DNA of 64,000 nucleotides, from contig NZ_AP025739.1 of the NCBI RefSeq assembly GCF_003574315.2, positions 3,596,001 to 3,660,000 of the forward strand. The letters run 5' to 3'. This document shows, one piece after another, positions 1 through 64,000 of this stretch. The first letter of the stretch is position 1. Every line of letters begins with the position of its first letter. Under the pieces are notes generated by a model, which ran no database searches, was not told where the DNA came from, and saw only the letters and a program-made list of their open reading frames with translations. Both the position numbers and the translations under genes were made by a program. The stretch is from Capsulimonas corticalis. GTDB taxonomy: Bacteria; Armatimonadota; Armatimonadia; Armatimonadales; Capsulimonadaceae.

Positions 1-296
1 TCCTGACCGCCTCGCCGCAAATGGGCAGCGTTCCACGCTTCGCCCAGCCGCTGCGCTGGTTCGCCGGTACGCAAACCACCCGCATCAACTCCGTCTTCGT
101 CGCCGTTATCCGCGAGCGCCGCCTGACGCTCGCCCCGCTCGCCGCGAAAACCGGCCCCATCTTCGCCCGCGACCCTTCGCTCTTCGCCGCCGACCAATTC
201 CACCCCAATGACCGAGGCTACGCCGTCTGGATCCTCGTTTTGAATGAGGCGCTGGACCGAGCGATGGGAAATCCCTATTCCCGCAACTCGCTTTAG
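1..296 (+). CDS. SGNH/GDSL-family hydrolase, 3' end only
   Basis: The reading frame is open from base 3 and ends at TAG 294-296, so only about the last 97 residues are present. The segment DQFHPNDRGY near the C-terminus is the block V motif of SGNH/GDSL esterases, where Asp and His (D-x-x-H) complete the catalytic triad. The Ser and Gly/Asn blocks lie upstream of the window. Family members hydrolyse esters such as acetylated sugars or lipids. Substrate and localisation cannot be read from this fragment. An internal ATG at 21 lies inside the fold and is not the start. Confidence 0.75.
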   Translation, partial: LTASPQMGSVPRFAQPLRWFAGTQTTRINSVFVAVIRERRLTLAPLAAKTGPIFARDPSLFAADQFHPNDRGYAVWILVLNEALDRAMGNPYSRNSL

Positions 297-455
297 CGCG
301 CGCCGCCCAGAGGGCGCCCGCTTTTCCCAACAAGCTGCTTCGCAGCGAAAAAGAAGCGCCTGCGATTATCGTCCTTGCTCGTTCAACAAGTCGCAAAGGC
401 TGTGTGCAAATATAAATGCGTATGCGATTCCCTGTCCTCAACATGTTCCCACGCG

Positions 456-962
456 CTAAGAGGGTTTGGCGGCGTGGATGGCGTGATCAATAATTGGACC
501 GAGTTGCTGTAGCCGCGAAAACTCATCCTCCAGGGAAGAGACGAGGGTAATCCCAGTAAATGGAATCCATATATGGAAGGGTTTTTGATGATGCGCGGAA
601 TTGATGACATGACCTTTCCAGGACAAAATCTTTGTTCCGCTGTGCTTCAGTAGATACTCGTCAAAGGCGATGCGATTGATTCCATCTTTGGTTAGGCTTG
701 TTTCCACATGTAGTCCAACGCGCACAAGCCCCTTTTTCAAATCACTGTTTGTCAGGCGCGTCTTGAAATAAATGGCTCCGTCGCACCATTTGTCTTTCGT
801 AAGTATAAAAATGACGCGATTGCCTGCTGGTACGTAGCGGCATATCGCTTTCCAGTCTTCTTTGAACCATGGCTGCATTTCCAGTCGCCCATGGAGTTCT
901 TCTAGAAGTTTTAGGTAGGGCGCCCATTCGTCAGCCGTACTTAGCTGCTTGGTGACTGGCAT
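456..962 (-). CDS. Hypothetical protein, 168 aa
   Basis: I do not recognise this protein. It is a soluble, mixed alpha/beta-looking sequence without signal peptide or membrane segment. A Trp/Lys-rich central part (PWFKEDWKAICRYV) is followed by strand-like stretches. Its codons are visibly richer in A and T than those of the neighbouring genes, for example Lys as AAA and Ile as ATT or ATA, so it may be recently acquired. It converges on the hydrolase fragment. It stands alone, with 240 bp of non-coding DNA behind it before the symporter gene. Confidence 0.6.
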   Translation of the reverse strand: MPVTKQLSTADEWAPYLKLLEELHGRLEMQPWFKEDWKAICRYVPAGNRVIFILTKDKWCDGAIYFKTRLTNSDLKKGLVRVGLHVETSLTKDGINRIAFDEYLLKHSGTKILSWKGHVINSAHHQKPFHIWIPFTGITLVSSLEDEFSRLQQLGPIIDHAIHAAKPS

Positions 963-1106
963 TGAATTCTCGATTCTATTGCTCTGATATGGCTTGAAAG
1001 GATTTGACGTTCGAAGACAAAAAGCCTCTCAATATCCCGGAGAATATTAAAAGACGTCTCGCTTGTGAATGCGCATAGCCTAAGAGGAATGGAACTGAAT
1101 GAGTGG

Positions 1107-1150
1107 CTCCCCTTTTTCCCTGCAAAGCAGCTTATTGGGAAAAAGGGGAG
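1107..1150. repeat. Hairpin with 14-bp perfect arms, part of a dispersed repeat
   Basis: CTCCCCTTTTTCCC (1107-1120) and GGGAAAAAGGGGAG (1137-1150) are perfect inverted copies around a 16-nt loop. It lies just downstream of the symporter gene (minus strand). The sequence from 1137 to about 1172, including the block AACGAGCC, then AAGCGAGTTG, recurs with small changes at 57747-57779. This suggests a repeat family rather than only a terminator. Confidence 0.55.
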
Positions 1151-1204
1151 AACGAGCCTAAGCGAGTTGGGGAATAGGGATGAACGCAGGATTAGTTGCT
1201 GGCT

Positions 1205-3223
1205 TCAAGAAATCCCCGCCAGCGTCTTCTCCTCATCCCCTAAGCCTGCCGGGGCTGAGCTGGCGGGAATATCCTCATGCGCCACGCGCCCATCGTCCAG
1301 TGGGTCGCGCTTGGCGGTTTCCAGCCGCTGGAGCAGATCCTTGATGTCCTTGACGCCGCCGATGGTGAACCAGATCGCGGCGGGGACGCACTGGGCCAGG
1401 AGCAGGATCAAGTACACCTTCCAGAACGGCGCCCAGAACTGATCGGGGATCGCGTTGAAGGCGAAGTGTGCGACGCAGACGCCGATGAATACGGCCCACC
1501 AGCCGAAGGTCCAGACGGCGAAGAGGATCGCGAGGAAACGGTCGCCCTTGGAGAACTCCGAGCCCATCCCCAGCATCTCCCGCCAGCGGCTCTTGCCGAC
1601 CGATTTGACTTCGTGCTCGTGTGGATCGACGGCGTAGATTCCTCGGTGCAGCATCTTCTCTAGATTGAACGGACTTCGGACGCCGCCCGTGATCATGGAG
1701 ATCCCGATATAAAGCGCAATCGCGACGCCGCTGGAGATCAGAGAGATCCACTGGCCGTTGATCGGGAACTTGGTCGCGTGATGCGCCTCCCAGATGTTGG
1801 GGATGACCAGCCCGCCGATGCCCAGCACCGCGCCGGCGATCATTGCGGCGTAGGCGCCTGCCGTGGTGCCGAAGCGGCTGTACAATCCGCCGATCATCAC
1901 CGCGCCGGCGCCGCCCAGCCAGATCGTGCCGGTGATGGCCTGGAAGAACAGGATTTTGTCGGTTTCGACGTAGAACAGGCTGAAGAAGAACGCGAAGACC
2001 GCCACGAAGAAGATCGAGAAGCGCAGCCAGCGGACATGCTCGTCCGGCTCCAGCGCCTTGCCGCGCCATGGGATCAAAACGTCCTGAACGAAGATCGCGC
2101 CCCAGGAGTGCATATAGGTATCGTGGCAAGTGATCGAAAGGAAGATCACCACCATCGCCAGCAGGCCCTTGATCCCGACCGGGAGAATATGCGCGAGCGC
2201 GATGGGGACGCTCATCTCGTTTTGCAGCGTGCTGCTGGTGATCCGATGGATATCGACGTTGATGCCGGCCGCCTGCGCGGCGTACTGCGGCAGATGCATG
2301 ACCGTGAAGGCGGCCAGCGGCAGCACCAACCCCACGAGCGTTAAGGGAGCGCGCCGCCATCCCGAAATGAGATTGCCCATCCGCTGTTCGTGCGGGTTGC
2401 GGGCCGACGTCATAAAGCCCTGAGCGCCCAGCCATGTTTGGAAGCCGTAGGTCGAGAGGAAAATGCCGATCAGATAGAACCAGGCGTTGAAGTCCTGGAC
2501 GCCCGCCGTGTGGAACGGATTCAGCATGGACGCGTCCGCCGGCGCGGTGTTCATCGCCGCGACGGCGTGGTTCCACGGGATGAGCGCGATCACCGCGACA
2601 GCGATGGCGATATAGGCGAACAGCGCCACCATCCCCTGCACGCACTCAGTCACCATCACGGAGATCTGACCGCCGTTGCTGACAAAGAAGAGGGCTAATC
2701 CCAGGTCGGCGATCATCAGCGCCGGGTAGGTCGCGATATGGATGCCCGCCACCGTGAAGACATTGGGGAGACCGCAGAAGTAGATCAAAAACCGCGCGGC
2801 GATGGCGGGGAAGATACCGAAGTTGATGATCCCCGAAAGCCAGCAGAGCAGACCGGCGAAGATCCGGAACTTGCGGCTGTAGCGCATCTCAAAGAACTGC
2901 GCCACTGTAAGCGCCCTGGTTTCGCGCAGCCGATAGAACACCCAGCCGGTCATCGCGAAGATGAGGCCCAGCGGCATCGACATCATGCTCCACCAGAGCG
3001 TCGGAAACCCCGCCGCCGTGAACGCCTGAAAGCCGGCGACCAGCGTGATGACCCCAAAGCCGCCCATTTCGCCGCTGATCGTCAGAAGATAACGCCCGGC
3101 GGTGCGGTTCGCCGAGAGAAAGTCCGCCACCCCGCGCATCAGCGAACGCGTTCGCCAGCTGACGAGTCGGATCAGGATGATGGAGGCGAAGACGATTGTC
3201 CAGTCGATCCAGGAAAGGTTCAT
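1205..3223 (-). CDS. Sodium:solute symporter (SSS family)
   Basis: A 672-residue, highly hydrophobic protein with roughly 13-14 membrane segments, starting with NLSWIDWTIVFASIILI. The early repeat with GEMGGFGVITLVAGFQAF and the Trp/Gly-rich third helix match Na+/sugar and Na+/proline symporters (SSS, SLC5-like, LeuT fold). A hydrophilic stretch near residues 520-560 precedes the last helices, and the C-terminus is acidic and cytoplasmic-looking. It is the last gene of the chitin operon, 167 bp after nagB with repeat A1 between. By context I infer uptake of GlcNAc, chitobiose or a related sugar, but the substrate is not provable from sequence. Confidence 0.85.
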   Translation of the reverse strand: MNLSWIDWTIVFASIILIRLVSWRTRSLMRGVADFLSANRTAGRYLLTISGEMGGFGVITLVAGFQAFTAAGFPTLWWSMMSMPLGLIFAMTGWVFYRLRETRALTVAQFFEMRYSRKFRIFAGLLCWLSGIINFGIFPAIAARFLIYFCGLPNVFTVAGIHIATYPALMIADLGLALFFVSNGGQISVMVTECVQGMVALFAYIAIAVAVIALIPWNHAVAAMNTAPADASMLNPFHTAGVQDFNAWFYLIGIFLSTYGFQTWLGAQGFMTSARNPHEQRMGNLISGWRRAPLTLVGLVLPLAAFTVMHLPQYAAQAAGINVDIHRITSSTLQNEMSVPIALAHILPVGIKGLLAMVVIFLSITCHDTYMHSWGAIFVQDVLIPWRGKALEPDEHVRWLRFSIFFVAVFAFFFSLFYVETDKILFFQAITGTIWLGGAGAVMIGGLYSRFGTTAGAYAAMIAGAVLGIGGLVIPNIWEAHHATKFPINGQWISLISSGVAIALYIGISMITGGVRSPFNLEKMLHRGIYAVDPHEHEVKSVGKSRWREMLGMGSEFSKGDRFLAILFAVWTFGWWAVFIGVCVAHFAFNAIPDQFWAPFWKVYLILLLAQCVPAAIWFTIGGVKDIKDLLQRLETAKRDPLDDGRVAHEDIPASSAPAGLGDEEKTLAGIS

Positions 3224-3249
3224 GTCGGTGTCTCTTTTGTGAGTGGAGA

Positions 3250-3384
3250 GGCCCTCACCCCCCTGCCCCCTCTCCCAATTCTGGGAGAGGGGGAGTCAGA
3301 GGGAATTTTATTTGGATCTTTGATCCAACTCTTAACCGTCTCCTAGAATTGGGAGAGGGTGGCCCGGAGGGCCGGGTGAGGGCC
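3250..3384. repeat. Dispersed hairpin element A, copy 1
   Basis: The ends are perfect 11-bp inverted repeats, GGCCCTCACCC (3250-3260) and GGGTGAGGGCC (3374-3384). Inside are two further stems, one around CTCTCCCAATTCTGGGAGAG and one around TTGGATCTTTGATCCAA. The same arrangement recurs at 27973-28122 and 35085-35238, and a left-end fragment at 46661-46708. It occupies the nagB-to-symporter gap, so it may tune distal expression of the operon. Confidence 0.8.
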
Positions 3385-3390
3385 GCTCTG

Positions 3391-4143
3391 TTATCCGTTT
3401 GCTGCTTGGTCCAGGCACAGAACCGCGTTTTCGTGCAGGCGCACGAAGGAGGCGGGGAGCTGCGCGCTGATGTCTTCGGTCATGACGCGCCGGACGATGT
3501 CCGCTTTGGCGGCGCCGGAAGCCATCATCACGATCTGGCGGGCTTCTAAAATCGTGCCGACGCCCATGGTGATGGCCTGCGTGGGCACGTTCTTCAGCCC
3601 GCCGAAGCCGGGGGCGGCGTCCTGGCGGGTGACATCGGCGAGGGTGACCAGGCGGGTGCGCGAGTGCACCGAACTGCCGGGTTCGTTGAAGCCCATATGG
3701 CCCGTGCGGCCGACGCCGAGCAGTTGCAGGTCGATGCCGCCGCTGTCGCGGATGGCGTCTTCATAGTCACGGCAGAGAGTTTCAATCTGCGGGAAGGTCG
3801 ATGGCCGTCCATCGGGGACGCTCCAGTGTTTGCAGTTCAGATAGTCGAACAGGTTGAGGCTCATGAACTGCCGGTACGAGTGCAGCGACTTCGGCGACAT
3901 CGGATAGTACTCATCCAGGTTGAAACACGTCACGCGGGAGAAGTCCAGTCCCTCTTCGCGGTGACGCTTTACCAGCTCGGCGTAAACGCCCAGCGGAGTG
4001 GCTCCGGTCGCCAGTCCCAGCACGGCGTCGGGTTTCGACCGTACGAGCGCGTCGATCCGGTCGGCGACTTGCGCGCAGAGCGCGGAGTAATCGGACGCCA
4101 CGAAGACGCCCACTGTTGTGAGACAGGGAGTGGTGTTAGACAC
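3391..4143 (-). CDS. nagB: Glucosamine-6-phosphate deaminase
   Basis: The protein converts glucosamine-6-phosphate to fructose-6-phosphate and ammonia, the last step of GlcNAc catabolism, in the cytoplasm. Visible motifs are the phosphate loop LGLATGATPLGVY, the NLDEYY segment carrying the catalytic Asp, and the GVGRTGHMGFNEPGS block with the active-site His and Glu. I chose the GTG at 4143, which overlaps the hexosaminidase stop by 8 bp and gives 250 residues, matching NagB length. An ATG at 4194 would add 17 non-homologous residues and a 59-bp overlap. No NagA deacetylase or GlcNAc kinase is in the window, so those steps must be encoded elsewhere. Confidence 0.93.
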   Translation of the reverse strand: MSNTTPCLTTVGVFVASDYSALCAQVADRIDALVRSKPDAVLGLATGATPLGVYAELVKRHREEGLDFSRVTCFNLDEYYPMSPKSLHSYRQFMSLNLFDYLNCKHWSVPDGRPSTFPQIETLCRDYEDAIRDSGGIDLQLLGVGRTGHMGFNEPGSSVHSRTRLVTLADVTRQDAAPGFGGLKNVPTQAITMGVGTILEARQIVMMASGAAKADIVRRVMTEDISAQLPASFVRLHENAVLCLDQAANG

Positions 4144-5812
4144 GGTCTTTTCTTTCGTCGAAATGGGTGGGGCGATAGTTGACGTGGAGCGCATCCAGCC
4201 GCCGGAAATGGACGCTGAGGCGCTCGCCGAAGTCGGTGAAGTCTTTGTGCGCGGCGTCGGTCCAGGTCACCTCCGCCAGCGCGGCGAGACGCGGCAGCGC
4301 CATATATTCGACTTGTTTGGAATCGGGCATGTATTCGGTCCACAGCTGCGCCTGCGCCCCCAGAATGTGATGAGCGAACTCCGGGGCCAGGGCTTCGGGA
4401 ATTGGCTCGTAATGATAAACCGTCGCGAGCGTCAGGGTATTGGAGAACGCGAGCGGCTCGCTCGAACGGTCTTCCGATTGGTAGTAGTCAAAATAGGTGT
4501 GCTTGTGATCCGCCATCACCACATCGTGTCCCTTTTCGGCGGCGGCCACGCCGCCGGCTTCCCCGCGCCAGGACATCACGGCGGCGTTCTGCGCCAGCCC
4601 GCCTTCGAGGATCTCGTCCCATCCGATCAAGCGGCGGCCATGCTGGGTGAGGAACGTGTCCATCCGGCCGATAAAGTACGATTGCAGCGCATGCTCGTCT
4701 TCCAGACCCAGCTCACGCATACGCGCCTGGATGCTGGGGCTTTCGCGCCACTGGGTCTTCACCGCCTCGTCGCCGCCGACGTGGATGTCGCGCGAGGGGA
4801 AGATCTCCATGACTTCCGTCAGGACATCCTGCAAAAAGGCGAATGTTTCCTCGGACGCATTGAACAGGGTGGGGTGGATCCCCCAGACCTGGCTGACGTC
4901 CGTGGCGATGCATGTGACGCCCTCGGTATGATCGGAAACGCCAAGCTCCGGATACGCCGCGACTGCGGCCTGCGCGTGACCCGGCATTTCGATCTCCGGG
5001 ACGATCTGGACATGCCGGACGCGCGCGTATTCCACGATGGCCCGCATTTCGTCCTGCGTATAGAAGCCGCCATGGGGAACGCCGTCGAATTCCTGCTGGC
5101 AGGGGTCGAAGTCTCGGTCCGAAGGATCCTGCATCGCGCGTCCCACCAGCGTTTCCGGCCGATAAGCGCCGATCGTGGTCAGCTTCGGATATTTTTTGAT
5201 CTCGATGCGCCATCCCTGATCGTCATTGAGATGCAGATGCAGCACGTTCATTTTGTGCAGCGCCAGCAGATCGATGAACTTCTTCACGAACTCCACGGAC
5301 AGGAAGTGGCGCGTGACATCCAGCATCGCGCCGCGCCAGGCGAAGCGCGGGGAATCATCGATCTCAACGCACGGAACGGTCCAGTCCTGGGGCTCGATCG
5401 GCGATGCGCCATAGACCGTCGGCGGCAAAAGCTGCAGCAGGGTCTGCCCGCCGTGGAACAGACCCGCCGGCGTCGCGGCGACGATCTCGGTCCGGCGCGG
5501 CGTAACGGTGAGGCGATATCCCTCCGAACCTCGGCGCGTATCGCTGGGATCGATGCGCATCTCCACGATCGAATCGGAAGCGTCCTCGGTCTCATGAACT
5601 GGGAGCGGGAAGCCCGCCGCATGGGACAAATAATCCGCGAGATACGATGCTTCGGCGTGGGCGTCGCCCGTGGCGATGAAAACCGTCGCGGCGTTCAGAT
5701 GGAATTCGCCTTCTCCATCGGTGATGTGATTTGGTTTTGGGACGATCCCGACCGCCGTCGGGGACGTGCGGACGGGATTGCGCCCGTTGGGCGCTTGGTC
5801 GGTATGTTTCAT
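4136..5812 (-). CDS. Beta-N-acetylhexosaminidase (GH20)
   Basis: The enzyme releases terminal GlcNAc from chitooligosaccharides. It has an N-terminal GH20b-like alpha/beta domain (about residues 15-150) and then the TIM barrel. The barrel contains DVTRHF, LHLHLNDDQGWR and PEIEMPGHAQA, and the catalytic Asp-Glu pair lies in HVGGDEAV at about residues 348-349. The later WDEIL segment is also typical. No signal peptide is evident, although the neighbouring chitinase has one, so it may act in the cytoplasm or periplasm on imported oligomers. It lies 58 bp after the chitinase and overlaps nagB, so the three are probably co-transcribed. Confidence 0.95.
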   Translation of the reverse strand: MKHTDQAPNGRNPVRTSPTAVGIVPKPNHITDGEGEFHLNAATVFIATGDAHAEASYLADYLSHAAGFPLPVHETEDASDSIVEMRIDPSDTRRGSEGYRLTVTPRRTEIVAATPAGLFHGGQTLLQLLPPTVYGASPIEPQDWTVPCVEIDDSPRFAWRGAMLDVTRHFLSVEFVKKFIDLLALHKMNVLHLHLNDDQGWRIEIKKYPKLTTIGAYRPETLVGRAMQDPSDRDFDPCQQEFDGVPHGGFYTQDEMRAIVEYARVRHVQIVPEIEMPGHAQAAVAAYPELGVSDHTEGVTCIATDVSQVWGIHPTLFNASEETFAFLQDVLTEVMEIFPSRDIHVGGDEAVKTQWRESPSIQARMRELGLEDEHALQSYFIGRMDTFLTQHGRRLIGWDEILEGGLAQNAAVMSWRGEAGGVAAAEKGHDVVMADHKHTYFDYYQSEDRSSEPLAFSNTLTLATVYHYEPIPEALAPEFAHHILGAQAQLWTEYMPDSKQVEYMALPRLAALAEVTWTDAAHKDFTDFGERLSVHFRRLDALHVNYRPTHFDERKDRV

Positions 5813-5870
5813 TTCGTTCTCTTCATATTCACCGGCTTCGTCCCAATGGAAGCCGGTGAATGGGGGAAAT

Positions 5871-7073
5871 CTAAAGGTTTGGGCTGGCGGCGAGCTGTGT
5901 CGCCGGCGTTCGCCATGCGTGCTTGACGCTTTGCAGAAGAACGTCTTTTTTGCCTTCGGGCTGGCTGTCGCGGTATCCGCTTCCCAGCTCCCAGATGATG
6001 AGGCCGCCCAGATGCTGCTTGCGGGCGTAATCGATCTTTTGGGTGATCAGCAGCTCGTTATCGAAGGAGATAAACTTTCGGTCCGATCCTTCCGTGGCTT
6101 CGACGCTCAGATAGGGCGCGTGCGCGCCATTGTCCCAGCGGCGTCGTTCCGGATTATCGTACTTATCCATAATATTGTAGTATTCGATTGCGTCCACCTT
6201 TACCCCCTGCGTGCTCTGATTGGGGCCGTCGGCGCCGGTCCAGGCGTATCCATAGAAGGCGAGGCCGATGCCGAGCTTTGTGCGGGGGATGCCGGCGAGA
6301 AGATAGTCGCGGACGGAATCGCTGACGGACGGGAAGGCGCGCACGGCGTTCAGCCGGCGCTCGCCCCCGTTGTACAGCGCGGAGTTGAACCAGGTCTTCC
6401 ATCCGTCCCACAACCCGGCCTGATCGTACGTCATCGCGTTGACTTGATCGAACTCCGGCGCCAGGCGCCCAAACATGGGCGCCTGGGAGGAGATGGCGCA
6501 GGTGAGCAGCAGGTCAGGATTGACGAGCTTCATTTGCGCGTGAAGCTCATGGATAAACGCCTCGTAATTCGGGACGTCGACATCCTCAATGGGCTCCATA
6601 TCGATATCCAGGCCGTCATAACCGCGTGACGTCGCGAGTGTGACGAGCGTGGTGATAAACCGTGGCCGGATCTCCTCCGAGATCGCGGATCGAAACGCCG
6701 CGCCGGTGTCTCCGCCGCCGACGCACAGCAGGACTTTGCGCCCCGCCGCATGCGCGGGCGCCAGCAACGCCGCCGATTCGGCTTCCGTAATGGATTTGAC
6801 CGGATCGATCGTTCCGTCATTGGCGGGAATTACGTGAAAATGGATCAAATGCGAGAAGGCCGAGTAATCGATCTTCTCCGGCGTCAGCACGCCGGCTTCC
6901 TGAACCCAATTCGCGTAGTACGCGCTTACCCACAAGGACGGAGCGGCCTTCTGGACGGGCGCCGGCTTGGCTGGTTTTTTGATCGCCGTTTTGGCGGCGG
7001 CGGGAGAAATGAAACACGCCGCGCCTGCTCCGGCGAGCAGGAGGTGAAAAAGTGTGAGTCGTGCGCTTTTCAA
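5871..7073 (-). CDS. Secreted chitinase-like GH18 hydrolase
   Basis: A 400-residue protein with an N-terminal signal peptide (basic start, LLLAGAGAACFISPAAA) followed by a single GH18 barrel. The family signature D-G-x-D-x-D-x-E is present as YDGLDIDMEP, with the proton donor at about Glu160. MTYDQAGLWDG and the closing LGGLIIWELGSGY supply the substrate Tyr/Asp and Trp expected in GH18. GH18 enzymes hydrolyse beta-1,4 GlcNAc chains with substrate-assisted catalysis. The position between a lipoprotein and GH20/NagB supports chitin or a GlcNAc polymer as substrate. There is no separate carbohydrate-binding module. Confidence 0.93.
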   Translation of the reverse strand: MKSARLTLFHLLLAGAGAACFISPAAAKTAIKKPAKPAPVQKAAPSLWVSAYYANWVQEAGVLTPEKIDYSAFSHLIHFHVIPANDGTIDPVKSITEAESAALLAPAHAAGRKVLLCVGGGDTGAAFRSAISEEIRPRFITTLVTLATSRGYDGLDIDMEPIEDVDVPNYEAFIHELHAQMKLVNPDLLLTCAISSQAPMFGRLAPEFDQVNAMTYDQAGLWDGWKTWFNSALYNGGERRLNAVRAFPSVSDSVRDYLLAGIPRTKLGIGLAFYGYAWTGADGPNQSTQGVKVDAIEYYNIMDKYDNPERRRWDNGAHAPYLSVEATEGSDRKFISFDNELLITQKIDYARKQHLGGLIIWELGSGYRDSQPEGKKDVLLQSVKHAWRTPATQLAASPNL

Positions 7074-7134
7074 TGGTGTCGTTCCCTGCCTGGAGACATC
7101 CGAGTGAATGTCTCCAGGCTTGCGCCGGCCTACG

Positions 7135-7377
7135 TCAATGCGCTGCGGCGCCTGGCGCGTGGGCGGCTTGCTGCTGGGCGATGATCTGCTGGATTTGCGC
7201 CTGCTTTTCCGGCGGGATGCGGCTGTCGGTCGCCACCGCTTGCTGCGGCGTTTGCGTTGGGACGGTGACTGCGGCTTCTTTCTCGCCGCAGCCCGCCGTT
7301 CCCATCAGCGCGATGCATCCACCTGCGATTGCAAGCGCGGAACGCCATTGGCGTGTGAGATGATTTAATCGCATCAT
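7135..7377 (-). CDS. Small lipoprotein, 80 aa
   Basis: The N-terminus is a type II signal: basic residues, a short hydrophobic run and a lipobox ending MGTAGC, giving a mature protein of about 50 residues. The mature part is Gln/Ala-rich (EKQAQIQQIIAQQQAAH) and looks helical. It lies 9 bp after the pseudopilin stop and 61 bp before the chitinase, on the same strand, so it is probably in the chitin operon. Its function is unknown. A surface-anchoring or assembly accessory would fit the context, but that is only inference. Confidence 0.7.
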   Translation of the reverse strand: MMRLNHLTRQWRSALAIAGGCIALMGTAGCGEKEAAVTVPTQTPQQAVATDSRIPPEKQAQIQQIIAQQQAAHAPGAAAH

Positions 7378-7386
7378 AAGCCTGGC

Positions 7387-8181
7387 CTAGTAGGGATCGC
7401 CGTATCCAATCGCCTGGTAAGCGGTGGGGATATAGACATTCTTCGCCCAGCTAATCTGACCCTTGCCCATTGCCTTGACATGGCCGTCGCAGAACAGCAC
7501 GCTGCAGTGGGCGTGGTGGCGGTAGCGCGGCATGGCGCCGAAGGGCCATCCGGGCTGGGAGCCCGCCGGCACATCGGAGTCGTACGCCAGATCGGCGTGG
7601 GCTTCCGGAGCGGTGCCGTCGACGACGCCGTTCAGGAATTGCGCCCAGTTCCACTGGCCGACCTCAATGAACGGTTCGCCGTTGGGCTTGTTCGTAGCGG
7701 GATCAACCGGCGCGACGCCCTTTTCCACGACCTGGATTCGCTCGGCGGGGGTGTCGATCTCCGCCAGGGTCGCGCTGGGCTTTCCGAAGGAATTGCAGAG
7801 CGCGAGATTGATTCCGTACTCATCGACTTGCGGAGTGGGGAACGAAGGGCAGTCCCAAACGCCGCCCTGTCCGTTGTGGACAGCGCCGGAGCCGGTGGTC
7901 GCGCCGTTCTTGACGTAGGGGTAGACAGCGTTCTGCCAATCGAAGAAGTCCGCCGCGCCGACCGGCTTATATTGACCGATGGGATATGTCTCGTCGGCGT
8001 CCTGGGTGTACTGCATTAACGCAAGGCCCATTTGCTTCTCGTTGGAGATACACATGGTCTGGCGGGCCTTCTCACGAGCCTGGGCGAAGACCGGGAATAG
8101 TATTGCTGCGAGAATCGCTATAATTGCGATAACGACGAGCAATTCAATAAGGGTAAAGGCTTTAATTCGAAGCGATTTCAT
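7387..8181 (-). CDS. DUF1559-type pseudopilin leading the chitin operon
   Basis: Starts at ATG 8181 with AAGAGG about 8 nt upstream, giving 264 residues. A short basic leader MKSLRIKA precedes the prepilin peptidase site and the hydrophobic helix [20 protein letters not shown]. The conserved [13 protein letters not shown] continues the helix. The C-terminal half carries the H-X9-DG signature as [13 protein letters not shown]. Such proteins are processed by prepilin peptidase and are thought to act as type II/IV pilus-like subunits or secreted surface proteins. It is the first gene of the chitinase operon. The same arrangement occurs at the rhamnosidase operon. Confidence 0.92.
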
Positions 8182-8370
8182 GATGGTACCTCTTTCTATA
8201 GTAAACGATGACGAGAGTCGAGATGCACAAATGGCATCGTAGTGCATGAGATACACGGCCGGTTCACTTCATGGTGACGGCAGAGACATCGTTGTCGTCC
8301 GACTTTATAGATCAGGCGCTCCAGCATTGAGTGCCCGAGATTAATTCCCTATTGGTATCGTGAGAAACTT

Positions 8371-8394
8371 CTAAAAGGCGGCTGCGCCTTTTAG
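8371..8394 (-). terminator. Terminator hairpin of the GntR/LacI-type gene
   Basis: CTAAAAGGCG (8371-8380) and CGCCTTTTAG (8385-8394) form a perfect 10-bp stem with a 4-nt loop. The stop codon TAA (8391-8393) lies in the right arm. There is no long T-run beyond it, so strength is uncertain. Confidence 0.6.
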
Positions 8395-9488
8395 ACGGCG
8401 GCGAGAACTGATACGGGACGCGTTGCCGATTCCCGTATCATGAGCTCGGCGGGCAATATCACATCGTCAACGGCTTCATCGTTGGCGAGGCGGATCAGCA
8501 TTTCCGCCGCCGCGGAGCCAAGCTCCATACGGGGCTGACGAATCGTTGTCAGCCGGGGGATCACGTAGTCGGCGACGGAGAAGTTTCCGTATCCCACCAC
8601 GGACAGGTCATGCGGGACGGAGAGCCCGCGGTCACGAACGGCGCGGATGGCGCCGATCGCGGAAAGATCGCTCGCGCAGACCAGAGCGGTCGGCGGGTTC
8701 GGTGAGGACAGGAGCCGCTGCGCGGCTTCGTATCCGGAAGACTCGATGAAGTCGTCTCCCATTTCCGGGGTAAACCGGAGATTGTGGCGGCGGACTGCGG
8801 CGCGGAAGCCGCGAAGGCGATCCGTGGCGTCGATGTTGGCCGGGACGCCGCGAAGAAAACCGATGCGCTCGTGGCCCTTAGCGACAAGGTGGTCCACGGC
8901 GTCTTCCACGCCCTGATTATCGTTGACGCGGACGCATGGGATCGAGCGGCGCCCGGTGTAGTGGTTGACGGCCAGGACACGGTATCCCTGATCGCGCAGC
9001 CGCTCCACTAGCTCCAGATGCGGCTCCTCCAGCAGGATGCAGGCGATGGCGGTTCCCGGCTCCAGCACGCCCGGCGTGTCCACGACATCGTAATCGTGGC
9101 GGCTGGCGCGGTGTCCGCCGGCTTGCAGCACTTGCTGGAAACCGTCCAGAAGCTCGCCGAAGTAATACTGGTCGACCCACTTCCATTCCGGCGGAACGAG
9201 CATCGCCATGGGGTAGCGGGTGCTGGGCGCCTCCGGAAGGCGCTCCTGCTCCACAATAAAGGTGCCCTTGCCCTGAACCCGAACCAGAAGACCTTCCTCG
9301 ACCAGCGCGGTGACCGCCTGGCGGATCGTCATGTTCGCCACCCCAAAGCGCTTGGCGAGCTCCTGAGCGGCGGGAAGGCAGCCGTCTTCCGACCACTTGC
9401 CTTCCGCGATCTCCCGACGGAGAACCTGCTCAACTTCGCGGTATTTCTTTGTCGGTGTTTCTGTCGGGTTCAAAGATGAGCTCCACAA
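8391..9488 (-). CDS. GntR-HTH / LacI-type ligand-binding transcriptional regulator
   Basis: Residues about 10-80 form a GntR winged helix with [12 protein letters not shown], the recognition region [19 protein letters not shown] and the wing VRVQGKGTF. Residues about 95-360 are a periplasmic-binding-protein-like effector domain of LacI type (PDRD-type hinge, [21 protein letters not shown]). This fusion is typical of AraR-like sugar-responsive repressors. It lies just upstream of the chitin operon and is separated from it by its own terminator. Its promoter contains an inverted repeat over the -10, so it is probably autoregulated. Control of the chitin genes by a GlcNAc-derived effector is inferred from position. 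Confidence 0.9.
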
Positions 9489-9503
9489 CTACGTTTAGAA
9501 GAC

Positions 9504-9540
9504 TTGTATATATACTACAACACATTCGGTGAATTGTCAA
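9504..9540 (-). promoter_or_regulatory. Promoter and operator of the GntR/LacI-type gene
   Basis: Read on the minus strand there is TTGACA (9535-9540), a 17-bp spacer and TAGTAT (9512-9517), a good sigma-70 promoter. TTGTA-N7-TACAA (9504-9520) is a perfect inverted repeat lying exactly over the -10. It resembles the TTGTA...TACAA half-sites known for AraR-type GntR/LacI hybrids. Binding there would block the promoter. Confidence 0.7.
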
Positions 9541-9573
9541 CTCTTCTAGAAAATATATTTTCTAGAAGAGTTG
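9538..9573. promoter_or_regulatory. Perfect 36-bp palindrome
   Basis: Bases 9538-9573 read identically on both strands, from CAACTCTTCTAG through the centre AAATATATTT to CTAGAAGAGTTG. The TTG of the -35 of the GntR-type gene is its last three bases. It lies between divergent genes (regulator and SRAP gene) and could be a second operator or a cruciform-forming site. Confidence 0.8.
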
Positions 9574-9648
9574 CAGCTTACGTTTGTCGATGGGAAATGC
9601 AAAAATGGGTATAGAAGACTCATCTTTGAAAGCGGCTTAGGAACGAAA

Positions 9649-10329
9649 ATGTGCAATCGCTATACGATCGGGAAGTCCAAATCGGAGATCGCGAATCAGT
9701 TCGACGCCATGATGATTGCGGAGATCGACGCCAGTTATAATGTTGCTCCCACGCAGCAAGTCGCGATCGTCACGCAGTCGGAGAAACGCGTGCTGGAGAC
9801 GGCGAAGTGGGGGCTGATCCCGTCCTGGGCCAAGGATCCCAAGATCGGGGCGAAGATGACTAATGCGCGCGCGGAGACCGTCGCGGAAAAGCCCGCCTTC
9901 CGCAGCGCGCTCGCCCGGCGCCGCTGTCTGATCCCCGCCGACGGCTTTTACGAATGGCGGGCCCAGCTCGAGGGCGAGAAAGGTAAGAAGCAGCCTTATT
10001 ACTTTCACTTGATCGGCGGCGATCTCTTCGCCTTCGCCGGGCTCTGGGAAGTGTGGCGCGACCCGGCGGGCGATTGGCTCAAAAGCTGTAGCATCATTAC
10101 CACGACCGCGAACGAAGTCGTGGAGCCGATCCACGACCGCATGCCGGTCATTCTGCGCCCCGAGGATATCGACCGCTGGCTCAGTCCTGAGCCGTACGAA
10201 ACGCAGGATCTGCTTTCGATGCTTACGCCTTATCCGGCGGAAGCCATGGAGGCGTATCCCGTGGGAACGGCGGTAAACTCGCCCGCGTACAATACCGCGG
10301 AGGCCGTCCTGCGATGGAATAGCGCTTAG
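9649..10329 (+). CDS. SRAP-family (YedK/HMCES-like) abasic-site protein
   Basis: The start at ATG 9649 places Cys at position 2, the residue that forms a thiazolidine crosslink with abasic sites in single-stranded DNA. Other hallmark motifs follow in order: NVAPTQ, WGLIPSW, the NARAET segment with the active-site Glu, RRCLIPADGFYEW, and HDRMPVIL with the conserved His. Length (226 aa) matches the family. Known members protect abasic sites during replication. It stands alone, divergent from the GntR-type regulator across the 36-bp palindrome. An upstream ATG at 9571 would bury Cys2, so it is rejected. Confidence 0.95.
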   Translation: MCNRYTIGKSKSEIANQFDAMMIAEIDASYNVAPTQQVAIVTQSEKRVLETAKWGLIPSWAKDPKIGAKMTNARAETVAEKPAFRSALARRRCLIPADGFYEWRAQLEGEKGKKQPYYFHLIGGDLFAFAGLWEVWRDPAGDWLKSCSIITTTANEVVEPIHDRMPVILRPEDIDRWLSPEPYETQDLLSMLTPYPAEAMEAYPVGTAVNSPAYNTAEAVLRWNSA

Positions 10330-10607
10330 CGCGCTCGAAACTTTAAGTACGCCTGCGCAAAAATCGAGCAGGAATTTGGCGTCGTGTTAGGGAATAATTG
10401 TTATTCAGCAATCCTCTCAGCGTCCCGCGCCCCTTTTTACATTGCGGCCGGGGATGCGTTTACCAAATCTTATTCAACATTTTCGACGAAGAATTGATAA
10501 TTGTGAAACTCCCGTTGCCGCGGAATGTCGAATGCAATGTGGCAAGTCGATCGCGCACGGACCGCCGTCAGCGCCGCCTTCGCGGCCGCAAGAAATGAGT
10601 ACCTAAA

Positions 10608-10877
10608 ATGAATAAAGAATGCCTGGAGACGGCCCTGACCGTCGCCTTCGCCATTGCCTCCGGAAATCGCTCCTCCATCAGCGGCTGCCAGTACGCCGCC
10701 CTCGGCGTTTCCTCGTGGGCGTCCACGGATAAGATCCGCGAGCGCGCGTCCTGCATCATCCTGCAAGCCTTCGCCGATCAAGAAGAGCGCCTGCGCCGCC
10801 TGGAAAGCCGCCTCGGTCTCAATGATGAGAAGTCCGCCGGCGCCGCCGACGCCCAGCATTTGGTGTCGGCCGTATGA
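10608..10877 (+). CDS. Small hypothetical protein, 89 aa
   Basis: Unrecognised. Residues 1-30 are helical with small residues, and residues 45-75 form an amphipathic helix rich in Arg and Glu (EERLRRLESRLGL). There is no signal peptide. Its stop overlaps the start of the next gene in ATGA (10874-10877), which suggests translational coupling and supports both being real. Upstream bases 10330-10607 show no gene or clear promoter. Confidence 0.5.
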   Translation: MNKECLETALTVAFAIASGNRSSISGCQYAALGVSSWASTDKIRERASCIILQAFADQEERLRRLESRLGLNDEKSAGAADAQHLVSAV

Positions 10878-11356
10878 GCGAGCGAGTGATCCAAGATCCT
10901 GTATTCGGGACCATTGTCGGCGACGACGGGATTTGGGAGGCTCGCGAACCAGTTGAGTTTCTCGGACGACTAATTCTTCTTTTGATCGACGCCGACGAGA
11001 AAGCGGGACCAACCGAACACCAGCGCCAGCGCTTCCGTGAGTTTCTCGAAAAGCGTGACACTCTCAAGCCCGGCCTCGAAGCCGCGATCTTCCAGTACTA
11101 CCAGGACGAAAACGAAATGTACCGCACGTTCCTCGCCCAAGACGAGATCGGCGAATACCTCCCGACTCTCACCACCCCCGAACAGATCTGGGATCTGACC
11201 GCGCCCGTCGCCATTCACATCCCCAGGCAATCGCCCGAGGATCAGGAAGACATGGATTGCGACCTCGCCATCGAGTGGTCAACCTCCTGGGATGTCGAGC
11301 ATGGCTTGAAGACTTGTTACCGTAATTGGGAGATCGTGGCCGTCGTTATGCCGTGA
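10874..11356 (+). CDS. Hypothetical protein, 160 aa
   Basis: A soluble, acidic protein. The N-terminus DPVFGTIVGDDGIWEAREPVE resembles small cytosolic proteins often found as immunity-like or DUF6985/DUF2262-type sequences (FG.., W, then a C-terminal WDVEHG motif). I cannot assign it firmly. It contains aromatic and acidic segments around IEWSTSWDVEHGLKTCYRNW. It is coupled to the gene before it by an ATGA overlap and ends before a strong terminator. No toxin gene is visible nearby. Confidence 0.65.
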   Translation: MSERVIQDPVFGTIVGDDGIWEAREPVEFLGRLILLLIDADEKAGPTEHQRQRFREFLEKRDTLKPGLEAAIFQYYQDENEMYRTFLAQDEIGEYLPTLTTPEQIWDLTAPVAIHIPRQSPEDQEDMDCDLAIEWSTSWDVEHGLKTCYRNWEIVAVVMP

Positions 11357-11376
11357 ATACCGGAGAGATCTGACGC

Positions 11377-11418
11377 AAAAACTCCCGTCGCACGGATGCC
11401 CGCGCGACGGGAGTTTTT
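11377..11418. terminator. Bidirectional terminator
   Basis: AAAAACTCCCGTCGC (11377-11391) and GCGACGGGAGTTTTT (11404-11418) form a 15-bp stem with A- and T-tracts on both sides. It lies between convergent genes and can serve both. Confidence 0.9.
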
Positions 11419-11434
11419 TATGTCCGAAGTGCTT

Positions 11435-12211
11435 TTAGTTGGCGAGCGCGAACATCGTTTTGACGTCGGACGCCTTCACCGTTTGCTTGCCGGCATCTGT
11501 GTTGACTGTGTAAACGCCGTTATCGAGCGAAAGAAGCGTTCCCGCGATTTGATTTCCATTGTTCAGCGTAAACAGCGTCCGTCCGCTGGCGGCGGGAGCA
11601 GCCGCCGGGGCGCCGCCCGCCGTCAAGGCTGGCAGTTGCGTGTCCGCGTTCACATACATCGTGAAAGCGTCGCCTTTATGAATGGTCACATCGCGTCCCT
11701 TCACAAATCCGCCGAAGATACCGAACGCCAGAATGCCGCCGACAAGCGCGGCTGAGTTGTCTTTTCCGTGCACGCTGTTTGTGCTGGATCGGAGCGCGAC
11801 CTTGGATCGATCGGGCAGCAAAATGTAATCGCAAGTAAAGTTCAATTTCCCCGCCTTCCCCCATGCGCCGGGGCGTGACGATTGTGTGACCTGTCCAAAA
11901 GCCTGTGAATTGGCGGGGATCAGCAGAATATGCTCCGCGTTATAAATGTCCTGGTCTGTATGGAACGCGACATCCTGCCCAACTTTGGAGTCCCCCGACT
12001 TCAACTGTTCGTCCAGCACCATGTGGACCGGCGTTCGCTCGGTCAGCAAATACTTCCCATTCGCCGCCGCCGACGCGATGGCTTCCGCCGATGCCGTAGG
12101 GATCACAGCGGGAGCGGCCGCGTCCTTACCGGCGGCTCCGGCAACGTGACCAAAAGCCGTCAATACGGCGACACCCGCGAAGATCAGGGCGGACTGATAA
12201 GAATGTTTCAA
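11435..12211 (-). CDS. Exported protein, 258 aa
   Basis: A signal peptide (MKHSYQSALIFAGVAVLTAFGHVAGA) leads to an Ala-rich linker. A beta-rich domain follows (about residues 55-185) with the pattern T-P-V-x-M-V-L-D-E-x-L-x-S...KVGQDV, IPANSQAFGQV, GAWGKAGKLNFTCDYI and GKDVTI-like KGRDVTIHKGD. I know this pattern from secreted proteins of unknown function in several phyla. A second small beta domain (LNNGNQIAGTLLSLDNGVYTV) resembles Sm-like or PRC-like repeats. The role is unknown; an envelope stress or surface protein is possible. It is monocistronic, convergent with the gene at 10874. Confidence 0.75.
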   Translation of the reverse strand: MKHSYQSALIFAGVAVLTAFGHVAGAAGKDAAAPAVIPTASAEAIASAAANGKYLLTERTPVHMVLDEQLKSGDSKVGQDVAFHTDQDIYNAEHILLIPANSQAFGQVTQSSRPGAWGKAGKLNFTCDYILLPDRSKVALRSSTNSVHGKDNSAALVGGILAFGIFGGFVKGRDVTIHKGDAFTMYVNADTQLPALTAGGAPAAAPAASGRTLFTLNNGNQIAGTLLSLDNGVYTVNTDAGKQTVKASDVKTMFALAN

Positions 12212-12393
12212 TGCATGTTCCTTGTATGGGAGATAATGTCTGGCTGCTAGGGTAATTACTGTTAGCGTGATGGAATTCCTTCCATCGATTTCAAGGGATA
12301 ACAGATTATAGAAATAATTACTGAAATCTGGCGGAAGATCGAGTTCGCATTGGTTTGTAATTGACTTATTACAGGAGCATCATGGATAGCTCA

Positions 12394-12425
12394 CAAAAAA
12401 AGCCCTCGTCAAAACTGACGAGGGC
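12394..12425 (-). terminator. Rho-independent terminator of tRNA-Arg
   Basis: On the minus strand GCCCTCGTC-N6-GACGAGGGC (12425-12402) is followed by a run of T (12401-12395). It is 14 bp past the tRNA 3' end. Confidence 0.92.
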
Positions 12426-12439
12426 GATTGCTGCTTCTA

Positions 12440-12516
12440 TGGTGGCCTCGGCGCGATTCGAACGCGCGACCCCTTCCTTCGGAGGGAAGTACTCTAATCC
12501 GCTGAGCTACGAAGCC
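12440..12516 (-). tRNA. tRNA-Arg (anticodon CCG)
   Basis: The minus strand folds as a cloverleaf. The acceptor stem GGCTTCG pairs with CGAGGCC (one U-G pair), and the discriminator is A followed by an encoded CCA. The D arm is GCTC...GAGT. The anticodon stem CTTCC/GGAAG encloses the loop CTCCGAA, so the anticodon is CCG, reading CGG Arg codons. The T arm is CGCGCGTTCGAATCGCGCCG-like, with the TTCGAAT loop. The length is 77 nt including CCA. Confidence 0.97.
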
Positions 12517-12525
12517 ATTGCTGAA

Positions 12526-12554
12526 AGTCTACCTTTTGTGGGGAATCTTGTCAA
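12526..12554 (-). promoter_or_regulatory. Promoter of tRNA-Arg
   Basis: On the minus strand TTGACA (12549-12554) and TAGACT (12526-12531) are separated by 17 bp. The -10 ends 9 bp before the mature tRNA. It is one of the best consensus promoters in the window. Confidence 0.85.
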
Positions 12555-12704
12555 GAGGGGCAGGAGTTTGTTTGGCGAGGGGTAAAAATATTTTGAAAAT
12601 ATGCAACTTTTGCGTTGCGTTTTATGGCTGTGCGGGATATAATGCATCTCATGGGTTGCGTAATGACCCAGGGCAAGAGTTTCAGTTTAGATAAGGAGAG
12701 AAAA

Positions 12705-13160
12705 ATGGTCGCTCAGGATTATTTGTGCCGGATCGAAGCCCCCGTCTCGGCGGCGGAGGCGTTTGAAAAGATTAGCCGCGTTTCGGAATGGTGGGCGAAG
12801 AACTTCAGCGGAAGCGCCCGGGAATTGGGAGATACGTTCCAGGTTCGCTTCGGGGGAACGTTTGTCGATTTCGAAATTACGGAAGCCGAGCCGAGCAAGA
12901 AGATTGTGTGGCAAGTGGTGAATTGCAATCTGAACTGGCTCAGCGACAAGACCGAATGGAGCGATACGAGCGTGCTCTGGGAGCTGTCGGAAGGCAATGG
13001 AGTGACTGGCGTCACGATGGTCCATCGCGGGTTGGTTCCCGGTATGGAATGCTACGAAGAATGCAACCAGGGATGGAATTTCTTCGTTTCCGAGAGCTTG
13101 CAGCAGTTTCTCAGCGTGGGCCAGGGCCTTCCCAAGGGAGACGGCGGCCACAACGAGTAA
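12705..13160 (+). CDS. SRPBCC (START/AHSA1-like) domain protein
   Basis: Start chosen at ATG 12705 because AAGGAGAG lies 5-6 nt upstream. This gives 151 residues, the normal size of a single SRPBCC domain. The sequence shows the typical order: an N-terminal strand (YLCRIEAPVSAAEAFEKI), SEWWAKNFSG, a glycine-rich turn, DFEITEAEPSKKIVWQV, and a long C-terminal helix (WNFFVSESLQQFLSVGQGLPK). The family binds hydrophobic ligands or acts as polyketide-cyclase-like or AHSA1-like proteins. The ligand is unknown. It is convergent with the metallophosphoesterase gene. Confidence 0.85.
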   Translation: MVAQDYLCRIEAPVSAAEAFEKISRVSEWWAKNFSGSARELGDTFQVRFGGTFVDFEITEAEPSKKIVWQVVNCNLNWLSDKTEWSDTSVLWELSEGNGVTGVTMVHRGLVPGMECYEECNQGWNFFVSESLQQFLSVGQGLPKGDGGHNE

Positions 13161-13213
13161 GAGCGGTCGAAGGCGCGCCGAGCAAGGGGAGAGCCGCCGC
13201 GCTCCCCTTGCGA

Positions 13214-13828
13214 TCAAAACCGCAGGCAGGGAACGTCGAGCAGGCGCAGTTCGAGGGTCTGCTGGGCGTCGTCGTAGATGCAGTAGCGGGGATGGTCGAT
13301 ACGGTCGCGGCTGTAGCCGATGGCGGGGACAGTGATCAGGTAGCGGTCGGTGAGGTCGAGGCGGCAGGGATGGTTGTACTGGATGAGGTGGGAGGTGGCG
13401 GCGCCGAATTCCGCGCTCTGTTCGCCGTAGATGGCCGCGAGGTGGGCGTGGCCGACGAAGATACGGCGGGCGGGTGTTTCGTCGAAGGCGTTCCAGGCTT
13501 CGTAAGGATCGGCGATCTTGTTTTGCCGGGCGCGTGGGGAGATGTGCGTGTAGAGCGCGTCGCCTTCGACGATGGTTTCGGGGAGCGTGTCGATGAACGC
13601 CTGGACATCGGGGGCGAGGTCCAGGTCGTTGTAGTGATCGTGATTGCCGAAGACGGTGGGGATGTCGTGGTCGCGAAGGAAGCGGACAACGGCGTCGCTG
13701 CCGTCGCCGCCGTCCACCATGTCGCCGAGGCAGAGCGTACGGTCGCAGGCGCAGGTTTCGATGTCGGCCATCGCCGCGAGGAGACCGTCGTAATGGCCGT
13801 GGATATCGGTGATGATGGCGGTGCGCAT
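13214..13828 (-). CDS. Calcineurin-like metallophosphoesterase
   Basis: The motifs of the binuclear phosphoesterase fold appear in order: ITDIHGH (D-x-H), LGDMVDGG (GD-x-x-D-x), FGNHDHYN (GNHD), YTHISP and FVGHAHL (GH-x-H). The size of 204 residues fits small phosphodiesterases of the YfcE/diadenosine-polyphosphatase type. Start at ATG 13828 gives the fold directly; ATG 13846 or 13870 would add 6 or 14 residues, and no Shine-Dalgarno sequence decides. The substrate is unknown. It lies 87 bp downstream of the VWA gene on the same strand. Confidence 0.88.
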   Translation of the reverse strand: MRTAIITDIHGHYDGLLAAMADIETCACDRTLCLGDMVDGGDGSDAVVRFLRDHDIPTVFGNHDHYNDLDLAPDVQAFIDTLPETIVEGDALYTHISPRARQNKIADPYEAWNAFDETPARRIFVGHAHLAAIYGEQSAEFGAATSHLIQYNHPCRLDLTDRYLITVPAIGYSRDRIDHPRYCIYDDAQQTLELRLLDVPCLRF

Positions 13829-13915
13829 GAGGGGAAGCGTTCTCATCGGCGGAATCCCACAAGCTTCCACTTGTGGGAACTTATAGGAACGATGGCATTC
13901 GTTGGAATGGCGCCA

Positions 13916-15109
13916 TTACGCGCCGCGCCGGGCGGTGACGATCTCCTGGGCGGCGGCCCATTGGCCGATGTCCTGGCGGCCGATGGCGGCGGCCATCAGG
14001 GCGGGGAACTGGTCGGGAGTGCAGGCGAAGGCGGGAACGCCAAGGCTTGCGAGGACTTCGGCGTTGTGGTGGTCGTAGCTGGGAGCGCCGTCGTCGCTGA
14101 GGGCGAGCAGGGCGATGAACTGGACGCCCGCGCTGACGAGTGTGGCGATGCGCTTGAGCATCTGGTTGCGGTCGCCGCCTTCGTAAAGGTCGCTGATCAG
14201 GACGAAGATCGTCTCCTGCGGGCGGCGCACATGCTCCTGGCAGTAGGCGAGGGCGCGGTTGATGTCCGTGCCGCCGCCGAGCTGCGCGCCGAAGAGCAGT
14301 TCGACCGGATCGTGCAGTTCTTCCGTGAGATCGACGACGCTGGTGTCAAAGACGACCATGCGCGTATCCACGGCGGGAAGCGAGGCGAGCACGGCGCCGA
14401 AGACGCTGGCGTAGACGACGGAGGTCGCCATCGAGCCGCTCTGGTCGATGCAGAGGACGATGTCGCGCAGGGCGGCGCGCTTGCGTCCGAAGCCGATGCG
14501 CGTTTCGGGGATGATGGTTTTGTACTCGGGCTGGTAGTGGCGAAGATTAGCGCGGATCGTCCGGTTCCAATCGATTTCGTTGTGACGCGGGCGGCGATTG
14601 CGGATCGCCCGGTTCAGGCTGCCCTGCACCGCCTGCCGCGTGGGGCTGGCGAGACGCTTCTGCAAGTCTTCGACGACCTGGCGCACGACCTGCCGCGCGG
14701 TGTCGCGCGTGCGGCTGGGGATAACGTTCTTCAGCGCGATCAGTGTGGCGACCAGATGCACGTCCGGCTCGACCGCCGACAGCATTTCGGGCTCCAGCAG
14801 CATTTGCCGAAGATTGAGCCGCTCCAGGGCGTCCTGCTGCATCACGCGGACCACGGACGCCGGGAAGTAACTGCGGATATCCCCCAGCCACCGCGCCACA
14901 TTCGGCGCCGACGCCTCTGAACCGCCGCGCCGTTCGCCCTTCGACGAAAAGCCGCCGGACATCGTGGGATCGTACAGCGCGCTGAGCGCCCGGTCGATCG
15001 CGGCGTCCTGGTCGCTCAGCGCGCAGCCGATCCCGTCCGCCTCGTTTCCCCCCAGCAATAAACGCCAGCGCCGCTGGCGCTCATCCGTTCGATCCATCAC
15101 TGTTTCCAT
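13916..15109 (-). CDS. VWA-domain protein with complete MIDAS
   Basis: About 390 residues. The N-terminal half is helical and Arg-rich (residues 1-215) with RWLGDIRSYFPASVV and a repeat-like set of helices. The C-terminal half is a von Willebrand A domain with the metal site D-x-S-x-S as CIDQSGSM, a later Thr in GGGTDINRAL, and the Asp of LISDLYEGG. Homologues usually sit in clusters with a MoxR AAA+ ATPase and act as chaperone-like insertion systems. Here no MoxR gene is adjacent, so this copy is separated or the partner is distant. Two start codons (15109 and 15097) are equally possible. Confidence 0.88.
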   Translation of the reverse strand: METVMDRTDERQRRWRLLLGGNEADGIGCALSDQDAAIDRALSALYDPTMSGGFSSKGERRGGSEASAPNVARWLGDIRSYFPASVVRVMQQDALERLNLRQMLLEPEMLSAVEPDVHLVATLIALKNVIPSRTRDTARQVVRQVVEDLQKRLASPTRQAVQGSLNRAIRNRRPRHNEIDWNRTIRANLRHYQPEYKTIIPETRIGFGRKRAALRDIVLCIDQSGSMATSVVYASVFGAVLASLPAVDTRMVVFDTSVVDLTEELHDPVELLFGAQLGGGTDINRALAYCQEHVRRPQETIFVLISDLYEGGDRNQMLKRIATLVSAGVQFIALLALSDDGAPSYDHHNAEVLASLGVPAFACTPDQFPALMAAAIGRQDIGQWAAAQEIVTARRGA

Positions 15110-15248
15110 GACCTATTGTGGGATGTTCGCAACAATGTGTCAAGCTTTTTGTTTGTCTGCGATCGACGAGTTTTGACCCGCTCCGCCATCGTCCCCCAAA
15201 TATTATTTCCCCGAGCGAATCCAATGCCCGCCATTTCCGTTATTCACT

Positions 15249-15803
15249 GTGGAGGCCGGGGCATTGGACGACGAAACTTTGATGCGGCGCGTGGCGGGCG
15301 GCGATGCGTCGTCGTTTGAGCGCCTGGTGAAAGCGCATCAGCAGCGGCTGGGGCGAGCCGCGTTCGCGATCCTCGGCGATCGCTGCGCCGCGCAGGACGC
15401 CGTGCAAGAGACGATGATCCGGGTGTGGCGTAATCGCGCCGGATACCGGCGGCAGTCGAGCCTTGCCGTGTATCTGCATAAGATCCTGCGCAACATCTGC
15501 ATCGATATTCTGCGAGAACGCAGCAGCAAGCCGGCGGTGGCGTGGGACGTCGAAGCCGTGGGAGAGATCCCCGTGGCCGGCGGCGCGGCGGCGTGCGAAT
15601 TGCGGGAGGCCCTCGCGTGGGGGCTGGCCCAGTTACCCGAAGAGCAGCGCACGATCGTGGCGCTCAGCGAATACGAAGGCTTCACGTATCAGGAGATCGC
15701 GGAGATTGTCGGCTGCCCGTACGGCACGGTGGCGTCGCGAAAGTATGCGGCCATGGACGCCCTGCGCCGGTCGCTGCGGCAATGGCTGAATGGAGAAGAA
15801 TGA
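15249..15803 (+). CDS. ECF-family RNA polymerase sigma factor
   Basis: Region 2 (RVAGGDASSFERLVKAH, then AQDAVQETMIRVWRN) and region 4 (LPEEQRTIVALSEYEGFTYQEIAEIVGCPYGTVASRKYAAMDALRR) are both complete and separated by the short linker typical of ECF factors. The likely start is GTG 15249. The stop overlaps the anti-sigma start (ATGATG, 15800-15805), so sigma and anti-sigma are translationally coupled. The third gene of the operon is a PilT-like ATPase, which makes surface motility or pilus retraction a plausible output. The inducing signal is unknown. Confidence 0.95.
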   Translation: MEAGALDDETLMRRVAGGDASSFERLVKAHQQRLGRAAFAILGDRCAAQDAVQETMIRVWRNRAGYRRQSSLAVYLHKILRNICIDILRERSSKPAVAWDVEAVGEIPVAGGAAACELREALAWGLAQLPEEQRTIVALSEYEGFTYQEIAEIVGCPYGTVASRKYAAMDALRRSLRQWLNGEE

Positions 15804-16195
15804 TGGATTGTGAGACAATTCGACCGAAGCTGATGGCGCTGCTGGACGGAGAACTCGGCGACGATCCACGCCGAGCGTGCGAGAGCCACCTGGAGCGCTG
15901 CGCCGTCTGCGCGCAAACTCTTGCCGAGTTCCAGGCGATCCGTGATGCGCCTCCCGCGCCGAGTGAAACCTTCGACGTCTGGGAGGCCGTGCAAGCCCAA
16001 ATCGAGCCGGAGATGCTCACTCAGGCGCTGCTCGCCGAAATGCGTCTGATGCGCGAAGAGATGCGCTCTTTGTCCGCTGAAGTGTCTGAGCTGCGCCTTG
16101 CGCTCAAGCAGGCGCCGCCTTCCCCGGCGCGAAGCACGGCGCTGGATTTGCCGTATGTGCGTAAATCGACGCGCTCGCCCTTTCATCTCGTTTGA
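15803..16195 (+). CDS. Zinc-finger (zf-HC2) anti-sigma factor, cytoplasmic
   Basis: The N-terminal 45 residues hold the zinc anti-sigma signature: Cys in MDCETIRPKL, then H-x3-C-x2-C in SHLERCAVC. A coiled segment follows (LLAEMRLMREEMRSLSAEVSELRLAL, written here as residues about 73-98). No transmembrane helix exists, unlike many partners of ECF factors, so it should act as a soluble sensor, perhaps redox-responsive through the zinc site. It starts at ATG 15803 (or 15800), overlapping the sigma gene, and ends 17 bp before the ATPase start. Confidence 0.88.
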   Translation: MDCETIRPKLMALLDGELGDDPRRACESHLERCAVCAQTLAEFQAIRDAPPAPSETFDVWEAVQAQIEPEMLTQALLAEMRLMREEMRSLSAEVSELRLALKQAPPSPARSTALDLPYVRKSTRSPFHLV

Positions 16196-16212
16196 ATCTG
16201 GAGAAGAATATC

Positions 16213-17304
16213 ATGGAACTTAACGATTTGCTCGCGGAAATGATCGAACGCCAGGCCTCGGACCTGCATCTCGCCGCAAAGCATCCGCCGACGCTGCGTT
16301 ACTGGGGCGCCCTTTCGCCGGTGGTCTTAAACGGCGAGCCTCTGGCGGAGCTTGGCCGGGACGATGTCGCTCGCCTCTTTGCTTCCTATCTGTCCGACGA
16401 AGAGCTGGGCGCCTTCCGGAGCGGCCGCGACGTCAACAAAAGCATCGAGTGGGAGGGACACTTGTTCCGAAGCTGCTTTTTTCAAACTCGGGATGGCGCG
16501 GCGGCGGCGCTTCGCTTGATCCCGACCAGTATTCCTACACTGGAGGCCCTGTTTGGCGACGATGTGGAGACGTTCCGGCGTCTCGCCAATTTGAAACGCG
16601 GCTTGATCCTCACCGTCGGGCCGACCGGCAGCGGCAAGTCCACGACGACGGCGGCGATGCTTGATGAAATCAACCGAACCCGCCGCGAGCGGATCATCAC
16701 GATCGAAGACCCCATCGAGTATGTCCATCAGAGCAAGATGAGCCTGATCAGCCAGCGGGAAGTCGGGGCCGACATCGAAAGTGTCGAGCAGGGCGCGCTG
16801 TCGGCCCTGCGCGCCGATCCCGATGTCATCCTCATCGGCGAGCTGCGCACGCCCGAGGCGGTCCGGATCGCCTTCGCGCTCGCCGAAACGGGCCACCTCG
16901 TCTTTTCCACGCTGTTCGCCGTCAGCGTCTCGGAAGCGATCCAGCGGCTCATCGAATCCTTCCCGGATTCCCCGGATACAATGCGCCGAATGCTGGCGCG
17001 TTCCTTTGCGGCGGTAATCAGCCAGCGCCTTCTGCCGCGCGCGAACGGCCGAGGCCGCATCCCAATCAACGAGATTCTGCTGGCGAACACACGCGTGCGC
17101 GGCCTGATCGGCGGCGGCGCGACGGATCTTACCGTGGCGATCGAGGCGGGCCGAGACGAGGGAATGCGCACCATGGACGACGCGGTCCTCGAAGCCTATC
17201 GGCGCGGCGATATCACCTACGATACCGCCTGGAACGCCGTCGACAACCGCGAACGCCTGGGGCCGCGGCCGGTTGAGGTGGGGGTGCAGGAGCAAAGTTC
17301 ATAG
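16213..17304 (+). CDS. PilT-like retraction ATPase with altered His box
   Basis: A type II/IV secretion ATPase of 363 residues. An N-terminal PAS-like domain (ASDLHLAAKHPPTLRYWG) is followed by Walker A GPTGSGKS (about 126-133), the Asp box TIEDPIEYVHQ (about 153-163) and Walker B VILIGE (about 195-200). The PilT His box normally reads HLVFGTLHT, but here it is HLVFSTLFA, so the conserved His is Phe. After GE the usual MRD is LRT. The start at ATG 16213 has GGAGAA upstream. Co-transcription with a sigma/anti-sigma pair is unusual. It may be a specialised PilU-like paralogue. Confidence 0.9.
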   Translation: MELNDLLAEMIERQASDLHLAAKHPPTLRYWGALSPVVLNGEPLAELGRDDVARLFASYLSDEELGAFRSGRDVNKSIEWEGHLFRSCFFQTRDGAAAALRLIPTSIPTLEALFGDDVETFRRLANLKRGLILTVGPTGSGKSTTTAAMLDEINRTRRERIITIEDPIEYVHQSKMSLISQREVGADIESVEQGALSALRADPDVILIGELRTPEAVRIAFALAETGHLVFSTLFAVSVSEAIQRLIESFPDSPDTMRRMLARSFAAVISQRLLPRANGRGRIPINEILLANTRVRGLIGGGATDLTVAIEAGRDEGMRTMDDAVLEAYRRGDITYDTAWNAVDNRERLGPRPVEVGVQEQSS

Positions 17305-17375
17305 GGGAAAGTTTGTATAGGGGAAGCGCTCACGCCACGCGAAGATACAATGTCGCAGGCGCGAGCTGATCACCG

Positions 17376-17528
17376 CACTAAAGTACAGTGCTGGGGGCGC
17401 TTCGCGCCGACCGTCCGTGCCGGACGGAAGAGCAAAGAAACGCCTGCGAATACTCTCTTCCGTCCGGCACGGTGGGCGCCCTTTGGGCACTGGTTGCGAA
17501 GCAACCCCCAGCCAGGTGCTTTAGTACC
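17376..17528. repeat. Inverted-repeat element C
   Basis: Nested inverted arms occur: ACTAAAG-type ends (17376-17387 and 17517-17528), GCTGGGGG (17390-17397) with CCCCCAGC (17505-17512), and an 18-bp perfect pair CCGTGCCGGACGGAAGAG (17415-17432) with its complement at 17455-17472. The loop is 22 nt. The right end contains the stop codon of the rhamnosidase gene, so the element closes convergent genes and may terminate both. Confidence 0.7.
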
Positions 17529-20500
17529 TGGCCCGCGCTTGCGCGCTTCCCTCCTTCGCCCACGTTCCCGCCGCCACGCTCGATCTCCACACCCAGGCTC
17601 CCGAACCGACTTCGTGGGCGGCGCCGTCGGGTGTCGTGACGGTGGCCGTGGTGTTCGCGGGGATCGTTACGTTCATGGTCGCGTACTGTCCCTGGCGCGT
17701 CCAATTGGACACGATGAGGCCGTGCGGAGAGTCGAAGCGGCATTTCACCCAGGTCAGATCCCCGAGCATGCGCGGGTGGATAAGAATATGCGCGAAGCCG
17801 GGCTTGGCCGGATCGTACTGGATGCCGCCCAGCGTTTGGTAAAACCAGGCGTCCACGTTGCCGGCCTGGATTAGCAGCGCTTCGCTGTTCATGCCGGGAT
17901 CGCGGGTGTCGTAGTCCCAGCGCTCCCAGATCGAGCGGGAGCCGTAATCGATCATGTATCCCCAGCTCGGACGGGTCCGCTGGGTAGCGAGTGTCCACGC
18001 CACATCCGGCCGGCCGGAGTCGCTGAGGACTTGAAACAGCCATTGGACGCCGAGCAGCCCGACCGTCAGATGGTTGTGATGAGTGACCGTGATGTCCTTG
18101 ACCAAGTTGTCCACGATCGCCTGGCGCTGCGCCGGGTCCGCCGGCGTGAGGCCGAAGGCGAGCGGCAGCACGAAGGAGCACTGCGTTCCACTCGTATAGG
18201 AGCGCGTGTGGGGATCGTAGAATTTGGTCATGAACGCGGACGCGAGCGCGTCTCCAATGGAGCGCCACATCGAGGCGTCCTCCGTCATTCCATTTCGCTC
18301 GGCCGCCTGCTGTAGAATCCGGACATTGTGATACTGATAAGCGCTGGAGACAAGATCGTGCGGCGTCGAGCCGGAATCCGGCCCCTTGCCGTCCATCGAA
18401 TAGGTGTCGCACCAATCGCCGTAGCCCGCGCCCTCCAGCGTTCCGTCCGGCCGGCCATGCAATTTCTTCATGGCGATCACCCAGCGTTTCATCGCTTCAT
18501 AGTTGCGCTGCTCCAATCGTGTATCGGCGTAGAAGCCGGCGTACCAATCGGGGATGATCGTAAAGACGCTGGGCCACTCCACCCCGGAGCCGAACTCCCA
18601 GTACATCGACACATCCGGGATCGTTCCGTCGGGACGCTGTGAGCGGCGGACATCGTCCATCCACTTTGTGTAAAACGCCGCCACATCGAAGTTATACGCC
18701 TCGCTCTCGCTGTCTTTGGCCGGATCGCCCATCCAAGACTGCCGCTCATCTCGATCGGGGTCAAGCGGCGCGCTCCGCAGAAACATGCGCATCCCCTCGC
18801 GCATGGCGTCGTGGACTTTGTTAATCAGGACGTTAGAGCAGGAGAAGCTGCCCACGGGGCGGACATCGGTGTGTTCGATCAGCCCCTCGAAGTTATTCAC
18901 GGACAGTTTTCCGGGAAAACCCGTGACTTGAATGCGCCGGTATCCCTGGCCCTTGAATACCGGGCTCCAGGTCTCCACACCATTTCCCGCGAATGTGTAG
19001 ACGTCGGTCGCCTTCGCCGAGCGGTTGTCGGCGGTTTTGATGAGGCCGCTGGGAAGCAGCTCATATCCGCTGGTCATCCGCACGGTGACGCCACGCGCCG
19101 CGCGGGCGCGCAGCCGGACCGTTCCATAGAACGTGCGCCCCATATCCACGAGATATACGCCGGGCTGGGGGCTCGTGACGCGAATGGGGCGGAGGGTTTC
19201 GGTGACGCGCATCGGCTCGATCATCTGCGAACGGAGCTGTCCGCCGGGAGCCGGCAATACCTCGGCTTTGGCCCAGCGTCCGTCCTGCGGAGAGAAGCCG
19301 GGCAGCGTCCAGTCGCGGAACGCCATCCGCGCGTCGTACGTCTCGCCGTCATACTCGTTGTTTGTCCGGATCGGCCCTTGGTCGCTCGCGCTCCAGCCGG
19401 GGCCGCTCGCCACCGTCTGCCGCGATCCGTCGGCGTAGACGATCTCCAGCTGCATCCGAAGGCGGGGAACGCCGTAGTCTTTTGTTGAGCCCACCGAGGT
19501 CAATCGCGGCGCGAAGAACCGCCCGTTGCCCAGCATGACGCCGATGGCGTTTTTCCCCGAGCGCACCAGCGGCGTCACATCGGCGGTCACGTAGTAGGCC
19601 GCCTTTTCATAGTCGGAGAGCGCCGGGTCCATCACATGATCCGTCGCGGGTTTGCCGTTGACGAAACATTGGAAGAAGCCCAGGCCGCAGAGATAAGCCG
19701 TCGCGCGGACGATGCGCGCTTTCGCGTCGAACTCCCTCCGGAGGTACCGGGCCGCGAGCGGCGGGCGGTCGCCGGAGAGATCCTCGCGCGACACGACGCC
19801 CCAGGGCTGGACGCCGTTGGCGCCGAGCTCCACCGCCGGCCGCCAGTCGCCTGTGTCGCTTGGAGCAGCGTTTCCGGCGTTCGCCGTTTGGGACGACATC
19901 CATTGCGCGTTTGTTGAAATGACGGTCGGCGCGCCGCCGTCCTGATACTGGATCTTGAGCGCTCCGATAAAACCGGCCGGATTGGGGCCATTCTCCCCGA
20001 TGTTGCTCGCCTGTACGGAGAGCATGTTTAACCCGGGATGAAGAAACCGGGTCGCGTCGATTGTCCGTGGCTGGCGCCAGTTGTCGCCGCGTCCCGCTTC
20101 GCGTCCGTTCACGGAAAGCACGAACTGATTGTCCGCCGTTCCAATAAAGATCGCTCGCGTCACGGTCCTGCCGTCGGGGATACGCACGGGGATACGAAAA
20201 TCACGGCGCCCGATCGGCGCCGCCTCGCGCGGCTGTCCGCTCTCCGGGTACCAGATCCAGCGCGCCTGCGACAGAAACGCCTGGGTTTCGCTGTCCTGAC
20301 CCGTCGCGCGCAATCCGATCCAGTCGGCGCGCCAGTCACGCGGCGACAGCAGCCCCATGGTGAATGTCGCCGCCTGGCTCCACGCCGAGCGCCGGCCCTG
20401 GCGGTCCCAGACCTGCACCTTCCACCAGCACCGCTCGCGTGACGCCAGCGCGCGCCCGCGAACGGGAATGAGGTTTGTTTCGGGGCTGCGTGTCACGCCG

Positions 20501-20823
20501 CTGTCCCAGACATCCCCCTTGCCGGCGGCGAGAAACGCGGGCGAGGAAGACACCAGAATGCGGTACGACTGCTGGGTGAACTCTTTCGTATTCGACACCT
20601 CCCGCCAGCTCAGGCGCGGCGCGGCGATATCGATCCCCTGGGGGCTGTCGAGATATTCGCACGTCATGCGGCGGAATGTGACCGGAGAAATCGGCGGCGA
20701 GGCGCACGCCGCCCCGGCGACCGAAAGCCCCGCGCAGGAAGCTCCAAGGACGAGAAAAAGAGCGCCGGCAATGCGGGACGCCCGCCGGCGGACGGCGTGG
20801 AAGCCATTGGGAATGTCAATCAT
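17521..20823 (-). CDS. Secreted alpha-L-rhamnosidase (GH78)
   Basis: About 1100 residues with a signal peptide (arginine-rich start, then LFLVLGASCAGLSVAGAACA). Fibronectin-like and beta-sandwich domains come first, with CWWKVQVWD and YLRREFDAK, then the (alpha/alpha)6 barrel. The barrel has both GH78 catalytic motifs, the general-acid segment DERQSWMGD and the SIWERWDYD segment with the base. Such enzymes remove terminal L-rhamnose from plant or bacterial glycans and flavonoid glycosides. ATG 20823 is preferred to a TTG 6 bp earlier. It follows the PhyH gene by 10 bp. Its stop codon lies in element C. Confidence 0.94.
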   Translation of the reverse strand: MIDIPNGFHAVRRRASRIAGALFLVLGASCAGLSVAGAACASPPISPVTFRRMTCEYLDSPQGIDIAAPRLSWREVSNTKEFTQQSYRILVSSSPAFLAAGKGDVWDSGVTRSPETNLIPVRGRALASRERCWWKVQVWDRQGRRSAWSQAATFTMGLLSPRDWRADWIGLRATGQDSETQAFLSQARWIWYPESGQPREAAPIGRRDFRIPVRIPDGRTVTRAIFIGTADNQFVLSVNGREAGRGDNWRQPRTIDATRFLHPGLNMLSVQASNIGENGPNPAGFIGALKIQYQDGGAPTVISTNAQWMSSQTANAGNAAPSDTGDWRPAVELGANGVQPWGVVSREDLSGDRPPLAARYLRREFDAKARIVRATAYLCGLGFFQCFVNGKPATDHVMDPALSDYEKAAYYVTADVTPLVRSGKNAIGVMLGNGRFFAPRLTSVGSTKDYGVPRLRMQLEIVYADGSRQTVASGPGWSASDQGPIRTNNEYDGETYDARMAFRDWTLPGFSPQDGRWAKAEVLPAPGGQLRSQMIEPMRVTETLRPIRVTSPQPGVYLVDMGRTFYGTVRLRARAARGVTVRMTSGYELLPSGLIKTADNRSAKATDVYTFAGNGVETWSPVFKGQGYRRIQVTGFPGKLSVNNFEGLIEHTDVRPVGSFSCSNVLINKVHDAMREGMRMFLRSAPLDPDRDERQSWMGDPAKDSESEAYNFDVAAFYTKWMDDVRRSQRPDGTIPDVSMYWEFGSGVEWPSVFTIIPDWYAGFYADTRLEQRNYEAMKRWVIAMKKLHGRPDGTLEGAGYGDWCDTYSMDGKGPDSGSTPHDLVSSAYQYHNVRILQQAAERNGMTEDASMWRSIGDALASAFMTKFYDPHTRSYTSGTQCSFVLPLAFGLTPADPAQRQAIVDNLVKDITVTHHNHLTVGLLGVQWLFQVLSDSGRPDVAWTLATQRTRPSWGYMIDYGSRSIWERWDYDTRDPGMNSEALLIQAGNVDAWFYQTLGGIQYDPAKPGFAHILIHPRMLGDLTWVKCRFDSPHGLIVSNWTRQGQYATMNVTIPANTTATVTTPDGAAHEVGSGAWVWRSSVAAGTWAKEGSAQARARY

Positions 20824-20833
20824 AGTCAATCTT

Positions 20834-21637
20834 TTAAGAACTCTTTCGCGACCAGATCAGCGGGTTCATCGTGTTGTCGTTCAGCGCGTCTCCGATGGTG
20901 AGCGACTCAAAATAGTCTTTAGGCAGGATATTCTTCGTCCCGTTGAAGGTTGAGCCATCGGGCATATACGCGCAGGTCATGGCGCGCCTTGGTTTATTCG
21001 TCATATTGGCCCCCGCGCCATGCGCCGTCAGGCCGTTATGGAAAACCGCCGACCCGGCGGGGCAGGGACCGGCGACGGGGTCGATCGCGCGCCATTCGGG
21101 ATAGACGCTGAAGAGGCCGCCCAGCTGCTTTCCGATATCCACGGTCTCGTCGCGGGCGGTCTTCTGGGTTCCGGGCGCATAGTACAGACAGCCATTGGAC
21201 AGCGTGGCGTCGTCGAGCGCCACCCAGATCGAGATCGAGTCCCGCGAGGAGAACGACCAGTAGGGATTGTCCAGGTGCCAGGCCGTCGGGTTGCCGTAGG
21301 GCGGCTTGATCAGGGCCTGATCGTGCCAGATTCGGATGCCCTCCACGCCGGCGAGCGTCGCCGCGACCTTGCCGAGTTCCGGGTCGAACATGATCTCCCG
21401 CATTCCCGCGTGGGTGTCCGCGAGCTTCAGGCACTGGGTAAAGACCTGGGCGAAATACGCATCGGGATTGGACTGGTTGGTCAGGCCAGGGTTGACCGCC
21501 TCCAGCCGCTGCGCCACGGATTCATCCGTCGCCCATCGCCAACGCTCCAGCTCGTCGGGAGTGAGGAAGTTCTCCAGGACAATATAACCGTTTTCCTGAT
21601 AAAACGCGATCTGATCGGCCGTCAACTGAGTGTTCAT
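20834..21637 (-). CDS. PhyH-family Fe(II)/2-oxoglutarate dioxygenase
   Basis: 267 residues beginning TADQIAFYQENGYIVLENFL, the usual PhyH opening. The metal triad is visible as H-x-D in TAWHLDNPYW and a later His in LTAHGAGANMT. The Arg of KPRRAM is the likely 2-oxoglutarate ligand. The family hydroxylates diverse small molecules. Here it lies between a pseudopilin (21 bp away) and a rhamnosidase (10 bp away), so the substrate may derive from a plant glycoside. That is inference. It is probably cytoplasmic, since there is no signal peptide. Confidence 0.9.
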   Translation of the reverse strand: MNTQLTADQIAFYQENGYIVLENFLTPDELERWRWATDESVAQRLEAVNPGLTNQSNPDAYFAQVFTQCLKLADTHAGMREIMFDPELGKVAATLAGVEGIRIWHDQALIKPPYGNPTAWHLDNPYWSFSSRDSISIWVALDDATLSNGCLYYAPGTQKTARDETVDIGKQLGGLFSVYPEWRAIDPVAGPCPAGSAVFHNGLTAHGAGANMTNKPRRAMTCAYMPDGSTFNGTKNILPKDYFESLTIGDALNDNTMNPLIWSRKSS

Positions 21638-21658
21638 GCGCGCGCTGTTCCTTTCATG

Positions 21659-22555
21659 CTATCGTGTGCTGAATGTCACCGCAAACTGACTATTCCCTGT
21701 CCCCGCAGCCATGCCGCCATTGGCGGCGCAGTCGGGCAGGGCCGGCGAGCCGTCTTCGTTACAGTCTTCGGCGGCGGCGACATATCCTCCAGAGACGGAT
21801 GTCCCGCGATACCACTTGGCGTGGCAGTCGGTCATCAGATAGTTAGAGCCATCCATATGCAGGCCCGTTTTGGCGGCAAAGCCTTCGCCATAGGGCGGAA
21901 TCAGCACGGAATTCGTGCAGTCTCGTTTGCCCAGGCAGCCGGTCATCAGGTTGCCGCCCTGTCCGTTACCCCCGCGAAATGGGTAAACGCCTCCGCCGGG
22001 GTTGCCGTTGCTGACGCTGGAGGCGACGCCGTTGAGGCCGCCGTTCTCGCCAATATCGGTGATGGGACCATAAATCCCATGCACTTCACACAGCAGCACC
22101 GTGTTTGCCGGAGCCACGAGAGCCGCGATGGACTGCCCGGCGACTCGATTATCAGAAGAGGGAATGTCTGTGCGCAGGAAATTGAGATTGCCGGCGTAGG
22201 AAACGGGATAAGAAACGACGCTGTTCGCGGGGTTCGTCATCTGTGAGGTCGGATCATCGGGGCAGTGAAATACGCCGGTGCTCTTGACGTACGGATAAAC
22301 CGTTCCCGCCCAGCCCTGTCCTAACGATCCGGCGAGCGGGCCGGTGGGGAAATTCTCGTCGTAATCCTGATTGTACTGGGTGACGCCGAGGCCGATCTGC
22401 TTCATATTGGACAGACACGAAATTTGGCGCGCCTTTTCGCGCGCCTTCGCAAAGACTGGAAAGAGAATTGCTGCGAGAATCGCTATGATTGCGATAACTA
22501 CTAATAACTCAATGAGTGTGAATCCACTCCGCGATCGGATTGCATGGGTTGACAT
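21659..22555 (-). CDS. DUF1559-type pseudopilin leading the rhamnosidase operon
   Basis: 298 residues, ATG 22555 with AAGGAG 7 nt upstream. The leader [11 protein letters not shown] ends at the prepilin cleavage site before [46 protein letters not shown] follows as in all copies here. Unlike the copies at 7387 and 62153, the H-X9-DG motif reads H-X9-DC ([18 protein letters not shown]), a small but notable change. Four extra Cys in the C-terminal half suggest disulfides outside the cell. It is the first gene of the PhyH/rhamnosidase operon and divergent from the AraC regulator. Confidence 0.92.
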
Positions 22556-22681
22556 GGTGGTCTCCTTTTTGCTCTGATCATGCCATGAGGGCTGCGCGTT
22601 CTAGATGTATTATAGAGCGGAATACTCGCATGCGCCATGGCGAAACTGGCGTAAAACTTGTCGATTATGGTAAGATGCGGC

Positions 22682-23524
22682 ATGGCGCTGCATCCACATG
22701 AGTCGCAAATACTCTATTTCAACGATATTCCCACGCCGCTGGGACAGATCACTGGCCTGGGGGTGATCCGCAAAGGGACGGGCACCGAACGGGGTGTTCT
22801 GCGCGTGTACGGAAATTACGCGCTTGTGTATTTCTTAGAGGGCGTGGGGGAATATTGCGATGCGAATGGGCGCCGGCATCGGATTGTTCCCGGCGATCTT
22901 GTGCTGGTGACTCCCGAGCTGCCGCATCGCTATACGACGCGGCCGGGGAAGTATTGGAGCGAATGCTATGTGATCTTCGACGGTCCGGTCTTCGACCTTT
23001 GCCGCGCGCAGGGTGTTTTGGACGCCGCGCGGCCTATCCGTCATTTAGAGCCGGTTGACGCATGGCTCGCGCGCTTGCAGTCGGTCATTGCATTGCCGGC
23101 GTCGCAATCGCCGGTGGAAAAGGCGGCGGAAGTCAGCCGGCTACTGGCGCTGCTCATGGAAATCTACGCCCGCGACAGCGCGCCGCCGCCCGGTCCTGGA
23201 ACGCCGGCCTGGCTGTCGGCGGCGAAAGCGGCCCTCGATGCGGAGCTGGAGACCGAGATCGACCTGCCGGCCATGGCGCGGGAGCTGGGAGTATCCTACG
23301 AAACCTTCCGCAAAGGCTTTCAAAAGCATTACGGCGTGTCGCCGGGGCTGTACCGAACACAGCGGCGGCTCGCCGTCGCCGGGAGCCTCTTGAAGCTGAC
23401 GACGATGACGCATCAGCGGATCGCGTCGCATCTGGGCTTCTCAGACGAGTTCCATTTTTCCAAGCGGTTCAAGCAGATCGTCGGAGTCACGCCGCGCGAG
23501 TATCGCCGAGCCGGGCCACAGTAG
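22682..23524 (+). CDS. AraC-family transcriptional regulator
   Basis: An N-terminal cupin-like sensor (LVYFLEGVGEYCDANG, IVPGDLVLVTPELPHRY) is followed by a C-terminal double helix-turn-helix. The second HTH contains HQRIASHLGFSDEFHFSKRFKQIVGVTPREYRR, described here in parts: IASHLGFSDEFHFSKRFK at about residues 244-261, then GVTPREYRR. This layout is that of sugar-responsive activators such as RhaS. It diverges from the pseudopilin-PhyH-rhamnosidase operon with 126 bp between, so control of that operon is likely. ATG 22667 is an alternative start. Confidence 0.92.
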   Translation: MALHPHESQILYFNDIPTPLGQITGLGVIRKGTGTERGVLRVYGNYALVYFLEGVGEYCDANGRRHRIVPGDLVLVTPELPHRYTTRPGKYWSECYVIFDGPVFDLCRAQGVLDAARPIRHLEPVDAWLARLQSVIALPASQSPVEKAAEVSRLLALLMEIYARDSAPPPGPGTPAWLSAAKAALDAELETEIDLPAMARELGVSYETFRKGFQKHYGVSPGLYRTQRRLAVAGSLLKLTTMTHQRIASHLGFSDEFHFSKRFKQIVGVTPREYRRAGPQ

Positions 23525-23609
23525 CGAGCGTCTGGTGGGTATGCTGTTGTCCGAGGACATTAGTGCGGGGCTAAAGCTTGGAAGTCCATCAGCGAAGAAA
23601 GGGAGCGCG

Positions 23610-24464
23610 ATGTTTTCCTGGAGGGATATTGCGAAGATTGATGAGACGCCCGAGCGCTTGCTGAATCGAATTGGCCGAGTGTTCGCCACGTTCGATGAAA
23701 ACACTCAGGATTCGGGCAACATTTCCTATGGCGTTCAGATTGGCGAAGATCGCTATTTTGTGAAGACGGCGGGACGTCCGGATTACGCAAAATGCTTCTT
23801 CCCGCATGAGGCGCGAGTGGCGCTTTTGTGGAACGCGAAACTGCTGTGGGAGGAGTGTCCCGACCTGGCGCTCGCCCAATTGGAGCATGCTGTGAGCGAA
23901 TCGCCCCATGGCCCGCTCTTGATTTATGAGTGGATGGAGGGCGAATCCCTGGGAACATCGCGCGAGCAGCGTGAGGATCCGGCTTCGGCGTTCCAGCGTT
24001 TTCGCACTCTTCCGGCCGGCGAGATCGCTCTGGCGCTGGATACGCTTTTTGAGGTCCATGAACGCCTGGCCCAGAAAGAGTGGGTTGCGGTCGATTTCTA
24101 TGACGGCGCCCTGATGTACGATTTCGACCGCCGCCGGCTTCGGCTGGTCGATATCGACATGTACCATAAAGGCGCATTCACCAACAAAATGGGGGAGATG
24201 TTTGGCTCATCGCGTTTTATGGCCCCGGAAGAGCATGTCCAAGGAGCGGCGATCGATCAGAGCACCACGGTATTTACGCTGGGGCGCGCCGCCGCTGTCT
24301 TTTTGGGAGATGGGACATTGGAGCGAAGCGCATGGCGCGGATCAGAGGCTACGCAAGCTGTGATCCTGCGCGCCTGCGCGGAGCGGCCTGCGGATCGATA
24401 TCCCACCGTCGCCGCGTTCTCACAAGACTGGTCCGAAGCGCGAATGCTAGAGACGAAAAAATAA
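23610..24464 (+). CDS. Protein-kinase-fold protein, possibly pseudokinase
   Basis: Start at ATG 23610, with GGGAG 5 nt upstream. A kinase-like fold is visible: RYFVKTAG resembles the VAIK Lys, EWMEGESLG the hinge, VAVDFYDGALMYDF the catalytic loop, LVDIDMY the DFG region (DID) and SSRFMAPEEH the APE motif. The catalytic loop has Asp (VDF) but the metal-binding Asn of HRDxxxxN appears to be replaced (Ala at that spacing). It may therefore be a weak or non-canonical kinase. The short C-lobe ends at ADRYPTVAAF. It stands alone. A role in signalling or antibiotic modification is open. Confidence 0.7.
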   Translation: MFSWRDIAKIDETPERLLNRIGRVFATFDENTQDSGNISYGVQIGEDRYFVKTAGRPDYAKCFFPHEARVALLWNAKLLWEECPDLALAQLEHAVSESPHGPLLIYEWMEGESLGTSREQREDPASAFQRFRTLPAGEIALALDTLFEVHERLAQKEWVAVDFYDGALMYDFDRRRLRLVDIDMYHKGAFTNKMGEMFGSSRFMAPEEHVQGAAIDQSTTVFTLGRAAAVFLGDGTLERSAWRGSEATQAVILRACAERPADRYPTVAAFSQDWSEARMLETKK

Positions 24465-24492
24465 GGCCGGCGGTAAAAACCGCCGGCCTTAT
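24461..24492. terminator. Bidirectional terminator
   Basis: ATAAGGCCGGCGG (24461-24473) and CCGCCGGCCTTAT (24480-24492) form a 13-bp stem around taaaaa. On the minus strand it is followed by a T-run (24460 and below), so it serves the convergent RND and kinase genes. Confidence 0.88.
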
Positions 24493-24518
24493 GGGTGAGA
24501 ATGCCGATCCGTGACGGG

Positions 24519-27500
24519 CTATACCGCCGGGGGCGCGGGGTTTGGCCGCAGGAGCGGCGTGTCCGTTGGCGGCAGGGCCGTGTGTCCGTTGCCGTTTCCG
24601 GGAACGTCCTTGGCCTTGCCGTTTCCATTGCCGTCGCTGTGGCCGCTGCCGTTGCGTCCGTCGGGAGGCGCGGTCGGCGTGTCGGTACCGGCCGGCGTGT
24701 GACGGCGGCGGCTGCCCCGGCTGACAAAGTCCGAGAAGCGGTCGAACAGCAGATAGGTGCACGGGATCACGATCAAGGTCAGGACCGTCGAGACGAACAC
24801 GCCGCCGACGACGACGATGGCGAGCGGCTGGCGGAAGCCCGCGCCGCGTCCCAGGGCCATGGCCGTGGGCAGCGACGAGAAGATGATCGCCGAGCTCGTC
24901 ATCAGAATGGGCCGCAGTCGGGTGGGGGCCGCCGTAAGCAGCGCGTCGACGATCCGGTAACCCCTTCCGCGCAGCGTGTTGGTGTAGTCCACCATCAGAA
25001 TGGCGTTTTTGGCCGCCAAACCGTTGAGCATGATGACGCCGATCGCGGCGATCAGCGACAGCGGCGTATGCGTGATGAACAGGATCAGCAGCGCGCCGAC
25101 CAGCGCCTGCGGCAGCGTCAGCATGACTGACAGCGGATACAGGATGTTGTTGAACAGCGCCGCCATCAGCATGTACGAAAGAACGACGCCCAGCGCGATC
25201 GCCGTCAGCAGGTACGGGCCTTCCTCGGAGATCGACTGCGCCTCACCGCCCCAGACGTAGGAGGTGGCTCCGAATTTGCCGGTGGCGAAGAGCTTCTTGA
25301 TGCCTGGATCGACCTTCTGCTGCACGTTGCCGATCTGTGTACCCGACGCCAGATAGGCTGTTACGGAGATCTCGCGCAGACGGTTGAGGCGGTCCACGCG
25401 GGTCGGTCCGACGCCGTAGGTCAGATTGGCTACGTCCGAGAGCTTGATGACGTTTCCGTTCTGTGAACCGACCGGGATCTGGCCGACGTCATAAACGTTG
25501 TTTCGGTCGAGGTCCGCAAGCTGGACCCGAATGTTGTACTGCTCGTTATCCGCCGGATCGCGGTACTTCGCATTAATATCGCCTTGGATCGTCGCCGAGA
25601 CGGCGTTGGAGACATCCGAGAGCGAAAGCCCATAGTTGGCGGCCCGAACGCGATCGAGACGGATCTGAACTTCCGGCTGACTGGCCTTGTAAGACGAGTC
25701 GACGTTGTAGACGCCTTTGCCCTTTGCGACTTCCTCCTCGACGGCGGCGGTGGCCGCCAGAAGCTGGTTGGTGTCCGAGCCGGTGATGCGAATATTCAGC
25801 GGAGCGCCGCCGCCGCCGAAGCCGTTGACTTCGTTGGCCTGGATCTTGGCGCCGGGAATGTCGTTGGTCATCTCGCGGATGCGGGCCGCGACGGCGGTGT
25901 CGTCCACATCGCGCAGCGGCTCGGCGTGGTGCGCCCAGGGCAGTTTGTCCAGCGGCGCGGCCTTGTCGAAGAGCGACACCTGCATGTTGCCGTACTGGGT
26001 GCCCGTGTTGCCGCTGCCGGTGGAGTTGGACTGGCCAACGGAGGTCAGGACATATTTGATCTTGCCCTTCATCCAGTCATCGGCCTTGATCCGGCGCTCG
26101 ATCTCATCCGTGATCCTTTTGGTGTAGGCCAGAGACGAGCCCGCCGGCGCCTCGACTGAGACTTGGACAAGGCTCTGATCCTGACCCGGCGCGAACCGGA
26201 AGCCGAGTTTGGGGGCGACCAGAACGAGGACGGCGACCAGGGCGCCGGTGCCGATGCCCACCACGATCCATGGGTGGCGCAGGCAAACCCGCAGGAACCC
26301 CTGATAGCGGTGCTCGAATTTCTTGTAGCCGCGGTTGAACCAGCCTTTGAAGCCGCGCTGTCCCTTGCCGTCGGATTCCAGCGCCTCGCCCTTTTTGAAC
26401 CAGCGCGAGGCCAGCATGGGCGTGAGCGTGAACGAGACGAGCAGCGACAGCAGGACCGAGATGGAGATCGCCGCGCCGAAGGAGCGGAAGAACTCGCCGA
26501 TAACGCCGCCCATAAACGAGATCGGGACGAAGACGACGAGGTCGACGGACGTGAGCGTCAGCGCCGCCAGACCGATTTCCGTTCGTCCCCGAATCGCCGC
26601 CGTGATGGGGTCTTCGCCCAGGCTCAGGTGACGGACGATGTTTTCCAGGACGACGATGGAGTCGTCGACCAGGACGCCGATGGCGAGCGAAAGGCCCAGC
26701 AGCGTCATGGAGTTGAGCGTAAAGCCCATCGCCGAGATTGGCAGGAAGGTGGCGATGACGCACGTCGGGATCGCGAGGCCGACGATGAGCGTGGCCCGGA
26801 TGTTATGCAGGAACAGATAGACGATCAGGATCGCAAGACACGCGCCAAGTCCCAGCGAGACGACGACATCCTGTAGGTTTTCCTTGACCTGCTTGGACGT
26901 ATCGACCGTGGGGATGAACTCGATATCGCTGGGGATGATCTTCTGAACTTCCAGCAATTGCTTCTTGATCCCGGTGATCGCCTTGAGCGTATTGCCGTCG
27001 CTGGTCTTCTGGATCGCCAGCAGAACGGTGTCGCTCCCATCGACGGTGCTTTCCTGGGTCCGCTCCGCTGTGGTGTCCTCCACCGTCGCGATATCGGACA
27101 GTCGGATCACGCGGGTGTTGGAGGTCCCGTTTGCGTCGCTTCCCGTTCCCGCCGCCGGTGTTCCGGCCTGCGCGGGGAAGCTGAGCTGGAGGTTCTTGAT
27201 CTCCGGAACGCTTGCGAACTGGCCCAGGAACCGAATGGAGAAGTACTGGTTGCCCTTTTGGATATATCCCGCCGCGACGTTGGCGTTGGCTGCCTGGATC
27301 GCCGACGCGAGCTGCGAAACGGTCACGCCGTAAGCGGCCAGCCGGTCGCGGCTGATGCCGACCCGGATCTCGCGAACGTCGCCGCCGAAGACACTGATCG
27401 ATGCGATATCGGGCGCCTGCTGGAGACGCTCGACGATGACGTTGTCCGCCAGAACGCGCAGGTCTCGCGAGGAGTGCGGTCCGCGCATCGCCAGGTACAT

Positions 27501-27914
27501 GATCGGCTGCGCGCTGGTGTCCTGCTTGAGAATGACGGGGCTGTCCGCCTGAGTCGGCAGGATCTTGCGCACGGCGTCGATCTTTTGCCGCAGGTCCGCC
27601 GCCGTCGCATCCAGATCCGTGCCGATATAGAGCTGACAGGTGATCGTCGAAACGCCTTGCTGCGACGTCGATGTGATCTCACGCAGGCCGCTGACGCCGG
27701 AGATCGAGTCTTCGATCGGTTTGGTGATCAGCGTCTCCATCTCCTGCGGGCTGGTGCCCGCATAGGTTGTAGAGACGGTGATGACGCCGAAGTCGACTTT
27801 CGGATTCAGCTCCGCGGGAAGTTTGGAGTAGCTGATCAGGCCCAGGATGACCAGGGCCAGGATCAGCATAATAATCGCGATCGGGCGATTGATCGCCAGT
27901 CGGGTGACACCCAT
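24519..27914 (-). CDS. RND multidrug efflux pump, inner-membrane subunit (HAE1/AcrB family)
   Basis: 1131 residues with the twelve-helix RND plan. TM1 is PIAIIMLILALVILGLISY, then the porter domain, then TM4 with the proton-relay Asp pair in IGVLVDDSIVVLE. The second half repeats it (GVIMLNGLAAKNAILMVDY). The C-terminus has an unusual Gly/Asn/Pro-rich cytoplasmic tail of about 70 residues. It is the fourth gene of the AbrB-TolC-HlyD-RND operon, 217 bp after the adaptor with repeat A2 in the gap. The pump exports hydrophobic drugs using the proton gradient. Substrate range is unknown. Confidence 0.95.
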   Translation of the reverse strand: MGVTRLAINRPIAIIMLILALVILGLISYSKLPAELNPKVDFGVITVSTTYAGTSPQEMETLITKPIEDSISGVSGLREITSTSQQGVSTITCQLYIGTDLDATAADLRQKIDAVRKILPTQADSPVILKQDTSAQPIMYLAMRGPHSSRDLRVLADNVIVERLQQAPDIASISVFGGDVREIRVGISRDRLAAYGVTVSQLASAIQAANANVAAGYIQKGNQYFSIRFLGQFASVPEIKNLQLSFPAQAGTPAAGTGSDANGTSNTRVIRLSDIATVEDTTAERTQESTVDGSDTVLLAIQKTSDGNTLKAITGIKKQLLEVQKIIPSDIEFIPTVDTSKQVKENLQDVVVSLGLGACLAILIVYLFLHNIRATLIVGLAIPTCVIATFLPISAMGFTLNSMTLLGLSLAIGVLVDDSIVVLENIVRHLSLGEDPITAAIRGRTEIGLAALTLTSVDLVVFVPISFMGGVIGEFFRSFGAAISISVLLSLLVSFTLTPMLASRWFKKGEALESDGKGQRGFKGWFNRGYKKFEHRYQGFLRVCLRHPWIVVGIGTGALVAVLVLVAPKLGFRFAPGQDQSLVQVSVEAPAGSSLAYTKRITDEIERRIKADDWMKGKIKYVLTSVGQSNSTGSGNTGTQYGNMQVSLFDKAAPLDKLPWAHHAEPLRDVDDTAVAARIREMTNDIPGAKIQANEVNGFGGGGAPLNIRITGSDTNQLLAATAAVEEEVAKGKGVYNVDSSYKASQPEVQIRLDRVRAANYGLSLSDVSNAVSATIQGDINAKYRDPADNEQYNIRVQLADLDRNNVYDVGQIPVGSQNGNVIKLSDVANLTYGVGPTRVDRLNRLREISVTAYLASGTQIGNVQQKVDPGIKKLFATGKFGATSYVWGGEAQSISEEGPYLLTAIALGVVLSYMLMAALFNNILYPLSVMLTLPQALVGALLILFITHTPLSLIAAIGVIMLNGLAAKNAILMVDYTNTLRGRGYRIVDALLTAAPTRLRPILMTSSAIIFSSLPTAMALGRGAGFRQPLAIVVVGGVFVSTVLTLIVIPCTYLLFDRFSDFVSRGSRRRHTPAGTDTPTAPPDGRNGSGHSDGNGNGKAKDVPGNGNGHTALPPTDTPLLRPNPAPPAV

Positions 27915-27972
27915 AATTGTTCTCCGTCTAGGACCGTACGGACGGTCGAGCCGCCACGAAAATTGGCAGGAT

Positions 27973-28122
27973 GGCCCTCACCCCCCCCGCCCCCTCTCCC
28001 AATTTTGGGAGAGGGGGAGTCAGAGGGATTTTTTTGATTTGGATCAAAGATCCAAATCTTAATCTCTTACTCCTAACCCTCTCCCCGAATGAAGAGAGTT
28101 GGCGAAGGGCCGGGTGAGAGCC
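27973..28122. repeat. Dispersed hairpin element A, copy 2
   Basis: It begins GGCCCTCACCCC and ends CCGGGTGAGAGCC, with the internal stem CTCTCCCAATTTTGGGAGAG as in copy 1 and a TTGGATC...GATCCAA stem. It fills the space between the adaptor and pump genes, an operon-internal position shared with copy 1. Confidence 0.78.
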
Positions 28123-28131
28123 TCTCGAATC

Positions 28132-29688
28132 TTACCGCTGCGACACCTTCGCGCCGCTGTCTCCGGCAGTGTCCAGAACCGCTAGCTTGTCGCCGTCTTT
28201 CAGGTTCTGCTGGCCGACCGTGATGATCTTTTCGCCGCCCTTGAGGCCGCTGGCGATCTCCGCGCGGTCCGGGGTGATGATCCCGACCGTAACCTTGCGG
28301 ATCTCCGCCTTATTTCCAGAACCGAGGATGACCACATGCTGTGACGGCGTCAGCGAGCTTGTGGTGACCGAGGCGTCGCTGCTGGCCGCGGCGTTCGTCC
28401 CGGAGTCCGGCACGAGGGCCGTGGTCGGGACGATCGGCACGGCGCGGGCGACATGGGTGACGACCTGGCCGCGCGCGAACATGCCGGGGCGCAGGATGTT
28501 GTCCGGGTTCGGTACGGTCACGCGCAGGCTGAAGCCGCGCTCTCCCGCGCTGGCGGCGGGATAGATCGCGGAGACTTTGCCCGCGAACGTCTTGCCCGCG
28601 AAGGCGTCCACCGTCACATTGACCGGCGTGCCGACATGCGTGTCGCTGAAGTCCGTTTCCGAGACCGTCGGCTGGTAGTAAACGGTCTTGACGTTGACGA
28701 TCCGCATCAGGCCCGAGCCCGGCGCGGCGATCTGTCCCGGCTCGGTGGAGCGGGAGGCGACGATACCGTCGATCGGCGCGTAGATCGACGCGTTTTGCAG
28801 CTGAACTTGATTGTATGTCAGCGTCGCCTTCGCCTGGGCGACTCCGGCCTGCGCCGCAACGATATCGTCGCGCCTGACGGCGACCAGCTGCTCGTTGGCG
28901 ATGGCGTTGTTGAGGTTATTCTGCTGCTGGCGCACTTTTTGCAGCTCCGCGGCGATGTCTTCCTGACGGCTGCCTTCCTGAACGAGCTTTAAAGCGGCGA
29001 CGGCGTTTTCGTACTGCGCCTTGTTGACGTCGTAAGTCGTCTGCGCGGTGTCCAGATCGGCCTTCGCGATGGCGCCCTGCGCGTAAAGGTTCTTGTTGCG
29101 GTTGAGCGTGACCAGCGAGTTGCTCATGTTGGCCTTAGCCAGCGTGACCGAACTCTCAGACTGAAGCACTTCCTGCGGGCGTGAGCCGCGCAGCGTCTTC
29201 AAATACGTCTGCTGCTCGGCGGCGACCTGGGCGCGGGCCTGGAGCACATTTTGCTTAGCCTGCGTCACTTGAATATTGTAATTGGTCTGCGCCTGCGACA
29301 CTTTGGAGATCGCCGACTGCACATTGGCTTCCTGCTGGCGGACATTAGCTTCCAGGTCCGTCGTGTCCTGGCGGACCATGAGCTGGCCCTTATGCACGTA
29401 ATCGCCCTCTCGGGCGAACACGGCGTCGACACGGCCGTTGGCCTTCGCCGAAAGCGTGACGTCCTGAAGCGCCGCCAGGCTGCCCGTGACCGGCACGGTC
29501 TGTTCGATCGTCCCGGTTTGAACCGTGATGGCCTCCACGGGGATCGCTCCGCCTTCGCCGCCGATGCCGGACGCATCTTTCTTCGCGGCGTCATCCGCCG
29601 GTTTTTTGCCGCAGCCGGCCACTCCCATGGCGCCGGCGGTGATGAGGAACGCCAGCGCCGCTGCCTGAATCCTTGTTCTACGCATCAT
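28132..29688 (-). CDS. RND efflux periplasmic adaptor (HlyD/MFP) lipoprotein
   Basis: Start at the first ATG of ATGATG (29688), with AGGAAG 5 nt upstream. The leader has a lipobox ending GVAGC, so the protein is a lipoprotein. It has lipoyl, long coiled-coil and beta-barrel segments: AKANGRVDAVFAREGDYVHKG, then helices rich in Gln and Ala (QQEANVQSAISKVSQAQ), then IYAPIDGIVASRSTEPGQ and the barrel. The hairpin is longer than in AcrA, which may match the long TolC partner. It lies 41 bp after tolC and before the pump gene. Confidence 0.94.
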   Translation of the reverse strand: MMRRTRIQAAALAFLITAGAMGVAGCGKKPADDAAKKDASGIGGEGGAIPVEAITVQTGTIEQTVPVTGSLAALQDVTLSAKANGRVDAVFAREGDYVHKGQLMVRQDTTDLEANVRQQEANVQSAISKVSQAQTNYNIQVTQAKQNVLQARAQVAAEQQTYLKTLRGSRPQEVLQSESSVTLAKANMSNSLVTLNRNKNLYAQGAIAKADLDTAQTTYDVNKAQYENAVAALKLVQEGSRQEDIAAELQKVRQQQNNLNNAIANEQLVAVRRDDIVAAQAGVAQAKATLTYNQVQLQNASIYAPIDGIVASRSTEPGQIAAPGSGLMRIVNVKTVYYQPTVSETDFSDTHVGTPVNVTVDAFAGKTFAGKVSAIYPAASAGERGFSLRVTVPNPDNILRPGMFARGQVVTHVARAVPIVPTTALVPDSGTNAAASSDASVTTSSLTPSQHVVILGSGNKAEIRKVTVGIITPDRAEIASGLKGGEKIITVGQQNLKDGDKLAVLDTAGDSGAKVSQR

Positions 29689-29729
29689 CGTGCTTCCTGT
29701 CCCTCGCATGGTGCTGTTTGTCCTCTCGT

Positions 29730-31598
29730 TCAACGTCCGCCCTCGGCGCGAATGAGCTGCGCGCGAGATGTCTGGTAGTCGTAAAATGCGCTGAGCTGAT
29801 CGTTCTCCGCCGTCACCAGCTGCGCCTGGGCGTTGGTGACTTCGATAAACGCGCTGATGCCGTTCTGGTAACGCACATTGGCGAGGCGCACGGCTTCCCG
29901 CGCTTGTGTTACGCCCTGTGCGGCGGAGGCAAGCCGCGATTTCGCGTTTTCGATATTCAAATACGCCTGCCGCACTTCGATCGCGACGTTTTGCTGCAGC
30001 TGCGACTTGGTGATCTTCTGGGTCTCCAGATCGATCTGAGCCGAGCGCACCTTGGATTTTGTCGTGCCGCCGTCATAGAGCGGAATGCCCAGGTCCGCCG
30101 CGATGCTGTAAGAGTCGCGCTTGCTGCCGGGGGAGGGAGTTCCCGCGTAGCCGGCCGTGCCTGTCAGGCTGAGCGAGGGCAGCAGCGTCGCGCCGGCGAG
30201 CTTGACGAGCTTTTCGGCGATCGTGATGTTGTTGCCCGCCTGGATCATCTCTGGGCGCTTGGCGTAAGCCGTCGCCGTGCTTTGCTGGAGATCGAATGTC
30301 TCCGTGGGGGCGGGGAGGCTGGCCGGATCGACCGCCGTGGCGGCGTCCGGAGGCGTTCCCAGCGCCGCGTTCAGGTTCGCCTGGTCGATATTGACCTGGT
30401 TCTGCGCTTTGTAAAGCGCCTGCTGCGCGCTGGAGAGCGTGGTCTCCGCCGTCAGCAGGTCGTATTGCGCCACTGTGCCCTGCGTGTATTTCGCCTGTGT
30501 GATCCGAACGTTTTCGGTATCGGCGGTCACCTGCTCCTGCTGAACCCGGACGTCTTCCTGATCGCGCAGCACGGTGAAGAACGCGGTTTTGACCGACAGC
30601 GCCACTTCATTGCTGACTCGGTCGAGATCAGTCTGGTAGAAGTCGCGTGTCCGCCGCAGCACATCCTCGGCCGCCGGCACGAGACGGAAGATATCGACGC
30701 CCTGCGTGACGCTCAGCCGCGCGCCATAGGTATTGTAATTGCCCTGGCTCCCATTGGTGGAGACCGTGCCGGTCCCCGTTCCCGTTCCCGTGCCGCCCGT
30801 GGTGTCTCTGGCGGTGGCCGCGGCGGCCTGAGTTTCATCGGACAGTCGCTTCAGAAGGTTGGGGGCTACGCCGCCGGCGCCCGTTCCGGTCCCGGTCGAA
30901 GTTCCGCCGCTGGATGTCCCATTGCTGGTTCCGCTGGTCGTCCCGCCGCCGACCCCCGTATTGACCGTGCCGCCGCCCGTGGCGGATGGGCTGGAGGATG
31001 AGGGGCTGGTGGTCGTGGCGCCGCTGGAGCTGGTCCCCGAGCCCGTCGCGTTGCCGCCGCCTCCGCCGCCGACAAATGTCTGCACCGAGCCGCCGCCCTG
31101 ATCCGTGATGGTCGGGATGGTTCCGCCGCCCGGGAGCGTGACGGATGAGCTGGAGCCGCCGGTCACGCCGCTGCCGTAGCCGCGCGTGCTGGACAGCGTA
31201 TCGCCGACATCGATCCTGACCGTGGGAAACGCCTGCGCCGTCGCCTGCGTGATCTGTTCTCCAGCCTTCTTATAGCGCTCGCGCGCCAGCAGCACCGAAG
31301 AGTTATTGGAAAGCGCCAGCGCGACCGCTTCGTCCAGCGTCATCAGTTTGACGCCGCTCGCCGAAGCCGTTGTCCCAGCGGCGGGCGCCGCCGTCGTGGG
31401 AGCCGCTGCGATTGGCGTGGGCATGACCGGAGCCGGTGTTTCGGGAGTGGCGGCCCCGGCGGCGGGGGCCGTCACGGTCGGGGCAGGCGCCGCCGCCTGC
31501 GAGAACGCGGGCGATGCGCCCGCGGCCAGAGAAGTGAACGCAAGGGAGAGAGCGGGGGCGATACGCCGCCCGTAACGGACCGTAACTTGAGGCTTCAC
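29730..31598 (-). CDS. TolC-like outer-membrane efflux protein with extracellular low-complexity insertion
   Basis: GTG start at 31598, overlapping the AbrB-type gene by 4 bp. Signal peptide residues 1-34, then a Pro/Ala/Thr-rich linker to about residue 80. The OEP fold is visible from MTLDEAVALALSNNSSVLLA. Between the first two beta strands (ending FPTVRIDVGD and resuming YGARLSVTQG) there is a Gly/Ser/Thr-rich insertion of about 150 residues (about 139-288). In TolC topology that position is an extracellular loop. The second half is normal (NIEVRQAYLNIENAKSRL-like helices). The pump exports through this channel. Confidence 0.92.
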   Translation of the reverse strand: MKPQVTVRYGRRIAPALSLAFTSLAAGASPAFSQAAAPAPTVTAPAAGAATPETPAPVMPTPIAAAPTTAAPAAGTTASASGVKLMTLDEAVALALSNNSSVLLARERYKKAGEQITQATAQAFPTVRIDVGDTLSSTRGYGSGVTGGSSSSVTLPGGGTIPTITDQGGGSVQTFVGGGGGGNATGSGTSSSGATTTSPSSSSPSATGGGTVNTGVGGGTTSGTSNGTSSGGTSTGTGTGAGGVAPNLLKRLSDETQAAAATARDTTGGTGTGTGTGTVSTNGSQGNYNTYGARLSVTQGVDIFRLVPAAEDVLRRTRDFYQTDLDRVSNEVALSVKTAFFTVLRDQEDVRVQQEQVTADTENVRITQAKYTQGTVAQYDLLTAETTLSSAQQALYKAQNQVNIDQANLNAALGTPPDAATAVDPASLPAPTETFDLQQSTATAYAKRPEMIQAGNNITIAEKLVKLAGATLLPSLSLTGTAGYAGTPSPGSKRDSYSIAADLGIPLYDGGTTKSKVRSAQIDLETQKITKSQLQQNVAIEVRQAYLNIENAKSRLASAAQGVTQAREAVRLANVRYQNGISAFIEVTNAQAQLVTAENDQLSAFYDYQTSRAQLIRAEGGR

Positions 31599-31876
31599 GC
31601 GGCTTTTTCCTCCGGAGTGCTGTCGTTGGATTCTTTTTCGATGTTCTGAAGCCCCTCCAGGAACATCGTCATAAATTCTCGGATATCGTCGATCTTGCAG
31701 AGCACGAGCCCTTTATCGTCCGGGGTGCCCATGATCAGCAGTTTGTCGCCGGTCTCGATCTGGAATCGCTTGCGGGCGTCGGCGGGAATTACGATCTGCC
31801 CGCGCTCGCCGACGGTCGCCGACCCGTAGAAATGCTCTTCAAACCGATGCGGTTTCCTGCGCTTCTCATCACTCAT
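31595..31876 (-). CDS. AbrB/SpoVT-type DNA-binding regulator
   Basis: 93 residues with the swapped-hairpin signature VGERGQIVIPADARKRFQIETGDKL (given in parts: VGERGQIVIPADARKRF, then IETGDKLLIMG). A C-terminal acidic helix (REFMTMFLEGLQNIEKE) follows. The family binds DNA as dimers or tetramers and often acts in transition-state control. As first gene of the efflux operon, overlapping tolC by 4 bp, it probably participates in autoregulation. It lies directly downstream of a promoter that has its own palindrome. Confidence 0.9.
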   Translation of the reverse strand: MSDEKRRKPHRFEEHFYGSATVGERGQIVIPADARKRFQIETGDKLLIMGTPDDKGLVLCKIDDIREFMTMFLEGLQNIEKESNDSTPEEKAA

Positions 31877-31934
31877 AAGTCAATATTCATCCCTTGATTG
31901 TCAAAATCATACAAATCACACACTTCTGAATAGT

Positions 31935-31963
31935 ATTATGATCAAAGGGTGACACTCTGTCAA
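31935..31963 (-). promoter_or_regulatory. Promoter of the AbrB-TolC-HlyD-RND operon, with 13-bp operator
   Basis: On the minus strand TTGACA (31958-31963) and CATAAT (31935-31940) are 17 bp apart. TGACACTCTGTCA (31950-31962) is a perfect inverted repeat that overlaps the -35. It matches the palindrome TGACATCGTGTCA in front of the TetR gene at 46016, suggesting a shared repressor. Confidence 0.75.
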
Positions 31964-32055
31964 TAGTTTTATGAATGTAAGTCGCCTTTAACCGCAGATC
32001 GTTCCGATCAGTAGGAGAATTAGGCCGATCCGGAACGCCTGCCATTCCAACGCTC

Positions 32056-32700
32056 CTAACCGGGGGTTTGCGGGCTCCCGATCCACTGGCGGGCGAGCTT
32101 CGCAACGGCTGTAAAGTCCGTGTCGTCCAGACGGTAGACCGCTTGCGTCATCAATCCCCGGAACATGGCCGTCAGCAGGGACGCCGCAGCTTCCGGATCC
32201 GTGCTCGCGGGAATGCTTCCATCCACGTGGCCGGCGGCGATCAAACTGCTGAGACGAGATCGCCACCCGCTTTCGATTTCAATCATCATCTGATGGATCG
32301 CCGCGTCGCGATGGGCGCGGGTGGTGATTTCGGTGAGAACAACGCATATCTCCGAATGATCTTTGACTCTGTACTCCATGTTGGCGACCATCGCCTGCAG
32401 TTGATCCGCCGCGCTCATCCGCACATTATTGGCGATCGGCGCGTTCGAGGAAATGAATTGCTGCAAGATATGCTCGATGACTCCCCGAATGAGATCTTCC
32501 TTTTCCGGGAAATAGTAATGCAGCGTCGCGATGTTCACGCCGGCGGCGGCGGCGATGTCACGCACGCGCAGGCCCTCAAAACCCTTTTCCGCAATCAAGC
32601 GGCACGCCGCGCCCACCAGCTCGCGGCGGCGCTTGTCGCCGCGCGATTCTTGTCGCGCGGAGCGTTCGCAAGTGCAGTCGTCCAAAATTTGACGCTCCAA
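32056..32700 (-). CDS. TetR-family regulator upstream of the efflux operon
   Basis: The HTH lies near residues 25-70 (RRRELVGAACRLIAEKG, then VRDIAAAAGVNIATLHYYFPEKEDL). The C-terminal helical domain has a C-terminal QAVYRLDDTDF segment. A Cys pair near the N-terminus (DDCTCERS) is unusual. The gene is 179 bp upstream of the AbrB-led operon on the same strand and has two palindromic operators in its promoter. Its own palindromes differ from the operon palindrome, so self-repression is clearer than repression of the pump. Confidence 0.92.
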   Translation of the reverse strand: MERQILDDCTCERSARQESRGDKRRRELVGAACRLIAEKGFEGLRVRDIAAAAGVNIATLHYYFPEKEDLIRGVIEHILQQFISSNAPIANNVRMSAADQLQAMVANMEYRVKDHSEICVVLTEITTRAHRDAAIHQMMIEIESGWRSRLSSLIAAGHVDGSIPASTDPEAAASLLTAMFRGLMTQAVYRLDDTDFTAVAKLARQWIGSPQTPG

Positions 32701-32757
32701 TCAAGTGATTGATTGAATATGCCACGTATTAGAACTCTTTGTCAAGCAGTTGCTTGA
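32698..32757 (-). promoter_or_regulatory. TetR promoter with two related operators
   Basis: Minus-strand -35 TTGACA (32740-32745) and -10 CATATT (32716-32721) are 18 bp apart. Operator 1, TCAAGCAGTTGCTTGA (32742-32757), is a perfect palindrome over the -35. Operator 2, CAATCAA-GTGA-TTGATTG (32698-32715), follows the -10. The 16-bp cores agree at 12 of 16 positions, so they are likely targets of the same TetR protein. Confidence 0.72.
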
Positions 32758-32916
32758 AAAACTGGTATTCTCTCGATCGATACGGAAAGCTCCATCCACT
32801 ATGTCGCCAAATCGTGAAGAAATTCTGAAAGAGTTTTTCGGAATTTTTTCTGGAGCGCCCGCTGAAATTCTCGAAACGGTGTAAAATTACGGAACTAAGC
32901 GTCTTGCCCGAGGGTT

Positions 32917-33732
32917 ATGATTGCGAATGGGAGCATCAAAGACGTGTTTCGTCATCTGCGTGAAGATATACAAACAATTCGACTGAAGGACCCGGCGGCG
33001 ACGTCGCTGGCCGAGGTTCTGACGTACGCCGGTTTCTGGGCGATTTTCTATCATCGGATCGCGCATCGCTTTTACAAACGAAATTGGCGCTTTCCAGCGC
33101 GCGCGATCTCTCAGTGGAGCCGATTTCTCACGAACATCGAGATCCATCCGGGGGCGACGATCGGCAAGCGTTTCTTTATCGATCACGGCGCGGGCGTCGT
33201 GATCGGGGAAACGGCGGTCATCGGCGACGATGTCTTGATGTACCACCAGGTGACTCTGGGCGGAACATCGCTGGAGAAGACCAAGCGCCATCCGACGATC
33301 GGAAACAATGTGCTGCTGGGCATGGGCGCGAAGGTGCTCGGAAACATCACCGTGAGCGACGGCGCGCGCATCGGCGCGAATGCGGTCGTGACGCGGGATG
33401 TGCCGCCCAATACGAGCGTTGTCGGCGTGCCGGGGCGAATCCTGATTCAGGATGGGCAGCACATTTCGGAGCGGTCGATCGCGCAGGTCATGGATCAGGC
33501 GCTTGGCAACGCCGATCCGATGGGGGAGATTATCCGCCGCGCGCTGCACGAGATCGAAGACCTTAAGTGCCGTATCGAAGCGGCGGAGGAAGATCTGCAT
33601 CCGGAGCGGATCTTGACTCGGCTGCAGGACAGCGCTCGGGAGAAATCCCTCGCGGACGAGTTTGAAGAGATGCTTAACGCCGACACCTTCACCCCGAACC
33701 GGCGCGAAAATGTGGCGGGCGAGGGGATCTAG
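32917..33732 (+). CDS. cysE: Serine O-acetyltransferase
   Basis: This enzyme makes O-acetylserine from serine and acetyl-CoA, the first step of cysteine synthesis. The left-handed beta-helix is clear: [30 protein letters not shown] (in parts: [17 protein letters not shown], then VIGETAVIG), HQVTLGGTS with the catalytic His, and [15 protein letters not shown]. It has a C-terminal extension of about 70 charged residues ([15 protein letters not shown]), longer than in short EpsC-type enzymes. It abuts the LD-carboxypeptidase gene with no gap. Confidence 0.93.
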
Positions 33733-34650
33733 TTGCGCAAGCCGAAGCCTTTGCCGCCGGGCGGCGTGATCGGAATCGTCAGCCCCGCCAGTCCATCGGA
33801 CGCCGAAGGGCTGCGCTCGGGAATGGCGGTTTTGGAAGCGTATGGTTTCCGCCCGAAGCTTATGCCGCACGCGCTGGACCGCCATGGTCACGCGGCCGGG
33901 CTTGATGAAGACCGCGCGGCCGATTTCATGGCCGCCTATGCGGACCCGGAGATCGATCTTGTGTGGTGCGCGCGCGGCGGTTCGGCGTCGCTCCGGCTCT
34001 GGCCGCATCTGGACTGGTCTGCCCTCGCGGCGCTGCCGCCCAAGCTGGTCGTCGGGTACTCCGACATCACTTCCCTGCAAATTCCGCTCACTCAGCGCGC
34101 CCACATCCCCGCGATCCACGGTCAGATGGTCTTCGAGCTGGCCCTGCGCACGCCGGAGCCGCTGCTGCAATGGCTGCTGGGATTGCTCCAGTCGTCAGAG
34201 CCCGCCGGCCTTGTCCCTGCGATTGCGTCCGACACGCTTGTTCCCGGCGTGACCGAAGGCGCTCTCTGCGGCGGCTGCCTGTCGCTCGTCCGCGCCACGC
34301 TCGGCACGCCGTATCAGATCGACGCGACCGACAAATTGCTCTTGATGGAAGATATCGGGGAGAAGCCCTGGGGGATCGAGCGTGACCTCGTCCATCTGCG
34401 CGAGGCGGGGGTGCTGGAGACGGCCGCCGGGTTTATCGTCGGCGAAGCGACGGATACGGACGATACGCAGACGCTGCCGATGCGCCGGATCTGGGCGGAC
34501 ATTTTAGAGCCTTACGGCAAGCCCACCGTGCTGGGATTCCCCTTCGGACACGTCGCCCAAAACTACGCGCTGCCGCTCGGCTGCCGCGCCCGCCTCGACG
34601 CCGGGGCGCGAAGCTTGACGATTCTGGAATCCGCTGTCCATAATGGGTAG
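33733..34650 (+). CDS. LD-carboxypeptidase, peptidase family S66
   Basis: The TTG start at 33733 directly follows the cysE stop. Motifs of S66: IVSPASPSD, the nucleophile Ser in VGYSDITSLQ, the Glu in LLMEDIGEKPWGIERDL, and the His in FPFGHVAQNYALPLG. These enzymes remove D-Ala from murein tetrapeptides in recycling (LdcA) or act on related substrates. There is no signal peptide, so a cytoplasmic recycling role is likely. It is in an operon with cysE by spacing only. Confidence 0.9.
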   Translation: MRKPKPLPPGGVIGIVSPASPSDAEGLRSGMAVLEAYGFRPKLMPHALDRHGHAAGLDEDRAADFMAAYADPEIDLVWCARGGSASLRLWPHLDWSALAALPPKLVVGYSDITSLQIPLTQRAHIPAIHGQMVFELALRTPEPLLQWLLGLLQSSEPAGLVPAIASDTLVPGVTEGALCGGCLSLVRATLGTPYQIDATDKLLLMEDIGEKPWGIERDLVHLREAGVLETAAGFIVGEATDTDDTQTLPMRRIWADILEPYGKPTVLGFPFGHVAQNYALPLGCRARLDAGARSLTILESAVHNG

Positions 34651-34758
34651 TTCGACCTCTTCGGCGCCGGAACTTTTGCACGTGTCCTTGCGCTGAATCC
34701 GTTATCAACGCCGCGCGGCGCGCCCGCCGCCCGCATTCTGATCAAAGGACACAATTTC

Positions 34759-35079
34759 ATGAAATTCGCCAAGATCTCCGCTATCGTCGCCCTGATCGCC
34801 ACCGTCGGCGTATCCGCATTCGCCCAAAAGCCCAACCCGGTTACCACAAAGCCCGCCGCGCCCTCCTCCGCGACCGTCAAGAGCTACACCCGCAAAACCA
34901 AGACCGGCAAAGTTGTTACGGTCAAGGGTTACACTCGCAAGCCGAAGCTGACCACAACGGCCCCGAAGACCATCGCCGTGAAGGGGTATACGCGCAAAAC
35001 CAAGGGCGGAAAAGTCATCACCGTGAAGGGCTACACCCGCAAGGCCCCGGTCAAGAAGACCGCCGCGCCGAAGATGTAG
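34759..35079 (+). CDS. Secreted basic repeat protein, VKGYTRK motif
   Basis: 106 residues. Signal peptide MKFAKISAIVALIATVGVSAFA. The mature chain is very basic and contains four copies of V-K-x-Y-T-R-K, at about residues 40-46, 56-62, 74-80 and 91-97, the first and third followed by a TK-x-G-K-V-x-T spacer. Related VRGYTRKDG-type motifs occur in uncharacterised exported proteins elsewhere. The highly positive charge suggests binding to polyanions such as nucleic acid, teichoic-like polymers or acidic polysaccharide. Element A3 starts 6 bp past the stop. Confidence 0.75.
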   Translation: MKFAKISAIVALIATVGVSAFAQKPNPVTTKPAAPSSATVKSYTRKTKTGKVVTVKGYTRKPKLTTTAPKTIAVKGYTRKTKGGKVITVKGYTRKAPVKKTAAPKM

Positions 35080-35084
35080 GATTG

Positions 35085-35238
35085 GGCCCTCACCCCCCAG
35101 CCCCCTCTCCCAATTTTGGGAGAGGGGGAGTCAGAGGGAGTTAGCATTTAAGTCATAAGATCTTTTGGATCTTTGATCCAACTCTTAACCCTCGCCCAGA
35201 CCTTTGGGAGAGGGTGGCCCGGAGGGTCGGGTGAGAGC
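35085..35238. repeat. Dispersed hairpin element A, copy 3
   Basis: Starts GGCCCTCACCC and ends TCGGGTGAGAGC. It has the internal stem CTCTCCCAATTTTGGGAGAG and TTGGATCTTTGATCCAA, as in copies 1 and 2. It lies between convergent genes and overlaps neither. Confidence 0.78.
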
Positions 35239-35240
35239 TC

Positions 35241-35627
35241 TCACCGTGTCCGCCGCTGGTCTTCCTCGATCACGCTTCCCAAAAACGAGCCCGCGAATTT
35301 TCCCTCCGGGCGAACGCGCCCCTTCAATCCCACTTTTGACCCTTCGCTGGGCGCGCCGGCGTGGCTGACGACCCAGATCTGGCCGCTGTCGTCGTTGACC
35401 CGGTAGGCCGACAGGTTAGAAATCCCGAGCGGCAGCTCGTAGACTTTCGTGACCTCGCCGGCGATGGTGACGTCTTTGTCGGCGAAGCGCGTCGGGTTAT
35501 CCAGGATGTCGCGCACTTTATCGGTGTGCGTTCCGCAGCCGGCGAGCGCGGTGATGGCGAGGGCGCCGAGCAGCAGGGCGCCGAGATATCCACGTTTGGC
35601 GGGTCTTAGCCCGTGTATGACTTGCAT
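35241..35627 (-). CDS. OB-fold lipoprotein, about 128 aa
   Basis: Start at ATG 35627, with AAGGAG about 9 nt upstream. A lipobox ALAGC ends the signal sequence. The mature part starts THTDKVRDILDNPTRFADKD and continues as an OB-like beta barrel (VTIAGEVTKVY, YRVNDDSGQIWVVS, KVGLKGRVRPEG). The pattern resembles small OB-fold proteins of unknown function. No catalytic residues are visible. It is convergent with the VKGYTRK protein gene, with element A3 between. Confidence 0.75.
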   Translation of the reverse strand: MQVIHGLRPAKRGYLGALLLGALAITALAGCGTHTDKVRDILDNPTRFADKDVTIAGEVTKVYELPLGISNLSAYRVNDDSGQIWVVSHAGAPSEGSKVGLKGRVRPEGKFAGSFLGSVIEEDQRRTR

Positions 35628-35798
35628 GGGATCGTCTCCTTCAGAAATCTTCTTTCTCCATGGACGCCGCGGGCCGCCCAACTGTTCCCGGTAATATTCC
35701 GAGGACAGCCGGTGAAAAATATCGGATAGCCGGGAACTCTTTGGTTGACTGCCGCGCTGTTGTGTCTGTCAAACATCAATTATCGGAGGCTTCGTTTC

Positions 35799-36050
35799 AT
35801 GAAGTTGTTCACCAAAGTTCTCGCCACCACGCTCGTTCTGTCCGCAATCGTTCCGGCTGCGTTCGCCGCGACCCCCGCTCCCGCCACGGCCAAGCCCGCC
35901 CCCAAGATGGCGGCCAGCAAGATGACCGCTAAGAAGATGGCCAAACCTGCCCCTAAGAAAATGGCGAAGAAGGCTGCTAAGCCCACCGTCAAGAAGGTCG
36001 CCAAGCCGGCTCCGAAGATGACCGTGAAGCCTGCCGCGAAGAAGATGTAA
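35799..36050 (+). CDS. Small exported Lys/Ala/Pro/Met-rich protein
   Basis: 83 residues from ATG 35799, with GGAGG upstream. Signal peptide MKLFTKVLATTLVLSAIVPAAFA. The mature chain is almost only Lys, Pro, Ala, Met, Thr and Val (PAPKKMAKKAAKPTVKK), probably disordered and strongly basic. It resembles histone-H1-like or polyanion-binding tails, but here is exported. It is followed by a strong terminator. Function unknown. Confidence 0.7.
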   Translation: MKLFTKVLATTLVLSAIVPAAFAATPAPATAKPAPKMAASKMTAKKMAKPAPKKMAKKAAKPTVKKVAKPAPKMTVKPAAKKM

Positions 36051-36093
36051 CTTCTTCCCTCTCTTGCGTTCGTTCAGGGAACGTGAGAGAATC

Positions 36094-36131
36094 CCAAAAA
36101 GGCCGCATGCGATCGCATGCGGCCTTTTTGG
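36094..36131. terminator. Perfect 38-bp palindromic bidirectional terminator
   Basis: CCAAAAAGGCCGCATGCG and its exact inverse form a continuous palindrome (36094-36131) with A- and T-tracts on both flanks. It separates the exported protein gene from the convergent aldehyde dehydrogenase gene. Confidence 0.9.
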
Positions 36132-36147
36132 CTATTATGAGTCGATT

Positions 36148-37584
36148 TTAGCTCAGGTTGAGCGCCAGCAGACGAAGTTCGGACATCTCCTCCATCGCGT
36201 AGCGCACGCCCTCACGCCCAAATCCCGAGCCTTTCACGCCCCCGTACGGCATATGATCCACCCGGTAGGACGGCGTGTCGTTCGCAATGACGCCGCCGAC
36301 CTCCAGCCGATCGAACGCGCGATAGATCCGATGGATGTCGTTCGTGAAGACGCCTGTCTGCAAGCCATAGTCCGAATCGTTGGCTCTGTCCAGCGCTTCC
36401 TCGAAGTCGTCGTACGGGGTGAGCGTCACGACCGGTCCAAAGATCTCCTCGCGCTCAGCCTTCATCTCGGTGTTTGTGTCGGTCAGAATGATGGGGGCGA
36501 TACGCCGTGGGTCGGCGGGAGCGATGTCGCCCAGAAGGAGGCGCGCCCCGCCGTCCAGCGCTTCTCGCACGCACTCCAGAATTCGGACGCCGCCCGCTTC
36601 CGTGATGACCGGACCGAGGTCCGCCGTCTCGTCCAGAGGATCGCCCAGCCGCAAATCACGCGACAGGGCGACGAACCGCTGGGTAAAGGCGTCAAAGATC
36701 GGACGGTGGACCAGCAGACGCTGGGTGGAGATGCAGACCTGTCCGGCGTAGGCGAAGGCGCTGGCGACGCATTTGGGGACGACCATTTCGAGATCGGCGT
36801 CCTCATGGACAATCGTGGCGGCGTTTCCGCCGAGCTCCAGCGTCACACGCTTCCGGTTCGCCTTCGCCTTCAATTCCCAGCCGATGCGCGCGCTGCCGGT
36901 GAACGACAGCACCGCGACGCGCGGATCGAGCGCCAATCGTTCGCCGAGCGCCGGTTCAGTATGGATGACATTGAATGCCCCGACGGGAAGTCCGGCTTCG
37001 GCGATGACTTCCGCCAGCAGCAGCGCCGTCAGCGGCGTTTGATGCGCGGGCTTTAGCACCACCGGCGCGCCGACGGCGAGCGCCGGGGCGACTTTGTGCG
37101 CGACCAGATTGAGAGGGAAATTGAACGGCGTGATCGCGCCGACCACGCCCGAGGGAAACCGCCGCGTGATCCCGATCCGCCCTTGCGACGACTCAATCCG
37201 ATCCAGCGGGATCTGCTCTCCCTGTCCAAATCGCCGCGCCTCTTCGGCGGCGATCTGAAACGTGTGAACGGCGCGTCCGACTTCGCCGCGCGCATCCCGG
37301 ATCGGCTTCCCCGCCTCACGCGCGATCGTCACCGCGATCTCCTCCGCCCGCGCGACGAGTCCCGCATGGATCTTGTCTAGCGCTCCGCCCCGCACCGCAT
37401 CCGTCAGGGCGCGAAACGGCTCCCGCGCCGCATACGCGGCGGCGATGGCGTCCTCCATCTCCTGAACCGCGCCCCGGTAAAGATGTCCGACGGACGTCCC
37501 GTCCCAAGGGGAGACAATTGTGTCGACTTCCGAGGTCGCGCGCCACTGACTGGCGATGTAGAGGGAGCGAACTTCGCTGTTCAT
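36148..37584 (-). CDS. NAD(P)-dependent aldehyde dehydrogenase
   Basis: 478 residues of the ALDH superfamily. Visible are TPFNFPLNLVAHKVAPAL, the Glu of LELGGNAA, the nucleophile Cys of GQVCISTQR and PYGGVKGSGFGREG near the C-terminus. The sequence is closer to lactaldehyde or GapN-like non-phosphorylating enzymes than to betaine ALDH, but the substrate is not certain. It starts 14 bp from element B1. The preceding gene (glmS) is on the same strand, so B1 lies between them. Confidence 0.9.
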   Translation of the reverse strand: MNSEVRSLYIASQWRATSEVDTIVSPWDGTSVGHLYRGAVQEMEDAIAAAYAAREPFRALTDAVRGGALDKIHAGLVARAEEIAVTIAREAGKPIRDARGEVGRAVHTFQIAAEEARRFGQGEQIPLDRIESSQGRIGITRRFPSGVVGAITPFNFPLNLVAHKVAPALAVGAPVVLKPAHQTPLTALLLAEVIAEAGLPVGAFNVIHTEPALGERLALDPRVAVLSFTGSARIGWELKAKANRKRVTLELGGNAATIVHEDADLEMVVPKCVASAFAYAGQVCISTQRLLVHRPIFDAFTQRFVALSRDLRLGDPLDETADLGPVITEAGGVRILECVREALDGGARLLLGDIAPADPRRIAPIILTDTNTEMKAEREEIFGPVVTLTPYDDFEEALDRANDSDYGLQTGVFTNDIHRIYRAFDRLEVGGVIANDTPSYRVDHMPYGGVKGSGFGREGVRYAMEEMSELRLLALNLS

Positions 37585-37597
37585 AATGAGAAGGTCT

Positions 37598-37804
37598 CCT
37601 CAAACCCACGCTGGCGTTTTGGGTGGCAAACCCACCCCGGCGCTTCGCGCCACCCCTCCCGCCGACGGGAAGGGTGATTTCAGAGCGTGTTATCGCAAGC
37701 GGCTTTCGTCAGGGGCAATCCTACCAACCCTTCCCGTCGGCGGGAGGGGTGGCGCGAAGCGCCGGGGTGGGTTTGCCACCCAAAACGCCAGCGTGGGTTT
37801 GAGG
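37598..37804. repeat. Element B, copy 1: 207 bp with perfect 78-bp inverted arms
   Basis: Bases 37598-37675 and 37727-37804 are exact reverse complements of each other, enclosing a 51-bp loop. Each arm has inner hairpins, for example GGCGCTTCGCGCC and CCCGCCGACGGG. The loop is nearly identical to that of the copy at 57550-57700, which faces the other way. It lies between glmS and the aldehyde dehydrogenase gene. Confidence 0.93.
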
Positions 37805-37810
37805 ATGCTC

Positions 37811-39658
<1,848 letters not shown>

Positions 39659-39723
39659 CGAGTTAAATTGCGCTCCTCGCGTTTTCCTTTGAGTATACCC
39701 GGCGGCGGGCGCTCCCCGGAACC

Positions 39724-39753
39724 AAAAAAGGGGAAGCCGCTGCGGCTTCCCCT
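39724..39753 (-). terminator. Terminator of the beta-barrel gene
   Basis: On the minus strand GGGGAAGCCGC and GCGGCTTCCCC form an 11-bp stem, followed by a T-run (39729-39724). It lies between the barrel gene and glmS. Confidence 0.88.
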
Positions 39754-39785
39754 CACTTTGCTGTCGATTTGGAATGTGCGGCGCG

Positions 39786-40559
39786 TTATTTCGCGGCGGG
39801 ATCGGCCTTGTGGCGGCCCTTGCCGAGGATGAACTCCAGGCCGGCGTAAACGGTCAGGTCCGAGAAACCGCGCTCGCTCTTGCCGACTTGCAGCGAGAAG
39901 TTTTGATCCGTCGCATACGTGTGGTTGAGGCCGATGACATAACCCATGTCGGTGCGCGCGCCGGGAGCGCCGGGGCTCGCGCCGTAGATCTGCGCGCCGA
40001 TCGACGTGCGCTCTGTCGCCTGGAACGTCAGGGCCGCGCCGTAGTACCAGCTGTTCTTCGCGGCGGCGGTTCCGGGCAGGTTGTAGGAGGCGGCCAGTCC
40101 GAGGCCGTACTTTCCATAGGACTTCGCGGCCGCCAGGCCGAAGGTGCTGGCGTACTTGCCGTTGCCCAGGCCGTTCGATACGCCGGCGGTGGGGACCTTC
40201 ACAGTGTAGTCGATGGCGATCTGCGGAGCGCTTTTCGTCTCCTCCAGGAAACGCCACTTGATGTCCGCCGTGGTGTCGCCAAATCCGGTGACGCGGCTGG
40301 AGCCAGAATTGCGGACCGAGGCGGCGGCGACGCCGGTTCCGATTTCGATATTGTTGGTGAGGCCGTAAGCGAGGTTGACCGCCGGAAGCGTCTGCGACTC
40401 GGAGCCGGTCACCTGAGACGAGTTGATCGCGATGTCCAGCGTGTAGCGGCCGGGTTCCGTGGTTCCCGGGCCGTCCAGCGGGACCGGACCCGCGAGGACA
40501 GGCTGAGCCGCGAGGCAAAGTAATGCGGCGCAGGCCGCGAAATAGTAGGGCGCTTTCAT
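39786..40559 (-). CDS. Outer-membrane beta-barrel protein (MetA-like)
   Basis: 257 residues from ATG 40559, with AGGAA 11 nt upstream. A signal peptide (APYYFAACAALLCLAAQPVLA) is followed by repeated amphipathic strands with aromatic girdles (AVNLAYGLTNNIEIGTG, YGLGLAASYNL, VYAGLEFILG). It resembles the family of putative phenol/aromatic transporters (Phenol_MetA_deg). There is no plug domain. It could act as a substrate-specific pore; the substrate is unknown. Bases 40560-40925 upstream hold no recognisable gene. Confidence 0.78.
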   Translation of the reverse strand: MKAPYYFAACAALLCLAAQPVLAGPVPLDGPGTTEPGRYTLDIAINSSQVTGSESQTLPAVNLAYGLTNNIEIGTGVAAASVRNSGSSRVTGFGDTTADIKWRFLEETKSAPQIAIDYTVKVPTAGVSNGLGNGKYASTFGLAAAKSYGKYGLGLAASYNLPGTAAAKNSWYYGAALTFQATERTSIGAQIYGASPGAPGARTDMGYVIGLNHTYATDQNFSLQVGKSERGFSDLTVYAGLEFILGKGRHKADPAAK

Positions 40560-40925
40560 CCTGAGTATATGTTCCTTCCGTGGCTTATCGCCAGGGGCCA
40601 GTCGCCGCGATAAAGTGTGTTGAGCGGTTTCCAGCGTGTTTACTAGGTTCATTATCAGGTGGAATGGACAGGGGAGTTATTCGCAAAAATACGAGGATCA
40701 AGCGAGGAGGCGCTCGGTAAAATTACCGGAAATCTTGAGAGGAATTTCGCCATGGATTTTTGGGCGGCGATAAATATCCCGATTAATACCGGCTTATGGG
40801 CGATTCCGTGGGAAACTGGTATTCCTGCCGGGCGCCAATAGGAATGAAATCACGCGTATTCGTGTATGATAGATATGTAATCCATTTCGAAAACGTTCTC
40901 TGATTTTCGTCTTTAAGGAGCCATT
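40560..40925. other. Intergenic region without a supported gene
   Basis: 366 bp, AT-richer than its surroundings. A 60-codon open frame here lacks a ribosome site and good composition. It probably holds the divergent promoters of the barrel gene and the small exported protein. AAGGAG at 40916-40921 is the ribosome site of the latter. Confidence 0.6.
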
Positions 40926-41255
40926 ATGAAAACCACAATTATCGCCGCCACCGTCGCCGCTTTCGCCGCCTGCGTCTCTGTTTCCGCCGCCATCGCTTCG
41001 CCCGTCTCCGACATCCGGGACAACGCCGCCGCTGCGGCGAGCAACGCGCATATCTATCAATGGAAGCGTGTGCAGCTGGAAGTCGTCCGCATCGCGGACG
41101 CCGAGAAGAAGGTCCAGGCGGCCCAGTCCGTCAAGTCCGAAACACTGAGCAGCGCCGTCCGCGAGCTGCGCGCCGCGCAGTTCGCTCACGACGCCGACCG
41201 CACCGAAGCCGCCGCCGCCCAGGTGCTGGCCGCGACCGACGCGCTGAGCAAGTAA
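40926..41255 (+). CDS. Small exported alpha-helical protein
   Basis: 109 residues with a signal peptide (MKTTIIAATVAAFAACVSVSAAIA), then a mature chain that is a string of Ala-rich helices (VSDIRDNAAAAASNAHIYQWKR, in parts). It has no Cys in the mature part and looks like a periplasmic coiled-coil or lipoprotein-like stress protein. AAGGAG lies 5-6 nt before the start. A terminator follows at 41293. The family is not recognised. Confidence 0.7.
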   Translation: MKTTIIAATVAAFAACVSVSAAIASPVSDIRDNAAAAASNAHIYQWKRVQLEVVRIADAEKKVQAAQSVKSETLSSAVRELRAAQFAHDADRTEAAAAQVLAATDALSK

Positions 41256-41292
41256 ATCCCCGCGCCGCAAGGCCGATCGCACATCACGAAAT

Positions 41293-41327
41293 AGCGCCCG
41301 CGAGACTTGCAAAGTCTCGCGGGCGCT
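41293..41327. terminator. Bidirectional terminator
   Basis: AGCGCCCGCGAGACTT (41293-41308) pairs with AAGTCTCGCGGGCGCT (41312-41327). The stem is 16 bp with a 3-nt loop and only a weak T-run (GTTGCTTGTTTG). It lies between convergent genes. Confidence 0.75.
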
Positions 41328-41381
41328 GTTGCTTGTTTGACGGCGGGGCCGATGGGGTGATCCGTTCGACCGGGGCTGGAT

Positions 41382-43697
41382 CTACGCGGCGCTCTGAATC
41401 GCCGGCGATATCTTTGCGTCCAGCACATCCATCAGCGCCTCCACGACGTCGGGATCGAACTGGGAGCCGGCGTGCTTGCGGATCTCGGCGCGGGCGGCGC
41501 TGGAATCGCGCGCGGATCGGTAGGGGCGGTCCGTGGTGATGGCGCCATAGGTGTCACAGACGGAGATAATGCGCGCGCCCAGCGGGATCTGATCGGCGCT
41601 GAGCCGGTCCGGGTAACCGCCGCCGTCCCAGCGCTCGTGGTGGGCGCGGACCATGGGGGCGACGGTGCGCAGGCCGGGAACATGGTTGAGGATCTCGGCG
41701 CCCAGCGCGGGATGGGTGCGCATGATCTCCCACTCGGTCGAGTCTAATTGGCTCGGCTTATGCAGGATCGAGTCCGGAATCGCCACCTTGCCGATATCGT
41801 GCAGCCGTGCGGCGAGGCCGACCATGCGCGCCTGGGCGATGTCCAGGCCCATGATCTGGGCAAGCTGGATCGCCAGGTCGCCCACCTCGTCCGTGTGCTC
41901 GCCGGTGTAGTGGTCGCGCGCCGAAACCAGGGCGGCCATGGCTTCGACGGTGCCGCGCAGGGCGACCTCCTCGCGCGATCCTTCATGCGACATCGTCAGC
42001 AGCGCGCCGACGGCGGGGTCGGCGGCGGTGCGGACCTGGTTGCGCCCGAGCTTCTTTGCGGCGTACATCGCCTGATCGGCGGCGTCCACGAGAGCGTCCC
42101 GGTGATGCGCATCCGCCGGATACGACGAAACGCCGACGGAGCACGTCAGGCGCAGCCCGCCTCCGGCGGCGAAGGTATGCTCCGCGACGCGCTTGCGCAG
42201 CTCCTCCGCGACCGTGTAGGCGCCCGGAAGGTCCGTCTCCGGCAGCAGCGCCAAAAACTCCTCGCCGCCCCAGCGGCCCACGGTGTCGATGGCGCGCAGG
42301 CCGGCGCGCACATGGGCCGCCAGCTCCGACAGCGCGGCGTCGCCCGCCGGGTGGCCGCAGGTGTCGTTCAGCGCCTTGAAATAGTCCAGGTCGAAGAAGA
42401 GGAGCGCGCAGGGACGGCCGTAGCGCGCCGAGCGCTCCATCTCGGCGTCGATGGCCGCGACCATGGAGCGATGGTTGGGAAGCCCGGTCAGCATGTCGGT
42501 CGTGGCGAGCGAGTGCAGCCGTTCATTCGCCTCCGTCAGCGCGTCCAGGTTGATTTTTAGCTCGTCCTGTGTCGCGTGCAGCTCCGCGTTGACAATCTCC
42601 ATCTTCGCCGCATACGCCGCGGTGTCATCGTAGGCCGTATGCAGCTGCTGGTTGAGCTGGTAATTTTCCCGGATCGACATCACCTGGCGGACCAGGATCA
42701 GCGCGACCAGGGCCAGGCAGCTGACGATCACGCCGCGCTCCAGCGTCTTGTCGGCGTGTACCGAGCGGGTGTAGAGCAGCAGCGCCACGATGGCCGGAAA
42801 GAGGGCGTAGGGCAGCAGCAGACGCCAGAGGGGCGGTGTTTCCACCAGCTCCACATCCGTTTCCGTCGCCGAGCGCCGGCCCAGCAGATGAATGGCGCTG
42901 GCTCCCAGGCCGATCAAGCTGTTGCCGAGCACGTAAGTCTCGTCCATGAGCGAGCCGGTGTGATAGGTGTTTTGCAGCAGGCGGTAAAGATAGATGCTGT
43001 CGCCGATGACGAAGACGATCAATCCGGTCAACAGGATCGAGACGCCGACATAACCCGACCGGCTGGCCGAGCGCGACGCAAGCAGCAGGACGGCGAACAC
43101 CAGGATCAGGTCGCAGCAGGGATAGGCAAGGCCAACGGCGCGGCCGAGCAGCGTCTGGCTGCCCTGAAGCATGGTGGGCCCGAGGATAAAGTACCAGCTG
43201 AACGCGACGGCGGCGGTCATGATCATCGCGCTGTCGAGAAACACGCGCACGCGAGACGCGAGAGGCATGGGGCGTGTCGACATCCGCAGGATGGACGTAA
43301 AGATCGTCGGATAAATGGCGAGGAAGAAGAGGTCCGCGACGCCCGGAAACGGCGGGTCGACGTGTTTGATCACATCGAAATACGCATAAACGGTCTGTCC
43401 CACGCTGTAACAGATCAAGCCGATCGCCATCGTCACGGGAGCGGCGATGTTCCGGGGAGTTCCCGCGTCGCGCCGGGAGCGTAACGCGGTCCACAGGCAC
43501 CAGAGCCCGCCCATAAGCGCGCCTAAGATTTCAAACGCATCGACGCCAGCAACGTAGATCGCTTTGCTAAAAGGGCGTCCGAGGATCCATGCGACCGCCA
43601 TCAGGTTTAGCGCCGCGACCCAGGCCACTCCTTGGAATACTGTCTTTCGTTCCTCGCGCTGTCCCTGCGCCATTCTTACCTGCAGTTCCGCGGACAT
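41382..43697 (-). CDS. Bifunctional membrane protein: GGDEF cyclase and HD-GYP phosphodiesterase
   Basis: 771 residues. About nine N-terminal membrane helices (residues 25-330) are followed by a coiled coil (YAAKMEIVNAELHATQ), then GGDEF (about 390-550) with the active RWGGEEFLAL. An intact I-site RxxD (RAID) lies five residues upstream. Next comes HD-GYP (about 580-755) with HDIGKVAIPDSIL and HHERWDGGGYP. Both catalytic domains look intact. The membrane part resembles a 7TM-like sensory input. It may balance c-di-GMP in response to a membrane-borne signal. Two ATG starts are possible (43697 and 43673). Confidence 0.95.
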   Translation of the reverse strand: MSAELQVRMAQGQREERKTVFQGVAWVAALNLMAVAWILGRPFSKAIYVAGVDAFEILGALMGGLWCLWTALRSRRDAGTPRNIAAPVTMAIGLICYSVGQTVYAYFDVIKHVDPPFPGVADLFFLAIYPTIFTSILRMSTRPMPLASRVRVFLDSAMIMTAAVAFSWYFILGPTMLQGSQTLLGRAVGLAYPCCDLILVFAVLLLASRSASRSGYVGVSILLTGLIVFVIGDSIYLYRLLQNTYHTGSLMDETYVLGNSLIGLGASAIHLLGRRSATETDVELVETPPLWRLLLPYALFPAIVALLLYTRSVHADKTLERGVIVSCLALVALILVRQVMSIRENYQLNQQLHTAYDDTAAYAAKMEIVNAELHATQDELKINLDALTEANERLHSLATTDMLTGLPNHRSMVAAIDAEMERSARYGRPCALLFFDLDYFKALNDTCGHPAGDAALSELAAHVRAGLRAIDTVGRWGGEEFLALLPETDLPGAYTVAEELRKRVAEHTFAAGGGLRLTCSVGVSSYPADAHHRDALVDAADQAMYAAKKLGRNQVRTAADPAVGALLTMSHEGSREEVALRGTVEAMAALVSARDHYTGEHTDEVGDLAIQLAQIMGLDIAQARMVGLAARLHDIGKVAIPDSILHKPSQLDSTEWEIMRTHPALGAEILNHVPGLRTVAPMVRAHHERWDGGGYPDRLSADQIPLGARIISVCDTYGAITTDRPYRSARDSSAARAEIRKHAGSQFDPDVVEALMDVLDAKISPAIQSAA

Positions 43698-43765
43698 GGC
43701 CGCACATTGACAATCTCATTTCCATTGTCGGCGATTCTCGGTTTTTTCTGGAGACTGACGGCGTG

Positions 43766-44116
43766 TCACTCGCATGCGGCAGGTTCGCGTTTTGCGGGCG
43801 GAGTCATCCAGGCGCGTCCCCATTGCGCGACGGCTTCAAAGACGCCGTTAAGCTCTTCTCCTTTCGGCGTGAGCGCGTATTCGACGTGCGGCGGCATGGC
43901 GCTCAGCACTGTGCGCGTCACCACGCCTTCCTCCTCCAGCTCCCGCAACCGTTCGCGCAGAGTGCCGGGATTGATCTTGTGCTCGTGTGAAAGTTCGTTG
44001 AAACGCTTTTTGCCGTCCAATAGGCTGCGCACGATATGCATCGTCCAGCGTCCGCCCAGCAGCGTCAGCGCCGCGTTGGCCGGACAGAAAAGATGGTCTT
44101 CCTCTTGATGTTCCAT
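43766..44116 (-). CDS. HxlR-family (DUF24) transcriptional regulator
   Basis: 116 residues, winged helix of the HxlR type: FCPANAALTLLGGRWTMHIVRSLLDG (in parts: FCPANAALTLLGGRWT, then IVRSLLDG), FNELSHEHKINPGTLRERL, and YALTPKGEEL. The conserved Cys next to the HTH (FCPAN) is the redox/electrophile switch in homologues such as QsrR and YodB. It diverges from the dioxygenase/hydrolase pair at 44296. Two palindromes lie in the 179-bp gap, so quinone or aldehyde sensing is likely. Confidence 0.92.
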   Translation of the reverse strand: MEHQEEDHLFCPANAALTLLGGRWTMHIVRSLLDGKKRFNELSHEHKINPGTLRERLRELEEEGVVTRTVLSAMPPHVEYALTPKGEELNGVFEAVAQWGRAWMTPPAKREPAACE

Positions 44117-44215
44117 ACCGCTGCTTACCCCATTCTTCCATATTCCGCTCCGACTCTCCCATCCTCATGGGAACACGGCGCAAACCTGGGAACCCTAGAA
44201 CCGCCGGCGCCGTTA

Positions 44216-44249
44216 TAGATCATAGAGATCTAGAAAATAGAGCGCTCTA
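44216..44249. promoter_or_regulatory. Candidate HxlR operators
   Basis: TAGATC-N5-GATCTA (44216-44232) and TAGAGCGCTCTA (44238-44249) are perfect inverted repeats 5 bp apart, within the HxlR-to-dioxygenase gap. They share TAGA...TCTA ends. Confidence 0.65.
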
Positions 44250-44295
44250 AAAAGTATAGCGCAATGGAATAAGATTTGTACATAAGGAGGCGAAA

Positions 44296-45249
44296 ATGAG
44301 CGCACCGATTGGCGGACTGCACCATGTGACGGCGATCGCCGGCGACGCCCAGCGAAACTTCGATTTCTACGCCGGTCAGCTGGGATTGCGTCTGGTGAAG
44401 AAGACGGTGAATTTTGACGATCCGGGCACATACCATCTGTACTATGGCGACGGCATGGGCAATCCCGGGACGCTGCTGACCTTCTTCCCCTGGAAGAACG
44501 CGCCGCGCGGGCGCAAAGGCTCCGGCGAAACCGAGGCGACGGCGCTCTCCGTTCCCGCCGGTTCGCTGGAGTTCTGGCGGAACCGCCTGGAGCCGTTTCT
44601 GACTTCGAAGGAGACAAAGGAGCGGTTTGGGAGTCCGGTTTTGAGCTTTGCCGATCCGGATGGACTGGCGCTGGAAATCGTCGAAACATCCGAATCCGAC
44701 GATGCGCGGACTGGGTGGACGGGAAGCGACATTCCCCGTGAGTTCGCCGTGCGCGGGCTTTACGGCGTAACCATCGCGGTGCGGGATCCCGAGCCGACAG
44801 CGCGTGTCTTGACCGGCCTTCTTGGTTTTGAAGAGATCGGGGCCGAGGGCGAGCGCCGGCGCTTTGTGACGCAGCCCGGCGCGCCTGGCGCCGTGATCGA
44901 TCTCATCGCGCGGCCGGATGCTCCGGCGGCGCAGACACTGGTGGGATCGGTCCATCACATCGCCTACCGTTTGGAGAATGAAGCCGCGCAGATCGCGTGG
45001 CGGGACAAACTGCACGACGCGGGGCTGGGCGTGACCGATGTCCGCGAGCGGGAGTACTTCCGCTCGATCTATTTTCACGAACCGGGCCGCGTGCTCTTTG
45101 AGCTCGCCACCGACGCCCCTGGCTTCGCGACCGACGAGACGCCGGACGCTTTGGGAACGGCGCTAAAGCTGCCGCCCTGGCTTGAGACGCGCCGCGCATC
45201 GATTGCGGGCATGCTGCCCGCGCTGGAAACGACGGGAGAGAGGAACTGA
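44296..45249 (+). CDS. Ring-cleaving dioxygenase-like VOC protein (MhqO family)
   Basis: 317 residues with two glyoxalase/VOC modules: GLHHVTAIAGDAQRNFDFY at the N-terminus and GLYGVTIAVRDPEPT in the second. Metal-type ligands are visible as His in the HHVTAI and VHHIAYR segments and Glu in VLFELATD. Homologues (MhqO, MhqA) convert hydroquinones or catechols after quinone stress. AAGGAGG at 44284-44290 is a strong ribosome site. It is in an operon with a hydrolase and divergent from HxlR. Confidence 0.9.
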   Translation: MSAPIGGLHHVTAIAGDAQRNFDFYAGQLGLRLVKKTVNFDDPGTYHLYYGDGMGNPGTLLTFFPWKNAPRGRKGSGETEATALSVPAGSLEFWRNRLEPFLTSKETKERFGSPVLSFADPDGLALEIVETSESDDARTGWTGSDIPREFAVRGLYGVTIAVRDPEPTARVLTGLLGFEEIGAEGERRRFVTQPGAPGAVIDLIARPDAPAAQTLVGSVHHIAYRLENEAAQIAWRDKLHDAGLGVTDVREREYFRSIYFHEPGRVLFELATDAPGFATDETPDALGTALKLPPWLETRRASIAGMLPALETTGERN

Positions 45250-45252
45250 CCA

Positions 45253-45873
45253 ATGGCAAACACTGCGCTGGATTTTAAACACCGATATCTCGCCGGGGCC
45301 GCCGGCGCGCCGACGCTGCTGCTCCTGCACGGCACGGGCGGCGATGAGAACGACCTGCTGGGCCTCGGCCAGACGCTGCTGCCCGGCGCCGGCCTGCTGA
45401 GCCCGCGCGGCAAGGTGATGGAAGGCGCATCGCCGCGTTTCTTCCGCCGCCTCGCCGCCGGCGTCTTTGACCTGGAGGACCTGCGCCTGCGCACGGACGA
45501 ACTGGCTGAGTTTATCACCAGCGGCGCCGGCCAGTACGGCTTCGACCCGGCCCGCGTGATTGCCGTCGGCTACTCCAACGGCGCCAACATCGCTGCAAGC
45601 CTGCTGCTGCGCCATCCCGGCGCGCTTTCGGCGGCGGTCCTGCTGCACGCGATGACGCCGTTCGTCCCGGAAACGCCGCCCGCGCTGGACGGAACCCCGG
45701 TCCTGATCACTGCCGGTCGCGTCGATCCAATGGTCCCCGCCGCCAACGTCGAACAGCTGGCCCGGATACTCAATGACAGCGGCGCCGACGTCTCACTGCG
45801 CTGGAGCCCCGGCGGCCACGGCCTGACCGAAGCAGAGGTCGACGCAGCGACGCAGTGGCTCGCGGCGTTATAA
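45253..45873 (+). CDS. MhqD-like alpha/beta-hydrolase (carboxylesterase)
   Basis: 206 residues with LLLLHGTGGDENDLL (oxyanion), the nucleophile Ser in VGYSNGANIA, the Asp in TAGRVDPMVP and the His in SPGGHGLTEAE, that is a complete catalytic triad. In Bacillus MhqD follows the dioxygenase in the same type of operon and is thought to hydrolyse ring-cleavage products or esters. It starts 4 bp after the dioxygenase stop and ends before a strong terminator. Confidence 0.92.
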   Translation: MANTALDFKHRYLAGAAGAPTLLLLHGTGGDENDLLGLGQTLLPGAGLLSPRGKVMEGASPRFFRRLAAGVFDLEDLRLRTDELAEFITSGAGQYGFDPARVIAVGYSNGANIAASLLLRHPGALSAAVLLHAMTPFVPETPPALDGTPVLITAGRVDPMVPAANVEQLARILNDSGADVSLRWSPGGHGLTEAEVDAATQWLAAL

Positions 45874-45880
45874 GAGAGCG

Positions 45881-45926
45881 TGGCGCTCACCTGGCTTAAC
45901 GCGCCAGGTGAGCGCCAAATTTTTCT
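45881..45926 (+). terminator. Rho-independent terminator of the MhqO/MhqD-like operon
   Basis: TGGCGCTCACCTGGC (45881-45895) and GCCAGGTGAGCGCCA (45903-45917) form a 15-bp stem, followed by AATTTTTCTC. Confidence 0.93.
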
Positions 45927-45953
45927 CCTCAGCAGACAATCACAAAAAATCTC

Positions 45954-45978
45954 TTGACAAATTACTGACATCGTGTCA
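45954..45978 (+). promoter_or_regulatory. TetR promoter and 13-bp operator
   Basis: TTGACA (45954-45959) is followed by the perfect inverted repeat TGACATCGTGTCA (45966-45978), 6 bp later and just before an AT-rich -10-like TATATGATAA. The site is in the spacer, a position suited to repression. Confidence 0.7.
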
Positions 45979-46015
45979 CTATATGATAACGAACGAGAGT
46001 GAGTAATCAGCAATT

Positions 46016-46654
46016 ATGGGCACAACAGAACGTCGGGAACGGGATAAGCAGCGTCGGCGGGAAGATATTTTGAATACGGCGCGCACGCTGTTCTTTGAAA
46101 AAGGCTTTCGCGACACGACGATCGACGATATCGCTCGATCGGCGGAGCTGGCGCGCGGGACGATTTATCTCTATTTTGAGAATAAAGAAGAGATTTATGC
46201 GACCGTTCTGGAAGAGGGCCTGGATACGCTGAACCGTCTCGTGCAGGAATCATACTCCGAGGACGCCGACCCGCTCACGAATATTCTGGCCGGTCACGAC
46301 GCCTTCATGAACTTTCATGACAATTACGCGCAGTATTATAACGTCCTGATGCTCGATAAGCTTCAGATCGCCGATGTGCTGCCGACAAGCCTCAAGGACC
46401 GTCTGGATCTGAAGACCGCGCAGATGGCGGAGTTCATCGAAAATATCCTGGACAAAGGCGTTCGCAAAGGCATGTTCCGGCCAATGCAAATCCGCGAAGT
46501 GGCGTACCTACAGATGGGGATGGCGATGGGATTCGCGCAGATGCTCGACAAATGCTGCGCCACCAATGAAGTCTTCAACGACCGCGAGCAAAGCCGCCAG
46601 GCGATGCACGCTCTGATCGCGAACAGCCTGCTGGACCGCCACGAGCGGGACTAA
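46016..46654 (+). CDS. TetR-family regulator paired with the DHA2 exporter
   Basis: HTH near residues 15-60 (REDILNTARTLFFEKGF, IARSAELARGTIYLYFENKEE). The C-terminal domain is long and helical (HDAFMNFHDNYAQYYNVLM). A TGAC-N5-GTCA palindrome lies in its promoter and again upstream of the exporter gene, which supports repression of both. The gap to the exporter contains a partial element A (46661-46708) serving as a terminator. Confidence 0.93.
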   Translation: MGTTERRERDKQRRREDILNTARTLFFEKGFRDTTIDDIARSAELARGTIYLYFENKEEIYATVLEEGLDTLNRLVQESYSEDADPLTNILAGHDAFMNFHDNYAQYYNVLMLDKLQIADVLPTSLKDRLDLKTAQMAEFIENILDKGVRKGMFRPMQIREVAYLQMGMAMGFAQMLDKCCATNEVFNDREQSRQAMHALIANSLLDRHERD

Positions 46655-46660
46655 GCGGAA

Positions 46661-46717
46661 GAGCCCTCGCCGCCTCTCCCAAAATTGGAAGAGGGGAGAC
46701 AGAGGGCCTCTTTTTTT
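46661..46717 (+). terminator. Fragment of element A used as terminator
   Basis: GAGCCCTC and GAGGGC ends with CTCCCAAAATTGG-type inner stem match the left end of element A (copies at 3250, 27973, 35085), followed by a T-run (46710-46717). It closes the TetR gene. Confidence 0.7.
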
Positions 46718-46728
46718 ATTGATAACTA

Positions 46729-46792
46729 TGACGACTTGTCACAAAAAGACGAGTTGTCTTGTCTTTGTGAGTAAAATAATGACGATGCGTCA
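46729..46792 (+). promoter_or_regulatory. Two or three TetR operators before the DHA2 exporter
   Basis: TGACGACTTGTCA (46729-46741) and TGACGATGCGTCA (46780-46792) follow the pattern TGAC-N5-GTCA. AAGAC-GAGTT-GTCTT (46746-46760) is a degenerate third site. The sites agree with the palindrome in front of the TetR gene. Confidence 0.72.
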
Positions 46793-46827
46793 TTTAGTTT
46801 CAAGATGATATTAAATTGGAGATCACC

Positions 46828-48501
46828 ATGAGCACGGTTACAGCGGAAAGGCCAAATCGAAATGGCGTCGGCAGTCCCGAAGGCCGGCGGGCGGTGTTGG
46901 AAGTCGAATCGGAGCCTCCCGCTCCACCCATCGCGGCCGCGCAGGCCGCGAATCCTCCGGCGTCGCGTCGCTGGTGGATCGTTGTCGCGGCGATGATCGG
47001 GGCGGTGCTGGAAGTGCTGGACACCTCCATCACGAATGTCGCCGTGCCGCAGATGATGGGCAATCTGGGGGCGACGCTTTCGGAGATCGGATGGGTCAGC
47101 ACGGGATATATTATCTCGAACGTCATCGTGCTGCCGATGACGGGGTGGCTTCAGGATCGGTTTGGGCGGCGCAATTACTTCGCGGCGTCGATCGCCGTCT
47201 TCACGCTGGCGTCCTTGATGTGCGGCATGGCGCACTCGCTGCCGGCGCTGATCGCCTGGCGCATTGTCCAGGGACTGGGCGGAGGCGGCCTGCTGGCGAC
47301 CGGGCAGGTGATCATGCTCGCCGCCTTCCCAAAGGAGATGCAGGGCTTCGCGACCGGAATCTTCGGCATGGGCGTCATGGTCGGGCCGTCGCTGGGGCCG
47401 ATGCTGGGCGGTTATCTGACGGATAACCTTTCGTGGCCGTGGATTTTCTACATCAACCTGCCCTTTGGGATCGCCGCGATGTTCTTGACGCTGATGTTCG
47501 TGGCGGATTCTCGGACCGAGGAGCAGAAGCGCCACCGCCCGAGCACGGATTTCTTTGGCGCGGGGCTGCTGGCGGCGGGAATGGGGTCGCTGCAAACGGT
47601 TTTGGAGCGCGGGCAGGAGGATGACTGGTTCCAGTCGCCCATGATCCTGTCGCTTTCGATTGTCGCGGCGGTGGCCCTGGTGTCCTTCGTGCTTTGGGAG
47701 CTTTACGTTCCGCACCCGATCGTCAACCTGCGCGTTTTGAAAAACCGCTCGCTCGCCGCCGGTTCGGCCTTCGGCATCGTGCTGGGAATCGGACTGTACG
47801 CAACCCTGTTCTTGCTGCCGGTGTTCCTCCAGAACTCGCAGGGATACACGGCGTACCAGACCGGCATTATCCTGTTTCCCTCGGCGATCATGGGATTGTT
47901 CTCGTTTATGATCGCCGGCGCGCTCAGCCAGAAGATGGATCCGCGCAAGATGCTGGCCTTTGGCGCCTTGCTGATGATGGCGGGAAGCTACGGCCTTTCG
48001 ACACTGACCTCGCTTTCGGGCGCGCCGGAAGTCTTCGTTCCGATGCTTGTGCGCGGCGCCTCCATGGGGTTCCTGTTCATTCCGCTGACGGTGGCTAGCC
48101 TCGCCGGTCTAAAACCGGAGGAAATGGGAGTGGGTTCGGCGATGATCAACCTGGCGCGCCAGCTCGGCGGCAGCATCGGCATCGCCGCGCTTTCGACAAC
48201 GCTGACCCGCCGCCTTGTTTTCCACCAGCAGTCGGTCAGCGATCACTTGAACGCCTCCAACCCGGCGGTCACCGACTGGCTCGCGGGAGCGCAGGCGAAC
48301 CTGATCTCCCACGGCGTCAGTCCCGCCCTCGCGCATGGCGCCGCCCTCGGCCAGCTTGCCCGGGTGGCCGCCGGCCAGGCGATGATCCTCTCGTTCGACG
48401 ACTGCTTCCTGATGATCGGAACCGCGTTCCTCTGCGCGCTGCCGCTGGTGCTGATCTTCCGGAAAAGCGAGGGAGGAGTGGATATGGGGGCAGTGCATTA
48501 A
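46828..48501 (+). CDS. DHA2-family drug:proton exporter (EmrB/QacA type)
   Basis: 557 residues from ATG 46828, with GGAG 7 nt upstream; the upstream TTG is rejected. The first helix begins after an unusual Pro/Ala-rich N-terminus (PAPPIAAAQAANPPASRRWW). Motifs include LDTSITNVAVPQMM (DHA2 motif D1), GWLQDRFGRRNYF and GFATGIFGMGVMVGPSLGP (motif C). There are 14 membrane helices. The TetR at 46016 is the probable local repressor. Confidence 0.94.
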   Translation: MSTVTAERPNRNGVGSPEGRRAVLEVESEPPAPPIAAAQAANPPASRRWWIVVAAMIGAVLEVLDTSITNVAVPQMMGNLGATLSEIGWVSTGYIISNVIVLPMTGWLQDRFGRRNYFAASIAVFTLASLMCGMAHSLPALIAWRIVQGLGGGGLLATGQVIMLAAFPKEMQGFATGIFGMGVMVGPSLGPMLGGYLTDNLSWPWIFYINLPFGIAAMFLTLMFVADSRTEEQKRHRPSTDFFGAGLLAAGMGSLQTVLERGQEDDWFQSPMILSLSIVAAVALVSFVLWELYVPHPIVNLRVLKNRSLAAGSAFGIVLGIGLYATLFLLPVFLQNSQGYTAYQTGIILFPSAIMGLFSFMIAGALSQKMDPRKMLAFGALLMMAGSYGLSTLTSLSGAPEVFVPMLVRGASMGFLFIPLTVASLAGLKPEEMGVGSAMINLARQLGGSIGIAALSTTLTRRLVFHQQSVSDHLNASNPAVTDWLAGAQANLISHGVSPALAHGAALGQLARVAAGQAMILSFDDCFLMIGTAFLCALPLVLIFRKSEGGVDMGAVH

Positions 48502-48520
48502 GTCGCGAAATTGCGCCCTT

Positions 48521-48559
48521 AGACCCTATTCCCCGCGCCTTAACGCGGGGAATAGGTCT
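48521..48559. terminator. Hairpin between convergent genes
   Basis: AGACCCTATTCCCCGCG (48521-48537) pairs with CGCGGGGAATAGGTCT (48544-48559) with one bulged C. There is no clear T-run, so this may be a weak terminator. Confidence 0.6.
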
Positions 48560-48589
48560 GGGACGCGCGCTTACCCAGGCGCGAACAGA

Positions 48590-49423
48590 TCAGACTGCCG
48601 TAATCGGCAGGTTGATATAGAATGTCGAGGTGAAGCCGTTTGTGTAATCGCCGACGAGCGTAATTTCCGTTTCGGCTTCAGTCTCCGGCGTGTAAACGTG
48701 GTCGTTGGCGTTCGTCGTTGAGTTTGTCCCTTTGGTGTTGTAAGGGGCGACGTAAGTGTTGATGTAGTTGTCGATGGTCTGTGAGAAAAAGAGCTGGGTA
48801 GTGTTGGAGCCGTCGCTGGTGGAGGAGGCGCTGTTGTATTTCGAGCGGACACGCAGGTGGATGTGCGTGGTTCGTCCCTGATACCAGCCGGGAATGATGG
48901 TGGTGAAGGTGACGAGGCCGCTGGAGTCGCTGATCTGGTAGCCGCGCAGCCAGGATTGTCCGAGCGTGCTTTCGACGGATTCGTTGGAGTAGACGCCCAG
49001 CGCGTTGCAGTGCCAGATGTCGACCTGGACGCCTTCCATCGCGGCGAGACTGTTTTCGGAATCCCGAATGTAGATCTTCAGAACGAGCGGGACACCGGTC
49101 TGTTTGCTGGTTCCGTCGATATTCGTCAGGATATTACTGCGGTTGTAGCCTGAAGCGCTGTCGTCCGTGAAGTACGGCCCGATTTCGCCTTCGGGGGTGG
49201 CCGTGGCGGACGCCGTGATTCCCGTCGTTGTCCCCGTGGTCGTTCCGGTGGTGGTCCCTGACGCCGCGGCGCTGGATCCGCCCCCTCCGCAGCCGGTGAT
49301 CATCACGAGGCCCGCCGCCCCGAGAACGCCGAGGACTTCCCGCCGCGTGACGCTGCGCGCGGCGGTTTCCGGTGTCGCGGACTCGGTCTCCTGGGCGCTC
49401 GTGCTGCTGTCTTCCATTCTCAT
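48590..49423 (-). CDS. Exported intradiol ring-cleavage dioxygenase
   Basis: 277 residues. A twin-arginine-type leader (TRREVLGVLGAAGLVMITGCG) ends in a lipobox (ITGC). A short Thr/Gly repeat (TTTG four times) joins it to the catalytic domain. The Fe(III) ligands fit: Tyr in EGEIGPYFTD, and Tyr, His and His in GWYQGRTTHIHLRV. The family opens catechol or protocatechuate rings between the hydroxyls. An extracellular, Tat-exported lipoprotein form suggests attack on lignin- or tannin-type phenolics outside the cell. It follows the NIPSNAP gene by 93 bp. Confidence 0.9.
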   Translation of the reverse strand: MRMEDSSTSAQETESATPETAARSVTRREVLGVLGAAGLVMITGCGGGGSSAAASGTTTGTTTGTTTGITASATATPEGEIGPYFTDDSASGYNRSNILTNIDGTSKQTGVPLVLKIYIRDSENSLAAMEGVQVDIWHCNALGVYSNESVESTLGQSWLRGYQISDSSGLVTFTTIIPGWYQGRTTHIHLRVRSKYNSASSTSDGSNTTQLFFSQTIDNYINTYVAPYNTKGTNSTTNANDHVYTPETEAETEITLVGDYTNGFTSTFYINLPITAV

Positions 49424-49516
49424 TCTCCTTCATTTCCGATCTTACGCAATGCGCTGCGATTGATGACGCATTCAGTATAGGAAACGTGGATGAAGGGTTT
49501 ATGAAGAAAGGCGACG

Positions 49517-50212
49517 TTAGCTCCAGCCGGAGAAGTCCGTGCCGCGCATCAAGGCGGTGTCCATGCCGAAGATAGGGGAAACGCCCTCCGTGTAGAGCTC
49601 CTGCTGGATCTGCAGCCACCGGGGATCCGTGTACACCGCGGCCCAGGCCTGTTCGCGGTGCGCGAGGCTTTCGAAGACGAGCATGTAGGTCAGTTCGGGC
49701 GATGCGCCGATATAAGTCGTCCAGAAGCCCATCGCGAAGACGCCGTGGGCTTCGAAGAGCGGCAGGCAGTGGTCGCGGAACCAGTCGGCGGTTTTTCCGA
49801 GCTTGGCGTTGGCGTCGAATTTGTATGTGCGCAGCTCGAAGACGCCGCGCGCGAGGCGGGCCGGCTGGTTGTCCTGGCGCGGGAGATGGGAGAACGACAG
49901 CGGCGAAAGGATGCTGCTTGTGATGGTGCGCACGGGATCGCCGCCGATTTCGGCGCGGCTGGCGGCGACGGCGGTTTTCCATGCGGGATCGGCCACGAAC
50001 TGCGCCCAAAGCGCTTCGCGCTGCGCCAAATCTTCCCAGGCGAGAATGTAAGTCAGTCGCGGCTGGTGGGCGCCGACGAGCACCGGCCAGAAACCGACCG
50101 GCTCGATCCCAATGCGCGCCCAGATCTTCGTCGTGTGGTCGCCAAATCGGCTGGTCAGCCGTTTGAGAGCGAGGCTGCTATGGCAATCGTAATGGCGTAA
50201 TTCGTAAAACAC
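49517..50212 (-). CDS. NIPSNAP family protein, two domains
   Basis: 231 residues with two NIPSNAP domains in tandem, the first starting FYELRHYDCH and the second FELRTYKFDANAKLG. The repeats share Y-x-L-R-x-Y, FW and LTYMLVFESLAHREQAW-like segments (TYILAWEDLAQREALW in copy one). The dimeric ferredoxin-like fold is known, but the biochemical role is not. It is probably cytoplasmic. It is transcribed between the glycosidase gene (40 bp before) and the dioxygenase gene. Confidence 0.9.
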   Translation of the reverse strand: MFYELRHYDCHSSLALKRLTSRFGDHTTKIWARIGIEPVGFWPVLVGAHQPRLTYILAWEDLAQREALWAQFVADPAWKTAVAASRAEIGGDPVRTITSSILSPLSFSHLPRQDNQPARLARGVFELRTYKFDANAKLGKTADWFRDHCLPLFEAHGVFAMGFWTTYIGASPELTYMLVFESLAHREQAWAAVYTDPRWLQIQQELYTEGVSPIFGMDTALMRGTDFSGWS

Positions 50213-50252
50213 AACCGTCTCCCCCGTTTTTGAAATCCAACGTGATCAATCG

Positions 50253-51527
50253 CTAACGGCCGTGGGAAGTTCCCCGGACGATATACTGGGGCGTGTCGGT
50301 GATGGTCAGCGGCAGGCCGGATTTGTCCGCCGTGAGCGTCAACTTGCGATCGCCTTGCCCGCTCCAGATCGTGTAAGTTCCCGCAGAAATGGGCAGCGTG
50401 ACCGGGCGGGGCGTGTCCGAGATCGTCCAGACGGCGTAGCCGCGCGCTTTGTCTTTTCGAAATTCCAGGAGATGGTCGGTCGCGGCGTCGCCGGCGGCGA
50501 TCCTGCGATCGAAACGGTAGTCGCCCAGCGCCTTCGTCAGCGTTTGGGCGGCCGTGTAGGACGGCTTGGGATCGTAGATCGGCGCGCGCCCCGGATGAAG
50601 CTCATTGCGCACCGTTCCAAAGTGATGCTCGGCGTCCTTCGGATCGGCGCCGTCGTCATGCCAGTCGTACCAGATCGAGAGCGGGACGCCGCTTTCCATG
50701 TTGAACAGGAATTCACGCGCCAGATACTTGCCCTGCCGTTCTTCATCGTAGCCGCCCCACGCCACGGAATATCCCCATTCCCCAGAAACGATCGGGATCG
50801 TCTTGCCGGCCGGGGCATACTTCGCGATCAATCCGCGCAGCTTCTCGTAATCCGCCCCGGCGGTTTCCGGCGCCGTCTGGCGGTAGGGATGGACGGAAAC
50901 GGCGTCCCAGTACTGAAGGCATCCCGCCTGGAAGCAGCCTTCCAGGAACGCAAGATCCACTTCGGAGACAGCGGGGCCGATCAAGATCTCTTTGGGACAC
51001 GTCTCGCGGATCGCCTTGTCGGCGGCGAGGGCCAGCTTGGAGTAGTCGGCGGCGCTTGGATTCGGCCAGAACCATTTGCCGTTCGGCTCATTCCAGAGCT
51101 CCCACACAACCCCCTGTCCTTGAAAATGTTTGGCGGCCGCCGCCGCCCAGCGCGCGAATGCCGCGCGTCCCTCATCGTCATACGGCGGCGCGCCGCCGGG
51201 TCCATAGGCGGCGTTCCGGTAATCTAAGATAAAAAGAGCGCGCATATGGCTGCGTTTCAGCTCGGCCATCAACCCATCGTAAGCGCGGAAGTCGTAGACG
51301 CCCTTGGTCTTCTCCGTCGATTCCCAGGCGAAGTCCATACGCGCCCAGCCGAAGCCCCCGGCCTCCAGCATCGCCATCTCGCCGGGCTTCGGCGCGGTAA
51401 AGTGGATATTCACGCCGATCTGATCGTGGACGGTTTCGGGGAAGAGGGAATGCTCCTTGGCGTAGGACGGCGCGGCGAGCGCCAGCGCGGAGCACACGAG
51501 CGCGGCAATGCGCGGGATTCGAGACAT
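50253..51527 (-). CDS. Secreted clan GH-A glycosidase (GH5/GH39-like)
   Basis: 424 residues with a signal peptide (SRIPRIAALVCSALALAAPSYA). The TIM barrel has the acid/base Glu in VVWELWNEPNG and the nucleophile Glu in IPIVSGEWGYS, the pair expected of clan GH-A. The barrel ends near residue 340, followed by a beta-rich C-terminal module (ITDTPQYIVRG). The exact family (GH5, GH39, GH51 or GH128) cannot be decided by eye. It may hydrolyse beta-linked hexose or pentose glycans. Confidence 0.85.
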   Translation of the reverse strand: MSRIPRIAALVCSALALAAPSYAKEHSLFPETVHDQIGVNIHFTAPKPGEMAMLEAGGFGWARMDFAWESTEKTKGVYDFRAYDGLMAELKRSHMRALFILDYRNAAYGPGGAPPYDDEGRAAFARWAAAAAKHFQGQGVVWELWNEPNGKWFWPNPSAADYSKLALAADKAIRETCPKEILIGPAVSEVDLAFLEGCFQAGCLQYWDAVSVHPYRQTAPETAGADYEKLRGLIAKYAPAGKTIPIVSGEWGYSVAWGGYDEERQGKYLAREFLFNMESGVPLSIWYDWHDDGADPKDAEHHFGTVRNELHPGRAPIYDPKPSYTAAQTLTKALGDYRFDRRIAAGDAATDHLLEFRKDKARGYAVWTISDTPRPVTLPISAGTYTIWSGQGDRKLTLTADKSGLPLTITDTPQYIVRGTSHGR

Positions 51528-51598
51528 CGGAGAATCTCCTTATCAATGTCGATGAAGATGGCCCTGGCCCCTAGTGAGCCCTGTGGGGGACGCCCTGC

Positions 51599-53461
51599 CT
51601 AATCGCTCTTGGCGGACTTCTCCGGCGTGACGGGCAGGTGGAAGTAGGTTTGCAGCATGGCGCGGGCGACGTGGCCGGCGGTGCCGGCGCCGTGGCCGCC
51701 GTGTTCGACGATGGCGGCGATGGCGATCGTGGGGTGATCGTAGGGAGCGAAGCAGACGAACCAGCCGTGGGTCAGCTTGCTGCCGTGGGTCTGCGCCGAG
51801 CCGGTCTTGGAGGCGACTTGAACCTGCGGGAAGTCCACGATCTTGCCGGTGCCGTTGGTCGTGGTGTAGCGCATCGCTTTGCGGACCTCTTCCATGTTCC
51901 GGGCGGAAACAGGGACGTGGCGGACCAGCGTGCGCTGGCCCTGATAGACCGTTTCGCCGGCGTGATTGATGATGCGGCTGACGACGTAGGGTTTCAGGAC
52001 GTCGCCGCCGTTCGCGACGGTCGCCGTGACGCGCGCCATTTGCAGAGGGGTCGTCAGGACGTCTCCCTGGCCGATCGACATGTGCAGGGTGTCGCCGCCG
52101 AACCATTGCGAATATTCGGGGCCGTAGCGCTTGAAGTGATTCTTCTTCCAGGCCGGGGAGGGGATGGAGCCGATGTCTTCGCTGGGAAGGTCGATGCCGG
52201 TTTTTTCCGCCAGGCCGAAGGCTTTGGCGTAGGTGGAGATCCGGTCCGGTCCGATCGCCTGTCCGTAGATATAAAAGAAGACGTCGCACGAACCCGCCAT
52301 GGCGGAGTAGAAGTTGACGCTGCCGTGGACGCTCCAGCAGCCGAACCGCGCCTTGCCCAGATGATAAGAGCCAGGACAGTAGGCGCCGGAATGCGTCGTC
52401 ATGGCGCCGGTCTCCAGGCCCGCGGCGGCGACGATCGGTTTGAAGGTTGATCCGGGCGGATACATGGCGTCGAGCGTGCGGTCGATCAAAGGATGGTTCG
52501 GGTTGGTGCTGAGCGGCTTCCAGTTCTCGGCTTTGATGCCTGTCGCGAAGTCGTCGGGGTCGAAGGTCGGGGCGGAGACCATCGAAAGCACGGCGCCGGT
52601 CTGCGGATTGATGGCGACGGCGGCTCCGACATAGTGGTTCTGCGCGAACACCTGCTCCGCCGCCTGCTGGACCTTGGCGTCGAGGGCGAGTTGCACGCTC
52701 GATCCAGGCGTCGCGTTCTCCGAGTTCATCGTGCGCACTTTGCGTCCGCGCGCGTCGATCTGTACGTCCGTGCCGCCGGGCGCGCCGTGCAGGTACCGTT
52801 CGTACTGGTCCTCGATCCCGGTCTTGCCCAGGAAGTCGTCGTTGAAGTAGCCCAGCCCCTTGTTCTTCAGGTCCCGGAATTCGTTTTCGTTGATCCGGCC
52901 CATGGTGCCCAGCAGGTTGCCGGCGAGTGAGCCGTGCGGATACCAGCGTACGGGCTCCGGCTCGGTGCTGACTCCGGCGAGGAACGGCTTATACTCCTCG
53001 ATCTGGGTGACCGTGGTCATCGGCACATCGAGCGCGATCCGGACGGGATCGTAGCGGTTTTGTTTCTTTTCTTTGATCGTCTCGGCGATATCCTGCTGCG
53101 TCATGCCCAGCAGCTCGGCGACGCGGTCCAGGACGGCGGTGTCTTTCACGATATCGGGCGTGGCGTAAACGGCGAAGCGGGAGCGGTTCGCGGCGAGGAT
53201 ATCGCCCCTGCAGTCCACGATGGCGCCGCGCGGAGCGCGCGACTGGATGCGCCGCGCCTGGTTCGCCTCCGCTTTGGCGTGGTAATCGTCGCCATTGACG
53301 ATTTGCAGGAACCAGAGACGGGTGATGAGGCAGGCGAACAGCAGCAGGATGAAGGTTCCAAAGAGGCGCGCGCGAAGCACCACGGCGCGCCGGTCGTTAG
53401 GTTGCGACTGGCGCGCCGGATTGGGGATCGGCGGGATTTGGGACCGGTGGGGCGAGATCAT
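51599..53461 (-). CDS. mrdA: Penicillin-binding protein 2 (class B transpeptidase)
   Basis: 620 residues from ATG 53461, overlapping the PBP1A stop by 4 bp (ATGA). A single N-terminal membrane helix (LFGTFILLLFACLITRLWF) is followed by the dimerisation domain and a transpeptidase domain. The SxxK is in YPPGSTFKPIVAA, the SxD in AGSCDVFFY and the KTG in VASKTGSAQ. The family builds the lateral wall with RodA, which is not in this window. Confidence 0.95.
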   Translation of the reverse strand: MISPHRSQIPPIPNPARQSQPNDRRAVVLRARLFGTFILLLFACLITRLWFLQIVNGDDYHAKAEANQARRIQSRAPRGAIVDCRGDILAANRSRFAVYATPDIVKDTAVLDRVAELLGMTQQDIAETIKEKKQNRYDPVRIALDVPMTTVTQIEEYKPFLAGVSTEPEPVRWYPHGSLAGNLLGTMGRINENEFRDLKNKGLGYFNDDFLGKTGIEDQYERYLHGAPGGTDVQIDARGRKVRTMNSENATPGSSVQLALDAKVQQAAEQVFAQNHYVGAAVAINPQTGAVLSMVSAPTFDPDDFATGIKAENWKPLSTNPNHPLIDRTLDAMYPPGSTFKPIVAAAGLETGAMTTHSGAYCPGSYHLGKARFGCWSVHGSVNFYSAMAGSCDVFFYIYGQAIGPDRISTYAKAFGLAEKTGIDLPSEDIGSIPSPAWKKNHFKRYGPEYSQWFGGDTLHMSIGQGDVLTTPLQMARVTATVANGGDVLKPYVVSRIINHAGETVYQGQRTLVRHVPVSARNMEEVRKAMRYTTTNGTGKIVDFPQVQVASKTGSAQTHGSKLTHGWFVCFAPYDHPTIAIAAIVEHGGHGAGTAGHVARAMLQTYFHLPVTPEKSAKSD

Positions 53462-56169
53462 TGCGCCTCTCCAGGCGGCGGCCGGTGCAGATGGCTGTGC
53501 CGGTGGGGCTCCTGACCTTTGACGAATGTCTTTTCGACAACCTCCGGATCCCACTTTGTCGCGAGCAGTCCGTCTTCTGGATTGATGCTCACGGTGACAT
53601 ACTCCACGCGTTTGGGCCGAGGCGCGGCGGGAATATGCGGCGCTCGGGCCCGGGGAATGGCCGGGATGGCGATGTCACGGACGGGATCGGGCGACGGCGC
53701 CGGGGCGTCGGCGTGGCGGCGCGGCGTCACGGGGGCATCCGGCGGGGCGTCGGCGGGCGCATTGTCGCCGCTGTTATCGGTGGCGGACGCGCTGGGCGAA
53801 TCGCCGGTCAGATCGTGCGCCTTGCCGTAATCGGGCGTGCGCTGGGTCGGCTCGCTGCCCTTGGCGAAGGTGGAGCGGCTGGAGTTCGGCGCTCCAGGCG
53901 GCGCGATCAGGCCCGTGTCATTGTCCACGTTGACCGTGACGGTCCCGTCGCCGTTGTCGGTCACGTCCGGAGTTTTGTCGGCGGCGGCCGGAGCCGCGCT
54001 GTCCGTGCTGGTATCCGCCGTATCGCCGGTCCCGTCGTGATGCTTGTGGCGCGGCTTTTTGGGGTCGGCGTTCTGGTCGCCGGTGGTCGTTCCGGCGGCT
54101 GCCGCATCCGCAGGCTTGGCGTCCTCTTTCTTCGGCGCGGGTTTGATTCGACTGAGCTCCTTCTGAACCGCCTTGACGAAGATCGGCTCCGCGCGCTGCA
54201 TAAACGCCGTCCAGATCGGCACGCATTCGGTCGCGCCCCAGGAGTTGCCGCCCATCTCTTCGCCGTAAGACGCCGGATGGTGTTTGCTGGCGCGTACCGG
54301 TCGTCCGGCCCAGACGCCGACGACCAGGTTCGGCGTGTAGCCGATGAACCAGGTGTCTTTGTGCCCCTGCGTGGTTCCCGTTTTGCCGTGCGCGTCCGGG
54401 ATCACGCCGGCCTTGTAACCGGTGCCGTATCGGTCCGTCACGACCGCGCGCAGCATATCGTCGACTTGCTTCGCCGCCTTGGGACTGATCACGTGTGTCT
54501 CGATCGCCGCCGGGATATCCTCGATCGTGGTGCCGTCGGTCTCTTCCACGCGTGTGAAGGCGCTGGTGACCGGATGGTTGCCGCCATTGGCGAAGGTTGC
54601 GTAGGCGCTCGTCATCTCCAGAGGAGTGACTCCGCTGGAGCCGAGCGCGAGGGAAAGCACCGGATCCAGCGGGGACTCGATGCCCATGACGCGGGCGTAA
54701 CGGACGGCGTTTGTCGGGCCGAACTCTTTGAGCACCTTGACGGCGGGAACGTTGATCGACTGCGCCATCGCTTCGCGCAGCGTGACGCGGCGGTCGGAGT
54801 AGCCATTGTCATCCTGCGGCGTCCACGTTCCGGCGCCGGTTTCGAACGATATCCGCGCGTCCAGAACGCTGGTGTCTTCCGTCACCAGGTCGCTGTCGAT
54901 CGCGCCGGCGTAGACGATCGCCTTGAAGAGCGAGCCGGGCTGACGCCGGGCCTGCGTGGCGATGTTGAAGTTGCTGACGCCGTAATCCACGCCGCCGACC
55001 AGCGCCTTGATCTGGCCGGTCTTCGGATCGATCGCGACCAGACACGCCTGATTCGGACCGCTCCGGGCGTTGATATCGACCTGCTTGCGCACTTCCTCCT
55101 CGGCGACCTGCTGCATCTCCCAGTTCAGGGTGGTGTAAACGCGCAGGTTGCCGCGCAGCAGATAGTCCTCGCCGTACTTCGCCTTCAATTGCTCCATCAC
55201 GAAGTTGACGAAGAAGGGGGCGTGGTAGATCTGGCTGCCGCGCTTGGGCGCCTTGGGCGAAGCCAGATGGATCGGCTCGGCGAGGGCTTTTTGATACTGA
55301 TCGTTGGTGATGTACTTCTGATCCAGCATCCGCCCGAGGACGATATCGCGCTGCTTTCGGGAAAGGTCTTTGTCTTTATACGGATTCCAGTAGGAAGGGC
55401 GGTTGGGCAGGCCGGCGAGCAGTGCGCACTCGGCGAGGTCTAGGTCCTGAACATCCTTGCCGAAGTAAGTGCCCGCCGCCGCCTCCACGCCGTAGGCGCC
55501 GGAGCCATAGTTGACCTGATTCAAATACGCTTCTAAAATCTGCTGTTTGGTGAAGTTCTTTTCGATCTGGTTGGCGATGATCCATTCATGCACTTTGCGC
55601 TGGATGGATTTTTCGCGCGTCAGACCGTCCACGCCCGTCGTACGCGCCAGCTGCTGGGTGAGTGTCGACGCGCCTTCGCCCTTCAGCTCGCCGCTGCGCA
55701 GGTTTCGCGTCAGCGCGCGTCCGATGCCCCAGAAGTCGATCCCGTTGTGCTGATAAAACCGCTGATCCTCCAGAGCGACAGTGGCGTTCTGAAGGTCCTT
55801 GGGAATCTTGCTGATCGAGACGACCTGGCGGTTCTCGGTGAAGACGGTCGCAAGCGCGACGCCGTCGGACGAGAGAATCGCGGTGCGTCCCGGTGGGTTG
55901 AAGGTTGGGATGACGGTCGATTTCGAATTGCGGATCTGGAGCCAGACGTAGCCGATGCCAAAGCATAGGACGACGAGGATGACGAGAACGATTGCCTGGA
56001 GGAAGGTCCACAGGGAACGCCAGAAACTGCGCCGCCGCGGCGCTTTGCGCGCGCGGCCGCCGCGACGGCTAGGAGGGTTGGGCGGCGGCTGTGAGCCGCG
56101 AGAGCCATCCCCGCCGGAGCCGGGTGGACGTCTGGGTGTGCCGGTTGTTGCCATAAAGTGTTGATCCAT
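53458..56169 (-). CDS. Penicillin-binding protein 1A (class A, GT51 plus transpeptidase)
   Basis: 903 residues. A Pro/Arg-rich cytoplasmic start, one helix (about 50-75), the GT51 domain with EDQRFYQHNGIDFWG and GASTLTQQLAR, and the transpeptidase with SxxK in QPGSLFKAIV, SxN in AQSINVPA and KTG in HGKTGTTQ. From about residue 690 an unusual tail of more than 200 residues follows, rich in Pro, Asp, Ala and Lys. It polymerises and cross-links murein. Translationally coupled to PBP2 by ATGA. Confidence 0.95.
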   Translation of the reverse strand: MDQHFMATTGTPRRPPGSGGDGSRGSQPPPNPPSRRGGRARKAPRRRSFWRSLWTFLQAIVLVILVVLCFGIGYVWLQIRNSKSTVIPTFNPPGRTAILSSDGVALATVFTENRQVVSISKIPKDLQNATVALEDQRFYQHNGIDFWGIGRALTRNLRSGELKGEGASTLTQQLARTTGVDGLTREKSIQRKVHEWIIANQIEKNFTKQQILEAYLNQVNYGSGAYGVEAAAGTYFGKDVQDLDLAECALLAGLPNRPSYWNPYKDKDLSRKQRDIVLGRMLDQKYITNDQYQKALAEPIHLASPKAPKRGSQIYHAPFFVNFVMEQLKAKYGEDYLLRGNLRVYTTLNWEMQQVAEEEVRKQVDINARSGPNQACLVAIDPKTGQIKALVGGVDYGVSNFNIATQARRQPGSLFKAIVYAGAIDSDLVTEDTSVLDARISFETGAGTWTPQDDNGYSDRRVTLREAMAQSINVPAVKVLKEFGPTNAVRYARVMGIESPLDPVLSLALGSSGVTPLEMTSAYATFANGGNHPVTSAFTRVEETDGTTIEDIPAAIETHVISPKAAKQVDDMLRAVVTDRYGTGYKAGVIPDAHGKTGTTQGHKDTWFIGYTPNLVVGVWAGRPVRASKHHPASYGEEMGGNSWGATECVPIWTAFMQRAEPIFVKAVQKELSRIKPAPKKEDAKPADAAAAGTTTGDQNADPKKPRHKHHDGTGDTADTSTDSAAPAAADKTPDVTDNGDGTVTVNVDNDTGLIAPPGAPNSSRSTFAKGSEPTQRTPDYGKAHDLTGDSPSASATDNSGDNAPADAPPDAPVTPRRHADAPAPSPDPVRDIAIPAIPRARAPHIPAAPRPKRVEYVTVSINPEDGLLATKWDPEVVEKTFVKGQEPHRHSHLHRPPPGEAQ

Positions 56170-56302
56170 TATGCAGGGGGTATGAGCGATCTGTCAAGTC
56201 AAACCCCGCGATGCGCCGAACTACTGGTATAATACCTGATACGCAAATTGCGCGCGGAAGGTCTCCGCCGCGCCTGCTCCGAAGAGGGAGTTCACGCCGC
56301 CG

Positions 56303-57025
56303 ATGTCGCTTTCTTCCACCGCCTCCTGGCGGCTATCCGTATTGATGCCGGTCTACAACGAAGAAGGGACGGTGGCGCAGATCATTCAGGATGTCCTCGC
56401 CGTGCCGCTGGATCTGGAGCTGATCGTGGTGGACGACGGCTCGACCGACCTGACCGCCTCCATCCTCCACGCGCTTCCCGCCGATCCCGGCGACCGTCTC
56501 AAGATCATCTACGCGCCCCGAAACGCCGGAAAAGGCGCGGCGATCCGTATCGCGCTCAGCCACGCCACGGGGGATGTGGTGGTGGTGCAGGACGCCGACC
56601 GTGAATATGACCCCATGGACTTCGTACCCATGCTGGATCAGATCAAAGCAGGCGCGGTCGTGGTCTACGGCACACGGTTGTCGCCCGAAGCGCTGCGACT
56701 GAACCAGGAAGGCGACCACGATAAGTTTTATCTGGCGCGCCGCCTGCTGCCCATATTGACGAATGTGCTTTATGGAACGTCGATCACCGATGAGGCGACG
56801 TGCTACAAGATGTTTCGCAGAGAAGTGCTTCTTTCGATCCCTCTGCGCTGCGAACGCTTCGATTTCTGCCCGGAAGTGACAGCGAAGATTGCCCGGCGCG
56901 GCTACCGAATCGTCGAGATCCCCATCCACTACCACTCCCGCACCGCCGCCGAAGGCAAAAAAATCGGCTGGCGCGACGCCAAGGACGCCGTTTGGGCGCT
57001 CCTCAAATTCCGCTTCTTCAACTGA
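56303..57025 (+). CDS. Family 2 glycosyltransferase (DPM1-like)
   Basis: 240 residues with the GT-A opening LSVLMPVYNEEGTVAQII, the DDGSTD motif (VVDDGSTDLTAS), the DxD-like segment VVQDADREYDP and the ending IPIHYHSRTAAEGKKIGWRD. There are no C-terminal membrane helices, so it is likely a cytoplasmic polyprenyl-phosphate sugar transferase or a soluble GT2. The metal/donor residues are intact. It is followed 10 bp later by the GNAT gene. Confidence 0.93.
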   Translation: MSLSSTASWRLSVLMPVYNEEGTVAQIIQDVLAVPLDLELIVVDDGSTDLTASILHALPADPGDRLKIIYAPRNAGKGAAIRIALSHATGDVVVVQDADREYDPMDFVPMLDQIKAGAVVVYGTRLSPEALRLNQEGDHDKFYLARRLLPILTNVLYGTSITDEATCYKMFRREVLLSIPLRCERFDFCPEVTAKIARRGYRIVEIPIHYHSRTAAEGKKIGWRDAKDAVWALLKFRFFN

Positions 57026-57035
57026 GACGACTCTT

Positions 57036-57491
57036 ATGACCGATCTGTTCATCGCCCTCGCCGAGACCGAAGAAGACCGCGTCGCCTGCTTCGCCATTCG
57101 CCGCGAAGTCTTCGTCGTTGAGCAGAACGTCCCCGCCGAATTGGAGTGGGATGAGCACGACGCCGAGGCCCTGCACATCCTCGCCCGCGACGCCCATTCT
57201 CATGCCCCTCTCGGAACGGCGCGCCTCGTGCATTACAAACCCGGGATCGTGAAGATCGGCCGCGTCTGCGTGCTCGCCGCCGCGCGCGGCCGGGGAGTCG
57301 GCGCGTCGATCATGGAGTTCGCCTGGGGGGAGTCGCTGCGGCGCGGATACACGGAGGCGCAGCTGAGCGCGCAGGTGGCGGTTCTGGATTTTTACGAGCG
57401 GCTGGGTTATGAGAGCTTTGGCGAAGAGTTTATGGACGCGGGGATTTTGCACCGGATGATGCGGAAGAGCCCCATCCCCCCGCCTCGCTGA
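57036..57491 (+). CDS. GNAT N-acetyltransferase (ElaA-like)
   Basis: 151 residues starting at ATG 57036. The acetyl-CoA site reads VLAAARGRGVGASIMEF (motif A, R/Q-x-x-G-x-G/A). The C-terminal SAQVAVLDFYERLGYESFGEEFMDAGI (in parts: AQVAVLDFYERLGYES, then FMDAGILH) is the ElaA signature. The substrate is unknown. It lies in an operon with the GT2 gene. Confidence 0.92.
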   Translation: MTDLFIALAETEEDRVACFAIRREVFVVEQNVPAELEWDEHDAEALHILARDAHSHAPLGTARLVHYKPGIVKIGRVCVLAAARGRGVGASIMEFAWGESLRRGYTEAQLSAQVAVLDFYERLGYESFGEEFMDAGILHRMMRKSPIPPPR

Positions 57492-57549
57492 GGCTCGGCT
57501 TCCCCAATTCGCTTCGACCCTGGCAAACCCACCCCGGCGCTTCGCCCTT

Positions 57550-57700
57550 GCAAACCCACCCCGGCCCTTCGGGCCACCCCTCCCGCCGACGGGAAGGGTT
57601 TGTAGGATTGCCTCTGACGAAAGCCGCCTGCGATAACACGCTCTGAAATAACCCTTCCCGTCGGCGGGAGGGGTGGCCCGAAGGGCCGGGGTGGGTTTGC
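57550..57700. repeat. Element B, copy 2: 51-bp perfect inverted arms, reversed orientation
   Basis: Bases 57550-57600 and 57650-57700 are exact reverse complements around a 49-bp loop. The loop is the reverse complement of the B1 loop with about two substitutions and one or two indels. The arm hairpin GGCGC-TTC-GCGCC of B1 is GGCCC-TTC-GGGCC here, a compensated base-pair change. A partial tandem arm lies at 57522-57549. It lies in a gap with no gene (57492-57793). Confidence 0.92.
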
Positions 57701-57793
57701 CCCGGAGAGAGCGACCGAAGCGCCGGGGGGCGCCAGAGCCAAAGCAGGGAAAGGGGACAAACGAGCCAAAGCGAGTTGAGAGGATGGGGCGCG

Positions 57794-58480
57794 CTACTCT
57801 TCCAGCCGCTCGCGCTTCTCGGGGTGGCGGAAAATGAGGTGCCGGAATTGGGGCCAGTCTTCGAGGTCCTGGGCGTAGTCTTCGGGATCGTCGGTGAGGA
57901 AGTATTCGTAGCCGGTGAACACGTGGTCGAAGGGCAGGTCGACGGCGTCGCAGAGGCCGTCGATGGCGCTTCCGACGAACTTGCCGGCGGTGGCGCGGGC
58001 GTCGGCGAGGGCTTTCGCGAGCGCTTCGGGTGTGGTTTGCAGGATGCCGGCGAGCGCGGTGGGATCGCCGATGTACAGCTCGGCTTCTTCGGGGGTCGAG
58101 GCGACGCTGGCGGGATTATCGGCGAATCTATCGACGACGCGGCCGGATTCCGAGTAGTTGTATCCCCAGTGGATGTCGTCGGCCACCCAGAGCTCCAGCG
58201 CCGGAGCGTCCAGCGCCTTGGAGAGCAGGCGGGTGAGCAGGCCGCTGTCGGCCCAATCTTCGACATAGACCGTCACCCAGCCGGGCTCAGCCGCGCCGCT
58301 GACGATCACGCCATACCAGTCGTCGTCGTCTGGGAGAAGATCGTCGTTGTCGGCGACCTGCGAGGCCTGGTCGTCGCGCTCCAGCCGGAAGCCTTCGTCC
58401 GCGAACGCATGGATCACCTCTCGGCGCACCGCGTCCGCATCGTCCGTTCGAATATTGATGTTGATGTAATAGCCGCCCAT
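57794..58480 (-). CDS. Hypothetical protein, 228 aa
   Basis: A soluble, very acidic protein. It opens YYININIRTDDADAVRREV, and has an acidic patch (NDDLLPDDDDWYG) and a later FDHVFTGYEYFLTDDPEDYAQDLEDW (in parts: FDHVFTGYEYFL, then DPEDYAQDLEDW). I do not recognise the family. There is no signal peptide. It stands 7 bp beyond the MFS gene's stop on the same strand, so the two may be co-transcribed. Confidence 0.7.
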   Translation of the reverse strand: MGGYYININIRTDDADAVRREVIHAFADEGFRLERDDQASQVADNDDLLPDDDDWYGVIVSGAAEPGWVTVYVEDWADSGLLTRLLSKALDAPALELWVADDIHWGYNYSESGRVVDRFADNPASVASTPEEAELYIGDPTALAGILQTTPEALAKALADARATAGKFVGSAIDGLCDAVDLPFDHVFTGYEYFLTDDPEDYAQDLEDWPQFRHLIFRHPEKRERLEE

Positions 58481-58487
58481 AAGCGCT

Positions 58488-59975
58488 CTATGATACCCGG
58501 AAACTCTCGCGTTCCGGTCGATTTTTTTTGCGCGCGGCGAATGCCGCCAGGAGCAGGCAGACCAGCTGCAAGACGCTCAGGACGGCCATCGTGCTTTGGA
58601 ACGCCGTCGCGTACGAGGCCGGCGCCGTCCGATGCCCGAGAACCGTGAAGAAGACTCCGCCGATCGCCGCGACGCCCACGGCGGCGCCGATTTGCAGCGT
58701 GGAGGTCACCACTCCCGACGCCAGCCCCGCCTGGCTGGCGTCAACCGACGCCAGCACCGTACGCACCACCGACGGCAGCACGAACCCCTGACCCAACCCC
58801 GCGCAGAGCAGCGCGGCGTAGAACGCGAGGCCGGGCGCGTCAGCGCCGCGAAGGGCCAGCATCGCGCCGGCGAAGCCCAGGGAGAGCATTCCGAAGCCAA
58901 TCTGTAAGATATTCGCTCCGACGCGTTTCGCCAGCGTCGCCGAGTAAAGCGATGCCGCCATGAACCCGCCCGCGAACGGCATGATCGCCGCGCCCGAGGC
59001 GAGGGGACTCCAGCCCAGTCCGCTTTGCAGATAGACGCCGAACGTCAGAAAGAACGCCGAGATCGAATAAAAGAGAAATGTCATCGCAAGGCCCGTCACG
59101 AACGGGCTTCGCTGGAACAGCGTCAGGTCGATCAGCGGATCGCCGCCCGAGCGCGCGATACGGTTCTCGGCGGCGATGAACGCCGCCAGGATCGGAACGC
59201 TCGCGAGGAAGCTGAGATACGTCCAGAGCGGCCACCCGGCCTCGCGGCCCTGGGTGAGCGGGTAGATGATCGACGCCAAAAAGAGCGACAGCAGCGCGAC
59301 CCCCGCGACATCGATGCGAGCCCGCTGAGCGGGCTGCGTTTCCGGAACGAACTTCGCCGCGCCGATCAGCGCGACGGCCCCGATCGGCACATTGATCCAA
59401 AAGATGCTTTGCCAGCCGAGGCCAAATGGGTGGAGGGTGATCAGGGCGCCGCCGCCGAGCTGCCCGGCAATCGCCGAGAGACCGAACACCGACCCGTAAA
59501 GCCCCATCACGCGCGTCAGCTCTCCGTCGGAAAACACCGTGCGGATCGTGGCGAGCACCTGCGGCGCCATCACCGACGCCGTGATCCCCTGCAAAATCCG
59601 TCCCGCGATCAGCACGCCGCCGCTTGGGGCCAGCCCGCACAGCGCCGACGCTAGTACAAAGCCGCCCATGCCCGTCATGAACATCCGCTTGCGCCCGTAA
59701 AGATCGCCGAGGCGGCCGCCGGTGATTAAGAACACCGCGTAGGCCGAGGCGTACGCCGAAATGATCAGCTGAAGCTGCGACGCGCTTGCGTGCAGGCCGC
59801 TGCGGATCGCCGGCAGCGCCAGGTTGACGATAAAGAAGTCCAGCGGCGGCAGAAACGCGCCCACAAGCAGGGCGGCGAGCGCCAGGCTGCGCGTACGCGC
59901 GTCGAGCGCTCCGACGCGCTCCGCCGCCGCCTGCTTTTTGGCGTCGCTTGCTTCGATTGTGACTGCGTTTTCCAT
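58488..59975 (-). CDS. DHA2-family MFS exporter with 14 helices
   Basis: 495 residues. Motifs include FLPPLDFFIVNLALP, GGRLGDLYGRKRMF (motif A) and GSVFGLSAIAGQLGGG (motif C). A 14-helix count follows from the hydrophobic stretches. It lies 45 bp after the TetR gene at 60021. A copy of the TetR operator (TGACTG-T-TCGTTCA) lies 12 bp before its start. Efflux of toxic organics is the likely function. Confidence 0.93.
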   Translation of the reverse strand: MENAVTIEASDAKKQAAAERVGALDARTRSLALAALLVGAFLPPLDFFIVNLALPAIRSGLHASASQLQLIISAYASAYAVFLITGGRLGDLYGRKRMFMTGMGGFVLASALCGLAPSGGVLIAGRILQGITASVMAPQVLATIRTVFSDGELTRVMGLYGSVFGLSAIAGQLGGGALITLHPFGLGWQSIFWINVPIGAVALIGAAKFVPETQPAQRARIDVAGVALLSLFLASIIYPLTQGREAGWPLWTYLSFLASVPILAAFIAAENRIARSGGDPLIDLTLFQRSPFVTGLAMTFLFYSISAFFLTFGVYLQSGLGWSPLASGAAIMPFAGGFMAASLYSATLAKRVGANILQIGFGMLSLGFAGAMLALRGADAPGLAFYAALLCAGLGQGFVLPSVVRTVLASVDASQAGLASGVVTSTLQIGAAVGVAAIGGVFFTVLGHRTAPASYATAFQSTMAVLSVLQLVCLLLAAFAARKKNRPERESFRVS

Positions 59976-59986
59976 GGTGTTATTCC

Positions 59987-60000
59987 TGACTGTTCGTTCA
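59987..60000. promoter_or_regulatory. TetR operator, copy 2 (before the MFS gene)
   Basis: TGACTGTTCGTTCA differs by one base from TGACTGATCGTTCA at 60658-60671. It overlaps the space between tetR and the exporter, 12 bp before the exporter start. Confidence 0.72.
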
Positions 60001-60020
60001 ATAATCCGCGCAAAAAAAAT

Positions 60021-60647
60021 CTACGCCAGCGCCCTCATCGTCATCTCAACAACGTCGCGCAGGTTTTGTTCCTCGTGCTGGACTTTCCCCATCACGCGCA
60101 GTCCCTGGATGATGCACAGGAGGAAGTTACTCGCCTCGCGTTCGCCCATCTGGTTGGAGAACACGCCGGCCTTCTGCCCGCGTGCGACTTCGCCCGCCAG
60201 CAGCGCCGCCATTCGCGTTTGATTGCGCAATATCTTCTCCGCCACTTCGGCGTCTTGCGGCAGCATCTCCGTCGCCAGGTTGGTGATCAGACACCCGCAC
60301 TGGCCGTTCACGATCGCCGCCGTACGCGTGTAGTACATCAATGCCGCCCGCAGGGTCTCGCGGCTGGGTTCGGCGGCGCTCAGGCGTCCGGCCAGGCGCG
60401 CCACCGCGGCGTCGCTGTAGTGATCGAGCGCCGCGAGCAGGATGCCGCGCTTATCGCCAAAGGCGGCGTAGAGGCTGCCGCGCAGCAGTCCCGTCGCTTT
60501 GCAGAGATCGTCGATCGAGGTCGCATGGTAGCCACGCTCCCAGAAAGCATCCGCCGCCGCCGCAAGCACGGCGCTCGTATCGAACTCACGCGGCCGGCCG
60601 CGCTCGGCGGCGCCCACGCGCTTGACTGGAGACTCTAAAGTACTCAT
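60021..60647 (-). CDS. TetR-family regulator of the MFS exporter
   Basis: The HTH lies at about residues 22-68 (FDTSAVLAAAADAFWERGYHATSIDDL in parts: VLAAAADAFWERGYH, LLRGSLYAAFGDKRG). The C-terminal domain carries a Cys pair (QCGCLITN) that could be a redox or thiol sensor. Two 14-bp sites flank it, at 60658-60671 in front of it and at 59987-60000 in front of the exporter. Confidence 0.93.
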   Translation of the reverse strand: MSTLESPVKRVGAAERGRPREFDTSAVLAAAADAFWERGYHATSIDDLCKATGLLRGSLYAAFGDKRGILLAALDHYSDAAVARLAGRLSAAEPSRETLRAALMYYTRTAAIVNGQCGCLITNLATEMLPQDAEVAEKILRNQTRMAALLAGEVARGQKAGVFSNQMGEREASNFLLCIIQGLRVMGKVQHEEQNLRDVVEMTMRALA

Positions 60648-60657
60648 AAGTATATTC

Positions 60658-60671
60658 TGACTGATCGTTCA
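60658..60671. promoter_or_regulatory. TetR operator, copy 1 (own promoter)
   Basis: TGACTGATCGTTCA, 11 bp before the TetR start. It has partial dyad symmetry (TGA...TCA) and matches the second copy at 59987. Confidence 0.75.
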
Positions 60672-60702
60672 AGAATTGTCAAGGCGCCGAGAATACTGGG
60701 TT

Positions 60703-61293
60703 TCACACAGCGCTCAGCTCACGCGCCGGCATCAGCAATGCCGAGATTTCGCGCGCGGCGTCCTCGGCCGTTTGTTTTCGGTCACTACGACTCCAGCGAT
60801 GCGCGGCGCCGTAGATGCTCCAGCTGAAGACGGTGGCGACGGTTTCGCGTGGCTGGCCCCGCAGGGGCGGGGCGAGGCCGCCGATGCGGAGCCAGGTATC
60901 GATGAATTCGTAAATCTCCTCCTGAAGTATGGATCCCATCGTGTTCTCCATGTCCCGCGCCGAGTCCGGGCACTGCGTTCTCATCTCGCCGATAAACTCA
61001 AAGACGGCCGCCGCCAGGAGGGTCAGGCTTTCGCACGTCAGCGGCGTGGGCTTGGGAAAACGGCTCCAAAGCTTTGCGCCGAGCTCAGAGCGGAGAACGC
61101 AGGAGAGCAGCGCATATTTGTCGTCGAAGTGCGCGTAGAACGTCGCGCGGTTGACGGTTGCGCGCTCGGCGATATCCTGCACCGAGATCACGCCGAACTT
61201 CTTTTCGTGCAGCAAGTCGCGCAGGGCGTTCTGGAGCAGGGCGCGCGTGCGGCGCACACGCGGGTCGCTGGGTTCGTTTGCGGGGCAGCTCAT
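60703..61293 (-). CDS. TetR-like regulator divergent from azoR
   Basis: ATG 61293 gives 196 residues; an upstream ATG at 61356 would extend into the intergenic region. HTH near residues 10-60 (RRTRALLQNALRDLL, SVQDIAERATVNRATFYAHFDDK). Two Cys occur (MSCPANEP and a later one). It is divergent from azoR with 151 bp between, so control of the azoreductase is likely. It is close to the other TetR gene but has a different HTH and probable operator. Confidence 0.9.
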   Translation of the reverse strand: MSCPANEPSDPRVRRTRALLQNALRDLLHEKKFGVISVQDIAERATVNRATFYAHFDDKYALLSCVLRSELGAKLWSRFPKPTPLTCESLTLLAAAVFEFIGEMRTQCPDSARDMENTMGSILQEEIYEFIDTWLRIGGLAPPLRGQPRETVATVFSWSIYGAAHRWSRSDRKQTAEDAAREISALLMPARELSAV

Positions 61294-61387
61294 AAATATT
61301 TCCACAACACTTTCGATGATCTGTCGGGTAAGCGACAAAACGGCGATTTTGCTCATTGATTCGAGCGGTCATCCTGCGGTAATTATA

Positions 61388-61399
61388 CAACAGGTGTTG
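61388..61399. promoter_or_regulatory. Candidate operator for the TetR/azoR gap
   Basis: CAACA-GG-TGTTG is a perfect inverted repeat in the 151-bp gap, 46 bp upstream of azoR. It lies within an AT-rich stretch. Confidence 0.45.
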
Positions 61400-61444
61400 C
61401 TTAAACTGCAAGCGATGCTTTCTTATGGATTTCTGGAGAACACA

Positions 61445-62068
61445 ATGACAAATATTCTGCTCGTGACGTCCAGCCCGCGCGGTGAGGATTCGCTCTCGAC
61501 TCAAACGGCGCGCGTCTTCGCCGACAAACTGCAAGCCGCCCACACCGGCGCTACGCTGACGAAGCGCGATGTGAACGCTGATCCGTCGCCGCATCTTGCC
61601 GAATCACTCGTCCACGCCATTCGCCGTCCCGCCGCCGATCGGACGCCGGAGGACATCGCCGCGCTCGCGCACTCCGACTCATTGGTTGGCGAGCTTCAGG
61701 CGGCCGATATCATCGTCCTCGCGTCGGGCATGATCAACTTCGGCGTCCCTTCGGCGCTGAAGAGCTGGATCGATCATATTGCGCGCTCCGGGGTGACCTT
61801 CCGATACGGCCCCGACGGCGCTGAAGGATTGCTGAAGGGAAAGAAGCTGTATTTGGTGCTGGCGTACGGCGGCGTTTACGCCGAGGGGCCGGCGCAGGCG
61901 ATGAATTTCCAGGAACCGTACCTCAAGACCCTGCTTGGCTTCCTGGGGCTGACGGATGTCGAGGTCGTGACGATCGAGGGTGTGGCTTACGGACCGGAGA
62001 TGGCGCAGAAGGCCGTCGCGGCGGCGAACGAGCGCGTCGACGCGCTCGTGGCGGCGTCGGCCCGCTAG
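61445..62068 (+). CDS. azoR: FMN-dependent NADH-azoreductase / quinone reductase
   Basis: 207 residues. The flavodoxin-like fold shows NILLVTSSPRGEDSLSTQTAR (in parts: LLVTSSPRGEDSLS, then TARVF), IIVLASGMINFGVPSALKSWIDH (in parts) and VLAYGGVYAEG. Homologues reduce azo dyes and quinones by two electrons. ATG 61445 has GGAG 6 nt upstream. It ends before a strong bidirectional terminator, with the pseudopilin of 62153 convergent. Confidence 0.93.
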   Translation: MTNILLVTSSPRGEDSLSTQTARVFADKLQAAHTGATLTKRDVNADPSPHLAESLVHAIRRPAADRTPEDIAALAHSDSLVGELQAADIIVLASGMINFGVPSALKSWIDHIARSGVTFRYGPDGAEGLLKGKKLYLVLAYGGVYAEGPAQAMNFQEPYLKTLLGFLGLTDVEVVTIEGVAYGPEMAQKAVAAANERVDALVAASAR

Positions 62069-62094
62069 GCGAGGGCGCCGGCTGCGGAAACGTG

Positions 62095-62133
62095 AAAACG
62101 GCCGTCCAGGGATTTTCCCAGGACGGCCGTTTT
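62095..62133. terminator. Bidirectional terminator
   Basis: AAAACGGCCGTCC (62095-62107) pairs with GGACGGCCGTTTT (62121-62133), with a further GGGATTTTCCC inside. It lies between azoR and the pseudopilin gene. Confidence 0.9.
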
Positions 62134-62152
62134 GAGTTTTGTATGCGATAAG

Positions 62153-62884
62153 TTACTTGTAGAGGTTCTGCGAGTAGTTCAAGACCGTATAGCCGCTGGC
62201 GTCGCTCGGTCCGGTGCTGAACGGCGTGTTGTCCAGCGTCCACATATTCACCGTGCCGCCGGCGCCGCCGTCGGTAGCGTCCAGGGTGGACAGGGGCCGC
62301 ATGGATTTCGCGTGGCCGTCCAGGAAGAGGAAGTTCGCGAAGCCGGTGTGTCCAGAGAACAGGTTGCCCTGATGATCCGTGGCGACGGTCGGCTGCGCCC
62401 ATCCCCAGGTCAGGTCCACATAGAAATCGGTGTACTTGGTGGTGCTCTCCACCACGCCGATCGTCTGGGAGGGAGCCTGCAAGCTCGCCAGCGAGACCGT
62501 CGGGCTGGTGGGGTTATTCAGGTCGGTGAACGGGCGGTTGGAGCCCGTGTTCACGGAGTAAGACACGTTGCCGATGCCTTCCGTATCCGCCTGATCCTTC
62601 TTTGGATTGGACGGGCACTGGAGCACGGCGTAGCTCTTAACATACGGCTGGCAGAGGAAATGCCAGTTCTTGCCGTTATAAGCCGTGTAGCGCGGCATCA
62701 GCAGCTCATCATAGTCCTGCGAATACTGCATGATCGCCAGACCGATCTGCTTTTCGTTCGACAAGCAGGCCGTCTGCCGGGCCTTTTCGCGCGCCTTGGC
62801 GAAAACGGGGAAGAGGATCGCCGCCAGGATGGCAATGATCGCGATCACGACGAGAAGCTCGATGAGAGTAAAACCTTTGCGCAT
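62153..62884 (-). CDS. DUF1559-type pseudopilin, stand-alone
   Basis: 243 residues. A very short leader (MRKG) precedes [20 protein letters not shown], with [19 protein letters not shown]. The C-terminal motif [17 protein letters not shown] fits H-X9-DG. Here, unlike the copies at 7387 and 21659, no CAZyme gene follows on the strand, and the gene is convergent with azoR. The upstream region (62885-63475) is non-coding. Confidence 0.92.
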
Positions 62885-63475
62885 AATTGCTTCCTTTACC
62901 TAGATCGTAATGGTTGCTAAGTGGATCAAACCACGGTGTCACAACATTGAGGGCACGAGTTCATTGTATCACCTGAGGAACCAAATGTCAACCGTTTTTG
63001 TTCCAGGTTTTGATCAATCAAATAAATATTGATCCGAACTCAAAACTCATCATTTCAGTGAAAAACCGTATGAAATATCCGGTGTTTTCCCGTTTTACCC
63101 ATGCGTATTGGAATATATACAGGAAATTCAGAGCAATTCCCGGGGCGGATCGCCTTTGTATTATCGGCTCCTGATAAGCTTTGGTACACTGTTAATAATG
63201 TTTGGTTTTTCCTCTAATCGACAGGCAAATACCGTAATCTTCACTACCTTCATGAAATCGACCAGGATTAACCGGTTGCAAAATGGGGTAAATGTATGGC
63301 ATAATAGTTCATCACCCCGTCTACGCAGACATTGAACTAGGCTAAAAAGCGTTTTTGAAAACGCCGCCGACCTGCATTGTTGCAGTATTTCTATAATTCA
63401 AAACGCGCTCAAGTGTTCTCTGTTGAGCAAGCGCACGAATGATTCAATACTACATGATGTAAGGACGGTACGCCC
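62885..63475. other. AT-rich intergenic region between two pseudopilin genes
   Basis: 591 bp, clearly AT-richer than the rest of the window. A 75-codon frame at 63108-63335 lacks a ribosome site and family features and is not called. It must hold the divergent promoters of the pseudopilin genes at 62153 and 63476. Confidence 0.65.
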
Positions 63476-64000
63476 ATGTCTCACATTACCACTCGGCCAC
63501 GCTCCCGCACGGCCTTCACCCTGATTGAGCTCCTCGTCGTCATCGCCATTATAGCGATTCTCGCGGCGATACTCTTCCCGGTTTTCGCCCAAGCTCGGGA
63601 AAAGGCGCGCGCCGCCAGCTGTCTTTCAAACCTAAAGCAAAATGCCTTGGGGATCATGCAATACACTCAGGATAATGATGAGAAGGTTCCGGCTGGGCAG
63701 TATTGCGCGAGAGGTGCACAAAGTGTATTTTGTGATGAATCGCCCGGATCAATCCGTACATGGGTTGACGCTGTTCAACCATATACAAAAAATTTGGATA
63801 TCACTCATTGTCCAGATAACCCAAAAAATCCCTACGGTTTAGATTATCCGCCGAACGCGCAATATATTACTCCCTTCGTATTGCCATCATACGGCTACAA
63901 TCAAACTTATCTCAATCCTGCTCCTGCTGATTGTACCGGACTTGCTGAAGATGATGCGCCTTGGGGTTTTCCAATATCCATTGCTGCCATAGAAGCACCG
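63476..64000 (+). CDS. DUF1559-type pseudopilin, 5' part, runs off the window
   Basis: ATG 63476, open to base 64000 (175 codons). The leader [13 protein letters not shown] is followed by [20 protein letters not shown], then [19 protein letters not shown] and [16 protein letters not shown]. The sequence after residue 50 has AT-rich codons (for example GTATTTTGTGATGAATCG), unlike the copies at 7387 and 21659. The C-terminal H-X9-DG motif lies outside the window. AAGGAC lies 11 nt before the start. Confidence 0.9.

Follow-up and report, generated by a model that had tools for sequence, protein, structure and literature searches.

For many families of REP-like repeats, and likewise for the palindromic elements of Rickettsia, we know of no enzyme. 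REPINs, which are mobilized by RAYT/TnpA-REP (PMC3116915, PMC8266576), consist of two inverted REP hairpins around a spacer, are present in high copy number and mostly outside genes, and the gene of their enzyme is flanked by the same REPs. The palindromes described in the following are like REPINs in each of these respects, and differ from them in the gene that their arms enclose.

The starting point is a palindrome, element B, in a stretch of 64,000 nucleotides of the Capsulimonas corticalis genome (the window). Element B is probably a non-autonomous member of a family of mobile palindromes linked to DUF559, a reading of the DNA sequence in which the DUF559 enzyme would have the mobilizing role. 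Since a nuclease gene is found repeatedly between palindromic arms, and its genomes also contain short copies that match, repeats of this type have a testable partner, and DUF559, the Pfam label of which still reads 'unknown function', gains a likely role.

Element B and its family in the genome

Element B is formed by a left arm (37597..37675, + strand, 79 nt), which is 100% complementary to the right arm (37727..37805, - strand), and by a loop of 51 nt (37676..37726, + strand) between them. The first-pass annotation had described exact inverse arms of 78 bp (37598-37804) around a 51-bp loop; both were confirmed, the arms being one base longer at each end. The left arm is made of a locus-specific outer layer (37597-37625) and of a REP arm found throughout the family (37626-37675), which carries two local hairpins, GGCGC-TTC-GCGCC and CCCTCCCG-CCGA-CGGGAAGGG, while the right arm is made of the inverted REP (37727-37776) and of the mirrored outer layer (37777-37805). 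The loop is conserved family-wide and resembles the inner end of a DUF559-bearing copy (see below). A GlmS-like gene (SIS and glutamine amidotransferase domains; 37811..39658, - strand) and an aldehyde dehydrogenase gene (36148..37584, - strand) are separated by 226 bp, almost all of which the element occupies, the stop codon of the former being 5 bp and the start codon of the latter 12 bp from it. In an Rfam scan of the window a tRNA alone passed the thresholds, and a known RNA family was rejected as a reading of element B.

A second copy in the window has perfect arms of 51 nt (57550..57600, + strand, and 57650..57700, - strand), a further outer unit at 57523-57549 and a loop of 49 nt (57601..57649, - strand) oriented opposite to that of element B. 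When one of them is inverted, the 152-nt cores of the two show 95% identity; the conservation of the loop in the opposite orientation, already remarked in the first-pass annotation, holds with two substitutions and small differences at the ends. Two ORFs would converge on this copy, one for a GNAT-type acetyltransferase (56889-57491, + strand) and one at 57794-58480 (- strand), a gene context that is less sure than that of element B, the crude gene finder favouring an ORF at 57018-57452. Other repeats are also found in the window. The palindromes of family A (3250-3385, 27974-28120 and 35085-35240) have other arms (GGCCCTCACCCCCC..CCCCCTCTCCCAATTTTGGGAGAGGGGG) and a GGATC..GATCC motif in the loop, and also belong to the REP-loop-inverted-REP class; a repeat of 170-180 bp is present at four sites with 68-76% identity (7976-8157, 22341-22522, 62691-62872 and, inverted, 63512-63683).

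A genome-wide search for copies, as the first-pass annotation had proposed, was carried out on the single Capsulimonas contig of 7,645,051 bp and revealed a family far larger than the two copies of the window, namely family B, the 152-bp core of which (REP, loop, inverted REP) is present in about 100-140 copies, most of them outside genes. With element B as the query about 42 copies of the core were scored, about 40 of them being further copies at E < 1e-50; the 16 cores of one contiguous 864-kb stretch extrapolate to about 140 in the genome; and the pattern of the arm unit gave 114 forward and 102 reverse matches, against 0 for the reversed control. The repetition of element B is far beyond chance. 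In a genome of the same genus (G001) about 40 copies of a similar core are present.

Every family-B arm consists of one REP, in which there are two local hairpins. In the outer stem there are four main alleles (GGCGC/GCGCC, GGCCC/GGGCC, CGGCC/GGCCG and CGCGC/GCGCG), and its two sides covary, with 97.5% of the cells paired against 87.3% after shuffling, and 32 double-changed cells against 13. When 76 distinct copies were read for the comparison of their arms, the inner arms turned out to be identical in 23 of them and to differ at up to 26% of the arm positions in the remainder; the mean difference was 5.7% within one element and 10.9% between elements, which none of 10,000 permutations reached. 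Thus, the earlier statement that such arms cannot persist without gene conversion, recent spread or selection stands in part, in that the arms of one element are more alike than those of different elements, but is weakened by the many mismatched arm alleles. Indeed, in many copies the left and right alleles are unlike, and a long perfect arm results where the same allele is present on both sides. The layers outside the core are locus-specific and often mirrored on both sides, including those of element B; at C1:3971531 even a shell with a deletion is mirrored on the other side. The mirrored outer layers fit both arm-to-arm template switching and nested insertion.

As for their placement, 17 of 22 copies lie outside genes (12% expected) and 0 of 22 lie between divergent genes, compared with 79 divergent gaps of 331, both figures being based on an approximate gene finder. 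In an apparent arabinose gene cluster (L134; C1:662000-676000) several family-B copies occur in a stretch of about 9 kb, where they are placed at the junctions of genes or close to them. No selection for translatable loops was seen in family B, and the target-site duplication that the first-pass annotation had suggested looking for was not found in any of the family-B copies read.

The DUF559 gene within palindromic arms

At C1:1487638-1488345, a family-B copy carries its arms at 1487643 and 1488310, 667 bp apart instead of the usual distance of about 115 bp. The arms are inverse-identical at 51 of 51 positions and the same as those of the loop-bearing copies; the loop is replaced by a 603-bp insert with one ORF of 137 aa, which is a DUF559 protein (PF04480, E = 9e-35). 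There is at least one such gene-bearing copy among the matches listed, which extend to about 5.06 Mb (others may exist), and DUF559 is the only gene found inside family-B arms among these matches. In the nearest relative, the homologous DUF559 gene is next to a family-B palindrome and not within its arms. The inner ends of the insert resemble the loops, with best local scores of 33 and 34 against shuffled maxima of 23 and 25: 22 of 25 positions agree between the end beside the right arm and the best ordinary loop, and 20 of 22 between the other end and one loop. Because of this match, the ordinary family-B elements are best read as internally deleted derivatives, it would seem, of the gene-bearing form.

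The association of DUF559 genes with inverted arms is not confined to this copy. Within the order, 29 DUF559 loci could be tested, and 20 of them lie between inverted arms (at least 24 nt and 85% identity, no more than 450 bp away on either side), compared with 0 of 600 random positions, and by a graded bracket score 23 of 28 loci exceed the 99th percentile of random. In other phyla (Cyanobacteria, Chloroflexi, Bacteroidetes, Planctomycetes and others) bracketing was found, on genome contigs and with a looser threshold of 20 nt, in 29 of 77 DUF559 loci versus 5 of 271 shifted controls, so that about 60% of the DUF559 genes outside the order fail the test. The arm sequences vary from gene to gene, and mostly belong to one class, a C-rich stretch followed by a hairpin of the CCCTxxCCC...GGGxxAGGG type. 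The arrangement of family B, with a DUF559 gene within the arms of gene-less copies, has a second case in another genus, in which the arms of its DUF559 genes match 47 times in one genome (G006), seven times in another (G002) and not at all in three others; these matches are loop-bearing pairs, or lie around DUF559 genes, and those of G006 mostly form pairs with a loop between them, at a distance of about 115-130 bp.

Other layouts are also found. At some loci (L177, L293) the DUF559 gene lies between two complete palindromes instead of two single arms. At L293 (Sinorhizobium meliloti Ak57 pSymB, about 1340-2047) the flanking palindromes are of 114 nt, in opposite orientation and 96% identical, and we take them to be RIME-like. 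In E. coli H240 a 45-nt hairpin (1436-1480; TCACCTCATTCTGACAAAAGATTAAATCTTGTCAGAATGAGGTGA) is present upstream of the DUF559 gene, with no bracketing arms, and in phages there were three weak DUF559 matches and no more.

That the arms and the gene go together, as one unit that a given site may have or lack, is shown by relatives of the class, which are distinct from family B itself. In Nostocales, a unit of about 460 bp with arms and DUF559 is 72-89% identical among its copies and ends near the arms, the flanks mostly differing; two of these units (L234 and L256) have flanks in common and hence occupy the same site. Between sufB and sufC, which in Azospirillum thermophilum are 55 bp apart, Sphingomonas parapaucimobilis has the unit. 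In a planctomycete (L227, genome G061) the whole unit with its arms lies in frame within a mobA-like gene, the single ORF of 390 aa containing both the Pfam NTP_transf_3 and DUF559 domains; among relatives mobA is uninterrupted in G064 and G069, has a DUF559 unit in G062 and contains smaller inserts at the same place elsewhere, including, in G068, a 204-nt in-frame REP-loop-REP insert with the layout of element B. The mobA inserts are mostly in frame, with G070 as the exception. At L227, L333 and L334 the mobA insertion site is hypervariable by species, with a DUF559 unit, a short palindrome, remnants or nothing. An insertion polymorphism between Sinorhizobium K101 and C101, suggested by the hit table, was rejected, as the stretches are identical, and the Azospirillum strains have their DUF559 locus in common, without useful polymorphism.

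The first-pass proposal of a non-autonomous mobile element, MITE- or REPIN-like, is therefore supported by the number of copies, by the REP-loop-inverted-REP structure with covarying hairpins and by the extragenic location, and is further backed by the gene-bearing copy with the same arms and by the empty and occupied sites of relatives of the system.

Possible routes of spread

The structure model of the DUF559 protein of a Capsulimonas relative (pLDDT 87) has as its nearest solved folds 3hrl (an endonuclease-like protein of the gonococcus, itself a match to the DUF559 profile), then I-Bth0305I (E = 2e-4) and, more weakly, PvuRts1I and Vsr. The features of EDxHD/Vsr-type enzymes are found in DUF559 as the fold and the conserved D, E-x-D-G, H and D residues, and the protein of the Capsulimonas genome itself retains the residues that are invariant in two alignments. 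As judged from the model, DUF559 is a small EDxHD/Vsr-type nuclease folding like the homing nuclease I-Bth0305I and Vsr, in agreement with the assignment of a DUF559 gene to the EDxHD homing family in an earlier report (PMC9403480).

On these grounds, the nuclease seems fairly likely to act on a target or on the hairpin arms, the element being copied into the break during DNA repair, and short copies spreading in trans. The autonomous form would be a DUF559 gene between two inverted REP arms, and the non-autonomous form would have lost all that lies between the arms except about 50 bp of the inner ends. The DUF559 protein might recognize the hairpins of its own arms, or a target, and nick or cut the DNA there; repair or replication would then copy the element into the break, by which the short copies could spread in trans. 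The nested outer layers, the mosaic of arm alleles and the arm-to-arm similarity would be by-products of recombination or template switching between near-identical hairpins. The absence of a target-site duplication suits such a nuclease-and-repair route, without proving it.

Alternatively, DUF559 may be a passenger, or an independent homing or repair nuclease that prefers to lie, or is preferentially kept, between palindromes that spread otherwise, e.g. by recombination, replication slippage or another enzyme. Such a role would agree with the DUF559 genes between two complete palindromes and the many unbracketed ones, as well as with the fact that insertion sequences are known to target REPs (PMC1525189). 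It would also agree with the methylation-linked effect of the Caulobacter DUF559 protein VsrA, which is reported to be linked (PMC12907096) to the SOS response of cells lacking a cytosine methyltransferase, so that not every DUF559 member need be a mobility enzyme. However, the arm sequence tends to be particular to each DUF559 gene, short copies with matching arms are present in the same genome in both cases examined (family B and G006), and the shared Nostocales unit stops at the arms, which makes this explanation unlikely.

The partner sought by the first-pass annotation was a cognate RAYT/TnpA-REP, and family B might have been spread by a Y1_Tnp enzyme of the REPIN/RAYT or 'TIRtron' kind, perhaps lost or acting in trans, with the DUF559 gene landing in one copy by chance. 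The general anatomy equals that of REPINs, and the genome contains five PF01797 (Y1_Tnp, RAYT-type) loci, three of which sit in long near-perfect inverted arms of other sequence (L030 at C1:2822448, L031 at C1:2171961 and L032 at C1:449029), like the 'TIRtrons' of Di Nocera 2013 (PMC3733652); some other palindromes of the 864-kb stretch resemble the arms of such loci. Short palindromes with arms like those of the three loci occur elsewhere in the genome, e.g. at C1:4412605 and 4454248. But family-B arms are found at 0 of the 5 Y1_Tnp loci of the genome, the gene inside such arms being DUF559, and in the PF01797 search of this genome and of 18 others the RAYTs carry arms of their own, not those of family B, so that RAYT was rejected as the partner. 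Furthermore, the arms read directly begin with GCAAACCC or similar and lack the GTAG tag at the foot of each REP, and DUF559 genes are bracketed again and again, by arms of many unrelated sequences, a pattern that a single chance capture cannot yield. A Y1_Tnp origin of family B is, accordingly, quite improbable.

That the palindromes are now immobile and kept by selection as RNA or DNA structures, such as terminators or mRNA stabilizers, is very improbable in spite of the strong covariation of the local hairpins and the avoidance of divergent promoter regions (0 of 22 copies), given the high copy number, the locus-specific nesting, the gene-bearing copy and the fact that sites at sufBC and mobA carry elements of this kind in some genomes and are empty in others; mobility would not, in any case, rule out a structural role.

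Comparison with known systems

The preferred reading, of a DUF559 nuclease that would mobilize the palindromes, has in the mainly open-access literature, as far as its texts were available, no earlier account: papers naming DUF559 and related searches gave no link to palindromic repeats, and a description of DUF559-linked mobile palindromes was not found. Among other repeats, the CGTC-tagged REPs (PMC3733652) are alike by description, being palindromic repeats without, as far as the authors could find, a dedicated transposase; RIME (Rhizobium-specific intergenic mosaic elements; Osteras 1995, as cited in PMC2573895) are alike, according to the citing paper, as GC-rich, intergenic double palindromes; and the Rickettsia palindromic elements (PMC10969869) are alike in their in-frame insertion in protein-coding genes, as in planctomycete mobA. 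It is quite possible, though somewhat less likely than the reading of family B, that the mobility enzymes missing for a very large class of palindromic repeats, found across bacterial phyla, are DUF559 nucleases, which would spread the repeats by hairpin-guided homing; this class would consist of GC-rich REPs of the CCCTCTCCC...GGGAGAGGG type and perhaps include RIME, CGTC and Rickettsia-type elements. If so, short palindromes would owe their spread in trans, in some cases in frame within genes, to a nuclease of the Vsr/EDxHD type and not to a transposase.

The marks of a MITE of a DDE-type transposon would be a target-site duplication and a transposase that shares its terminal repeats; family B shows no duplication in the copies read and only DUF559 within its arms among the matches listed. 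The EDxHD homing endonucleases (I-Bth0305I; PMC3943268, PMC9403480) and Vsr are alike as the nearest solved folds after 3hrl; I-Bth0305I, unlike DUF559, has an added DNA-binding region and resides in a group I intron (PMC3943268), whereas the DUF559 protein is a single small domain inside palindromic arms of which there are many gene-less copies. With respect to REPINs, an arm of family B measures 50-79 nt, contains two hairpins and lacks the GTAG tag, and the arms enclose DUF559, of the PD-(D/E)XK/EDxHD type, in place of a Y1 tyrosine transposase. As the REPIN-like anatomy is already known, what is new is the partner enzyme, which is of a different class and, if its role is the one proposed, would define a kind of mobile element using a homing-type nuclease and hairpin arms in place of a transposase.
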